Assembly: GCF_000469465.1 (NCBI RefSeq)
Contig: NZ_KI271855.1
Location: forward strand, 1-43,219
Origin: Gemella bergeri ATCC 700627
Lineage (GTDB): Bacteria; Bacillota; Bacilli; Staphylococcales; Gemellaceae
Length of the DNA: 43,219 nt
Reading direction: 5' to 3'
Of the stretch, positions 1-43,219 are shown piece by piece. Made by a program: the position numbers and the translations under genes. Every line of letters begins with the position of its first letter. Positions within the stretch are counted from its first letter, which is position 1. The notes below the pieces were generated by a model. It saw only the letters and a program-made list of their open reading frames with translations, ran no database searches and was not told where the DNA came from.

Positions 1-330
1 AATAGTTTATAAAATACTGCTTTTTTACGCTTTTATTACATTAAATATATAATTTTATCCATTAGATTTAGATTAAAAAATTTATGAATATCTATATTGA
101 AAAATTAAAGTAAAATATTAAAGTAAAATTAAGTTATTTTTATTAGAATAGAAAACAGGATCGATTCACCGGAAACGTAGTTATATAATTCTATGTTTTT
201 AAATCTAGTTTAAGGAGGATAGTTAAATTTACTAAGTCTTAATTTATTGAAGTCATGGTATATAATTTGTGATTAATTATAATCAAATAAAAATTTCATA
301 AATAAAAATTATTAAGAAAGGAACATATAT
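1..330. other. AT-rich gap upstream of the ABC exporter
   Basis: No open reading frame of useful length is visible. The stretch holds a weak terminator-like hairpin (173-200), a strong but orphan Shine-Dalgarno sequence AAGGAGG at 212-218 that is not followed by any usable start codon, a TATAAT at about 262-267, and a perfect inverted repeat TGATTA-ATTA-TAATCA at 270-285 just upstream of the first permease gene. The orphan ribosome site could be the trace of a lost small gene or leader peptide. The palindrome could be an operator for the exporter. Both are inferences. Confidence 0.5.
173..200 (+). terminator. possible weak terminator
   Basis: AAACGTAG and CTATGTTT pair over 8 positions with one G-T wobble around a 10-nt loop, and the right arm runs into a short T tract. 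It would end a transcript entering from outside the window. The stem is short and AT-rich, so this is tentative. Confidence 0.3.
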
Positions 331-1623
331 ATGTCAATTACAAAACGCGCATGGAATTATATCAGTAGAAAAAAAGTAAAAACTGTACTTATATTTCTGA
401 TATTAACATTAATTTCCACTGCATTATTAAGTAGTTTTTCTATTATGTTTGCTACTAATAAAATTGAAAAAAAAATATATGAAATATCTAATACAGGATT
501 TACTGTAGTTAGCAAAAATGTTGAACAACCTATAACATTAGATGTAGCTAAAAAATTTTTAGAAAATAAAAAAATTTCTAAATACAATTTTAAATATGAT
601 ACTTTGGCAAAGCTAACAGATAAAAAAGTTGTTGATGTTAAACAAAATGTAACAATAGATGAATCAAATTCTAAACTAAGCAATTTAGTATCTATATTTG
701 GTTCAACAGATACAAGATTAGAAAAAGAATTTACAAGTGGAGTTTTTAAATTAGAAAAAGGTAATCCTATTACCGAAAAAGACAATTCAAAGGTTCTTAT
801 ACATGAGAAATTAGCACAAAAAAATAATTTAAAAGTAGGAGATAAAATAAAACTACGTGGAGTTGCTTTAAAGGAAAAAAATACACAGGAGAGTAGTGAA
901 GTTGAACTTGAAGTATCGGGAATTTTTTCAGGGCAAAAAAATGAAAAAAATACTGGTTTAAGTTCAGATGCTACGGAAAATACTATTTTTACAGATTATA
1001 ATTCCAGTCAAAAATTATGGGGTTATAAAACCAATGACTACAAGGTAACAACGGCAGTATATTTTTTATCTAATCCTAATGAAATTGATAGTGCAATAGA
1101 TATCGCTAAAAAAACACCAATAGATTGGAATGGTATTGATATTGTGAAAAATAATAAAGATTTTGAAGCAGTTTCTTCATCCATTACAAATTTTAAAAAT
1201 ATTATAGACGTATTAACATTGGGTATTATAATAGGAAGTGTTGTTGTTTTATCACTTATATTAATGTTTTGGCTGAGAGAACGAATTTATGAAATCGGAA
1301 TTTTATTATCGTTGGGTATTTCAAAAATTAAAATTATTGCTCAGTTTATTATAGAGTTAATAATAATTTCAATATTTAGTATAATTTTATCCTTTGCCGG
1401 CGGTGATATTGTCGCAAAATATGTGTTTAAAGAATTTATTAACAACGGACAACTTGAAGATGGATCTACATCCATATTTGAAAGTGTTATACCGAAATTA
1501 GATTTTACAACTGTTATCTCAACGTATGGGATACTGATTCTTATTATACTACTATCAGTAATAGGTACTTCGTATATTATTTTACATAAAAAACCAAAAG
1601 ATATTTTATCAAATATGAGTTAA
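331..1623 (+). CDS. ABC transporter permease, FtsX/MacB type
   Basis: A 430-residue membrane protein with the MacB layout: one N-terminal membrane helix (about residues 18-42), a long extracytoplasmic domain (about 45-285) and three C-terminal helices (about 288-315, 335-360, 395-420). It ends with a cytoplasmic KKPKD motif shared with the second permease of the locus. Its ribosome site AAAGGAAC lies 8 nt before the ATG. The ATPase follows after 13 nt and a paralogous permease after that, so it should form half of a heteromeric exporter. Members of this family export peptides, lipoproteins or antimicrobials, or act as sensors; the substrate cannot be read from the sequence. Confidence 0.88.
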   Translation: MSITKRAWNYISRKKVKTVLIFLILTLISTALLSSFSIMFATNKIEKKIYEISNTGFTVVSKNVEQPITLDVAKKFLENKKISKYNFKYDTLAKLTDKKVVDVKQNVTIDESNSKLSNLVSIFGSTDTRLEKEFTSGVFKLEKGNPITEKDNSKVLIHEKLAQKNNLKVGDKIKLRGVALKEKNTQESSEVELEVSGIFSGQKNEKNTGLSSDATENTIFTDYNSSQKLWGYKTNDYKVTTAVYFLSNPNEIDSAIDIAKKTPIDWNGIDIVKNNKDFEAVSSSITNFKNIIDVLTLGIIIGSVVVLSLILMFWLRERIYEIGILLSLGISKIKIIAQFIIELIIISIFSIILSFAGGDIVAKYVFKEFINNGQLEDGSTSIFESVIPKLDFTTVISTYGILILIILLSVIGTSYIILHKKPKDILSNMS

Positions 1624-1636
1624 GGAGATATTAGAC

Positions 1637-2275
1637 ATGACAATATTAAAAATTAATAATGTGAGTTATAACTATAATAATTCCAGAGAAAGTGTATTAA
1701 ATCGTATTAATTATGAATTTGAAAGTGGGAAATTTTATGCAATTATCGGGAAATCCGGTGCAGGAAAATCAACATTATTATCACTTTTAGCCGGGTTAGA
1801 TACTCCTACAAAAGGAGAAATATTATTCAACGATAAGGATATTGCCGAAAGTGGGTATAATCATCATAGAAGCAAACAAATTTCATTAGTTTTTCAAAAT
1901 TATAATTTAATTGATTATTTAACACCACTTGAAAATATTAAATTAGTTAATAAAGAAGCCGGTAAAGATATATTATTACAATTAGGACTTGAAGAAAAAG
2001 AAATTAATCGTAATGTTTTAAAATTATCAGGTGGACAACAGCAACGTGTAGCAATAGCAAGAGCGTTAGTGTCAGAAGCACCTATTATCTTAGCCGACGA
2101 ACCTACAGGAAACTTGGATGAAAATACGGCTATGGATATTATTGAAATTTTAATCAGATCAGCAAAAGAGAGAAACAAATGTGTTATAGTAGTAACTCAT
2201 AGTAATCAACTAGCAAGTAAAGCAGATATTGTTTTAGAGTTAAAAAAACAAAAATTAGTAGAAATTAATAAATAA
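1637..2275 (+). CDS. ABC transporter ATP-binding protein, LolD/MacB type
   Basis: A 212-residue stand-alone nucleotide-binding domain. Visible motifs are Walker A GKSGAGKS (about 38-45), the Q-loop in VFQNYNL, the signature LSGGQQQR (about 129-136), Walker B IILADEPTGNLDE and the H-loop VTHS. The DEPTGNLD form is typical of the MacB/LolD/FtsE group that powers FtsX-like permeases, matching the permease on either side. The ribosome site GGAGAT begins just after the stop of the upstream gene. It energises the exporter by ATP hydrolysis at the cytoplasmic membrane. Confidence 0.93.
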   Translation: MTILKINNVSYNYNNSRESVLNRINYEFESGKFYAIIGKSGAGKSTLLSLLAGLDTPTKGEILFNDKDIAESGYNHHRSKQISLVFQNYNLIDYLTPLENIKLVNKEAGKDILLQLGLEEKEINRNVLKLSGGQQQRVAIARALVSEAPIILADEPTGNLDENTAMDIIEILIRSAKERNKCVIVVTHSNQLASKADIVLELKKQKLVEINK

Positions 2276-2318
2276 AAATTTTAATTTTATATATTTATTA
2301 AGCGTAAGGAGTAAAAAT

Positions 2319-3704
2319 ATGTCAATTATAAAAAATGCCATTGCATATGTATGGCGTAAAAAAATAAAAACACTTATTATTTTCTGTATTCTTTTATGTA
2401 TGTCAACTCTAATATTGAGTAGTGTTTCTGTAAAGAATGCAACAGATACGGCTTCAAAGGAAACTTTAAAAAATATAACAAGCAGTTTTTCTATGCAAAT
2501 CAACCGTAGAGTTAATCAAGGGACACCAAGAGGTGCCGGTAATCTTAAAGGAAAAGATATAGAGAAAATAAAAGGAACTGAAGGAATTACAGGTTATGTA
2601 AAAAGAACGAATATAGTAGCAGATCTGGTAGATCATAAAATTATAGAAGTGCCCGGCGGTTCTAACAATCAAAGTGAAGAACGAAAGAAAAATTTCGGTA
2701 GTGCGGTTATGGTAACGGGAATAAACGATTCATCTAAAGATGATAAATTTGTTGCCGAAACATTAAAATTAGTTGAAGGTCGCCATATTAATGAATCTGA
2801 TAAAAATGTTACTTTAGTTCATAAAGATTTTGCACAAAAAAATAATATTAAAGTCGGCGATACTATAACATTAAAATCAAATGTTCATGATGCTGATAAC
2901 GTTAATAAAGCAAATGAAACAACTAAGGTAAAAGTTGTAGGAATTTTTGATGGTAAAAATAAAACATCAGTAACTTATTCACAAGAATTATATGAAAACA
3001 TTTTTGTGACAGATACAGAAACTACCAAAAAATTATATAATTTTACAGATGATACTGCAATTTATCAAGATGCCACTTTCTTTGTTAACGGTGGGCAAAA
3101 CATAAACAAAGTAATGAACAGAGTAAGAGGAATATCTGATATTGATTGGCAATCATATACCCTTATAAAAAGTAGTAATAACTTCCCTGCACTTCAATCA
3201 TCAATTAATGCTATTTATGGTGCAACAAACAATCTATTAGTTGGAGCACTTATATTCGGAGCATTGGTTCTTACCTTGGTTCTATTCTTATGGATCAACG
3301 GTAGAAGAAAAGAGATGGGAATTATGTTGGCATTAGGTATTAGTAAGACTAAAATACTTTTACAATTTATAACAGAAGTTATAATAATAAGTGTATTCAG
3401 TTTTATCGCAGCATATTTTACCGGAAATTATGTTAGTAAAATGGTAGGGGATAGCATACTTTCACAAGTAACTAAAAATATTACTAAAAAACTATCACTT
3501 GAAGGAAAAGGAGCAAATATAGGTGGAGGTGCAGAAGTAGATGGTTTTAATAAAACATTAACAAATCTATCTGTTCATGTTAGTCCTGAGGATATGACTA
3601 AAGTTGTAGGTTTCGGATTGATAATTATCATAGTTTCAGTGTTAATTGCTTCTATAACATTGCTTAGAAAACGTCCGAAAGATTTATTAATGGGTGATAA
3701 ATAG
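2319..3704 (+). CDS. ABC transporter permease, FtsX/MacB type (second subunit)
   Basis: A 461-residue paralogue of the first permease: N-terminal helix (about 16-38), extracytoplasmic domain (about 40-300), three C-terminal helices (about 305-327, 345-370, 425-450) and a KRPKDLL tail. The N-termini of the two permeases are alike (MSIxKxAxxYxxRKKxKT), suggesting duplication. It has its own ribosome site (AAGGAG, 8 nt before the ATG) and lies 43 nt behind the ATPase. The long insert with several glycines before the last helices is larger than in its partner. With the two genes upstream it should make an ATPase/permease/permease exporter; substrate unknown. Confidence 0.88.
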   Translation: MSIIKNAIAYVWRKKIKTLIIFCILLCMSTLILSSVSVKNATDTASKETLKNITSSFSMQINRRVNQGTPRGAGNLKGKDIEKIKGTEGITGYVKRTNIVADLVDHKIIEVPGGSNNQSEERKKNFGSAVMVTGINDSSKDDKFVAETLKLVEGRHINESDKNVTLVHKDFAQKNNIKVGDTITLKSNVHDADNVNKANETTKVKVVGIFDGKNKTSVTYSQELYENIFVTDTETTKKLYNFTDDTAIYQDATFFVNGGQNINKVMNRVRGISDIDWQSYTLIKSSNNFPALQSSINAIYGATNNLLVGALIFGALVLTLVLFLWINGRRKEMGIMLALGISKTKILLQFITEVIIISVFSFIAAYFTGNYVSKMVGDSILSQVTKNITKKLSLEGKGANIGGGAEVDGFNKTLTNLSVHVSPEDMTKVVGFGLIIIIVSVLIASITLLRKRPKDLLMGDK

Positions 3705-3724
3705 TTTTCAATATATAATTAAAA

Positions 3725-3758
3725 TAAAACACTAGCGAAAAAACGTTAGTGTTTTATT
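3725..3758. terminator. bidirectional terminator between the ABC locus and murF
   Basis: A 13-bp stem (3725-3737 with 3744-3756, one G-T wobble) with a 6-nt A loop, flanked by A and T runs so that it reads as a terminator on both strands. Its right arm contains the murF stop codon and last codons, so it is a compact terminator shared by convergent genes. Confidence 0.85.
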
Positions 3759-5107
3759 AATTCTTCAATAATTTTCTCAAGTTTCATTGAACGACTTGCT
3801 TTAAAAAGTATTACTTCGTTAGGGTGAGTATTTTGTTTTAAGTAATTTGTCACTTCTTCTGTTGTATTAAAGTGAAGTGTGGAAATATTATTTTTAATAT
3901 TGTCAGTAATATTTTTTGATAAAACTCCAACACTAATTACAAGATTTACATTTTTTGTATTGTTAGTAATATGTTCTCCAACTGCACTATGATATGATAT
4001 TTCGTTACCGCCAAGCTCAAACATATCTCCTAAAACCAACGTTTTATAACTGAAATCTGTTAATTCGTTTAAAACATCAATACTTGCCTTCATTGATGTC
4101 GGACTTGCATTATAGGCATCGTTAATTATTAGTGAATTTTTTTTGTAAGGTATGCTTTCAAGTCGCATTTTAGTAATCTCTTTAATATTGCTTATAGCAT
4201 TTTTTATTTCGTTGTAACTAAGTCCTAATTTGTGGGAAATTGCTATTGCAAACATAATATTATAGAGATTATGTTTACCTTTTAATGATGTACTAAATGG
4301 TGTATCTGAAATATTTAGTTTAAAATTAATAGATTTACGTGTAATGTTATAGTTTTCTAAAATTATATCATTAGATTGTAACTCACCACATGAGATAGAT
4401 GTTATATTGCTTTGACTTATTAAGTTTTTAATAAGTATTTCATCACCATTATAGATAAATATCCCATTTTTTTTCATACCATTAGTAATTTCAAATTTTG
4501 CTTTGGCGATCCCTTCACGGTTTTTGAAAAATTCAATATGACTTTCTCCTATATTGGTAATAACGGTAAAATCCGGTTCAACCAATTTTGAAAGATAATC
4601 CAGTTGTCCAAAATTGTCAGCCCCCATTTCAAGAACAAGTATTTCACTATCTTCCGGAGCAGAGAGAATAGTTAATGGAACTCCAAGTTCATTATTAAAA
4701 TTCCCAGCCGTTTTGTGAACTTTATATTTAGTAGATAATATAAAGCTAATGATATCTTTTGTTGTAGTTTTTCCGTTACTTCCGGTAATAGCAACGATTT
4801 TAACATTTAAAGATTTTAAATAATGTTGTGCCAATGTTTGTAGTGCTTTTTCACTGTTTTCAACATAGATTATGTTTTGATCTAACTCGAAATTATCCTT
4901 TAAAGAAAGGGAAGCAACAGCTCCCTTTTTAAAGGCAGTTTCAATATAATTATGACCGTCAACATTTTCTCCTAAAAAAGGAATAAATAAATCTCCGGGT
5001 TGAACTTTTCTACTATCAATAGCTATACCGGTAATATATTCATCATTTATTAAGTTTACTTTTTTAGCATTTAGTATTTTTACCAGTTCAGTAATATTAT
5101 ATTTCAT
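3746..5107 (-). CDS. murF: UDP-N-acetylmuramoyl-tripeptide--D-alanyl-D-alanine ligase
   Basis: The 453-residue cytoplasmic Mur ligase MurF joins D-Ala-D-Ala to the UDP-MurNAc-tripeptide, completing the pentapeptide precursor of peptidoglycan. The N-terminal domain has the IDSRKVQPGDLF motif of MurE/MurF. The central ATPase has GSNGKTTT (about 109-116), followed by NNELGVPLT and LEMGA, and the C-terminal domain begins near NDAYNASPTSM. The length is usual. It lies 13 nt behind ddl, which makes the dipeptide it uses, so the two are surely co-transcribed. Its 3' end runs into a bidirectional terminator. Confidence 0.96.
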   Translation of the reverse strand: MKYNITELVKILNAKKVNLINDEYITGIAIDSRKVQPGDLFIPFLGENVDGHNYIETAFKKGAVASLSLKDNFELDQNIIYVENSEKALQTLAQHYLKSLNVKIVAITGSNGKTTTKDIISFILSTKYKVHKTAGNFNNELGVPLTILSAPEDSEILVLEMGADNFGQLDYLSKLVEPDFTVITNIGESHIEFFKNREGIAKAKFEITNGMKKNGIFIYNGDEILIKNLISQSNITSISCGELQSNDIILENYNITRKSINFKLNISDTPFSTSLKGKHNLYNIMFAIAISHKLGLSYNEIKNAISNIKEITKMRLESIPYKKNSLIINDAYNASPTSMKASIDVLNELTDFSYKTLVLGDMFELGGNEISYHSAVGEHITNNTKNVNLVISVGVLSKNITDNIKNNISTLHFNTTEEVTNYLKQNTHPNEVILFKASRSMKLEKIIEELIKH

Positions 5108-5120
5108 AAGTGGTATATCC

Positions 5121-6188
5121 TTATTCTTCAGTTAATAAATTTTGACGATCACTATAACGTTCTTTTGCTAAAGTAAACAATTCTTCAATTATTTCAGGAT
5201 AACTTACTCCCATATTTGCCCAAAGCGATGGAAACATAGAAAATGGAGTGAAGCCCGGCATTGTATTTACTTCGTTTATAAATATTTCATTATCTTTTGT
5301 TAAGAAGAAATCGGCACGAACTAAACCGGAACCGCTAATAGCACGAAATGCTGTGGCTGCCATTTCTCTAAATTTAGGATAAAGAGCTGTATTGATTGGA
5401 GCAGGGATGTCCATTCTTGATTGACCGTCAGTATATTTAGTTTCATAATCATAGAATTCAGTTGTAGAGATATTGACTATTTCTCCGGGATCTGTTGTTT
5501 TGATTTCATTGTATCCCATAACTGCAACTTCAATTTCCTTGGCATCAACAGCACCTTGTTCAACAACAATTTTTTTATCAAATTTTAAGGCTTCTTCAAT
5601 TCCTGCTATTAATTGTTGTTCATTACTACAACGACTAATTCCGACAGATGAACCAAGGTTGGCAGGTTTTACGAATACAGGATATTTTAGGTTAGAATTA
5701 ATATTTTTCACGATTTGCTCTTTATCATTTTTCCATGTATATTCGATAAAGTGAACATATGGTAGTTGTTGTAAGTTATATGCTTCAAATAATTGTTTCA
5801 TAATAACTTTATCCATTCCGGTTGCTGACGAAAGAACATTGTTACCAACGTAGGCAATATCCATAATTTCAAGAAGGCCTTGAATAGTACCGTCTTCTCC
5901 ATTAGGTCCATGAAGAACAGGGAAAACTAAATCAAACTTATGCCCATTTTCGAACAGTAATCCGCTAATGTCATTATCAAAATTCGAAAATATTAATTCC
6001 TTTTGATTTTCAATTTGCTTTGTTATTTTTTTACCCTTAGCCCAAGCACCGTCCAGTGATATAAAAATAGGAAAGATGTTGTATTTTTCTTTATCAATTG
6101 CATTGATAATCGATTTTGCTGTTAGTAGTGATACAGAGTGTTCAGCACTTTTGCCGCCATAAATAATTCCGATATTTTCTTTTTTCAT
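5121..6188 (-). CDS. ddl: D-alanine--D-alanine ligase
   Basis: A 355-residue ATP-grasp enzyme that makes D-Ala-D-Ala for peptidoglycan. Visible are the N-terminal GGKSAEHSVSL, HGPNGEDGTIQG (about 94-105), the ATP-grasp strand VFVKPANLGSSVGISR, the EFYDYETKY loop and the metal-binding EVNTMPGFTPFSMFP near residues 308-322. Length and motifs are those of ordinary Ddl; I see nothing suggesting a D-Ala-D-Lac or D-Ala-D-Ser enzyme, though subtle substitutions would need an alignment. The ribosome site is GGAGAT on the minus strand. It pairs with murF downstream. Confidence 0.96.
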   Translation of the reverse strand: MKKENIGIIYGGKSAEHSVSLLTAKSIINAIDKEKYNIFPIFISLDGAWAKGKKITKQIENQKELIFSNFDNDISGLLFENGHKFDLVFPVLHGPNGEDGTIQGLLEIMDIAYVGNNVLSSATGMDKVIMKQLFEAYNLQQLPYVHFIEYTWKNDKEQIVKNINSNLKYPVFVKPANLGSSVGISRCSNEQQLIAGIEEALKFDKKIVVEQGAVDAKEIEVAVMGYNEIKTTDPGEIVNISTTEFYDYETKYTDGQSRMDIPAPINTALYPKFREMAATAFRAISGSGLVRADFFLTKDNEIFINEVNTMPGFTPFSMFPSLWANMGVSYPEIIEELFTLAKERYSDRQNLLTEE

Positions 6189-6260
6189 GATTAATCTCCT
6201 AACATTATTTTATACAATATTTATAGTCTAAATAAAAAGGGATATTTAAACTTTCCTTTT

Positions 6261-6291
6261 ATTATATCATAAATTAATAGAGTATAGTAGT
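6261..6291 (-). promoter_or_regulatory. probable promoter of ddl-murF
   Basis: On the minus strand a TGA-TATAAT extended -10 (TATAAT complement at 6261-6266) lies about 75 nt before the ddl start. A recognisable -35 box is weak or absent, as is usual for extended -10 promoters. Just downstream an AATAAAAGG/CCTTTTTATT hairpin with one bulged base could be a weak attenuator in the leader, or the uvrB terminator. Confidence 0.5.
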
Positions 6292-6314
6292 TATATGAAA
6301 ACATTTTACTCATG

Positions 6315-8312
6315 TTAAAGTTTGTATTTTTCTTTTAGTTCAAAGATAGTATCTCTAAGTTTAGCTGCACGTTCAAAGTCAAATTTTTCAGCCGCAGCGA
6401 ACATTTCTTGTTCCAGTTCAGTAAGATGTTCTTCGATATTATTGTCGTTAATATTAGTTTTATTTTCAAGTTCTTTAATTTCTTCATCAATATATTCTTT
6501 CTTAGCACTAATTGCATCCCTTATATCTTTAATAATTGTTTGTGGGATTATGCCATGTTGTTCATTATAAGCGGTTTGGATTTCACGTCGGCGATTTGTT
6601 TCTTCAATAGCTTTTTTCATGCTACGGGTAACATTATCAGCATACATAATTACACGACCGTTAGAATTACGTGCAGCACGCCCGATTGTTTGAAGAAGTG
6701 CTTTATCACCACGCAAAAATCCTTCTTTGTCAGCATCAAGTATGGCAACTAACGAAACTTCAGGAATGTCTAAACCTTCGCGAAGCAAGTTTATACCGAC
6801 AAGAATATCAAATTTTCCAAGACGAAGATCACGTATAATTTCTGTTCTTTCTAGAGTTTTTATATCTGAGTGAAGATATTTTACTTTAAGACCATTTTCT
6901 TTAAGATAATCGGTAAGTGCTTCTGCCATTTTTTTAGTAAGGGTAGTTACGAGAATTCTCTCACCTTTTTCTATAATTTTTTGTGCTTCTTTTGTTAAAT
7001 TAAATACTTGGTCACTAACGGGACGAACTTCAATAATAGGGTCTAATAATCCTGTAGGTCTAATAATTTGTTCTACAATTTTATTGCTGTGTTCTAATTC
7101 ATAATCTCCAGGTGTTGCTGAAACAAAAATGGCTTGATTTAATTTACTTTCAAATTCATTATAATTAAGAGGTCTGTTGTCCAATGCAGTAGGAAGTCTA
7201 AATCCATAATCAACCAAAACCTGTTTTCTTGCTCTATCTCCATTAAACATTCCACGAACTTGAGGAAGGGTTACATGTGATTCATCAACTACAAGTAGCC
7301 AATCTTTAGGGAAATAATCCAATAGAGTATAGGGTGTAGATCCGGGTTCACGTAAAGTTAAATGTAATGAGTAGTTTTCAATACCGGAGCAAAATCCCAT
7401 TTCTTCCATCATTTCTAAGTCATAGTTGGTTCTCTGTTCTAATCGTTGAACTTCAAGTAATTTATTTTCCATATTTAGAACTTTCAATCGTTCTTCTAAT
7501 TCTTTACGAATACGTTTAATTGCCTCTTTAGTTTTTACTTCACCGGCTACAAAGTGACTGGCAGGATAGATAGAAATGTGTTCTAACTCATAAAGAACTT
7601 CTCCTGTTAATGAATTAATTTCACGAATTCTATCAATTTCATCTCCAAACATTTCAATACAAATAGAATGTTCGCTATGTGATGCCGGAAAGATTTCGAT
7701 AACATCACCACGAACACGAAATGTTCCACGGCTGAATTCAACATCATTACGCATATATTGAATGTTAATAAGTTTTTCAAGAATCTTATTACGACTTATC
7801 TCCATACCGACACGGAGTGTTAAAACAAGAGATGCATATTCATCGGGAGAGCCTAAACCATAAATACAGCTAACACTTGAAACTATAATAACGTCATCTC
7901 GTTCTAAAAGTGATGATGTAGCACCATGACGTAGCATATCAATTTCATCATTAACAGAAGAATCTTTTTCTATATAGGTATCGGTAGAAGGTACATAGGC
8001 TTCCGGTTGAAAGTAATCGTAGTATGAAACAAAATATTCAACGCGATTGTTGGGAAAAAATTCTTTTAATTCATTATATAATTGTCCTGCAAGAGTTTTA
8101 TTATGTGCAAGGACTAGTGTAGGTTTACCGATATTTTTAATAATATTTGCAATGGTAAAAGTTTTTCCGGTACCGGTAGCACCTAATAAAGTTTGATATT
8201 TTTCATTATTTTTAATACCGGCTGTTAATTCAGCAATTGCATTGACCTGATCGCCTTTAGGTTCATATTTACTCTGAAGGTCAAAATTAATATGTTGTCT
8301 TTTTATTTCCAA
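6315..8312 (-). CDS. uvrB: excinuclease ABC subunit B
   Basis: UvrB is the damage-verifying helicase-like subunit of nucleotide excision repair, loaded by UvrA and acting with UvrC. The protein shows Walker [10 protein letters not shown], the beta-hairpin region [12 protein letters not shown], the DESH box followed by [10 protein letters not shown], helicase motif [11 protein letters not shown] and a C-terminal UVR domain. About 665 residues is the usual length. The start is uncertain. A TTG at 8321 would sit directly on the AAAGGA ribosome site with no spacing, while the TTG at 8312 has 9 nt, so 8312 is preferred. Either way the start codon is TTG. uvrA is not in this window. Confidence 0.95.
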
Positions 8313-8508
8313 ATTACTCAATCCTTTATTATTAATTTATTTTTAATAGAATGATAAACTAGTTTTTTATAAAATATTATTAGAAATATTATTTATATAA
8401 AATTTCCTTATAATTATATTAAAAATATAGTTTTTTATACAATTATAATATATAATTAAAATAAGTGAAAGAAGTTTAATTATAATTATGAAGAATTTGG
8501 GGGATAGT

Positions 8509-8874
8509 ATGGAATTATCAGAGAAGATTTTAGCTTTATTTTTATTAAATGGACATATTATACTGTCAATAATACTATTGATAGTATTTATCGGTATGAT
8601 ACTTAGTAGAAAAAATAATAATTTAGATGTTATATTAACAATGCCATGGAAAAGATTTATCGTTATTTTATTGATAATTGAATTTCTTTTAATATTTCCA
8701 TGGGCAATATTTGGATTTTATATGAGTATTTTTACTACTGATGCACCCGGAAGTAGTTTGTTTTATTTGAATTTTTCAATAGTGTCTGTTCTTGTTTCAT
8801 TGCTAATTTTTATTATATTGTTTATATCTTGTCTAATTGGAGCATATAAAAAATATAAATTATATAAAAATTAA
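8509..8874 (+). CDS. small membrane protein of unknown function
   Basis: I do not recognise the family. From the ATG at 8509 the product is 121 residues with three strongly hydrophobic segments (about 8-32, 47-72 and 82-108) and a short basic tail, so an integral membrane protein is expected. An upstream in-frame ATG at 8488 exists, but the GGGGGAT ribosome site at 8499-8505 is placed correctly only for 8509. It stands alone between uvrB (divergent) and the hairpin cluster at 8965. Confidence 0.6.
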   Translation: MELSEKILALFLLNGHIILSIILLIVFIGMILSRKNNNLDVILTMPWKRFIVILLIIEFLLIFPWAIFGFYMSIFTTDAPGSSLFYLNFSIVSVLVSLLIFIILFISCLIGAYKKYKLYKN

Positions 8875-8964
8875 TGTGAAAAGTGTATTTTCAAATCAAT
8901 GAACTACCTATTTGTTATAAAAAGTATATATTTGTGTGCAAAATATTTTTTGTTGCTTATTTTA

Positions 8965-9261
8965 TAGTGGTGAGGCAACCTTAAGAACTCTCTTTAATTC
9001 TTAGGTTTATGAGTGCATTAGCACATCATAAATCTTAGAAGTGACGTATGCAAAGACACTCGTATCATCAAAACCATAGGTTGCAGATGATACGTTAGTG
9101 TCGACTGCTGACCCGTGGCAGTAGCTACTTGCTAATCTTTTACTCGCTTTGTTCGTAAAGATTAGAGTAGCCTTACATACCCTACTTCTACGAATTTTTA
9201 CGCATTATAGATTAAAAATTCTAGAATTAACCTAAGCTAGTTGTAGGTATCCATACCACTA
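8965..9261. other. cluster of imperfect hairpins within an outer inverted repeat
   Basis: This stretch is visibly richer in G and C than the flanking DNA and is almost all inverted repeats. Hairpin 1 spans about 8994-9040 (ATTA loop at 9017-9020). Hairpin 2 spans 9055-9102 (15 pairs with a TT bulge). A small ACTGC/GCAGT hairpin lies at 9104-9122. Hairpin 4 spans 9124-9171 (GCTACT plus CTAATCTTTTAC paired with GTAAAGATTAG plus AGTAGC). Hairpin 5 is GAATTTTTA/TAAAAATTC at 9192-9221. TAGTGGT at 8965-8971 and ACCACTA at 9255-9261 could close the whole. No coding frame is evident. It lies between two convergent genes. It may be a structured RNA, a MITE-like palindromic element or a compound terminator. 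Confidence 0.6.
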
Positions 9262-9316
9262 CTAACCATTGCTGAAATATTTGTAAAGTAATATATAATA
9301 TTTTAGGTAATCACAT

Positions 9317-11167
9317 TTATACTATTTCAATAGCGGTAAAACTTCTTGGTGCGATTACTATTCCAAATGGAGTGGAGTATGATTTGTTGTTTTCAAAAAG
9401 AATTTCTCCGCTAAATTTTTTTATAAAATGAGCATCATAGTCTAAATTTATTACGCATAGTATGTTATTTCTTAAATAAGCGATACAATTATTTTTAGTA
9501 TAAACCAATTCAAAATTAGATTTAAATTTTTCTTTATTGTTATATCTAAAGTTAGATAATTTTTTATAATGAGATAACAAGTCTTCATCTTTATTGTCAT
9601 GGGCAAAACCCAAACGGTTATAAGGATCTCTAAAACCATACATACCTATTTCATCTCCATAATAAATACAAGGAACACCGGGGAGAGTAAACTGAATGAA
9701 ACTGGCAAATTTTAATAGTTCTTTTCCCTTATTATATTGTTCAAAATTTAATTTATAAGTAGGTCGTTCGTTAACGGGAATATCTTCAGGTTCATCAAAA
9801 GCTAAAACAGTTAAAACACGTTCAGTATCATGACTTGATAGTAAATTCATTAAGGAATCAAGAGCAGGTTTTGGGTAATTTTCTACCAATAAAGATATTT
9901 CATAAGCAAATTTTTCTGAATTACCATTTTTTACAAAATCAATAATCGCATTTCTCCATGGATAGTTCATCGCACTGTCCAACTGTTTACCTAAAAAATA
10001 ACGACGACGTATATTATATGAGAATTTATTTGTAGCATCTTCCCAAACTTCACCAATAATAAGAGAATCTTCATCGTAATATTTAGTTGTTTCTCTTATT
10101 CTATCTAAAAATTCATCTGGAAATTCGTCCGCAACATCAAGACGCCACCCGGAAATTCCTAAATTTTGCCAAAAGTTAAGAACACCGGTATCTTTATTAT
10201 TAATGAAATTACTATAATTTTTATTTTCTTTTATTACTGTTGGTAAATTATCAAAACCCCACCAAGAATTATACTCATAAGGAAAATTTGAAAAAGAAAA
10301 CCAATCGTAGTAAGGAGAGTTTTGTGAATTAAATGCTCCAATACTGTCATAATGATTGTAGCGATTGAAGTAAATACTATCTGAACCGGTATGACTAAAA
10401 ACACCATCTAAGATAATGCGGATATTATCATCTTTAAAATTAGTACAAAATAATTTGAACTGTTCATTAGTACCGAAATACGGATCAATTTTAAAATAGT
10501 CTGCCGTTGAATAACGATGATTTTCGGAACTTTCCATAATAGGATTTAGATAAATGCTTTCTATATTTAGCTGTTTAAAATAATTTTTTTCCTCTTCAAT
10601 ACCTAACAGATTGCCCATTAAGAAATCTGTTGCACTATAATTATTGTGAGTAATACTGGAATGAGGCACAGTATTCCAATCAATATGTCTTATTCTGTCA
10701 TCTTCATTTTTTGCTATTGTTGCTTCGTAATTATCGCTTTTTTTAAATCTATCTGGAAAAATTTGATACATAATCGATCCTTTATACCAATTTGGAGTTT
10801 TATAGTTTTTATCATAAACTGTTAATTGCCAATCAGTATATGAATGTTCATCATGTACTAATTCGGCATTTAATAGATTATTTTTTAAATAGGCGACAAT
10901 ATTATCAAATTGAAATTCAAAGTGATAAAAATACAACCCAGTTTCCAATTTTTCAAATTCTACTGAATATTTGTTATAATTATTTTCTTCATTGTTGCTG
11001 AATGTTAAACTTTTAGAAATAATCTGTCCTGTAAAATCATTTTTTATGATAATTTTCAAATCATGAAAGAAAAAATTATCTTTTATTAAAACTTCAAATT
11101 TAATATTTTCATCATTAGTAACGGCTCCCTTAGGAAGTTTATTTTGAATAGGATTGTAAATAATCAT
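9317..11167 (-). CDS. GH13 alpha-glycosidase, cyclomaltodextrinase/neopullulanase-like
   Basis: A 616-residue enzyme with an N-terminal carbohydrate-binding-like beta domain (about 1-120), then a GH13 TIM barrel starting near YQIFPDRF. The four conserved regions are present: DGVFSH (about 254-259), GWRLDVADE with the nucleophile D344, GEVWEDA with the acid E373, and SSHDTER with D447. There is no signal peptide, so it should act in the cytoplasm on maltodextrins, cyclodextrins or glycogen-derived oligosaccharides. It is divergent from the glycogen operon, which supports a role in glucan breakdown. Exact specificity is not readable. Confidence 0.88.
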   Translation of the reverse strand: MIIYNPIQNKLPKGAVTNDENIKFEVLIKDNFFFHDLKIIIKNDFTGQIISKSLTFSNNEENNYNKYSVEFEKLETGLYFYHFEFQFDNIVAYLKNNLLNAELVHDEHSYTDWQLTVYDKNYKTPNWYKGSIMYQIFPDRFKKSDNYEATIAKNEDDRIRHIDWNTVPHSSITHNNYSATDFLMGNLLGIEEEKNYFKQLNIESIYLNPIMESSENHRYSTADYFKIDPYFGTNEQFKLFCTNFKDDNIRIILDGVFSHTGSDSIYFNRYNHYDSIGAFNSQNSPYYDWFSFSNFPYEYNSWWGFDNLPTVIKENKNYSNFINNKDTGVLNFWQNLGISGWRLDVADEFPDEFLDRIRETTKYYDEDSLIIGEVWEDATNKFSYNIRRRYFLGKQLDSAMNYPWRNAIIDFVKNGNSEKFAYEISLLVENYPKPALDSLMNLLSSHDTERVLTVLAFDEPEDIPVNERPTYKLNFEQYNKGKELLKFASFIQFTLPGVPCIYYGDEIGMYGFRDPYNRLGFAHDNKDEDLLSHYKKLSNFRYNNKEKFKSNFELVYTKNNCIAYLRNNILCVINLDYDAHFIKKFSGEILFENNKSYSTPFGIVIAPRSFTAIEIV

Positions 11168-11205
11168 TTTTATTCTCCATTTATAAATGTATTAAAATCA
11201 TATCT

Positions 11206-11234
11206 ATTGTATTACAAAAAACAAGTAAAGTAAA
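11206..11234 (-). promoter_or_regulatory. probable promoter of the GH13 gene
   Basis: On the minus strand TTTACT (complement 11229-11234), a 17-nt spacer and TACAAT (complement 11206-11211) lie about 40 nt before the start codon. No cre-like site is visible at this promoter. Confidence 0.55.
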
Positions 11235-11311
11235 TAAAGAAAAACTACTAAAAAATTTTTTATATTTGAAATTAATAAAATATAAAAAATAAAAAAAATT
11301 ACTAAATTCTT

Positions 11312-11339
11312 TTGATAAAAATAAGATTTATGCTATAAT
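11312..11339 (+). promoter_or_regulatory. probable promoter of the glg operon
   Basis: TTGATA at 11312-11317, a 16-nt spacer and a perfect TATAAT at 11334-11339. Transcription would begin near 11346, leaving a leader of about 138 nt before glgB that contains the hairpin at 11379-11430 and the cre-like site at 11436. Confidence 0.65.
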
Positions 11340-11378
11340 GAAAATGTAAAAGTAAAAGTGAAATTTTTTTATAATTAA

Positions 11379-11430
11379 TGCTAAAAAATAATATTTATTC
11401 TTGAAATATAGGTTTTATATTTTTTTAGCA
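11379..11430 (+). other. leader hairpin upstream of glgB
   Basis: TGCTAAAAAA (11379-11388) and TTTTTTAGCA (11421-11430) are perfect complements around a 32-nt AT-rich loop. It sits in the predicted 5' leader and ends five bases before the cre-like site. There is no T run after the right arm, so it is not a standard terminator. Confidence 0.5.
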
Positions 11431-11435
11431 AATTA

Positions 11436-11449
11436 AGAAAACGTTTCCT
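11436..11449 (+). promoter_or_regulatory. cre-like CcpA operator
   Basis: AGAAAACGTTTCCT is a near-perfect palindrome centred on CG, in the style of catabolite-responsive elements bound by CcpA. It lies 35 nt before the glgB start and roughly 90 nt downstream of the predicted transcription start, where CcpA would act as a roadblock. Carbon-catabolite control of glycogen genes is known in low-GC Gram-positives; its use here is inferred. Confidence 0.6.
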
Positions 11450-11483
11450 GAAAATATTATAATTAGGAAGTGGAGGTAATATA

Positions 11484-13337
11484 GTGGATAATGTGGCGGA
11501 ATATTTATTTCATGAGGGAACAAATTATCATTCACACGATTTTTTAGGTTCCTTTCTGAGTGAAGATGGTTGCACATTTAGAGTATGGGCGCCAAACGCT
11601 AAAAAGGTTTATGTTACGGGAGAGTTTTGCGATTGGAAACCGAAAATTCATGAGATGAAACGAATTAGTAGTAAAGGCATTTATGAAATTAAATTACAGA
11701 ATATAAAGCAATATGATAGTTATAAATATTTTATAGTAACCTCAAGTGGAAAAGAGTTATGGAAAGCGGATCCTTATGCAAGACACTCAGAAACAAGACC
11801 CGAAACCGCATCAAAGGTTTATAAAGATTTTTCTTATGAATGGCATGATGAAAAATGGATGAAAAAAAGAACGATACCTTATACGGAACCGATGAATATA
11901 TATGAAGTTCACCTTGGTTCATGGAAACACGACGAAATTGGAAATGAATTAAGTTATCAAGTTTTAGCAGAAGAATTAGTTTCCTACGTAAAAGAAATGA
12001 ATTATACCCATATAGAATTAATGCCAATAACCGAATATCCTTATGATAAATCTTGGGGGTATCAGGTAACAGGATATTTTGCTCCTACGTCAAGATACGG
12101 AATACCGGAAGATTTTATGTATTTTGTTGATAAGTGCCACCAAAATAATATAGGTGTTATTTTGGATTGGGTTCCCGGACATTTTACAAAAGATGAACAT
12201 GGGTTATACGAATTTGACGGTACACAATGCTATGAATATTCAGATGTTAGAAAAATGGAACACGATGGTTGGGGTACAAGGGTTTTTGATTACGGTAAAA
12301 ATGAAGTTAGATCTTTTTTAATATCAAGTGCTGTTTACTGGTTGGATAATTTTCATGTAGATGGGCTTAGGGTAGATGCGGTTAGTTCGATGATTTTTTT
12401 AAATTACTGTCGTGATGATGATGAGTCTGCTCGAAATATTTATGGAGGTTTTGAAAATTTAGAAGCTATAGATTTTTTAAAGACTTTGAATAATTATGTA
12501 AGAGAATATTATCCAAGCGTTATGATGATTGCCGAAGAATCAACGAGTTATCCAAAAATTACAGTACCGGTAGAACACGGTGGACTTGGTTTTAATTTTA
12601 AATGGAATATGGGTTGGATGAATGATAGCCTTAATTATCTCGAGATTGATCCTTTTTTTAGAAACGGTTCTCATGATAAATTTACATTTTCAATGTACTA
12701 TGCTTTTTCAGAGAATTTTATACTACCACTCTCGCACGATGAGGTAGTGCATGGCAAAAAGTCCTTATTAGATAAAAGCCCTGTAGCTTATGATGATAAA
12801 TTTAACAATTTTAGAGCGTTTTTAGGTTATATGTTTGCTCATCCCGGTAAAAAATTGACATTTATGGGAATAGATATTGCTCAATTTATTGAATGGGATG
12901 AGGTGAGAGAACTTGATTGGTTGCTTATGTTATATCCAAAACACGTAACCACACATCGCTACGTAAAAGAGTTAAATAAATATTATAGACAAACGCCAGC
13001 TTTTTGGCAAAATGATGGTGATTGGAGCGGTTTTAAGTGGCATATTGTTGATGATAAACAAAACGAAGTTTTTGTTTTTTCACGTAAAGATAATAATGGT
13101 AAAGAAGTGTTGGTAGTATCCAACTTTTCAGGACAAATTTTAAAAGGCTATGAAGTTGGTGTAGATGCTTGGGGAAGTTATAAAGTAGTACTCAATTCAG
13201 ATGCAAAAAAATATGACGGAAGCGGATTACAAAACAGAAATTTGAAAACAATTAAAAAAGAAAAAAATAATTTTAAATATACTCTAAGTATAAATATTCC
13301 ACCTTATGCAACATTATATATAGAAAAAAAATACTAA
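11484..13337 (+). CDS. glgB: 1,4-alpha-glucan branching enzyme
   Basis: GlgB cuts alpha-1,4 chains and rejoins them in alpha-1,6 linkage, creating glycogen branches. This 617-residue protein has an N-terminal CBM48 domain (about 20-110; FRVWAPNAKKVYVTGEF) and a GH13 barrel with DWVPGHF, GLRVDAVSS (nucleophile D298), AEES (E351) and LSHDEVVHGK (D419), the last two typical of branching enzymes. The start is a GTG at 11484 behind the strong GGAGGT site at 11472-11477. It is the first gene of glgBCDAP, and glgC follows closely. Confidence 0.95.
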   Translation: MDNVAEYLFHEGTNYHSHDFLGSFLSEDGCTFRVWAPNAKKVYVTGEFCDWKPKIHEMKRISSKGIYEIKLQNIKQYDSYKYFIVTSSGKELWKADPYARHSETRPETASKVYKDFSYEWHDEKWMKKRTIPYTEPMNIYEVHLGSWKHDEIGNELSYQVLAEELVSYVKEMNYTHIELMPITEYPYDKSWGYQVTGYFAPTSRYGIPEDFMYFVDKCHQNNIGVILDWVPGHFTKDEHGLYEFDGTQCYEYSDVRKMEHDGWGTRVFDYGKNEVRSFLISSAVYWLDNFHVDGLRVDAVSSMIFLNYCRDDDESARNIYGGFENLEAIDFLKTLNNYVREYYPSVMMIAEESTSYPKITVPVEHGGLGFNFKWNMGWMNDSLNYLEIDPFFRNGSHDKFTFSMYYAFSENFILPLSHDEVVHGKKSLLDKSPVAYDDKFNNFRAFLGYMFAHPGKKLTFMGIDIAQFIEWDEVRELDWLLMLYPKHVTTHRYVKELNKYYRQTPAFWQNDGDWSGFKWHIVDDKQNEVFVFSRKDNNGKEVLVVSNFSGQILKGYEVGVDAWGSYKVVLNSDAKKYDGSGLQNRNLKTIKKEKNNFKYTLSINIPPYATLYIEKKY

Positions 13338-13361
13338 ACTTTATAGATGGGAGATTATATA

Positions 13362-14534
13362 ATGGTTCAAAAAAAAGAAATAGTAGCGATGTTATTAGCA
13401 GGCGGACAGGGAACAAGATTACAAGTATTAACAAAAGATATGGCAAAACCGGCGGTACCGTTTGGTGGAAAGTACCGAATTATAGATTTTCCATTATCTA
13501 ATTGTGCAAACTCCAGTATTTCGACGGTAGGCGTATTGACTCAATTTATGCCACTGGAGTTAAATTCATATATGGGTAATGGACAGCCGTGGGATTTAGA
13601 TAGAATGGATGGCGGTTTATCGATTTTACCACCATATACAGCAGGTAAAACGGGAGAATGGTATAAAGGAACTGCTAATGCAATTTATCAAAATATAAAT
13701 TATATTGAACAGTATAATCCGGATTATGTACTTATCTTGTCGGGAGATCATATTTATAAAATGAATTATAAAGAAATGCTTGATTTTCACAAACAAAAAG
13801 ATGCAGATTTAACTATTGCACATATTAATGTGTCAATAGAAGAGGCGAGTCGTTTCGGTATTTTAAATACGAATGAAGAATTACGTGTAACAGAATTTTT
13901 GGAAAAACCGGAGCATCCGATTTCAACTAAAGCATCTATGGGGATTTATATTTTCAGTTGGAAAGAATTGCGTAAATATTTAATTCGTGATGAAGAAAAT
14001 AAATTTAGTGAAAAAGATTTCGGGAAAAACATTATACCAATGATGCTTAACGAAGGAAAGAGAATATACGCATTCCCATTTGCAGGATATTGGAAAGATG
14101 TGGGAACTATTGAAAGTTTATGGGAAGCTAATATGGACTTGATTAAAAACAAGGAAAACTTTAATATTGACGATAAACTTTGGCGTATTTATTATCGTCA
14201 TGCAGGGGTTATGCCGCAGTATATTGGTAACACGGCACGAGTAAAAGAGTCTATGATTTCTGATGGAACATCTGTTTTAGGAAATGTCAATAGTTCAATT
14301 ATTTCTTCAGGTGTTACAATAGAAGAAGGAGCAGAAGTAGTTGGCAGCATTATTATGGAAAATGCACGTATTGAACAAGGAGCAAAAGTTTATAATTCTA
14401 TTGTAGCAGAAGGTGCTGTTATTAAAGCATACATAGAAGTAGGACATAGAGATATTGTTTTAGGTCAAGAGATGATTACCATTATAGGTAAGGATGAAAT
14501 TGTATATGAAAATAGAAAGGCGGGGGAAATTTGA
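13362..14534 (+). CDS. glgC: glucose-1-phosphate adenylyltransferase, catalytic subunit
   Basis: GlgC makes ADP-glucose from ATP and glucose-1-phosphate, the committed step of glycogen synthesis. It shows the nucleotidyltransferase loop GGQGTRL, the [16 protein letters not shown] segment, [15 protein letters not shown] and a C-terminal left-handed beta-helix with repeated I/V-x-G turns. An in-frame ATG at 13347 overlaps the GGGAG ribosome site, so the ATG at 13362, 8 nt downstream of that site, is chosen; this gives 390 residues. GlgD follows one base after the stop and should form a heterotetramer with it, as in other Bacilli. Confidence 0.95.
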
Positions 14535-14535
14535 T

Positions 14536-15651
14536 ATGGTAAATGCCTTTTGTATATTATTCGCAGATAGTTATAAAAAAAGTAATGATTTGCAGGGATT
14601 GGTAAGGGACAGAACACTTGCGTCGTTACCGGTTGCATCAAGATATAGAATGGTGGATTTTATGTTGTCGTCATTAGTTAAGGCGGAAGTACCGAATATA
14701 GCAATCGTCAGTAATCAAAACTATAAATCATTAATGGATCATGTAGGTTGGGGAAAAGATTGGGATTTGAATCGTAAAAATCGTGGACTTAAATTTATTA
14801 CCCCTTTATCTAATCATTTATCAACACGTGTGGCACGCAATAAAATAGAAGCATTGAGTAATACAATGGTATATGCAGATAGTTTATTAGAAGAATATTG
14901 TATTTTAGTGGATTCTAATATTGTCGGTAATATTGACTTTAAAGAAATGTTAAAATATCATTTAGCCACCAATGCAGATATAACTCTTGCATATACTTAC
15001 AGACAACCTAATATTGGTGAGTCACAAATTATTTTTGATGAAAATAATCGTGTATATGACAGCTTATATCATTTTAACGGTTCGAATGAAATATGTGCAA
15101 CTCAAGTTAAAATATATATTATGACTAAAGAGTTATTTAAAGAGGTTGTAAAAAAAGGGTTAACATTAGGCTGGGAAGATATATTGTTAGATTATGTAGC
15201 TAAAAACTTTCACCAGTTAAATGTTTATGCCTACGAAATAACAGGGTATAGTAAGACTATTAATACGGTAAAATCATATTTTGAATTTAACAGAGATTTA
15301 TTAAATCGTGATAAGTTAAATGAAGTGTTTTTATCAGGAGCAGACATACTGACACGGGTTCAAGATAGTGTACCTACACGTTATGGAGAACATTCCGTAG
15401 TAAGTAATTCATTATTGGGAGATGGTTGTGTAATCAAAGGAACTGTTAAGAATAGTATTTTATTTAGAGACGTGGTGGTGGAAGAAGGAGCAATAGTAAA
15501 AAATTCAATTATTATGCAAAATGGAATAATTAATCGCAATGTGCATGTTAATTATATTATTTCGGATAAATTAGTTGAAATATCAGAAGATATGGAACTA
15601 AAAGGCGCAGAAAACAATCCTATAATTATTGAAAAAGGAAAAAGAGTATAA
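14536..15651 (+). CDS. glgD: glucose-1-phosphate adenylyltransferase, regulatory GlgD subunit
   Basis: This 371-residue protein is related to GlgC but lacks the GGxGTRL nucleotide loop (here FADSYKKSND). It keeps the fold landmarks LPVASRYRMVDFMLSSL and the C-terminal beta-helix. In Bacillus and Geobacillus GlgD is a non-catalytic partner that raises GlgC activity; that role is expected here. The ATG at 14536 is preceded by AAAGGCGGGGG and lies one base after the glgC stop. Longer in-frame starts inside glgC are unlikely because they have no ribosome site. Confidence 0.93.
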   Translation: MVNAFCILFADSYKKSNDLQGLVRDRTLASLPVASRYRMVDFMLSSLVKAEVPNIAIVSNQNYKSLMDHVGWGKDWDLNRKNRGLKFITPLSNHLSTRVARNKIEALSNTMVYADSLLEEYCILVDSNIVGNIDFKEMLKYHLATNADITLAYTYRQPNIGESQIIFDENNRVYDSLYHFNGSNEICATQVKIYIMTKELFKEVVKKGLTLGWEDILLDYVAKNFHQLNVYAYEITGYSKTINTVKSYFEFNRDLLNRDKLNEVFLSGADILTRVQDSVPTRYGEHSVVSNSLLGDGCVIKGTVKNSILFRDVVVEEGAIVKNSIIMQNGIINRNVHVNYIISDKLVEISEDMELKGAENNPIIIEKGKRV

Positions 15652-15662
15652 TATATGAAGTT

Positions 15663-15740
15663 AGAGCATCGCTGGGATTATATAAAATTTTCGATTTTGG
15701 GGAGAAAATGGAGTTAATAAGGCTATATGGCGATGTTTTT
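15663..15740 (+). other. structured glgD-glgA spacer, possible internal terminator
   Basis: CATCGC (15667-15672) pairs with GCGATG (15730-15735), extendable outwards by four AT or G-T pairs, and the right arm runs straight into TTTTT. The 57-nt loop can fold again (ATTTTC with GAAAAT). It could partly terminate transcription or act as an RNA processing site between glgBCD and glgAP. This is a prediction. Confidence 0.4.
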
Positions 15741-15781
15741 AACTTTTTATATTAATTAATAACAACTAAGGAGATGTTATA

Positions 15782-17200
15782 ATGAAAGTGTTATTTGTGG
15801 CGGCAGAGGCTGCACCTTTTGTTAAAGTTGGCGGATTGGGTGATGTAATAGGTTCGCTACCAAAAGCATTGCAGGATGAAGGTGTTGAAGCAAGAGTAAT
15901 TTTACCGTTATATACTTCAATTGATAGAGAAAAATTTAATTTACAATATAAAAAACATATTTTTATTAATTTAGGTTGGAGAAAAGCATATTGCGGTATT
16001 TTTGAGACAGAAATTGATGGTGTGAAATTTTATTTTATTGATAATGAGCAATATTTTAATCGCTCCGGTATTTATGGACAAGATGATGATGGAGAGCGTT
16101 TTGCATTTTTCTCAAAAGCGGCATTGGAAATATTACCTCATATAGAGTATAAACCGGATGTCCTTAATGCTAACGATTGGCATACAGCATTATCAATTAT
16201 ATATTTAGATGATTTGAAATCACGTGGCGAAAATTTCTATAATAAAATAAAAAGTGTTATTTCAATTCATAATATAGAGTTCCAAGGGATATTCAATCCA
16301 TATGATATGCGAGATTTATTCGGTTTGGATAATAAATATTTTGATGCATTAATTTACAACGGTAATTTAAATTTATTAAAAGGTGCTATACAATTGGCGG
16401 ATCGTATTAATACAGTAAGTGAAACATATTCTCACGAAATTTTAGAGCCGTATTTTTCTTATGGTTTAGACAGTATATTAAGGGTCGAACAAGGAAAACT
16501 ACATGGTATTGTTAATGGTATAGATATAGATAAATTTAATCCAAAAACGGATAAACAACTTTATAAGAATTACGATTTGGAAACTATTAAAAATAAAGTG
16601 CAAAATAAATTAAAATTACAAGAAGAAATGTCGTTGGAGATAAATGAAAATATACCGATGATAGGTATGGTAACCCGCCTTACACATCAAAAGGGGATTG
16701 ACTTACTACTACATGTAGCCGATGAAATTTTAAAATGCGGAGCACAGCTAATTATTCTTGGTACAGGTGATAGTCATTACGAGGAGGCATTACATGCTTT
16801 AGAGTTTAGGCGCCATGATAAAGTTCGTAGTTTAATCATGTTTTCCGGTGAAATGTCAGCGAAGATATATGGAGCATGCGATATGTTTCTTATGCCGTCA
16901 AAAACAGAACCATGTGGGTTGTCGCAAATGATTTCAATGCGTTACGGTACTGTTCCAATCGTTCATCGTGTAGGAGGATTGAGAGATACTGTTGAGCCGT
17001 TTAACGGCTCTCAAGGAACAGGATTTACTTTTGAAACATTTGATGCTTACGATATGTTGGATGCAATTTATAGAGCAACGTATTGTTATTATCAAGAACG
17101 TTATAATTGGAATAAAATAATAAAAAACGCCATGCAACAAGATGTTAGTTGGAAAAAATCAGCAGTAAAATACTTAGATATGTACAAGTTTATAGTTTAA
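15782..17200 (+). CDS. glgA: glycogen synthase (ADP-glucose)
   Basis: A GT5-family, GT-B fold synthase that adds glucose from ADP-glucose to the growing alpha-1,4 chain. It has the N-terminal KVGGLGDVIGSLPKAL (about 15-30), SIHNIEFQG, GIDIDKFNP and, in the C-terminal half, MVTRLTHQKGIDLL and the catalytic-loop region KTEPCGLSQMISMRYG. At 472 residues the length is standard. The ribosome site AAGGAG lies 7 nt before the ATG. It follows glgD after a 130-nt structured spacer and precedes glgP by 53 nt. Confidence 0.96.
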   Translation: MKVLFVAAEAAPFVKVGGLGDVIGSLPKALQDEGVEARVILPLYTSIDREKFNLQYKKHIFINLGWRKAYCGIFETEIDGVKFYFIDNEQYFNRSGIYGQDDDGERFAFFSKAALEILPHIEYKPDVLNANDWHTALSIIYLDDLKSRGENFYNKIKSVISIHNIEFQGIFNPYDMRDLFGLDNKYFDALIYNGNLNLLKGAIQLADRINTVSETYSHEILEPYFSYGLDSILRVEQGKLHGIVNGIDIDKFNPKTDKQLYKNYDLETIKNKVQNKLKLQEEMSLEINENIPMIGMVTRLTHQKGIDLLLHVADEILKCGAQLIILGTGDSHYEEALHALEFRRHDKVRSLIMFSGEMSAKIYGACDMFLMPSKTEPCGLSQMISMRYGTVPIVHRVGGLRDTVEPFNGSQGTGFTFETFDAYDMLDAIYRATYCYYQERYNWNKIIKNAMQQDVSWKKSAVKYLDMYKFIV

Positions 17201-17253
17201 TAATATTTAAAATGTAATACTAAATGTAGAAAAATATAATTTAGGAGAGATAG

Positions 17254-19647
17254 ATGAGGGCAAAAAAATTTGAAATAAAAATAGAAAAATATTTAAAAAG
17301 ACAATTTGGGATAACGATTGATGCAGCAAGTAAACGTCAAATATATGAAGCTGTTATGAGTACAGTGCGTGAAGAATTATCGGAGAAAAAATTTGTATAT
17401 GAACAAGAATTAAAGAAAACTAAACAAAAACGTGCATATTATATGTCAATGGAGTTTTTAGTAGGACGCACATTGCGTAATAATTTATTTAATTTAGGGT
17501 TAGAACAAGAGGTTAAAGAATATTTAGCGAATAATAATTTTTCATTAGACGAAATTTATGATATTGAACCGGATCCGGGATTAGGTAACGGTGGACTTGG
17601 TAGGCTTGCTTCATGTTATTTAGATGCTTTGACAAGCAATGATTATCCGGTAACGGGATTTTCTATTTTGTATGAATATGGTATTTTTAAACAAGTTATC
17701 AATAATGGATGGCAAGAAGAATTTCCGGATTATTGGTTGGATCTTGGAAAATACGGATTGGTATATCGTAATGATGAAGAAGTCGAAGTGCGTTTTTATG
17801 GATATGTTGAAGAAAAATTAACCGAAAAAGGTTTTACTGTTGAACACAAGGATTACACGGCAATTCAAGCTGAACCATATGATTTATTAATATCCGGTTA
17901 CAAAACAGATAGCGTCAATACTTTAAGACTATGGGAAGCAAAAGCAAAAACCGGTTTTAATATGAAACTGTTTGAAAAAGGTGAATATTCCAAATCGTCA
18001 GAAGCAGAAGCAATCGCTTCTTCAATTTCTAAATTATTATATCCTGCTGACAGTACAAATGAGGGTAAAGAATTGCGTATTAAGCAACAATATTTTTTCA
18101 TTAGTGCATCACTTCAACAATTAGTAAAAAATTATTATAATGAATTTGGTACTTTAGAAAATTTATTTGAACATGTGGCGCTACATATTAATGATACCCA
18201 TCCTGCAATGGGAGTACCGGAGTTAATGCGTCTTTTATTAGATGAATATGGATATTCATGGGAAAAAGCGTGGAAAATTACAACAAAAACATTTGCTTAT
18301 ACTAATCATACTATTATGTCAGAAGCCTTAGAAAAATGGTCGGTAGATTTGTTCAAGCCGTTATTACCGCGTATCTATTCAATTATTGAAGAAATTAATA
18401 AACGTTTTTGCGGTTGGGCACTGGAACAAGGTAAGGGGTATACTTTAGCCCAAACAGCTATTATTTACGATAATCAAATAAGAATGGCGAACTTATCTAT
18501 AGTTGGCAGTCATAATGTGAATGGGGTATCTAAATTACATAGTGATATATTGGTAGAGTCAACATTTAAAGCATTTAATGAATTATATCCAACTAAATTT
18601 GGAAATGTAACGAACGGTATCGCTCATAGAAGATGGCTGGGTCAAGCAAACCCTGAATTAGCAGTCTATCTGGAAAAACTTATTGGTAATGATTTTATTA
18701 AAGATTTATCAAAAATTAATAAATTAAATAACTATGTTAACGACAAAAAAGTTATTGAACAATTAATGGATATCAAAAAAATCAAAAAAGAACAACTTGC
18801 TGAATATATTCAAAATACAACCGGTATAACAGTCAATCCAAATTCTATTTTTGATGTTCAGGTAAAACGTCTACATGAATATAAACGTCAACTATTAAAT
18901 GCCTTACATATTGTTTATTTATATAAAGAAATTAAATATAATGGTTTAAGACCTGTACCAAGGACATTCATTTTTGCGGCGAAAGCATCATCAGGATACC
19001 AAATGGCAAAAAATATAATTAAATTTATTCATTCAATTTCACAAATGATTGAATCTGATGAATTAGTTAGAGAGTATATTAAAGTAGTATTCTTGCCGGA
19101 TTATAAAGTTACATTAGCAGAAAAAATTATTCCTGCCGCTGATATAAGTGAGCAAATTTCACAAGCCGGAAAAGAAGCTAGTGGAACGGGAAATATGAAA
19201 CTTATGTTAAACGGAGCAATAACTCTTGGAACATTAGATGGAGCAAACGTTGAAATTTGTGAGGCTGTCGGGTATGATAATATTTTTATCTTTGGTTTAG
19301 AAACATCACAAGTTAACGACTTAAATCTACGCGGGTATAAGTCATGGGAATACTACAGTGCTTCTCCACGTATTAAAGAAACGTTAGATTTTATTCGTAC
19401 GATGACAGTTGGCGGAATGAATTTTAGCTTTATCGTAGATTATCTTTTAACACAAGATAATTTTATGTGTTTAGCAGATTTTGATAGTTATGTAGAAATG
19501 CAAGAAAAAGTTTCCAAAATTTATCAAAATAAAGAAAAATGGGGACGTATGAGTTTAATTAATACGGCAAATGCCGGTATTTTTTCAGCTGATAGATCGG
19601 TTGAAGAATATGCAAAAAATATTTGGAATATAAAAAAGGTAAAATAA
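17254..19647 (+). CDS. glgP: glycogen/maltodextrin phosphorylase
   Basis: A GT35 phosphorylase that releases glucose-1-phosphate from alpha-glucan ends. It has the N-terminal MSMEFLVGRTL, the glycine-rich PDPGLGNGGLGRLASCYLD segment, HINDTHPAM and the PLP motif EASGTGNMK, in which K649 forms the Schiff base. At 797 residues it is the usual bacterial length. It is last in glgBCDAP, so synthesis and breakdown share one transcript, and a repeat copy carrying a terminator begins two bases after its stop codon. Confidence 0.96.
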   Translation: MRAKKFEIKIEKYLKRQFGITIDAASKRQIYEAVMSTVREELSEKKFVYEQELKKTKQKRAYYMSMEFLVGRTLRNNLFNLGLEQEVKEYLANNNFSLDEIYDIEPDPGLGNGGLGRLASCYLDALTSNDYPVTGFSILYEYGIFKQVINNGWQEEFPDYWLDLGKYGLVYRNDEEVEVRFYGYVEEKLTEKGFTVEHKDYTAIQAEPYDLLISGYKTDSVNTLRLWEAKAKTGFNMKLFEKGEYSKSSEAEAIASSISKLLYPADSTNEGKELRIKQQYFFISASLQQLVKNYYNEFGTLENLFEHVALHINDTHPAMGVPELMRLLLDEYGYSWEKAWKITTKTFAYTNHTIMSEALEKWSVDLFKPLLPRIYSIIEEINKRFCGWALEQGKGYTLAQTAIIYDNQIRMANLSIVGSHNVNGVSKLHSDILVESTFKAFNELYPTKFGNVTNGIAHRRWLGQANPELAVYLEKLIGNDFIKDLSKINKLNNYVNDKKVIEQLMDIKKIKKEQLAEYIQNTTGITVNPNSIFDVQVKRLHEYKRQLLNALHIVYLYKEIKYNGLRPVPRTFIFAAKASSGYQMAKNIIKFIHSISQMIESDELVREYIKVVFLPDYKVTLAEKIIPAADISEQISQAGKEASGTGNMKLMLNGAITLGTLDGANVEICEAVGYDNIFIFGLETSQVNDLNLRGYKSWEYYSASPRIKETLDFIRTMTVGGMNFSFIVDYLLTQDNFMCLADFDSYVEMQEKVSKIYQNKEKWGRMSLINTANAGIFSADRSVEEYAKNIWNIKKVK

Positions 19648-19648
19648 T

Positions 19649-19731
19649 AGACTTTGTGCCAAATATAAGGCAAGAGAAAAAATAAGGATAAAATGCTAAG
19701 TGGTAATAGACTGCTTAGTATTTTTATATGA
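19649..19731 (+). repeat. intergenic repeat, copy A (diverged)
   Basis: Begins AGACTTTGTGCCAAATATAA and runs into a hairpin. It aligns over about 50 nt with copy B at 35725 (shared core GATAAAATGCTAAG and a preceding GAGAAAAA) and with the first bases of copy C at 43191. Same orientation as both. It starts immediately after the glgP stop. Confidence 0.75.
19690..19725 (+). terminator. terminator of the glg operon, inside repeat copy A
   Basis: AAAATGCTAAG (19690-19700) pairs with CTTAGTATTTT (19714-19724), 11 bp with one G-T wobble and a 13-nt loop, ending in a T tract. Confidence 0.75.
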
Positions 19732-19868
19732 TAAGTTGTAAAATAACAAAAAGAAAAATTATAAGTATAATAAAAGAAGACGAGTAAACAATTTATAAAA
19801 ATTTTATAATTAAGTCTTTATAAATTGAGTTGAAATATTTTAAAAAGATATTTATTTAATATTTTTAT

Positions 19869-19904
19869 TTGACACAAAAGTATTCTAGTGCTAGAATAGT
19901 AATA
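19869..19904 (+). promoter_or_regulatory. leaderless padR promoter with overlapping operator
   Basis: A consensus -35 TTGACA at 19869-19874, a 17-nt spacer and -10 TAGAAT at 19892-19897. A perfect palindrome, TATTCTAG-TG-CTAGAATA (19881-19898), covers the spacer and the -10. The start codon A (19904) is 7 nt after the -10, so transcription should begin at or next to the start codon, and there is no ribosome site. The PadR protein encoded next is the likely ligand of the palindrome. Confidence 0.8.
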
Positions 19905-20419
19905 TGAAAATATCATTAACAGAACAAATAATACTGGGACTTTTGGCAGAGCAACCACAGCACGGTTATCATATAGAAAATTTAATCACTGAAAGAGGTA
20001 TGAGAAAATGGGCAGAAATCGGTTTTTCGTCTATTTACTATGTACTTGAACGTCTGGAGAAAAAGCAATTAGCAACCAGTCTTTTAGCTAAGGGGAAGGA
20101 GAAAAAACAATACAAGATAACAGATTTGGGAATGACAGAGCTAAAAGAAAAAACAAAAAAGCAAATTTCAGAAAGAAAACCTGCTAATACACATCTTATG
20201 ACAGGATTAGCAACCAGTCATTTAATCAATACATTAGAATTAATAACTGCTTTAGAAAATAGACAAGCTGTATTAATGACAGATTTAAAAGCTTTACAAG
20301 AAAAAATGGAAAAAGGTAGCGATGTTCAAGCAGCAAGACAATTATTTAGCTTAAGTGAAGTATTATTAAAAGCGGAGTTAAATTGGATAAAAAGTGAATT
20401 GGAGAGATTAAGAAAATGA
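19904..20419 (+). CDS. PadR-family transcriptional regulator
   Basis: A 171-residue protein with an N-terminal winged helix of the PadR type (about 1-78: ILGLLAEQPQHGYHIENL, then FSSIYYVLERLEKKQLA, then KKQYKITDLG) and a C-terminal helical dimerisation region (about 95-170), as in the longer, Vir-like PadR subfamily. PadR proteins repress target genes and release DNA on binding small molecules, often toxic phenolics or antibiotics. Its stop overlaps the start of the next gene (ATGA), and the palindrome over its own promoter suggests autorepression of both. The inducer is unknown. Confidence 0.9.
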   Translation: MKISLTEQIILGLLAEQPQHGYHIENLITERGMRKWAEIGFSSIYYVLERLEKKQLATSLLAKGKEKKQYKITDLGMTELKEKTKKQISERKPANTHLMTGLATSHLINTLELITALENRQAVLMTDLKALQEKMEKGSDVQAARQLFSLSEVLLKAELNWIKSELERLRK

Positions 20420-21393
20420 AAATAACAACGAAATCATTTATTGGGCAACACTGTGAAAGTACCGCAACAGGAACTTTATTAAATCAACTAGGAATTGAAT
20501 TAAGCGAACCGTTATTATTCGGTTTAGGAGAAGGACTTGGTTTTATTATATGGAATATGAAAAATATGGATTTCCCTTTTATAGGAGGACGTATTAAAAC
20601 AGATTTACTAACAAAAAATATAGCACAAAATTTGAATCTCAAGTTAATCGTTAAAGAAACAACATCAAAAATAAAAGCATGGAAAGAGGTAAAACAACTA
20701 CTTGATAGCGGGAAAGCGGTTGGCTTAAAATTAGATTGCTATTACTTGGAATATTTTAAAAATCCTCCTCATTTTGCAGGTCATTATGTTGCGATACTTG
20801 GATATGATGATAAAAATGCTTATTTAGTCGACACTGTTCAACAAGGTTCTGATGTAAAAACATCATTAGAAAGTTTAGCCATGGCACGAAGTGAAAAAGG
20901 ACCTATGTCATCTAAAAATTTATATTATATACTTGAAAAAAATAATGATATAATACCGTTGAAAGAAGCAATTGTAACCGCAATCCGTAATAATGCACAT
21001 ACTTATCTGAATCCACCTATTAAGAATTTAAATTATAAAGGTATTGAAAAAGCAAGCGAAGAAATTATAAAATGGTTTGATAGATCAGCAAATAGAAAAT
21101 TCGAGTTTTCAACTTCTGCAATGTTAATGGAGAGATCAGGAACCGGTGGAGCTTTATTTAGAAATATTTATCGTGATTTTTTACACGAAGCGTATCAAAT
21201 AACAAATAATCAGGTTATTAAACACGCATATAATGAATTTATTGATATTGCTAAAAAATGGGCAGAGGTAATCTCTCTGTTTGAAAAAGTGGGAGAAACA
21301 GACGAACGTACCCACGTTTTGCAAGCTGCTGATGTATTAAAAATTATTTCAAAAAAAGAAAAAGAAACTATGGAATTACTAAAAGGTATTTAG
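20416..21393 (+). CDS. BtrH N-terminal domain / DUF4872-like protein
   Basis: A 325-residue protein that resembles the BtrH N-terminal family joined to DUF4872. The N-terminal half (about 8-145) looks like a papain-type fold: QHCES with Cys13, GHYVAILGYDD with His123 and LVDT with Asp139 in the order Cys-His-Asp. The C-terminal half (about 150-325) is helical. BtrH itself is the acyltransferase that moves an aminoacyl group from an acyl carrier protein to an aminoglycoside in butirosin synthesis. No biosynthetic genes lie nearby, so that reaction cannot be assumed. Translational coupling to padR makes the pair a likely ligand-induced unit, perhaps for modification or hydrolysis of a small molecule. 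Confidence 0.72.
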   Translation: MKITTKSFIGQHCESTATGTLLNQLGIELSEPLLFGLGEGLGFIIWNMKNMDFPFIGGRIKTDLLTKNIAQNLNLKLIVKETTSKIKAWKEVKQLLDSGKAVGLKLDCYYLEYFKNPPHFAGHYVAILGYDDKNAYLVDTVQQGSDVKTSLESLAMARSEKGPMSSKNLYYILEKNNDIIPLKEAIVTAIRNNAHTYLNPPIKNLNYKGIEKASEEIIKWFDRSANRKFEFSTSAMLMERSGTGGALFRNIYRDFLHEAYQITNNQVIKHAYNEFIDIAKKWAEVISLFEKVGETDERTHVLQAADVLKIISKKEKETMELLKGI

Positions 21394-21492
21394 ATTATAA
21401 TTTTATTTATCATGATAATGTTATGATGTAGAATAAAAGGAAATTTTTATAGTAAAATATAAAAATATCAGTTGAATAAAAATTAAACATAT

Positions 21493-21568
21493 AAGGAGAG
21501 ATTTAAAAGTTAAAAATTATAATATAATTTACTTATTAGTAGTTATATTTTATGGCACATTAATTTAG
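21493..21568 (+). pseudogene. possible remnant of a membrane protein gene
   Basis: A good ribosome site AAGGAGAG (21493-21500) is followed 8 nt later by 19 sense codons reading VKNYNIIYLLVVIFYGTLI and a stop at 21566-21568. This looks like the hydrophobic N-terminus of a membrane protein, but the first codon is GTT, not a start codon. It may be the decayed beginning of a third gene of the padR cassette. The reading is short and could be chance. Confidence 0.3.
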
Positions 21569-21665
21569 AGATATGTTTTAAAGAGCTTTTTCTAAATTTA
21601 ATGAGCTGTGTGGGAGCGATCAGATAAAATCGATTTCTAACGAAATCATGATTTTGGGTCGTTCC
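21556..21665 (+). other. two adjacent strong hairpins, candidate structured RNA
   Basis: Hairpin A (21556-21610) pairs CACA with TGTG and TTAATTTAGA with TCTAAATTTAA. Hairpin B (21613-21665) pairs GGAGCGATC with GGTCGTTCC, then AAAATCGATTTC with GAAATC-AT-GATTTT around a TAAC tetraloop. T-rich sequence (TTATTTTTATT) follows B, so it may also end transcription of the padR cassette. No coding frame covers it. The remainder of the gap to 21849 shows only AT-rich sequence with a weak promoter candidate (TTGATT near 21762). Confidence 0.55.
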
Positions 21666-21849
21666 TTATTTTTATTAATTTAATAAAGGACATGTTAACG
21701 CATAGCCAAAAATCGTACAATATGGTAAAATTAAACATAAGTGTATATGGAGATAATGATTTTTTGATTTTAAAAGTTATAATGATAAATTAAAAAGTAA
21801 TTTTTATAATCAATAATTAAAGAAAATCTTACTGGATAAAGAGGTAGTT

Positions 21850-22659
21850 ATGACAAAAGAACGTGCGGATGTCCTTTGCGTTAGTCAAGGGTTATTTGAA
21901 TCAAGAGAAAAAGCTAAACGAGCTATTATGGCAGGTATAGTTTATAATGATAATATAAGAATAGATAAGGCGGGGGAAAAAGTGGATTTTACCGCTACAC
22001 TTCGCATTAAAGGAAAACAGATGCCATATGTCAGTCGAGGCGGTCTTAAATTAGAAAAAGCAATTAGTGAATTAGGATTTGATGTAAAAGATAAAGTTAT
22101 GCTTGATATTGGTTCATCAACTGGCGGTTTTACTGATTGTGCTTTACAACATGGTGCGAAATTTGTTTATGCCCTTGATGTAGGAACTAACCAGCTGGTT
22201 TGGAAACTTAGGAATAATGAACATGTTAAAGTTATGGAACAAACCAATTTTCGATATAGTGTTAAAGAAGACTTTAATATATATCCGATTGATATAGCAT
22301 CTATTGATGTATCATTTATTTCATTGTCATTAATTTTACCTAATCTTGCTTCCGTAATTAATGATAACGGAATGGTGTGTGCATTAGTTAAACCACAGTT
22401 TGAAGCCGGACGTGATAAAGTCGGTAAAGGTGGAATTGTGAGAGATAAAAAAATTCAATCAGAAGTAATTGAAAAAGTATTATTATTTGCCAACAGTGTT
22501 GGGTTTAGTATGATAAACTTAGCATATTCTCCTATTACCGGTGGAGAAGGGAATATTGAATTTCTTATGATACTTAGTTATAATGCTAAAAAAGAGATAA
22601 ATAACAGTAATATAAATATTGAGCATGTAGTAAATAATGCTCATAATCACTTCAAATAA
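21850..22659 (+). CDS. tlyA: TlyA-family rRNA (2'-O) methyltransferase / hemolysin A family
   Basis: A 269-residue protein with an N-terminal S4 RNA-binding domain (about 4-60, including SREKAKRAIMAGIVY) and a C-terminal Rossmann methyltransferase of the FtsJ type with the SAM loop LDIGSSTGGFTDCAL (about 87-101). TlyA proteins methylate rRNA riboses, as shown in mycobacteria, where loss gives capreomycin resistance. The Bacillus orthologue YqxC is usually followed by the arginine repressor gene and recN. Here recN follows directly after 15 nt and no repressor lies between. Confidence 0.92.
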   Translation: MTKERADVLCVSQGLFESREKAKRAIMAGIVYNDNIRIDKAGEKVDFTATLRIKGKQMPYVSRGGLKLEKAISELGFDVKDKVMLDIGSSTGGFTDCALQHGAKFVYALDVGTNQLVWKLRNNEHVKVMEQTNFRYSVKEDFNIYPIDIASIDVSFISLSLILPNLASVINDNGMVCALVKPQFEAGRDKVGKGGIVRDKKIQSEVIEKVLLFANSVGFSMINLAYSPITGGEGNIEFLMILSYNAKKEINNSNINIEHVVNNAHNHFK

Positions 22660-22674
22660 ATAGGAGGAAGGTAC

Positions 22675-24393
22675 GTGTTATTACAATTAAATATTAAACA
22701 GTTTGGTATTATTGAACAAGCGACGATTGAATTAAAAAATGGATTGACTGTACTCAGCGGTGAAACCGGAGCGGGAAAATCTATGATACTCGCAGCTATA
22801 TCCCAACTTTCAGGGCAAAGGACATCAACTTCTTATATAAGATACGGAGAAGATAAGGCAAGTGTAGAAGGAGTATTCGACTTTCCAAAAAGTAAAGAAG
22901 TAGTAAAAATATTTAGAGAGTTAGACCTTGGTGTAGAAGATGATGAGGTCATTATTATAAGACGTGATATATACAGTACAGGAAAAAGTATTTGTCGTAT
23001 TAATGGTGTTGTTGTAAATCTGATGACATTGAAAAAAGTAACCGCTCATTTATTGGATATTCACGAACAGCACGATAATCAAGTATTGCTAATTGAAAAA
23101 AATCACTTAAATTTAATAGATACTTTTTCAAAAGAAACAATAATACCGATATTAGTGAAATATAAAGAAAAATATAGAGAGTATAAAATAATACAAGAAA
23201 AAATTTCTAATTTGAAGAAACAAGAAAGTGATGTTTTACAAAAGATAGATTTTTTAAAATATCAATATAATGAACTCGAATCGTTAAAATTAAAAAAAGA
23301 TGAAGATTTTGAATTAGAAAAAGAGATTGATTACTTAGAAAATTTTGAGAAAGTGAATAATTTGGCATATAGTATTTCTGAAGATATAGATGGTGAGCGT
23401 GGAATTTTGTCGAAATTAGGAAGGATTCGTTCCAACTTAGGAGAATTAAGTCGTTATAATGATAATTTTGATGAAAAATATGAGGAAGTTACAAATTTAT
23501 ATTATATATTAGATGATTTAAGATATGAAATATCCAGCTATACAGATGACATAGAATATGATGAAGAAAAATTAAATAAACTTAATTTTAGATTAGATAA
23601 GATACGTATGCTGGAACGAAAATATTCACGTAAATTAAATGAACTGATTATTTTTAAAGAAGAAATAGCAGAGGAATTAGAAGAATTAGAAAACTATGAA
23701 GAAAACATAGAAAACTATTTAAAAAGAAGCGCAGTAATAGAAACAGATATAAAGAAATTAGCTAAAAAACTTACAGAAGTACGAAAAAAGACAGCAATTT
23801 ATCTTGAAAGTTTAATACAAGAAGAGCTTAAATTTTTATATATGGAAAAAAGCATAATAAAAATTGATTTCAAAGAAAGAGATTTTTCACAAGATGGTTG
23901 TGATGATGTACGAATACTTATCAGCGCTAACTTAGGAGAACCGCTTAAATCATTGTCAAAAGTTGCTTCCGGTGGAGAACTTTCCCGTGTTATGTTAGCG
24001 TTGAAGATTATTTTTTCACGTAGTATTGAGGCAACGTCAATTATTTTTGATGAAATTGATACCGGAGTTAGTGGGCGTGTCTCACAACGTATGGCAGAAA
24101 AAATGTATCAGTTAGGGGTTAATTCTCAAGTATTGTGCATTTCACATTTACCACAAACAACGGCATTAGCTGATACAAATTTGTTAATTAGTAAAGTGAT
24201 ATTTGATAAAAGAACATTAACAAAAATAAAAGAGTTGAATGACCAAGAAAAAATAATGGAGGTAGCCAGAATGTTATCAGGAGATAATTTAACAAAATTA
24301 TCAGAAGAACATGCGGTAGAAATGTTAGCGTTGGCTAAAAAAACACAAAAAAATATAATAAATAGTATTGTTAAAAATAATAAAGATATATAA
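22675..24393 (+). CDS. recN: DNA repair protein RecN
   Basis: RecN is an SMC-like ATPase that gathers at double-strand breaks early in recombinational repair. This 572-residue protein has Walker A GETGAGKSM at about 34-42, a long charged coiled coil (about 150-370), the signature ASGGELSRVMLALK, Walker B IIFDEIDTGVSG and ISHLPQ. The start is a GTG preceded by GGAGGAAGG. It follows tlyA closely, and the stop is 17 nt before the nearest rsgA ATG, so the genes are probably co-transcribed. Confidence 0.96.
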   Translation: MLLQLNIKQFGIIEQATIELKNGLTVLSGETGAGKSMILAAISQLSGQRTSTSYIRYGEDKASVEGVFDFPKSKEVVKIFRELDLGVEDDEVIIIRRDIYSTGKSICRINGVVVNLMTLKKVTAHLLDIHEQHDNQVLLIEKNHLNLIDTFSKETIIPILVKYKEKYREYKIIQEKISNLKKQESDVLQKIDFLKYQYNELESLKLKKDEDFELEKEIDYLENFEKVNNLAYSISEDIDGERGILSKLGRIRSNLGELSRYNDNFDEKYEEVTNLYYILDDLRYEISSYTDDIEYDEEKLNKLNFRLDKIRMLERKYSRKLNELIIFKEEIAEELEELENYEENIENYLKRSAVIETDIKKLAKKLTEVRKKTAIYLESLIQEELKFLYMEKSIIKIDFKERDFSQDGCDDVRILISANLGEPLKSLSKVASGGELSRVMLALKIIFSRSIEATSIIFDEIDTGVSGRVSQRMAEKMYQLGVNSQVLCISHLPQTTALADTNLLISKVIFDKRTLTKIKELNDQEKIMEVARMLSGDNLTKLSEEHAVEMLALAKKTQKNIINSIVKNNKDI

Positions 24394-24416
24394 TATAAAA
24401 AGTGTAAAGGATGATT

Positions 24417-25286
24417 ATGACAGAAAAAGGCAAAATTTTAAAAGCATTAAGTGGATTCTATTACGTACAAGTTGGAGAAAAGATGATTACTTGTCGAGCA
24501 CGAGGGAATTTTCGCAATGACGGTATTGTACCGTTGGTTGGCGATAATGTCGTTATTCAAATGACTGATAATGACACAGGGTATGTGGTGGAAATACTAG
24601 ATAGAAAAAATGAATTGTTGAGACCGAAAGTAGTAAATATAGATCACAACTTGATTATTATATCAGCGAAAGATCCTGATTTTTCCAGCAAGTTACTTAA
24701 TAAGATTATTTGTTTAAATGAAAATAGTAATATTGATATTATCTTAATTTTTACCAAATTAGACTTGTTAAATGAAATTGAACAGGAATATATGTACAAA
24801 GTAATGAAGTATTATAAAAGTATAGGATATCAAGTATATACTAACGATGAAGAAGATATAAGTAAAATAAAATCACAATTATCCGGAGAGTACATAGCTA
24901 TTTCAGGGCAATCCGGTGCAGGGAAATCATCATTTATTAATAAATTATCAGGTAATCTAAATATAGAAACAGCAGAAATTTCCAAACATTTAGGACGTGG
25001 TCGCCATACGACAAGGCATATAGAATTTTATAAACTTGATGATTTTTATATAGCGGATACACCAGGATTTTCTTCGATAGATATAACATTTATAGAAAAA
25101 GAAGATATTCAATATTTGTTTAGAGAATTTAGTGATTATACATGTAAATTCCAACCATGTAATCATGTGGAAGAAGTCAATTGCGGTGTAAAGGAAGCTG
25201 TCAAAACGGGAGAATTATTACAGAGTCGTTATGAAGATTATAAAATGTTTTTTAAAGAAAAAGAAACACAGAAGAAAAAATATTAA
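24417..25286 (+). CDS. rsgA: ribosome small subunit-dependent GTPase
   Basis: RsgA (YloQ) is a circularly permuted GTPase that checks late 30S maturation and releases assembly factors. It has an N-terminal OB fold (about 1-70), then the GTPase motifs in permuted order: G4 TKLD, G1 GQSGAGKSS, G3 DTPGFSS. A zinc-binding C-terminal segment has Cys and His in the pattern C-K-F-Q-P-C-N-H followed by C. The ATG at 24417 is 6 nt from AAGG; the ATG at 24411 is too close to it. The product is about 289 residues. rsgA-rpe-thiN is a conserved Bacillota order, but the usual prpC-prkC genes upstream are absent. Confidence 0.95.
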   Translation: MTEKGKILKALSGFYYVQVGEKMITCRARGNFRNDGIVPLVGDNVVIQMTDNDTGYVVEILDRKNELLRPKVVNIDHNLIIISAKDPDFSSKLLNKIICLNENSNIDIILIFTKLDLLNEIEQEYMYKVMKYYKSIGYQVYTNDEEDISKIKSQLSGEYIAISGQSGAGKSSFINKLSGNLNIETAEISKHLGRGRHTTRHIEFYKLDDFYIADTPGFSSIDITFIEKEDIQYLFREFSDYTCKFQPCNHVEEVNCGVKEAVKTGELLQSRYEDYKMFFKEKETQKKKY

Positions 25287-25389
25287 ATTTTTCTGTTAAA
25301 TATTACAGTGAAATTAGTAATTTTATTATATAAAATCCTAGCTTTAAAATATCAAAATAATATATTAAATAATTTAAAGGAGTTTGAAA

Positions 25390-26034
25390 ATGAAAAAAAT
25401 ATTACCATCAATCTTATCGGCAGATTTTGCAAATTTAGAAAGAGATATAAAAGAATTGGAACAAGTTGGAATTGATATGCTACATATTGATGTAATGGAC
25501 GGTAATTTTGTACCTAATATTTCATTTGGTTTCCCGATTATAGAGTCAATAAGAAAAAAAACAAAAGCACTCTTTGATTGTCACTTAATGATAGCTAATC
25601 CGGAAAATTATGTAGAGCGTTTTTGTCAGATTGGGTGTGATATGGTATCGTTTCATATTGAAGCTACTAACCATGCAGATAGAGTAATTCAAGTTATTAA
25701 GAATTTAGGTAAAAAAGCAGGAATAGTTCTTAATCCGCAAACTTCTGTCGAAAGTATAAAGTATTTATTACCAAAGGTAGATTATGTACTAATAATGACG
25801 GTAAATCCGGGATTCGGTGGTCAAAAATTTATAAATGAAATGCTTGATAAAATAGTAGAATTAAATAATATCAGAATAAACAAAAATTATAATTATTTAA
25901 TTCAAGTAGATGGTGGAATAAATATTGAAACATCAAAATTATGCCGTGAACGTGGAGCTGATTTGTTAGTATGTGGTTCATTTTTGTTTGCGGCAGAAAA
26001 TAAAAAACAAACTTTGGGAGAATTATTAAAATAA
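25390..26034 (+). CDS. rpe: ribulose-phosphate 3-epimerase
   Basis: Rpe interconverts ribulose-5-phosphate and xylulose-5-phosphate in the pentose phosphate pathway. The TIM-barrel motifs are present: ILPSILSADFANL, HIDVMDGNFVPNISFG, DCHLM, MTVNPGFGGQKF and QVDGGI, with catalytic Asp residues in DVMDG and VDGG. At 214 residues it is standard. The ATG at 25390 is placed 7 nt after AAAGGAG; a TTG two codons earlier is too close to it. The stop overlaps the thiN start (TAATG). Confidence 0.95.
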   Translation: MKKILPSILSADFANLERDIKELEQVGIDMLHIDVMDGNFVPNISFGFPIIESIRKKTKALFDCHLMIANPENYVERFCQIGCDMVSFHIEATNHADRVIQVIKNLGKKAGIVLNPQTSVESIKYLLPKVDYVLIMTVNPGFGGQKFINEMLDKIVELNNIRINKNYNYLIQVDGGINIETSKLCRERGADLLVCGSFLFAAENKKQTLGELLK

Positions 26035-26666
26035 TGGAACAAATAACACAGATAAATATAATGCTTGATGGAGAAAAACCGAACTCAATATCTTCGGGTC
26101 ATTGGTGTGGTGTTGATGGTGGAGCAAAATATTTAGTGAATAAGGGAATTAAGCTATTAATTGGTTGTGGCGATTTTGATTCTGTTAATGATGATGAGCG
26201 ACTTAGAATAGAAAATAATTCTAAATATTATTATAAGAAAAATAATGAAATAGAAACAGATGCAGATTTTGCATTGAGAAAAATACATAGTATATGTAAA
26301 AATATAAAAATCATAAATATTTATGGTGCAACCGGAAAAAGATTAGATCATTTTTTTGGGAATATACTATTACTTAATAGTGAAAAATACTCTAAAACGG
26401 TAATGAATATTGTTGATGATAATAACATTATTATGGTGGCAAAAGCAGGTAAGAATATATTTTTACCTAAAAAAGAATACAAGTATTTTTCAATAGTCCC
26501 CTTATATGAACATACTATTATGACAATAAAAAATGCCAAATATGAAGTGGAGAATTTAGAGTTAACTTTGACCAGACCAAATGCAACCAGCAATGAATTT
26601 TTTGATAATAAAAAAATAGAATTAGAGGTTGATAAAAATTGTTTGGTAATATATGCAAAAGATTAG
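26034..26666 (+). CDS. thiN: thiamine pyrophosphokinase
   Basis: ThiN transfers pyrophosphate from ATP to thiamine, giving the active cofactor. The 210-residue protein shows GVDGGAKYLVNKG, GCGDFDSV, a DADFAL segment and YGATGKRLDHFFGN, all typical of the family, with a C-terminal beta domain. It overlaps rpe by one base and is therefore translationally coupled. As thiamine itself is the substrate, the cell may rely on uptake; no thiamine synthesis genes are seen here. Confidence 0.93.
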   Translation: MEQITQINIMLDGEKPNSISSGHWCGVDGGAKYLVNKGIKLLIGCGDFDSVNDDERLRIENNSKYYYKKNNEIETDADFALRKIHSICKNIKIINIYGATGKRLDHFFGNILLLNSEKYSKTVMNIVDDNNIIMVAKAGKNIFLPKKEYKYFSIVPLYEHTIMTIKNAKYEVENLELTLTRPNATSNEFFDNKKIELEVDKNCLVIYAKD

Positions 26667-26678
26667 TTAGGAGATATT

Positions 26679-27524
26679 ATGACAGAAATAATTCAATTTG
26701 TTTTAATTGCTGTTTTTGCCGGATTTTTAGGATCGTTAGTCGGTCTTGGCGGGGGAATTATTATTACGCCGGCATTAACTATTTTATTTGGTATTGATAT
26801 TAAATACGCCATAGGAGCAAGTATAGTAGCGGTAATAGCTACAAGCAGTGGATCTGCAATAGCTTTTGTTAAAGATCATATGAGTAATATGCGTGTAGGA
26901 ATGTTACTTGAAATATTTACAACTGCGGGTGGGGTTGTCGGAGCCTTGATGGCAGGAGTTTTTTCATCAAAACTTCTATATATATTCTTTTCACTTATAT
27001 TATTAAACTCATTTTATGGAATGTTGAAAAAAACGGGTATTATTACTAAAAAAAGAGTACAAGAAATTGTTAAAAATGATAAGTACGCAGATACTTTCAA
27101 ATTAAATTCGTCTTATTATGACAAAGCAATAAAAAGAACGGTAAATTATAACGTAACAAATGTACCTCATGGTTCACTGATTATGTTTGGTGCGGGATTT
27201 GCCAGCGGTTTATTAGGCATTGGAAGTGGTGCTTTTAAAGTAATTGCCTTGGATAATTATATGAAATTGCCTATTAAAGTAAGTACAGCAACCAGTAATT
27301 TTATGATGGGGGTAACTGCAACAGCTAGTGCATTAATTTATTTTTTCAATGGAACAATTAATCCGACAATAGCGGCGCCGATAGCTATTGGAACTTTGAT
27401 TGGTTCAAGAACAGGGGCGAAAGTAATGCAACGTTTAGAAGCAAAATATATACGATATATATTTTTACCGATACTATTATTTACCGTAGTCAACATGTTC
27501 TTAAAAGGACTGGGGGTGCTGTAA
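26679..27524 (+). CDS. TauE/SafE-family sulfite/organosulfur exporter
   Basis: A 281-residue polytopic membrane protein with two homologous halves, each starting with a glycine-rich helix (GFLGSLVGLGGGIIITPAL near 14-32 and GFASGLLGIGSGAFKV near 176-191). This internal duplication is typical of TauE/SafE permeases. Substrates in the family include sulfite, sulfoacetate and similar anions; the one here is unknown. The gene has its own ribosome site (AGGAGA) and abuts a DUF1634 gene with no spacing, the usual arrangement of the pair. Confidence 0.87.
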   Translation: MTEIIQFVLIAVFAGFLGSLVGLGGGIIITPALTILFGIDIKYAIGASIVAVIATSSGSAIAFVKDHMSNMRVGMLLEIFTTAGGVVGALMAGVFSSKLLYIFFSLILLNSFYGMLKKTGIITKKRVQEIVKNDKYADTFKLNSSYYDKAIKRTVNYNVTNVPHGSLIMFGAGFASGLLGIGSGAFKVIALDNYMKLPIKVSTATSNFMMGVTATASALIYFFNGTINPTIAAPIAIGTLIGSRTGAKVMQRLEAKYIRYIFLPILLFTVVNMFLKGLGVL

Positions 27525-27878
27525 ATGAATAAGAAGAAGGATATTAATATTATTATTTCAAATATACTAAAATTAGGTGTCTATACCAGCTCTTTATTTA
27601 TTATTTTAGGTATTACTCTGGCTTTTACTACTCATAGTGACGGTAGGTTAGTTATAGAACATTATACATTTATAGAAATGTTAAAAGGTTTGCTGAAATT
27701 TGATTATTACGCATATTTAATGTGCGGTATTTTTGTTCTAATATTAACTCCGGTTTTAAGAATATTAGGATTATTAGTAATTTATTATACAGAAAAGGAT
27801 TATAAATTTGTAAAAGTTTGTATTATAGTATTAATTATTTTGTGTATTAGTTTAACGTTAGGAGTTAAACATAACTAA
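27525..27878 (+). CDS. DUF1634 membrane protein
   Basis: A 117-residue protein with three predicted membrane segments (about 15-33, 60-85, 95-112). Its form and position match the DUF1634 family, which is regularly encoded next to TauE/SafE permeases and may be an accessory subunit. The ATG begins directly after the stop of the permease gene, with GGGGGTG in the upstream coding end serving as ribosome site. Confidence 0.8.
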   Translation: MNKKKDINIIISNILKLGVYTSSLFIILGITLAFTTHSDGRLVIEHYTFIEMLKGLLKFDYYAYLMCGIFVLILTPVLRILGLLVIYYTEKDYKFVKVCIIVLIILCISLTLGVKHN

Positions 27879-27944
27879 ATAAAACCCTTATTGATAGCTA
27901 TTATCATTATTAATTAAAATTAAATTTGTCTAAACTGTGAACAT

Positions 27945-27990
27945 AAAATGTTAAAATGTTGATATTATACAATATTTTAACATTTTTATT
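27945..27990 (+). terminator. terminator after the TauE-DUF1634 pair
   Basis: AAAATGTTAAAAT (27945-27957) pairs perfectly with ATTTTAACATTTT (27974-27986), followed by further T residues. It separates the exporter pair from the cyd promoter, which starts immediately after it. Confidence 0.75.
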
Positions 27991-28027
27991 TTGACATCAT
28001 AAAAATATGTTATACAATAGTATTGTA
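27991..28027 (+). promoter_or_regulatory. cydABDC promoter with overlapping palindrome
   Basis: A consensus TTGACA at 27991-27996, a 16-nt spacer and TACAAT at 28013-28018. A perfect palindrome TACAATA-G-TATTGTA (28013-28027) covers the -10 and the expected transcription start, suggesting repressor control. It does not match the Rex consensus TTGTGAN6TCACAA well. Confidence 0.7.
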
Positions 28028-28072
28028 ATATTTACTTTAAATATAATTTAAAACAATAAAGGAGGTATTTTT

Positions 28073-29455
28073 ATGTTGGATCCACTATTACTTGCAAGGA
28101 TACAATTCGCTGCAACAACAGTGTTCCACTTTTTCTTCGTACCAATTACAATAGGTATGGTATTCTTAATCGCGATATTTGAAAGTATTTATGTTAAAAC
28201 TGGTGATGAACATTATAAAAGAATCACAAAGTTTTTTGGACATTTGTTCCTAATTAACTTCGCGGTAGGGGTCGTAACAGGTATTCTACAAGAGTTTCAA
28301 TTTGGAATGAACTGGTCTGAATATTCATCTTTTGTTGGAGATGTATTTGGTCCATCATTGGCAATTGAAGCATTACTTGCGTTTTATCTTGAATCAACAT
28401 TTATAGGTATTTGGATTTTTTCTTGGGATAAAATTAATAAAAAATTACATGCTATGTGTATTTGGTTGGTTAGTATCGGAACGATTATGTCAGCGTTTTG
28501 GATTTTATCAGCTAACTCATTTATGCAACATCCTGTTGGTGTTAAATATGTAGATAACGGAATTATTGGTAAAAAAGCAGAAATGATAGACTTCTTTGCG
28601 ATTGTTAAAAATCCATATCTATGGAATCAATTCCCTCATATTCTTGCTACATCACTAACTGTAGGAGGATTTGTTATAGCAGGAATTGCAGCGTGGAAAA
28701 TTGTTAGAGGTCATGAAGTTTCGATCTTCAGAAAAGCATTTAAGGTTTCTATTGTAGGTGCTTTAATAGGATCGTCAGCGCTACTTGTAACCGGTCACTC
28801 TCAAGCACAATATTTAGTAAGAGAATATCCGATGAAAATAGCAGCTGCTGAAGCGATGTATGAAGATTCGGGAAATGTTGCAGCATTTTCTGTTTTGGCA
28901 AAAATTGACCAAAAACAACAAAAAACAGAAGAAATAATTGAAATTCCGGGAATGTTAAGTTTCTTGGCATACAATAAATTTGAAGGTAGTTTAAAAGGAA
29001 TGCATACTCTTCAAAAAGAAATGGATGAAAAATATTATCCGATTATTGGAAAACATTTAAATTATATTCCTAATGTGCATGTGATGTATTATACATTCAG
29101 AATTATGGGTGCTTCAGGCGGATTATTATTCTTAATGGCATTACTGGGAACAATATTCTCATTTAGAAAAAATGAAATTAAAAAACGTTGGTTTTTAAAA
29201 ATTATGCCATGGATGCTGCTGATAGCTGAGATAGCAACTGCTTGTGGTTGGATTATGGCAGAAATGGGGCGTCAACCGTTTATAATTTTTGGTGTAATGC
29301 CTACAGAAACAGGGGTATCTTCTAACTCCGGAGCAGCAGTGCTATTTTCATTAGCGGTCTTCTGTATTTTATATACAGTATTAGGTGTAGCACAATATGT
29401 ATTATTTAGACATATGATGAAGAAAAAAGAAACAACTGTAAGGGAGGTAGCATAG
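28073..29455 (+). CDS. cydA: cytochrome bd quinol oxidase subunit I
   Basis: CydA carries haems b558, b595 and d and oxidises quinol while reducing oxygen to water at the membrane. The 460-residue, nine-helix protein begins LARIQFAATTVFHFFFVP with the haem ligand His at the usual position. It has GVVTGILQEFQFGMNW, GDVFGPSLAIEALLAFYLESTF with the conserved Glu, and GWIMAEMGRQPF. The Q-loop is short, as in Gram-positive CydA. Ribosome site AGGAGG. It is first of cydABDC behind its own promoter. Confidence 0.96.
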   Translation: MLDPLLLARIQFAATTVFHFFFVPITIGMVFLIAIFESIYVKTGDEHYKRITKFFGHLFLINFAVGVVTGILQEFQFGMNWSEYSSFVGDVFGPSLAIEALLAFYLESTFIGIWIFSWDKINKKLHAMCIWLVSIGTIMSAFWILSANSFMQHPVGVKYVDNGIIGKKAEMIDFFAIVKNPYLWNQFPHILATSLTVGGFVIAGIAAWKIVRGHEVSIFRKAFKVSIVGALIGSSALLVTGHSQAQYLVREYPMKIAAAEAMYEDSGNVAAFSVLAKIDQKQQKTEEIIEIPGMLSFLAYNKFEGSLKGMHTLQKEMDEKYYPIIGKHLNYIPNVHVMYYTFRIMGASGGLLFLMALLGTIFSFRKNEIKKRWFLKIMPWMLLIAEIATACGWIMAEMGRQPFIIFGVMPTETGVSSNSGAAVLFSLAVFCILYTVLGVAQYVLFRHMMKKKETTVREVA

Positions 29456-29456
29456 T

Positions 29457-30485
29457 ATGGATTGGTCAGTAGCTTTACCAAATATATGGTTCTTACTAAT
29501 TACAGTGTTATTTACAGGATTTTTCGTATTAGAAGGATATGATTTTGGTGTTGGTATATTAGCACAAATATTGGGTACTAATGATGTTGAAAAACGTGTG
29601 TACTTTAATACAATCGGTCCGTTTTGGGACGCCAATGAAGTTTGGTTGCTTACCGGTGGTGGAGCGATGTTTGCCGCATTTCCTATCTGGTATGGTAAAT
29701 TATTTAGCGGATATTATATTGCATTTGTATTGATGCTTGTTGCTTTAATTTTACGAGGCGTTTCGTTTGAATTTAGAGGAAAATTAGGTAATAATAGAAA
29801 GTGGATTAAAGCATGTGACTTCGCAATGTTTATTGGTAGCTTTTTACCGCCGATTTTATGGGGAGTAGCCGTTGCTAATTTTATGACAGGGGCTAACCTT
29901 GATGATAATAAAAATCTGATTGATGGATTTTTAGGATTATTATCACCGTTTACTATTTTAGGTGGTATTATGATGTTATTACTAATGCTTGTTCATGGTG
30001 CACAATTCTTAGCACTTAAAACAACAGGTGAATTAAGAAATGCCGCACGTGGTGTTTCGGCACTATTATTCCCGTTTGCTGCAGTTGTTACACTGATATT
30101 TGCAGTTTGGGCGTTGTTTAAAACGGACATTTTTACAAATAATTACTATATAGGATTAATCTTGGCATTAATAGCTGTGGTATTCTTCGTAGTGTCGTTC
30201 GTTTTAAACTTCAAAGGAAAAGATTTATCAGCATTTTTATGTACATCCGGTACATTAGCATTCCTTACATTGAGTGTTTTTGTTGGAATGTTCCCAAGAG
30301 CTATCATAAACAGTAATGATGTTACACAATCACTATTTATATATGATGCTGCAAGCGGAATTTATACTCTAAGACTTATGACAATAGTAGCGTTATTCTT
30401 ATTGCCATTCGTTCTTGGATACCAAGTATGGTCGTATTCTATTTTTAGAAAACGACTAACAAAAGAAGATGAATTGGAGTACTAA
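29457..30485 (+). CDS. cydB: cytochrome bd quinol oxidase subunit II
   Basis: A 342-residue membrane partner of CydA, with the typical N-terminus IWFLLITVLFTGFFVLEGYDFGVG, then GPFWDANEVWLLTGGGAMFAAFP and a further series of membrane helices. It stabilises the haem-bearing subunit. The ATG follows the cydA stop by one base, with the GGGAGG site inside the end of cydA. Confidence 0.96.
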   Translation: MDWSVALPNIWFLLITVLFTGFFVLEGYDFGVGILAQILGTNDVEKRVYFNTIGPFWDANEVWLLTGGGAMFAAFPIWYGKLFSGYYIAFVLMLVALILRGVSFEFRGKLGNNRKWIKACDFAMFIGSFLPPILWGVAVANFMTGANLDDNKNLIDGFLGLLSPFTILGGIMMLLLMLVHGAQFLALKTTGELRNAARGVSALLFPFAAVVTLIFAVWALFKTDIFTNNYYIGLILALIAVVFFVVSFVLNFKGKDLSAFLCTSGTLAFLTLSVFVGMFPRAIINSNDVTQSLFIYDAASGIYTLRLMTIVALFLLPFVLGYQVWSYSIFRKRLTKEDELEY

Positions 30486-30488
30486 TTG

Positions 30489-32204
30489 ATGAAGAAAAAG
30501 GAAGCAAAGTTGAAACTTCCTGTTAAAAAAAGTCTTACATTGACATTATTAGTATTATCAACATTAGAAGCAGTTTGTATTATTATACAGGCTGCTTTTT
30601 TAGCTAAGGCTATCGTAGGATTGTTTGATAAAAAATTTGATAATGTATTAAGAGATAGTATATTTTTTTTAATGGGATATATATTTAGAACACTGTTTTT
30701 ACATTTGGAGCAGTATGTGACGGAAAAACACGCTATTGAATTTGAAAAAAAACTGCGTAAAGAATTATTAAGCAGTTATTTTAATTTAGGACCTGAGTTT
30801 ACAACAAGAGAGGGTTCGGGTAAATTAGTTACTTTAGCTATTGATGGGATCGGCAAAGTAAAACAATATTTTGAGCTTAATGTATCCAAAAAGTTACGTG
30901 GCAGTATTATACCTGCTCTTATAGTAATATTTATATTTTACACCGATTATGTATCTGCACTTATGATAATATCGGTAATACCGGTAATTGTAATCTTTAT
31001 GATTTTGCTTGGTATTAATGCTCGAGATATGGCTAATAGACAATATAAAAAATATCGTGCTTTATCAAATAATTTTATAGATACTGTTAGAGGAATAGAA
31101 ACTTTAAAATTTTTAGGTATTAGTAAAAATTATTTACCTATCATGGAGAAAAAAAATAGCGAATATCGTCAAAGTACGATGAAAACATTAACCGTGGCAT
31201 TTTTAAATAGTTTTGCGTTGGATTTTTTAACCACTATTGCTATTGCGCTGCTTGCTGTAAGATTGGGAATACTTTTGCTTGATGGTAGTACAGTGTTATT
31301 GCCGTCGTTAACAGTTTTATTGATAGCACCGGAATTTTTTCTGCCGATGAAACAAGCTGCTACAGATTACCATGCAACATTAGATGGTCAAATGGCATAT
31401 GAAGATATTCATCGTATGATAATAAAAAATATAGAAAATAAAGAAGAAAAAATTAATATTTCAAATGTTAAAAATATTTCATTGGAAAATATTAGTTTAC
31501 AAAAAGATGACAAAGCTATTTTAAATAATATATCATTAACGATTAATAAAGGAGATAGGGTGTGCCTTGTAGGACAAAGCGGTAGTGGTAAGACATCTCT
31601 TATTTCTATTTTAGCCGGTTTTAATAGTCAAACTACGGGAGTACTTCGTATTAATAATGAGGAAATAAAACTTACCGATATACAATGGGCATCAAAAATT
31701 TCATATATTTCGCAATTTCCATATATTTTCCCTGATACAATACGTAACAATATTCTATTTTATACAGATGAAGATATAAGTGATAAACGCTTAGAACAGG
31801 TGTGCAATATAGTAGGATTGGATAGCTTTATTAATGCATTACCAGATAAATATGACACTTTAATCGGAGAAGCCGGACAAGAATTAAGCGGTGGACAAGC
31901 ACAACGTGTAGCAATAGCACGTGCTTTAATTAGTGATAGAGAAATTATTATTCTTGATGAACCGACAAGTCATTTAGATATTGAAACCGAATTTGAGATA
32001 AAAGAAAAATTGCTTGAATTATTTAAAGAACGTACGGTTATTATAGCAACGCATAGATTGCATTGGTTAAATAATACAGATTATATCGTTCATTTAGATA
32101 GTGGAAAAGTGGCAGATTATGAAAAGATTTCTGATTTTAAAGCAAGTGATAGATATAATAAATTAAAAGAAAATTTAGTAGGAGGTGGCTATGGTGAAAA
32201 ATAA
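30489..32204 (+). CDS. cydD: ABC exporter subunit for cytochrome bd assembly
   Basis: A half-size type IV ABC exporter (571 residues): six membrane helices (about 1-310) and a nucleotide-binding domain with Walker A GQSGSGKT, signature LSGGQAQR, Walker B IIILDEPTSHLD and the H-loop ATHRLHW. CydDC exports thiols such as glutathione or cysteine, and reported haem links exist; it is needed for bd oxidase assembly. The ATG at 30489 is chosen; a TTG one codon earlier is also possible behind GGAG. It overlaps cydC by 14 nt. Confidence 0.92.
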   Translation: MKKKEAKLKLPVKKSLTLTLLVLSTLEAVCIIIQAAFLAKAIVGLFDKKFDNVLRDSIFFLMGYIFRTLFLHLEQYVTEKHAIEFEKKLRKELLSSYFNLGPEFTTREGSGKLVTLAIDGIGKVKQYFELNVSKKLRGSIIPALIVIFIFYTDYVSALMIISVIPVIVIFMILLGINARDMANRQYKKYRALSNNFIDTVRGIETLKFLGISKNYLPIMEKKNSEYRQSTMKTLTVAFLNSFALDFLTTIAIALLAVRLGILLLDGSTVLLPSLTVLLIAPEFFLPMKQAATDYHATLDGQMAYEDIHRMIIKNIENKEEKINISNVKNISLENISLQKDDKAILNNISLTINKGDRVCLVGQSGSGKTSLISILAGFNSQTTGVLRINNEEIKLTDIQWASKISYISQFPYIFPDTIRNNILFYTDEDISDKRLEQVCNIVGLDSFINALPDKYDTLIGEAGQELSGGQAQRVAIARALISDREIIILDEPTSHLDIETEFEIKEKLLELFKERTVIIATHRLHWLNNTDYIVHLDSGKVADYEKISDFKASDRYNKLKENLVGGGYGEK

Positions 32205-33936
32205 TTCTATTATTAGAGCTGAAATCAAACACAACAAAAAAATGATGAGCGCCGTAGTTCTACTAGGTATGTTTTCTGTGGTTAGTGGTGCAGCACTAAT
32301 GTATGTATCAGGATTTCTTATCAGTAAGTCATCATTACGTTTAGGAAATATACTGATGTTACAAGTGCCAACAGTATTAACAAGAACCTTTTCACTATCA
32401 CAATCTACATTTGCTTATGTGCAACGACTATTAAGTCATAACTTAGTGCTGGGTATTATTGAAAAAATGAGAAGTAGGGTATATAAAATATTAGAGCCAC
32501 AAGCACTAAAATTAAAAAAAGAATATAAATCAGGTGATTTATTAGGAATTATATCGGAGGATATAGAACATTTACAAAATATTTATTTAAAGACTATTTT
32601 CCCCAGTGTTATCTCACTTATATTGTATGTGATTTTTGTGACAGTAATGTTTGGTTATGATATGAGTTATGCTATAATCGCTACACTATTCGGATTGTTT
32701 ATCATCTTTGTTGTGCCATTTGTATCACTTATATTCACACGTAATAATTTCCACATAATGAAAAAAGCGAAATATGATTTATATCGTAATTTTACAAGTG
32801 CGGTATTTGGAATAAGTGACTGGATCTCATCAAATAAAATAAAAGATTTTATGATTGACTACCAAGAAAAAGAATCACGACTTCTTAAACGAGAAGCAAA
32901 GATAAAGGCGTTCGTTCATTTTAGAGAAAATATTGTTAACTTATTAGCGGGTTTTACTGTATTTTTTGTGATTTACAGTTGCTGGAACATGACATTAAAT
33001 GATACGATAGAAAATGTTTACATAGCTTCATTTTGTATGATGGCACTATCTGTAATGAGTGTTGCTGTTATGACAGGTGAGGCGATCTCACATATGCCGG
33101 GATATGAAGTATCGATTAATCGAGTTAAAGAGTTCTACGCACAAGAAGAAAAAACATTAGATACAATAGCTACAAAAAATAATAAAGAAAATAATATTAT
33201 CGATATTGAAAATGTAAGTTTTGAATATGAAAATGGAAAAACAATTTTAAATAATATTTCGCTTTCTATAAAAAAAGGAGAAAAAGTTGCAATATTAGGG
33301 CGAAGTGGTGTAGGAAAATCAACACTTATTAAATTGTTGACAGGAACATATACGGATTATACAGGAAATATTTCAATATTGAATAAAGTACCAAGTGAAA
33401 AATTATTAGGTACAGAAATTTCGCTTTTAAATCAAAAACCATATTTGTTCGATATGACAATTAAAGAAAATTTAAAGTTATCATTACTTGATAATGATGA
33501 TATTGTATTAAGCGATAAGGAAGTTAACGAAAAAATAATTGAGAGTTTGGACAAAGCACAATTAACATCATTAATTGATAGCCTATCGGAAGGTATTGAT
33601 ACAAATGTTTTTGAAACGGGTAGTAGATTTTCAGGCGGGGAAAGACAACGTATAGCTTTTGCACGTAGTATTATTCAAAATAATGAATTACTATTACTTG
33701 ATGAACCTACTGTTGGACTTGATCCAAAAACAGAACATGAATTATTAAAAACAATTTTTGAAACAAGTAAAGATAAAACAATAGTGTGGATTACACATCA
33801 TCTAAATTCTATTGAATACATGGATAGAATAATATTTATTAAAGATGGATGTGTAGAAATGGATGGTACACATGAAAAGCTATATAGCACGAATGAAAAA
33901 TATCGTAAATTGTACGATATGGATAATATAAAATAG
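32191..33936 (+). CDS. cydC: ABC exporter subunit for cytochrome bd assembly
   Basis: The second half of the heterodimer, 581 residues. The membrane domain (about 1-310) has the CydC-typical start ending in YVSGFLISKSSLR and PTVLTRTFSLSQ. The ATPase domain has Walker A GRSGVGKST, signature FSGGERQR, Walker B LLLLDEPTVGLD and THHLNS. The ATG at 32191 is 5 nt after GGAGG; the in-frame GTG at 32185 lies within that site. The order cydABDC with tight overlaps and one terminator at 34015 implies a single transcript. Confidence 0.92.
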   Translation: MVKNNSIIRAEIKHNKKMMSAVVLLGMFSVVSGAALMYVSGFLISKSSLRLGNILMLQVPTVLTRTFSLSQSTFAYVQRLLSHNLVLGIIEKMRSRVYKILEPQALKLKKEYKSGDLLGIISEDIEHLQNIYLKTIFPSVISLILYVIFVTVMFGYDMSYAIIATLFGLFIIFVVPFVSLIFTRNNFHIMKKAKYDLYRNFTSAVFGISDWISSNKIKDFMIDYQEKESRLLKREAKIKAFVHFRENIVNLLAGFTVFFVIYSCWNMTLNDTIENVYIASFCMMALSVMSVAVMTGEAISHMPGYEVSINRVKEFYAQEEKTLDTIATKNNKENNIIDIENVSFEYENGKTILNNISLSIKKGEKVAILGRSGVGKSTLIKLLTGTYTDYTGNISILNKVPSEKLLGTEISLLNQKPYLFDMTIKENLKLSLLDNDDIVLSDKEVNEKIIESLDKAQLTSLIDSLSEGIDTNVFETGSRFSGGERQRIAFARSIIQNNELLLLDEPTVGLDPKTEHELLKTIFETSKDKTIVWITHHLNSIEYMDRIIFIKDGCVEMDGTHEKLYSTNEKYRKLYDMDNIK

Positions 33937-34014
33937 ATATATAGACCTTTAAATTAAATAGTTCTGTAGTAATACGAAGTACAAGAATATAATGAAATTG
34001 GTTTAAAAATAAAG

Positions 34015-34059
34015 AAAATTCAAGAAAAAGTTGTAAAAAACTTATTTCTTGGATTTTTT
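34015..34059 (+). terminator. terminator of cydABDC
   Basis: AAAATTCAAGAAA-AAGTT (34015-34032) pairs with AACTT-A-TTTCTTGGATTTT (34039-34057), about 18 bp with one bulged A, ending in T residues. Confidence 0.85.
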
Positions 34060-34120
34060 AATATTTTGTTTAAAAATATTAAAAAATTTTAAAAATTATA
34101 TAGGATAAGAGACCATTATT

Positions 34121-34285
34121 ATGGCAATAGAAAAAGTTTGTCATATAAGATTATTGATAGAAATAAAAATAAATATCATTATATATTTAATTAAAAAATA
34201 TGTCATTTCAACAGTTGATACTATTCAAGAAATAACAAAAAATTTGTTCAATGAAACGATAAAATTTATAATGAAAAAAGCTTAA
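34121..34285 (+). CDS. possible small ORF, 54 codons
   Basis: An ATG-to-TAA frame of 54 codons in the 690-bp gap between cydC and the lipoprotein gene. The product would start MAIEKVCHIRLLIEIK, have a short hydrophobic stretch (about 18-25) and end in an amphipathic-looking lysine-rich segment. The upstream AGGATAAGAG is a weak, distant ribosome site. I do not recognise it. It may be chance, a small peptide or a gene remnant. Confidence 0.25.
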   Translation: MAIEKVCHIRLLIEIKINIIIYLIKKYVISTVDTIQEITKNLFNETIKFIMKKA

Positions 34286-34393
34286 TATTCAAGTTATAAA
34301 AACTGTGGATACAAAGTTAGTTATTACAGTGAAACTTGAATTTGCTTTGAAAATTAATTAAGAAAACTTGGGACTATACGAATATAAAAAAAG

Positions 34394-34422
34394 TTGATTT
34401 TTTATTGAAATTATGATACAAT
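34394..34422 (+). promoter_or_regulatory. promoter of the RCC1-like lipoprotein gene
   Basis: TTGATT at 34394-34399, a 17-nt spacer and TACAAT at 34417-34422, with TGA just before the -10. Transcription would start near 34429, about 200 nt before the start codon. Confidence 0.65.
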
Positions 34423-34428
34423 GCTTTT

Positions 34429-34630
34429 AGTTAAATATTCTGAATTTTTTGCCTTTTTGCTTAGATTTTTAAAGAGAATTTTTTAGAAATTCTGTAGCAA
34501 GTAAAGTCTGAGTTTATAATTATTACATAGTCCGATAGGGTTATAAACTTAAAACTGACTGGATAGAAGTTATTAGGGGTAACTTCTAAAGGCGAAAGAT
34601 AATATAAAAAACAAAAGAGGAGATGTTAAA
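34429..34630 (+). other. structured 5' leader, candidate regulatory RNA
   Basis: The predicted leader contains three paired elements. TTGCT/AGCAA (34457-34500) encloses AGAATT/AATTCT. AGTC plus AGTTTATAA (34505-34519) pairs with TTATAAACT plus GACT (34541-34560) around a 21-nt loop containing AGTCCGATAGGG. AGAAGTTA/TAACTTCT (34565-34587) closes a TTAGGGG loop. The following AAAGGCGAAAG and ribosome site are single-stranded. No known riboswitch consensus was recognised, and no terminator is evident. Confidence 0.45.
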
Positions 34631-35704
34631 ATGAGAAAAATTAAAAAAGGTATTGTAGCTTTTATTATTGCAGTAATGTGTTTATCTATCATTACAGGAT
34701 GTGGAAAATCGGGTAGTGATTCAAATAAAAGTTCATCGGGAGGAGCAGAACAAGTAGAAACATATAGAGTGGATAGTTCCAGAATTTCCGTACTTACCAA
34801 CAAAGGGAATGCGTATTACATAGGTGGAGGATTGGCCTTTAGCAAAGAAACTGTTGATGTTGATAAACCGACTAAGTTTTTAGAAAATGTAAAAGATCTT
34901 GTTTCTGGACATGCTTGGATTGACAAAAACAACGATTTATATATAGAGGGTGTTGACAGTATAAATGGTGGTCACTTAAATGAACCTAAAAAACTGGGAG
35001 GGAATATTGTAAGTTCAACTCCATATAATTTAGGTATTGTTGCTGTGGATAAAGACGGTAATTTATATTCATTTGGTAAAGAAAAATTCAACGGTTTTGA
35101 TAAAACATATAAAGAATTTACTAAAATTGATGATATAAAAGATGTAGTTAAGGTTTCATCTAGCATATCTAATTATTGGTTTTTAGCTCTTACAAAAGAT
35201 GGTACAGTTTATAATAAGAAATTTGATAAAAAATTTGAAAAGGTAATAGATAACGCTAAAGATATTCAAGGAAGTTATATTATCGCAAAAGACGATGAAG
35301 TTTATTATATGGGAAATGAATTAACAAAAATTGGTAAATCATTAAAGATAGGTGGATATATTGATCCGGGTGCTGTAAAATTTGTAGAAGATAAAACAAT
35401 TGCTCGTGTTTTATGGGATGGTAAAAAACCTAAAAATGATAAAGAAACAGATGTACTTTATCAACAATATCCTAAAGATATAAAAGAATTAATATATCAT
35501 AATATTTCAAGTGATAAGAACAAAGATGGAAAACACATCCTTAAAATGGTATATGAAAATATGGATGGAGATATAGTTTTATACAACGTGTATGATTGTT
35601 ATAATATAAATGGAAAAACAGAAAAAAATACTTCCAAAGTAAATAAGAGTGTAGATGATATAGCTAAAATTTGGGATTTTGTAAAAGTAGAAAAAAAGAA
35701 TTAA
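34631..35704 (+). CDS. lipoprotein with RCC1-like repeats
   Basis: A 357-residue secreted lipoprotein: basic N-terminus, hydrophobic segment, lipobox IITGC with C24 as the lipidated residue, then a Ser/Gly/Lys-rich linker. The body holds several repeats of the kind V-x-x-D-K-D-G-N-L-Y-S-F-G followed by a V-K-D-V-V segment, as in RCC1/ATS1 beta-propellers, though only about four or five units are recognisable and they fade in the C-terminal third. Beta-propellers of this type usually bind proteins. Surface-anchored on the outer face of the membrane; function unknown. The ribosome site GAGGAG is strong, and the gene is preceded by a long structured leader. Confidence 0.7.
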   Translation: MRKIKKGIVAFIIAVMCLSIITGCGKSGSDSNKSSSGGAEQVETYRVDSSRISVLTNKGNAYYIGGGLAFSKETVDVDKPTKFLENVKDLVSGHAWIDKNNDLYIEGVDSINGGHLNEPKKLGGNIVSSTPYNLGIVAVDKDGNLYSFGKEKFNGFDKTYKEFTKIDDIKDVVKVSSSISNYWFLALTKDGTVYNKKFDKKFEKVIDNAKDIQGSYIIAKDDEVYYMGNELTKIGKSLKIGGYIDPGAVKFVEDKTIARVLWDGKKPKNDKETDVLYQQYPKDIKELIYHNISSDKNKDGKHILKMVYENMDGDIVLYNVYDCYNINGKTEKNTSKVNKSVDDIAKIWDFVKVEKKN

Positions 35705-35724
35705 GATAAAAGAAATGAGAAAAT

Positions 35725-35808
35725 AGGCTCTGTGTCAAATACGAGGTATGAGAAAAATAATGATAAAATGCTAAGCAACGCAGTGTTGCTTGGCATTTTA
35801 TCATTCAT
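35725..35808 (+). repeat. intergenic repeat, copy B
   Basis: Begins AGGCTCTGTGTCAAATACGA, continues through GAGAAAAATAATGATAAAATGCTAAG and ends in a hairpin. The first 20 bases match copy C (43191) with one difference, and about 50 nt match copy A (19649). It follows the lipoprotein gene by 20 nt in the same orientation. Confidence 0.8.
35762..35802 (+). terminator. terminator-like hairpin inside repeat copy B
   Basis: An 18-bp stem (35762-35779 with 35785-35802, one T-G wobble) and a 5-nt GCAGT loop. The upper stem differs in sequence from copy A but keeps base pairing. The convergent aminotransferase gene ends 109 nt further on; the hairpin would stop transcription from the lipoprotein side. 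Confidence 0.75.
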
Positions 35809-35910
35809 ATAATTTATTATATAACCAATTAAATTATATTAAATCAAAGATTTTATGATTAAAATTTGGTTCGGTTTTGTAAAGTGAATAAAAATTTTAT
35901 TGATTATTTT

Positions 35911-37152
35911 TTAAAAGTTTATAACACACTCTTTGAATTTCTTAATTAAATCGGGAATAATCTCTTTATCCAAACAAGAAAACGCAATACGAATATGTCT
36001 ATCATCCATTGAATAAACTCCGTACTTATACTCATGTAAAAATTTCAATCTAAATTCATGGGCGTTAATATTATCCGGCATTTTTATAGTGAAAAAATAA
36101 CCGGAATTAAAAGGTAGAATAGTTACCTCATTTTCTAGTTTTTGATCCGCTATTGTTTCTTTTAGTATATTGTAACGTTCTTCAATAAGTTTATCGTTTT
36201 TTATTTTTTGGTCTATAGCTGCTGAACTTGTTAATAAACGAATAGCTATTTGCTGTGATAAATTAGTAGGGGATGAAGTTGTGCTACGTAAATATCCTTG
36301 AGTTTTTTCTAAAATAATATTTTTCAGATTGGAATCTTTTGTATAATAAGTGATAAATCCTATACGTAGCCCCCAGCTATAAAATTCTTTAGTTATTCCG
36401 TCTAATTTTATAACAAGACAGTTTTCATTATCAGAAAGTTTAGCAGTAAAGCTTAATGAAGAATTTTTGTGATTTTTTTCAAAAAATAAACCAAAATAAG
36501 CATCATCAGAAATAATTATAAGTTGTTTAGTAGGATTTTTTTTAGCAAAAGAATCTATAATATTAACCAATGAATATAATTCATTAATGGAAGGGGTATA
36601 TCCCGTTGGATTATTAGGAAAATTTAAAATTATTGAAATTTTATTTTCTTTTATAGAATATAAAATTTCCTCAAAATTTTCCAGATTAAAATTGTTTTTA
36701 TTATTGAATTGGGTGTATCTATAGATTTTATTTTCTAATTTTACGGAATATATTTGTGCATAGTTTTGCCAGAATAGATTTGGCAGCAAAAGAGCATCAC
36801 CTTTTTCGCTAAAAAGATTGGCGACTGTATCAATACCCTGGGTAATCCCGGTTGTTACCATTGGAAGTGATAAATACTTTTCATCTAAAGTATTATTATC
36901 TTTTAAGATTTTTTTCTTCCAAAGCTCTCGAAGCTTAGGAAGCCCCGATGTGGGAGAGTATGGTAGGTATTCAGTTTTATTTATTTCACTAATAATTTCA
37001 TCTATTTTATCTAATCCAATAGCTTTTTTATTTTTGGTAGCTATCCCTATAGTAGCATTAACAGCACCTTTAACTGCTGCTGTTTCTTTTGATTGAATAA
37101 GTACGTCTTTGGGTAAAATTAAATTTTGACCCAGTGTGGAAAAAAATGACAT
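35911..37152 (-). CDS. PLP-dependent aminotransferase, class I/II
   Basis: A 413-residue fold-type I aminotransferase. Visible are NFPNNPTGY with the PLP-contacting Asn near 181, IISDDAYFGL with Asp216/217 for the pyridine nitrogen, and LDGITKEFYSWGLRIGF with K255 as the Schiff-base lysine and the following Arg-Ile-Gly. It is similar to aspartate/aromatic aminotransferases, but the substrate cannot be fixed from sequence. It stands alone, has a strong AGGAGG site and an extended -10 promoter. Confidence 0.87.
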   Translation of the reverse strand: MSFFSTLGQNLILPKDVLIQSKETAAVKGAVNATIGIATKNKKAIGLDKIDEIISEINKTEYLPYSPTSGLPKLRELWKKKILKDNNTLDEKYLSLPMVTTGITQGIDTVANLFSEKGDALLLPNLFWQNYAQIYSVKLENKIYRYTQFNNKNNFNLENFEEILYSIKENKISIILNFPNNPTGYTPSINELYSLVNIIDSFAKKNPTKQLIIISDDAYFGLFFEKNHKNSSLSFTAKLSDNENCLVIKLDGITKEFYSWGLRIGFITYYTKDSNLKNIILEKTQGYLRSTTSSPTNLSQQIAIRLLTSSAAIDQKIKNDKLIEERYNILKETIADQKLENEVTILPFNSGYFFTIKMPDNINAHEFRLKFLHEYKYGVYSMDDRHIRIAFSCLDKEIIPDLIKKFKECVINF

Positions 37153-37178
37153 AAAAAACCTCCTAAATTAATATAATC

Positions 37179-37208
37179 ATTATATCATATTTATTAATAA
37201 AACGTTAA
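37179..37208 (-). promoter_or_regulatory. promoter of the aminotransferase gene
   Basis: On the minus strand TTAACG (complement 37203-37208), an 18-nt spacer and an extended -10 TGA-TATAAT (TATAAT complement 37179-37184). The rest of the gap up to the rpmE2 promoter at 37445 is AT-rich and shows nothing else I can support. Confidence 0.6.
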
Positions 37209-37444
37209 AGTAAAATTATAAAATTTAAAAAGTTTAATTACAAATATTTTAATTCTTTAATACTTAAAAAAATAATGGTTTTTCTTACAAGAAAAATTAA
37301 TTTGCTTTTTGTGATAATTATACTGTTTTTGTTATTTTTCATTATTTTTTCCATATTTTAATATTTTAAATAGAAAATTTCATTTTTCAATATATTATAT
37401 AATTAAAAATCATCAAAAAAAGTTATATTTCTTAGTAAAATGAC

Positions 37445-37551
37445 TTGATTTTTTTAGAAGGATTATTTATAATAAATAGGTATGTGATTAACTCACTTAA
37501 AAATAACTCTGTTCATATTCAAAGTGTTCAGGGCAGAAGGAGAAGATAATA
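37445..37551 (+). promoter_or_regulatory. rpmE2 promoter and leader
   Basis: TTGATT at 37445-37450, a 17-nt spacer and perfect TATAAT at 37468-37473. The leader of about 70 nt contains a GTGA/TCAC hairpin and a CTCTG/CAGGG pairing just before the AGAAGGAGAAG ribosome site. L31 leaders in Bacillota are known to be autoregulated by the protein; whether this one belongs to that class is not shown here. Confidence 0.55.
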
Positions 37552-37797
37552 ATGAGAGAAGGAATTCATCCGGATTACCGTAAAGTTGTATTCATGGACA
37601 CTACTAGTGGTTTCAAATTTTTAAGCGGTTCAACAAAACCATCTAAAGAAACTATAGAGTGGGAAGATGGAAATACGTACCCATTATTGAAAGTTGAGAT
37701 TAGTTCAGATACACATCCATTTTATACAGGACGTCAACGTTTTGCTCAAGCAGATGGTCGTATCGAACGTTTCAACAAAAAATACGGTATCAAGTAA
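37552..37797 (+). CDS. rpmE2: 50S ribosomal protein L31, type B
   Basis: An 81-residue L31 of the zinc-independent type B: it begins [16 protein letters not shown], has [11 protein letters not shown] and ends [17 protein letters not shown], without the CxxC zinc ligands of the type A protein. In organisms with both types, the B form is used under zinc limitation; whether a type A copy exists elsewhere is not visible. It is followed by its own terminator and then tdk, a conserved Bacillota neighbour. Confidence 0.97.
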
Positions 37798-37802
37798 GAT
37801 TA

Positions 37803-37840
37803 AAAAACAGGCATTTCTTTTTGGATTGTCTGTTTTTATT
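37803..37840 (+). terminator. terminator after rpmE2
   Basis: AAAAACAGGCA (37803-37813) pairs with TGTCTGTTTTT (37827-37837), 11 bp with one G-T wobble, ending in a T tract. Confidence 0.8.
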
Positions 37841-37875
37841 CTATGTATATGATTAGCTAAACTACTTTTATATTA

Positions 37876-37894
37876 TGCAATAAAATATATTGCA
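37876..37894 (+). promoter_or_regulatory. perfect inverted repeat before tdk
   Basis: TGCAATA-AAATA-TATTGCA, 7-bp arms, two bases before the AGGAG ribosome site of tdk. It could be an operator or a small hairpin that limits ribosome access. Confidence 0.45.
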
Positions 37895-37909
37895 GTAGGA
37901 GATTATAAT

Positions 37910-38488
37910 ATGGTGGAAAATAGAAAATTTGGTTGGATAGAATGTATTTGTGGAAGTATGTTTTCAGGAAAATCTGAAGAATTGTTAAGAAGAATAAAAC
38001 GAGGAGTTATAGCTAAGCAAAAAGTTTTATTATTTAAACCTAGCATTGACAACAGATATGAAGAAAATAAGGTATCTACTCATAATGGAAATAGCTATAA
38101 ATCAATCAGCATTGATAAAGCAGAAGAAATTTTTGACTACATAAAAGATGAAAAATATGATATTATAGGTGTTGATGAAATACAATTTTTTGATAAATCA
38201 ATAGTAGAAATAATAAATAAATTAGCTGATGACGGTATTAGGGTTATTGTAGCCGGTCTTGATATGGACTTTAAAGCAGAACCTTTTTATCCAATGCCGG
38301 AAATTATGGCTATAAGCGAAATGGTGACAAAATTACATGCTGTGTGTAATAAATGCGGGAAAGAAGCTAGCCGAAGTCAACGTTTGATAAACGGTAAACC
38401 GGCACGTTACGATGATCCGGTTGTAGTAATTGGTGCTAGTGAATCATATGAGGCTAGATGTCGTCATTGTCACGAGATAGAAAAATAA
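37910..38488 (+). CDS. tdk: thymidine kinase
   Basis: A 192-residue type II thymidine kinase that salvages thymidine to dTMP. It has Walker [12 protein letters not shown] (about 17-27), the DEIQFF segment, the GLDMDF substrate-binding segment, and the zinc-binding lasso domain with CNKC and, near the end, CRHC. It is tetrameric in the family. The start ATG is 7 nt from TAGGAG. It precedes prfA by 13 nt, the usual tdk-prfA-prmC order. Confidence 0.96.
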
Positions 38489-38501
38489 TAAGGAGAAAAT
38501 G

Positions 38502-39590
38502 ATGGAAATATTAAGTCAATTAGAGATAGTAGAAGAACGCTATGAAAAACTTAATGAATTGTTAAGTGATCCTGATATTGTAAGTGATACAAAAAAATTA
38601 ATGGAATATTCAAAAGAACAACGCTCTATTGAAAAAACAGTATCGGTATTTAGAGAATATAAAAATATAGTTCAACAAATTGCTGATACGAAAGAGCTAC
38701 TTGAAATTGAAGCAGATGAAGAAATGAAAGAAATGATGCAAGAAGAAATCAAAGAATTGGAACCAACGCTTGCACCAATGGAAGAAGAGTTAAAAATATT
38801 ATTATTACCAAAAGATCCAAATGATGGTAAAAATGTTGTCGTGGAGGTTCGGGGTGCAGCAGGTGGAGATGAAGCACAATTATTTGCTGGAGATTTGCTA
38901 CGTATGTACACACGTTTTGCGGAATCGCAAGGTTGGAAAGTTGATATTTTAGAACGTTCTGAAACAGGTATTGGCGGTATTAAAGAGGCGATTTTTATTA
39001 TTTCCGGTGAAGATGTATATTCTAAGATGAAATTCGAGAGTGGTGCACATCGTGTACAACGTGTTCCAACAACAGAATCAAGCGGACGTATTCATACATC
39101 AACTGCTACAGTAGTAGTATTACCGGAAGCAGAGGAAGTTGAAGTAGAAATTAATGAAAATGATATTCGTGTTGATACATTTGCTTCGAGCGGAGCGGGG
39201 GGACAATCTGTTAATACAACAATGTCAGCCGTACGTTTAACACATATTCCAACCGGTGTTGTAGTATCCATGCAAGATGAGCGTTCACAGATTAAAAATA
39301 AAGAAAAAGCAATGAAAGTTTTGCGTGCTCGTGTTTACGATAAATATCAACAAGAAGAACAAGCGAAATTTGATGCTGAACGAAAATCTAAAGTTGGAAC
39401 GGGAGATCGTTCAGAACGTATTAGAACATATAATTATCCACAAAATAGAGTTACAGATCATAGAATAGGTTTAACTATTCAAAAACTTGATCAAATAATG
39501 GAAGGTAAGCTTGATGAAATATTAGAAGCACTTCGAATAGCAGAACAAGCTGAAAAAATGGCAGAATTAAATAAAGGTGAAGAACTATAA
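38502..39590 (+). CDS. prfA: peptide chain release factor 1
   Basis: RF1 recognises UAA and UAG and triggers peptide release. The 362-residue protein has a helical N-terminal domain, then the RF domain with [11 protein letters not shown], the GGQ catalytic loop [12 protein letters not shown] and the [13 protein letters not shown] segment. An ATG at 38499 is only 3 nt from GGAG, so the second ATG at 38502 (6 nt) is preferred. The stop overlaps the prmC start (TAATG). PrmC methylates the GGQ glutamine of this very protein. Confidence 0.97.
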
Positions 39591-40429
39591 TGAAAAGAAG
39601 ACAAGCTATGACGAAGGCTTGTTTTCTTTTAAGAAAGCATGCCAAAGAAGAAAGTTTAGCGCGATTTTTATTAATGTATTTAGTAGATGAGAATAGTAGT
39701 ACATTTAATAAAGAAATATCAAGTGAATTAGATAAAAAAACTGAAGAAGAATATTTTAATCTTATTAATAAACACATAGCGGAAGATACACCACTAAGCC
39801 ATTTAACCGGTTTTGAATATTTTTATAATAGAAAATTTAAAGTTACTAGCGATGTCCTTTCACCTCGAATGGAAACAGAAGAACTGGTGGAGAAAGTTAT
39901 AGACTATGTGAAAAAACAAAAATTATATAATATAAAAATATTAGATCTTTGTACCGGAAGTGGCATTATAGCAATAACTTTACAAAAAGAAATATCTGAA
40001 CGCATAATAAGTGTAATAGGAAGTGATATAAGTAGTGAAGCACTTAGTGTTGCACGGTTAAATTCTACAAACTTAAAAAGCGATGTTAAATTTATTAATT
40101 CTGATTTGTTTGAAAAAATAAAGGATAAGTTTGATATTATTGTATCAAATCCACCATATATAGCATATTCAGACAAAATAACACTAAAAAAAGATGTATT
40201 AAATTTTGATCCACATTTAGCACTATTTGCAGAAGAAGATGGAATGTATTTTTATAGAAAAATTATTGAGCAGGCAAGCCAATATTTAACGGATCAAGGG
40301 GTAATATTTTTTGAAATAGGTTATAATCAAAAAGATAAGATAACGCACTTAGCAAAACGGGATAATTATCGCATTCAGATACTAAAAGATATTAACGGAC
40401 GTGATCGTATAGCGATATTGTATAAATAA
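39590..40429 (+). CDS. prmC: release factor glutamine methyltransferase
   Basis: PrmC (HemK) methylates the Gln of the GGQ motif in RF1 and RF2 using SAM. The 279-residue protein has the N-terminal helical domain with HLTGFEYFYNRKFKV, the SAM loop ILDLCTGSGIIAITL and the substrate-glutamine motif NPPYI. It overlaps prfA by one base, so it is translationally coupled to its substrate. The usual downstream sua5/ywlC gene is absent; a convergent repressor gene follows. Confidence 0.95.
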   Translation: MKRRQAMTKACFLLRKHAKEESLARFLLMYLVDENSSTFNKEISSELDKKTEEEYFNLINKHIAEDTPLSHLTGFEYFYNRKFKVTSDVLSPRMETEELVEKVIDYVKKQKLYNIKILDLCTGSGIIAITLQKEISERIISVIGSDISSEALSVARLNSTNLKSDVKFINSDLFEKIKDKFDIIVSNPPYIAYSDKITLKKDVLNFDPHLALFAEEDGMYFYRKIIEQASQYLTDQGVIFFEIGYNQKDKITHLAKRDNYRIQILKDINGRDRIAILYK

Positions 40430-40433
40430 AAGT

Positions 40434-40480
40434 AAATAGGAATTAACTTTATAAATTAGAACTAAAGTTAATTCCTATTT
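40434..40480. terminator. bidirectional terminator between prmC and the repressor gene
   Basis: A perfect 18-bp stem, AAATAGGAATTAACTTTA (40434-40451) with its complement at 40463-40480, and an 11-nt loop. The flanks are A- and T-rich on both sides, so it can serve both convergent genes. It begins five bases after the prmC stop. Confidence 0.88.
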
Positions 40481-40482
40481 AT

Positions 40483-41112
40483 TTATAATTCTCGATAAAC
40501 ACCAACACATTCACCGATAATTTCAACATTACGTGTAACTATAGGTTCATATGAAGAATTACAAGGTTGTAAAATTACATTTTCAGATGTAATAAATACT
40601 TTTTTTAACGATGCTTCATTCCATTCTTTTAGCAAAACAGCGGCAATCTTACCATTTCTTACAGTAGGAGTTTTTTTTATAAAAACTATATCACCATCTA
40701 AGATACCGGCTTCAATCATGCTGTCACCTTCAACACGAAGAGCAAAATCTGCACGCATACTTTGATCAATAAAGATATGATCATCATATTCTTCGTCTGC
40801 ATATATACCGCTTCCGGCACAAATAGAACCAAGTATAGGCAGTTTTAAAGTATTATCTATAATATCTTCATATTCTTCATCAAAATTCTCAATTTCAATT
40901 TTTGTATCTTCAGAATCACCAATCAACCAATCAGGATTTACATTAAGATAGTCAGCTATAATTATAAGTTTATCACGTTTAGGTATATATTTTCCCTTTT
41001 TCCAATCACTAATAGAAGAGGGGGTGATTTGTGTATCACGTGCGAGCGCAGCCTGCTTTATATTTTTTTCTTTAAGACATTGTTTAAATCGTTTGCTAAA
41101 TATTGTAGTCAT
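40483..41112 (-). CDS. self-cleaving HTH / S24 repressor, HdiR/CI type
   Basis: A 209-residue protein with an N-terminal Cro/CI-type helix-turn-helix (about 5-62: KQAALARDTQITPSSISDWKKG) and a C-terminal S24 (LexA-like) peptidase domain. It has the cleavage site candidate CAG-SG with Ala99-Gly100, the nucleophile Ser131 in VEGDSM and the general-base Lys170 in SLKKVF. The architecture matches HdiR of Lactococcus, a RecA-dependent damage regulator in bacteria lacking true LexA. It is a stand-alone gene with no phage genes nearby, and its promoter carries a matching operator, so an SOS-like role is plausible. Confidence 0.85.
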   Translation of the reverse strand: MTTIFSKRFKQCLKEKNIKQAALARDTQITPSSISDWKKGKYIPKRDKLIIIADYLNVNPDWLIGDSEDTKIEIENFDEEYEDIIDNTLKLPILGSICAGSGIYADEEYDDHIFIDQSMRADFALRVEGDSMIEAGILDGDIVFIKKTPTVRNGKIAAVLLKEWNEASLKKVFITSENVILQPCNSSYEPIVTRNVEIIGECVGVYREL

Positions 41113-41135
41113 AAAAATCTATCCATTCTTTATAA

Positions 41136-41175
41136 TACTTTACTTAATTATAAAGTAAACCGTATCTAAAATCAA
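41136..41175 (-). promoter_or_regulatory. promoter and operator of the S24 repressor gene
   Basis: On the minus strand TTGATT (complement 41170-41175), 17 nt and perfect TATAAT (complement 41147-41152). The inverted repeat TACTTTA (41136-41142) and TAAAGTA (41151-41157) straddles the -10, as expected for autorepression. Confidence 0.72.
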
Positions 41176-41226
41176 GGATATTAAGAAAATTTTTTCTAAA
41201 AAAATAAAGAAATATGAATTTTATAG

Positions 41227-41255
41227 TTGAAATTTGGTTTTCCGTATGATATTAT
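41227..41255 (+). promoter_or_regulatory. promoter of the 35-aa membrane peptide gene
   Basis: TTGAAA at 41227-41232, a 17-nt spacer and TATTAT at 41250-41255 with TGA before it. Transcription should start near 41262, 46 nt before the ATG at 41308. Confidence 0.65.
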
Positions 41256-41307
41256 ATATATGCAAGGGAAAATTAAGTTTTACGTATTTAAGAAAAGAGG
41301 TAATATT

Positions 41308-41415
41308 ATGTTTTTATATTGGTTGATTATATTGGTTATGTTGGCAAAAGTATTTACTTTTTTTGAAAAAAATAAATTAAAAATAGTTAAAAGAAAGAAA
41401 TATACACATAGATAG
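41308..41415 (+). CDS. small single-pass membrane peptide, 35 residues
   Basis: A short gene with a good promoter and the ribosome site AGAGG placed 8 nt before the ATG. The peptide is MFLYWLIILVMLAKVF, then a lysine- and arginine-rich tail, so one membrane helix with a positively charged cytoplasmic end is predicted. A longer in-frame reading beginning with TTG at 41227 would start in the promoter's -35 box and is rejected. It resembles no family I can name; small hydrophobic peptides of this type include toxins and regulatory subunits. Confidence 0.5.
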   Translation: MFLYWLIILVMLAKVFTFFEKNKLKIVKRKKYTHR

Positions 41416-41595
41416 AATATAAGGAAAACTTTATTTATAATTACGGAAAAATGAATAAATTTTATAAATTTATAAAAAAGTGAATTTATTGTTTTAAATA
41501 TCTTATTTACTATGAATAAATCATTTGAAACCCTGTTACAACGTTTACACATATTTTTTACATTTTAAAGTATGTACTAATTATTTAAAGTGTTG

Positions 41596-41601
41596 TATAA
41601 T
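41596..41601 (+). promoter_or_regulatory. -10 element of gpmA
   Basis: A perfect TATAAT 33 nt before the gpmA ATG. The matching -35 region (around TGTACT, 17 nt upstream) is weak. Confidence 0.45.
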
Positions 41602-41633
41602 GTGAATATAAATTATAACTAGGAGGTTTCTTA

Positions 41634-42320
41634 ATGAAATTAGTATTAACAAGACACGGTGAAAGCCAGTGGAATCTTGAAAATAAATTTACGGGCTGGG
41701 TTGATGTAGATATTACAGAAAAAGGTAGACAAGAGGCTATAAAAGGTGGTCAAACATTAAAAAAATTAGGTTTAACTTTTGATGTAGCGTATACTTCATA
41801 TCAGAAACGTGCAATTAAAACGTTAAACTTATTTTTAGAAGAATTGGATTTATTATGGATTCCGGTGTATAAAAGTTGGCGTTTAAATGAAAGACATTAC
41901 GGTGCTTTACAAGGATTAAATAAAGCGGAAACAGCAGAAAAATATGGTGCTGAGCAGGTTCATATTTGGAGAAGAAGTTTTGATGTAGCTCCACCACAAG
42001 TAGATAAAACTAGTGAAATGTATCCCGGCAATATTGATAGATATAAAGATATTCCGGTTGATGAAATCCCAACAGGCGAAAGTTTAAAACTTACTATTGA
42101 TCGCGTATTGCCATATTGGGAGAGTGATATTTCTAAACAGATTAAAGATGGAAAAAATGTTCTTATTTCAGCACATGGTAACAGTCTAAGAGCATTAATT
42201 AAATATTTATTAAATATTTCAGATGAGAAAATATTAGATTTGAATTTACCAACTGGAACACCTTTGATATTTGAAATTGACGAAAATCTCAACATTATAT
42301 CAGCACCGGAATTGTTCTAA
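41634..42320 (+). CDS. gpmA: 2,3-bisphosphoglycerate-dependent phosphoglycerate mutase
   Basis: GpmA interconverts 3- and 2-phosphoglycerate in glycolysis. The 228-residue protein has the phosphohistidine motif [10 protein letters not shown] (His8), then [11 protein letters not shown], the [12 protein letters not shown] segment and the second His in [10 protein letters not shown]. The length is that of the cofactor-dependent family. The strong AGGAGG site lies just upstream. A lipoprotein gene follows after 15 nt, probably on the same transcript. Confidence 0.97.
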
Positions 42321-42335
42321 TTTCAAAAATAAGTT

Positions 42336-43097
42336 ATGAAAAAATATATATTAATATTAATAGCAGTTGCATTTACTTTGCAAGGTTGCACTAATAAGGG
42401 AAACTTTTCAAAAGAACAATTAGAAAATATTACAAATTCTGTAACTATATCAGATTTAGAAAAAGTGGAATTTAATGTTAATGATAATAAGCTAATAATT
42501 TATTCTAATGAAGAAATTATTAATAATGAAGGATTCAATACAATTATTAAATCTTTAAAACTTAATTCACTTTCAGGAAAACAAATTTCCGGAGATAAAT
42601 TATCAGCTAATGAATTTGATGGTAAAGATTTTAATGTGGAAATTATTTCAAAAAATGGCAATATGGTATCATTTAACACTAAAAATGCTACGGATAAGAA
42701 TTATTCAATTTATAAAACAAAATACTCTGAATCTTTTATGAAAGGTAAAATTTTAAATTTTTCGAAAAATTTAATTAGATTTGATGAGTTGGCAGGTACT
42801 ATTGAAACAGATCTGAATAATAATCGTGATATCAGCGAAAAAATAAAGCAATTTAATACTATAAAAGAGAATGTAAATTCAGAAATTTCTTATTTTAAAA
42901 ATTTATCGGCAGAAATTACAGATTATTCTAAGATAGATGAAGTTAAAAATAAAGTAACTAGAGTTAAAATTTTTACGGATTTAATGACTAATGCTGTTAT
43001 GCGTTCTATAGAAGAAAAAAAAGGAACTTATATAGCAAATAATTTTTTAAATATCAATGAAATAGATAGAATAGCTAGAGAATTAGAAAAAATGTAA
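42336..43097 (+). CDS. lipoprotein of unknown function
   Basis: A 253-residue lipoprotein with lipobox LQGC (C18) after a short hydrophobic signal peptide. The mature part is Asn-, Lys- and Glu-rich; residues 125-253 are mostly helical and may form coiled coils. I do not recognise the family. The ribosome site is weak and the gene follows gpmA closely, so it may depend on read-through. No function can be offered beyond a location on the outer face of the membrane. Confidence 0.7.
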   Translation: MKKYILILIAVAFTLQGCTNKGNFSKEQLENITNSVTISDLEKVEFNVNDNKLIIYSNEEIINNEGFNTIIKSLKLNSLSGKQISGDKLSANEFDGKDFNVEIISKNGNMVSFNTKNATDKNYSIYKTKYSESFMKGKILNFSKNLIRFDELAGTIETDLNNNRDISEKIKQFNTIKENVNSEISYFKNLSAEITDYSKIDEVKNKVTRVKIFTDLMTNAVMRSIEEKKGTYIANNFLNINEIDRIARELEKM

Positions 43098-43124
43098 TAA
43101 CCTAAAGAGGTATATAATTATATG

Positions 43125-43147
43125 AAGCATGAAAAAATCGTGCTTTG
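43125..43147 (+). terminator. possible terminator after the lipoprotein gene
   Basis: AAGCATGA (43125-43132) pairs with TCGTGCTT (43138-43145), 8 bp with one wobble and an AAAAA loop. The T tract after it is poor, so it may be weak. The same bases also start the tandem repeat that runs to the window end. Confidence 0.4.
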
Positions 43148-43190
43148 TATAAATTTTTGTTGTATAATAAATACGAGCATGAAAAAAATG

Positions 43191-43219
43191 AGGCTCTGTG
43201 TCAAATACGGGGCATGAGA
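43191..43219 (+). repeat. intergenic repeat, copy C (cut by the window end)
   Basis: AGGCTCTGTGTCAAATACGG followed by GGCATGAGA, nearly identical to the start of copy B (35725) and clearly related to copy A (19649). It is preceded at 43126-43190 by sequence that resembles the same element in diverged form. The full extent lies outside the window. Confidence 0.75.

Follow-up and report, generated by a model that had tools for sequence, protein, structure and literature searches.

The closest described systems to the element treated here are the BOX elements of Streptococcus pneumoniae, with BOX-type families in S. suis, which range in size from 67 to 637 bp and whose ends have been likened to ISSpn2 (PMC3049150). 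In one case a BOX element was found fused to a T box regulatory RNA (PMC3049150). RUP, also of S. pneumoniae, is a simple 107-bp MITE with ends like those of IS630-Spn1, and the Correia elements of Neisseria have terminal inverted repeats, lie between genes and have effects on neighbouring transcripts (PMC3049150).

The locus described here lies in the window, meaning the whole stretch of 43,219 nucleotides of Gemella bergeri ATCC 700627 that was analysed, and with a probability of about 0.88 it belongs to a Gemella family of BOX-like MITEs, composite transposable elements that are non-autonomous. The members of this family have imperfect terminal inverted repeats of ~45 bp, are inserted at TATA between genes and carry TATA on both sides. 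Inside, palindromic modules form a set that changes from copy to copy, the whole element is predicted to fold into nested hairpins on either strand, and the module content differs between two genomes at the same insertion site. Three characters of a MITE are seen, namely terminal inverted repeats, a target-site duplication with empty sites, and a short (117-652 bp), AT-rich, base-paired sequence with no transposase.

As in BOX, fixed ends with terminal inverted repeats enclose a variable number of palindromic modules, a target duplication and an intergenic position are found, the length varies between strains at one site within a comparable size range, and the T box fusion has a counterpart in a glmS ribozyme case. 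Unlike BOX, the interior consists of several different hairpin domains rather than a tandem array of one boxB, hairpin modules lacking these ends are met throughout the genus as well, and no donor IS was found to match the role of ISSpn2. The composite architecture of BOX is shared, but the boxA-(boxB)n-boxC sequence modules are not, as far as could be judged from two Gemella element patterns that gave no Streptococcus match, a pattern search rather than a direct alignment to BOX. RUP is likewise short, AT-rich and non-autonomous and has terminal inverted repeats and a target duplication, but it has an IS630 partner, and the IS630/Tc1-type DDE_3 domain (PF13358) is absent from nine Gemella genomes, for which reason an IS630-type mobiliser was rejected. 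The terminal inverted repeats and intergenic position of the Correia elements are also shared, but sequence and host differ, and the Correia internal sequence, of up to 156 bp, is to our knowledge not made of interchangeable hairpin domains. The bcr1 repeat of the Bacillus cereus group, compared by description only, is similarly mobile-looking and reported to fold as RNA; it has a fixed length of ~155 bp and another duplicated target. No Gemella repeat family was described in the literature that was searched, although absence there is not proof, and the family is apparently an undescribed composite MITE, BOX-like, and separate from BOX by sequence as far as compared.

The hairpin cluster at 8965-9261, to which an earlier note on this DNA had drawn attention, is part of a larger unit at 8925-9297, the boundaries of which were set by reading related copies (Table 1). 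The outer inverted repeat proposed in that note, closed by TAGTGGT and ACCACTA, does exist as a stem, but it is the inner part of the ~45-bp terminal repeats, and AT-rich inverted repeats extend it outwards as far as TATA. These repeats are imperfect, with agreement at 33 of 47 positions between the left end and the reversed right end (TATA included), and the right repeat pairs with the left end in the predicted fold. The left end matches 10 other left ends of the same assembly at 81-98% over 60 bp, while the right end matches 9 others at 93-100% over ~60 bp. The element sits between convergent genes at 8488-8874 (+) and 9317-11167 (-), as the note had stated, and its richer base composition was also borne out: G+C is 37.4% in 8965-9261, 23.1% in 8700-8924 and 29.2% over the whole window, and only 25 of 859 window stretches of equal size are as G+C-rich (the window copy as a whole has 34%). 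It holds no open reading frame of 60 aa or more, which agrees with the view that no coding frame explains it and led a protein-coding reading to be rejected; nor does any other copy encode a protein. The promoter-like site at the right end has the family consensus form TTGCTG-N17-TATATA, and promoter-like sites in the region as a whole show no excess over shuffles.

Table 1. Features of the window copy (positions in the window)
Feature	Position	Strand	Details
Whole element	8929..9293	+	365 bp between TATA copies; the segment missing from the orthologous G006 locus L094
Element start, left boundary	8925		reads TATATATTTG
Element end, right boundary	9297		reads GTAATATATA
TATA target duplication (or duplicated TA inside), left copy	8925..8928	.	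empty site in G006
TATA target duplication, right copy	9294..9297	.	filled versus empty site comparison
Left terminal inverted repeat	8929..8971	+	family consensus TATTTATATACAAAATATTTTTTGTTGCTGATTYTATAGTGGT
Right terminal inverted repeat	9255..9293	+	family consensus ACCACTACTAACCATTGCTGAAATATTTGTAAAATAATA
Terminal sequence next to TATA			TATA + TATTTATATACAAAATATT
Closing stem, contains TAGTGGT/ACCACTA	8962-8981/9245-9265	+	17 pairs, minimum-energy fold
Second enclosing stem	8986-9001/9223-9242		minimum-energy fold
Inner enclosing stem	9036-9050/9176-9190		13 pairs, minimum-energy fold
Hairpin 1	9003..9035	+	14 pairs, minimum-energy fold
Hairpin 2	9055..9102	+	19 pairs; GGTTGC in loop/apical stem
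Hairpin 3	9104..9122	+	6 pairs, minimum-energy fold
Hairpin 4	stem 9124-9171	+	19 pairs; within genus-wide module 9117..9184 (model R1)
Hairpin 5	9192..9221	+	10 pairs; missing from sister copies b69 and b70
Promoter-like site, directed outwards, right end	9272..9299	+	consensus scan only; CTGAAA-16-TATAAT

Related copies were gathered by sequence search of genomes, above all from the assembly that holds the window (G000) and a sister genome (G006) with ~95% nucleotide identity to it; both hold relatives of the whole-element sequence. At least 20 related loci were found in G000 and ~26 in G006, all of them intergenic, and no copy examined interrupts a recognisable gene. In terms of matches, 17 places in G000 match the core and ~30-40 match the ends, weak ones included, and 37 matches to the element were found in G006. 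Among nine Gemella genomes whole elements occur only in these two; each of the others has no more than a single short match, which falls in one hairpin. Two exact-pattern scans of 84,980 species genomes, a set that omits records very near the window, gave no copy outside Gemella, and the lack of any match in phage or plasmid records or in viral contigs led a phage or plasmid origin to be rejected. The family appears to break the window's draft assembly; contigs C20, C26, C31, C39, C49, C53, C74, C76, C78, C85 and C88 of G000 end within it. Nested in one copy (L009, on contig C37 of G000) is what looks like a very small MITE of the ISL3 type, an insert of ~60 bp whose inverted ends read GGCTCAACAAAAAATCGG / CCTATATTTTGTAGACCC and which has 8-bp direct repeats, GAAAATTT, on either side.

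The main evidence for mobility comes from the comparison of filled and empty sites in these genomes, and not from observed events. At the orthologous locus without the element, G006 reads AAAAAG-TATA-ATATTTT, with one TATA, where the window has TATA at both ends of the insertion. When the joined flanks of twelve further insertions in G000 and G006 were searched for empty counterparts, the other genome supplied 11; at the remaining one (C56) the insertion site is shared by the two genomes. Since the window site and eleven further insertions thus have empty counterparts, the family is mobile. Of the 12 empty sites, counting that of the window, 11 have a single TATA against two in the filled allele, the exception being b67, which reads TACT; at local composition the chance of this is ~1e-17, and duplication of TATA and of TA within TATA are indistinguishable from these sites. 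The suggestion of a non-autonomous element, one of three offered in the earlier note, was therefore the right one, as shown by the many copies, their inverted ends, the doubled TATA and the sites that stand empty in the sister genome. The terminal repeats would be recognised by a transposase provided in trans, which would insert the element. No transposase-bearing copy was found, and paired ends in G006 (within 3 mismatches) are all no more than 660 bp apart; no autonomous IS with these ends was thus found in G006, and G000 is broken at copies, so a partner could be missing there. In-place inversion of the whole element was considered at C37/b68 and C41a/b83 and set aside, as remnants of older copies lie there and separate insertions are equally possible.

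Within constant ends the interior turns over. Copies with the same ends measure 117, 183-191, 255-258, 290-319, 342-373, 433-461 or 609-652 bp, and folded variants of at least 183 bp are predicted to have an outer terminal stem bearing one domain or two, in each of which several hairpins are clustered. Even a single insertion site may differ between the two genomes, for example C56/b116, with 257 bp in G000 and 117 bp in G006, or C21/b77, where b77 has an extra hairpin domain that C21 lacks. Hairpin tips also change direction: at one shared locus, beside a gene that we take from its sequence to be mannose-6-phosphate-isomerase-like, the 9124-9171 hairpin has its tip in opposite directions in G000 and G006 (30/34 positions agree inverted, 23/34 direct), and in another module the loop sequence is inverted in two copies (AAAAG/TTTTAG). 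Modules may have been swapped, lost or flipped via recombination between copies or at hairpins.

The hairpins of the window copy are real and far beyond chance. The plus strand of 8945-9281 folds at -104.1 kcal/mol (z -7.1), with none of 100 shuffles as good, and the minus strand at -107.7 kcal/mol (z -8.8); the minimum-energy fold places the hairpins where the earlier note had located them. On both strands z-scores of -5.7 to -13 were obtained for all folded variants of at least 183 bp, and the 117-bp variants fold modestly (z -2 to -2.7). The stem of hairpin 1 also forms in sister copies, with one pair altered on both sides. A long-range pairing that had been suggested between GCAACC (8975-8980) and GGTTGC (9079-9084) did not hold up, as the match is present in the window and broken in b68, b69, b70 and C37, the GGTTGC letters themselves being changed in b69 and b70; a conserved pairing was thus ruled out.

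The strongest alternative, though an unlikely one, is that the cluster is a structured non-coding or leader RNA selected for its fold, with copies spread by a mobile element and kept because the RNA works. A multi-domain structured RNA had also been suggested in the earlier note, and some covariation does speak for it. In the hairpin module at 9117-9184 three pairs are changed on both sides between species, and in another module double changes between C-G and U-A are seen at three pairs, in 11 cells where shuffles give 4.3; the window-type core has too little variation for a covariation test. Read from the copies' sequences, these compensatory changes show that complementarity has been kept, but they are no proof of RNA function, because palindromic DNA turnover and RNA selection would both give them. 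Moreover, both strands fold about equally well. A hand count of variable paired cells, on structures derived from the plus strand, gave 21 G-T and 12 A-C, an excess that is a weak and not decisive sign of strand-specific RNA selection, which was rejected as unproven. The earlier note had held that a lack of homologous copies, of covariation in the stems and of a transcript would reduce the cluster to chance or relic DNA; copies and covariation were both found.

Position gives a similarly divided picture of the RNA alternative. Several copies lie 25-60 bp upstream of start codons, for example those of walR-like and glmS genes, and the module persists in the leader of a Cof-type hydrolase gene; against this, the genes on either side of the window copy are convergent, the modules present at one locus are free to change, and an orientation bias toward downstream genes was rejected (22 versus 13, p 0.18, not significant). 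Nor does the element belong to a known RNA family, as no Rfam family matches it at gathering score and only the neighbouring glmS, lysine and L31 leaders match. The L31-Firmicutes ribosomal protein leader lies at window positions 37507-37542, with a score just over the gathering threshold.

It is more improbable still that the element spreads by a single-strand (HUH/Y1, REP/RAYT-like) mechanism acting on its hairpins, and not by a transposase acting on terminal repeats. The genus-wide module at 9117-9184 does occur outside TATA-type ends, hairpins face both ways and some have inverted tips, all of which would suit such a mechanism, but the unit is precisely bounded by terminal repeats and TATA duplications, whereas IS200/IS605 and REP-type systems make no target duplications and have no need of long terminal repeats. 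The third suggestion of the earlier note, a compound transcription terminator, would fit a hairpin-rich sequence between convergent genes but is highly improbable, since the only terminator-like site found by a promoter and terminator scan (9358-9375) lies outside the element, the sister genome does without the element at the window site, and many other copies are upstream of genes reading away from them, where a terminator just upstream of start codons would be costly.

With the composite MITE as the preferred reading, a copy that comes to lie in a transcribed leader may alter the expression of the neighbouring gene through its fold, as has been reported for BOX in pneumococcus. The window copy, between convergent genes, is most likely a neutral passenger. 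A TATA-type element lies between the glmS ribozyme (identified by Rfam) and the glmS start codon in G000 (L014 666-1152, contig C41) and in G006 (L083), and a hairpin array is found at the same place in three other Gemella species (L135, L138 and L149), so that five Gemella genomes have glmS leader inserts of at least two kinds. Four Gemella genomes (L142, L143, L133 and L103) have kept the hairpin module in the leader of the Cof-type hydrolase gene (MIKLVVTDVDDTLLNS), and in G006 it is expanded into an array.

The covariance model of 9117-9184 matches every one of nine Gemella genomes at 2 to 11 places and, among 148 other genomes (157 in the order were searched), gives one weak match, in a sister genus. 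In other Gemella species these hairpins occur in arrays without TATA-type ends, one of them ~1.2 kb long. It may be, though this is put forward with considerable doubt, that the genomes of Gemella draw on a common kit of hairpin modules, specific to the genus, whose members are reassorted, flipped and exchanged where they lie, in TATA-flanked elements as well as in free arrays of up to ~1 kb. The arrays would repeatedly have come to rest in the leaders of genes (glmS, between its ribozyme and the start codon, a Cof-type hydrolase and mannose-6-phosphate isomerase) and would act there as exchangeable RNA regulators. Novelty is most likely in this genus-wide reassorting kit.

Two further kinds of hairpin locus were seen among these genomes. 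One is a repeated pair of hairpins that has a -10-like site upstream and a terminator; at L137, L139, L148, L152 and L153 (G. haemolysans and G003) it is convergent to a gene for a ~34-aa hydrophobic peptide that matches Pfam Hol_Tox, which suggests putative multicopy type I toxin-antitoxin loci. At L131, L132, L137 and L104 the sequence joined to the hairpin copies is TTATTCCCACTCAAT, which appears to be the stop region of guaA in reverse complement; in G. sanguinis such copies return every 2-3 kb, an arrangement resembling islands inserted in tandem at the guaA 3' end.

These findings add a mobile, gene-free repeat family to what is known of the human commensal genus Gemella. Two close genomes provide a dozen precise filled and empty pairs, together with several sites that differ in their modules, and by comparing them insertion, module swapping and hairpin inversion can be traced step by step. 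The elements between the glmS ribozyme and glmS in five Gemella genomes pose a concrete and testable regulatory question.
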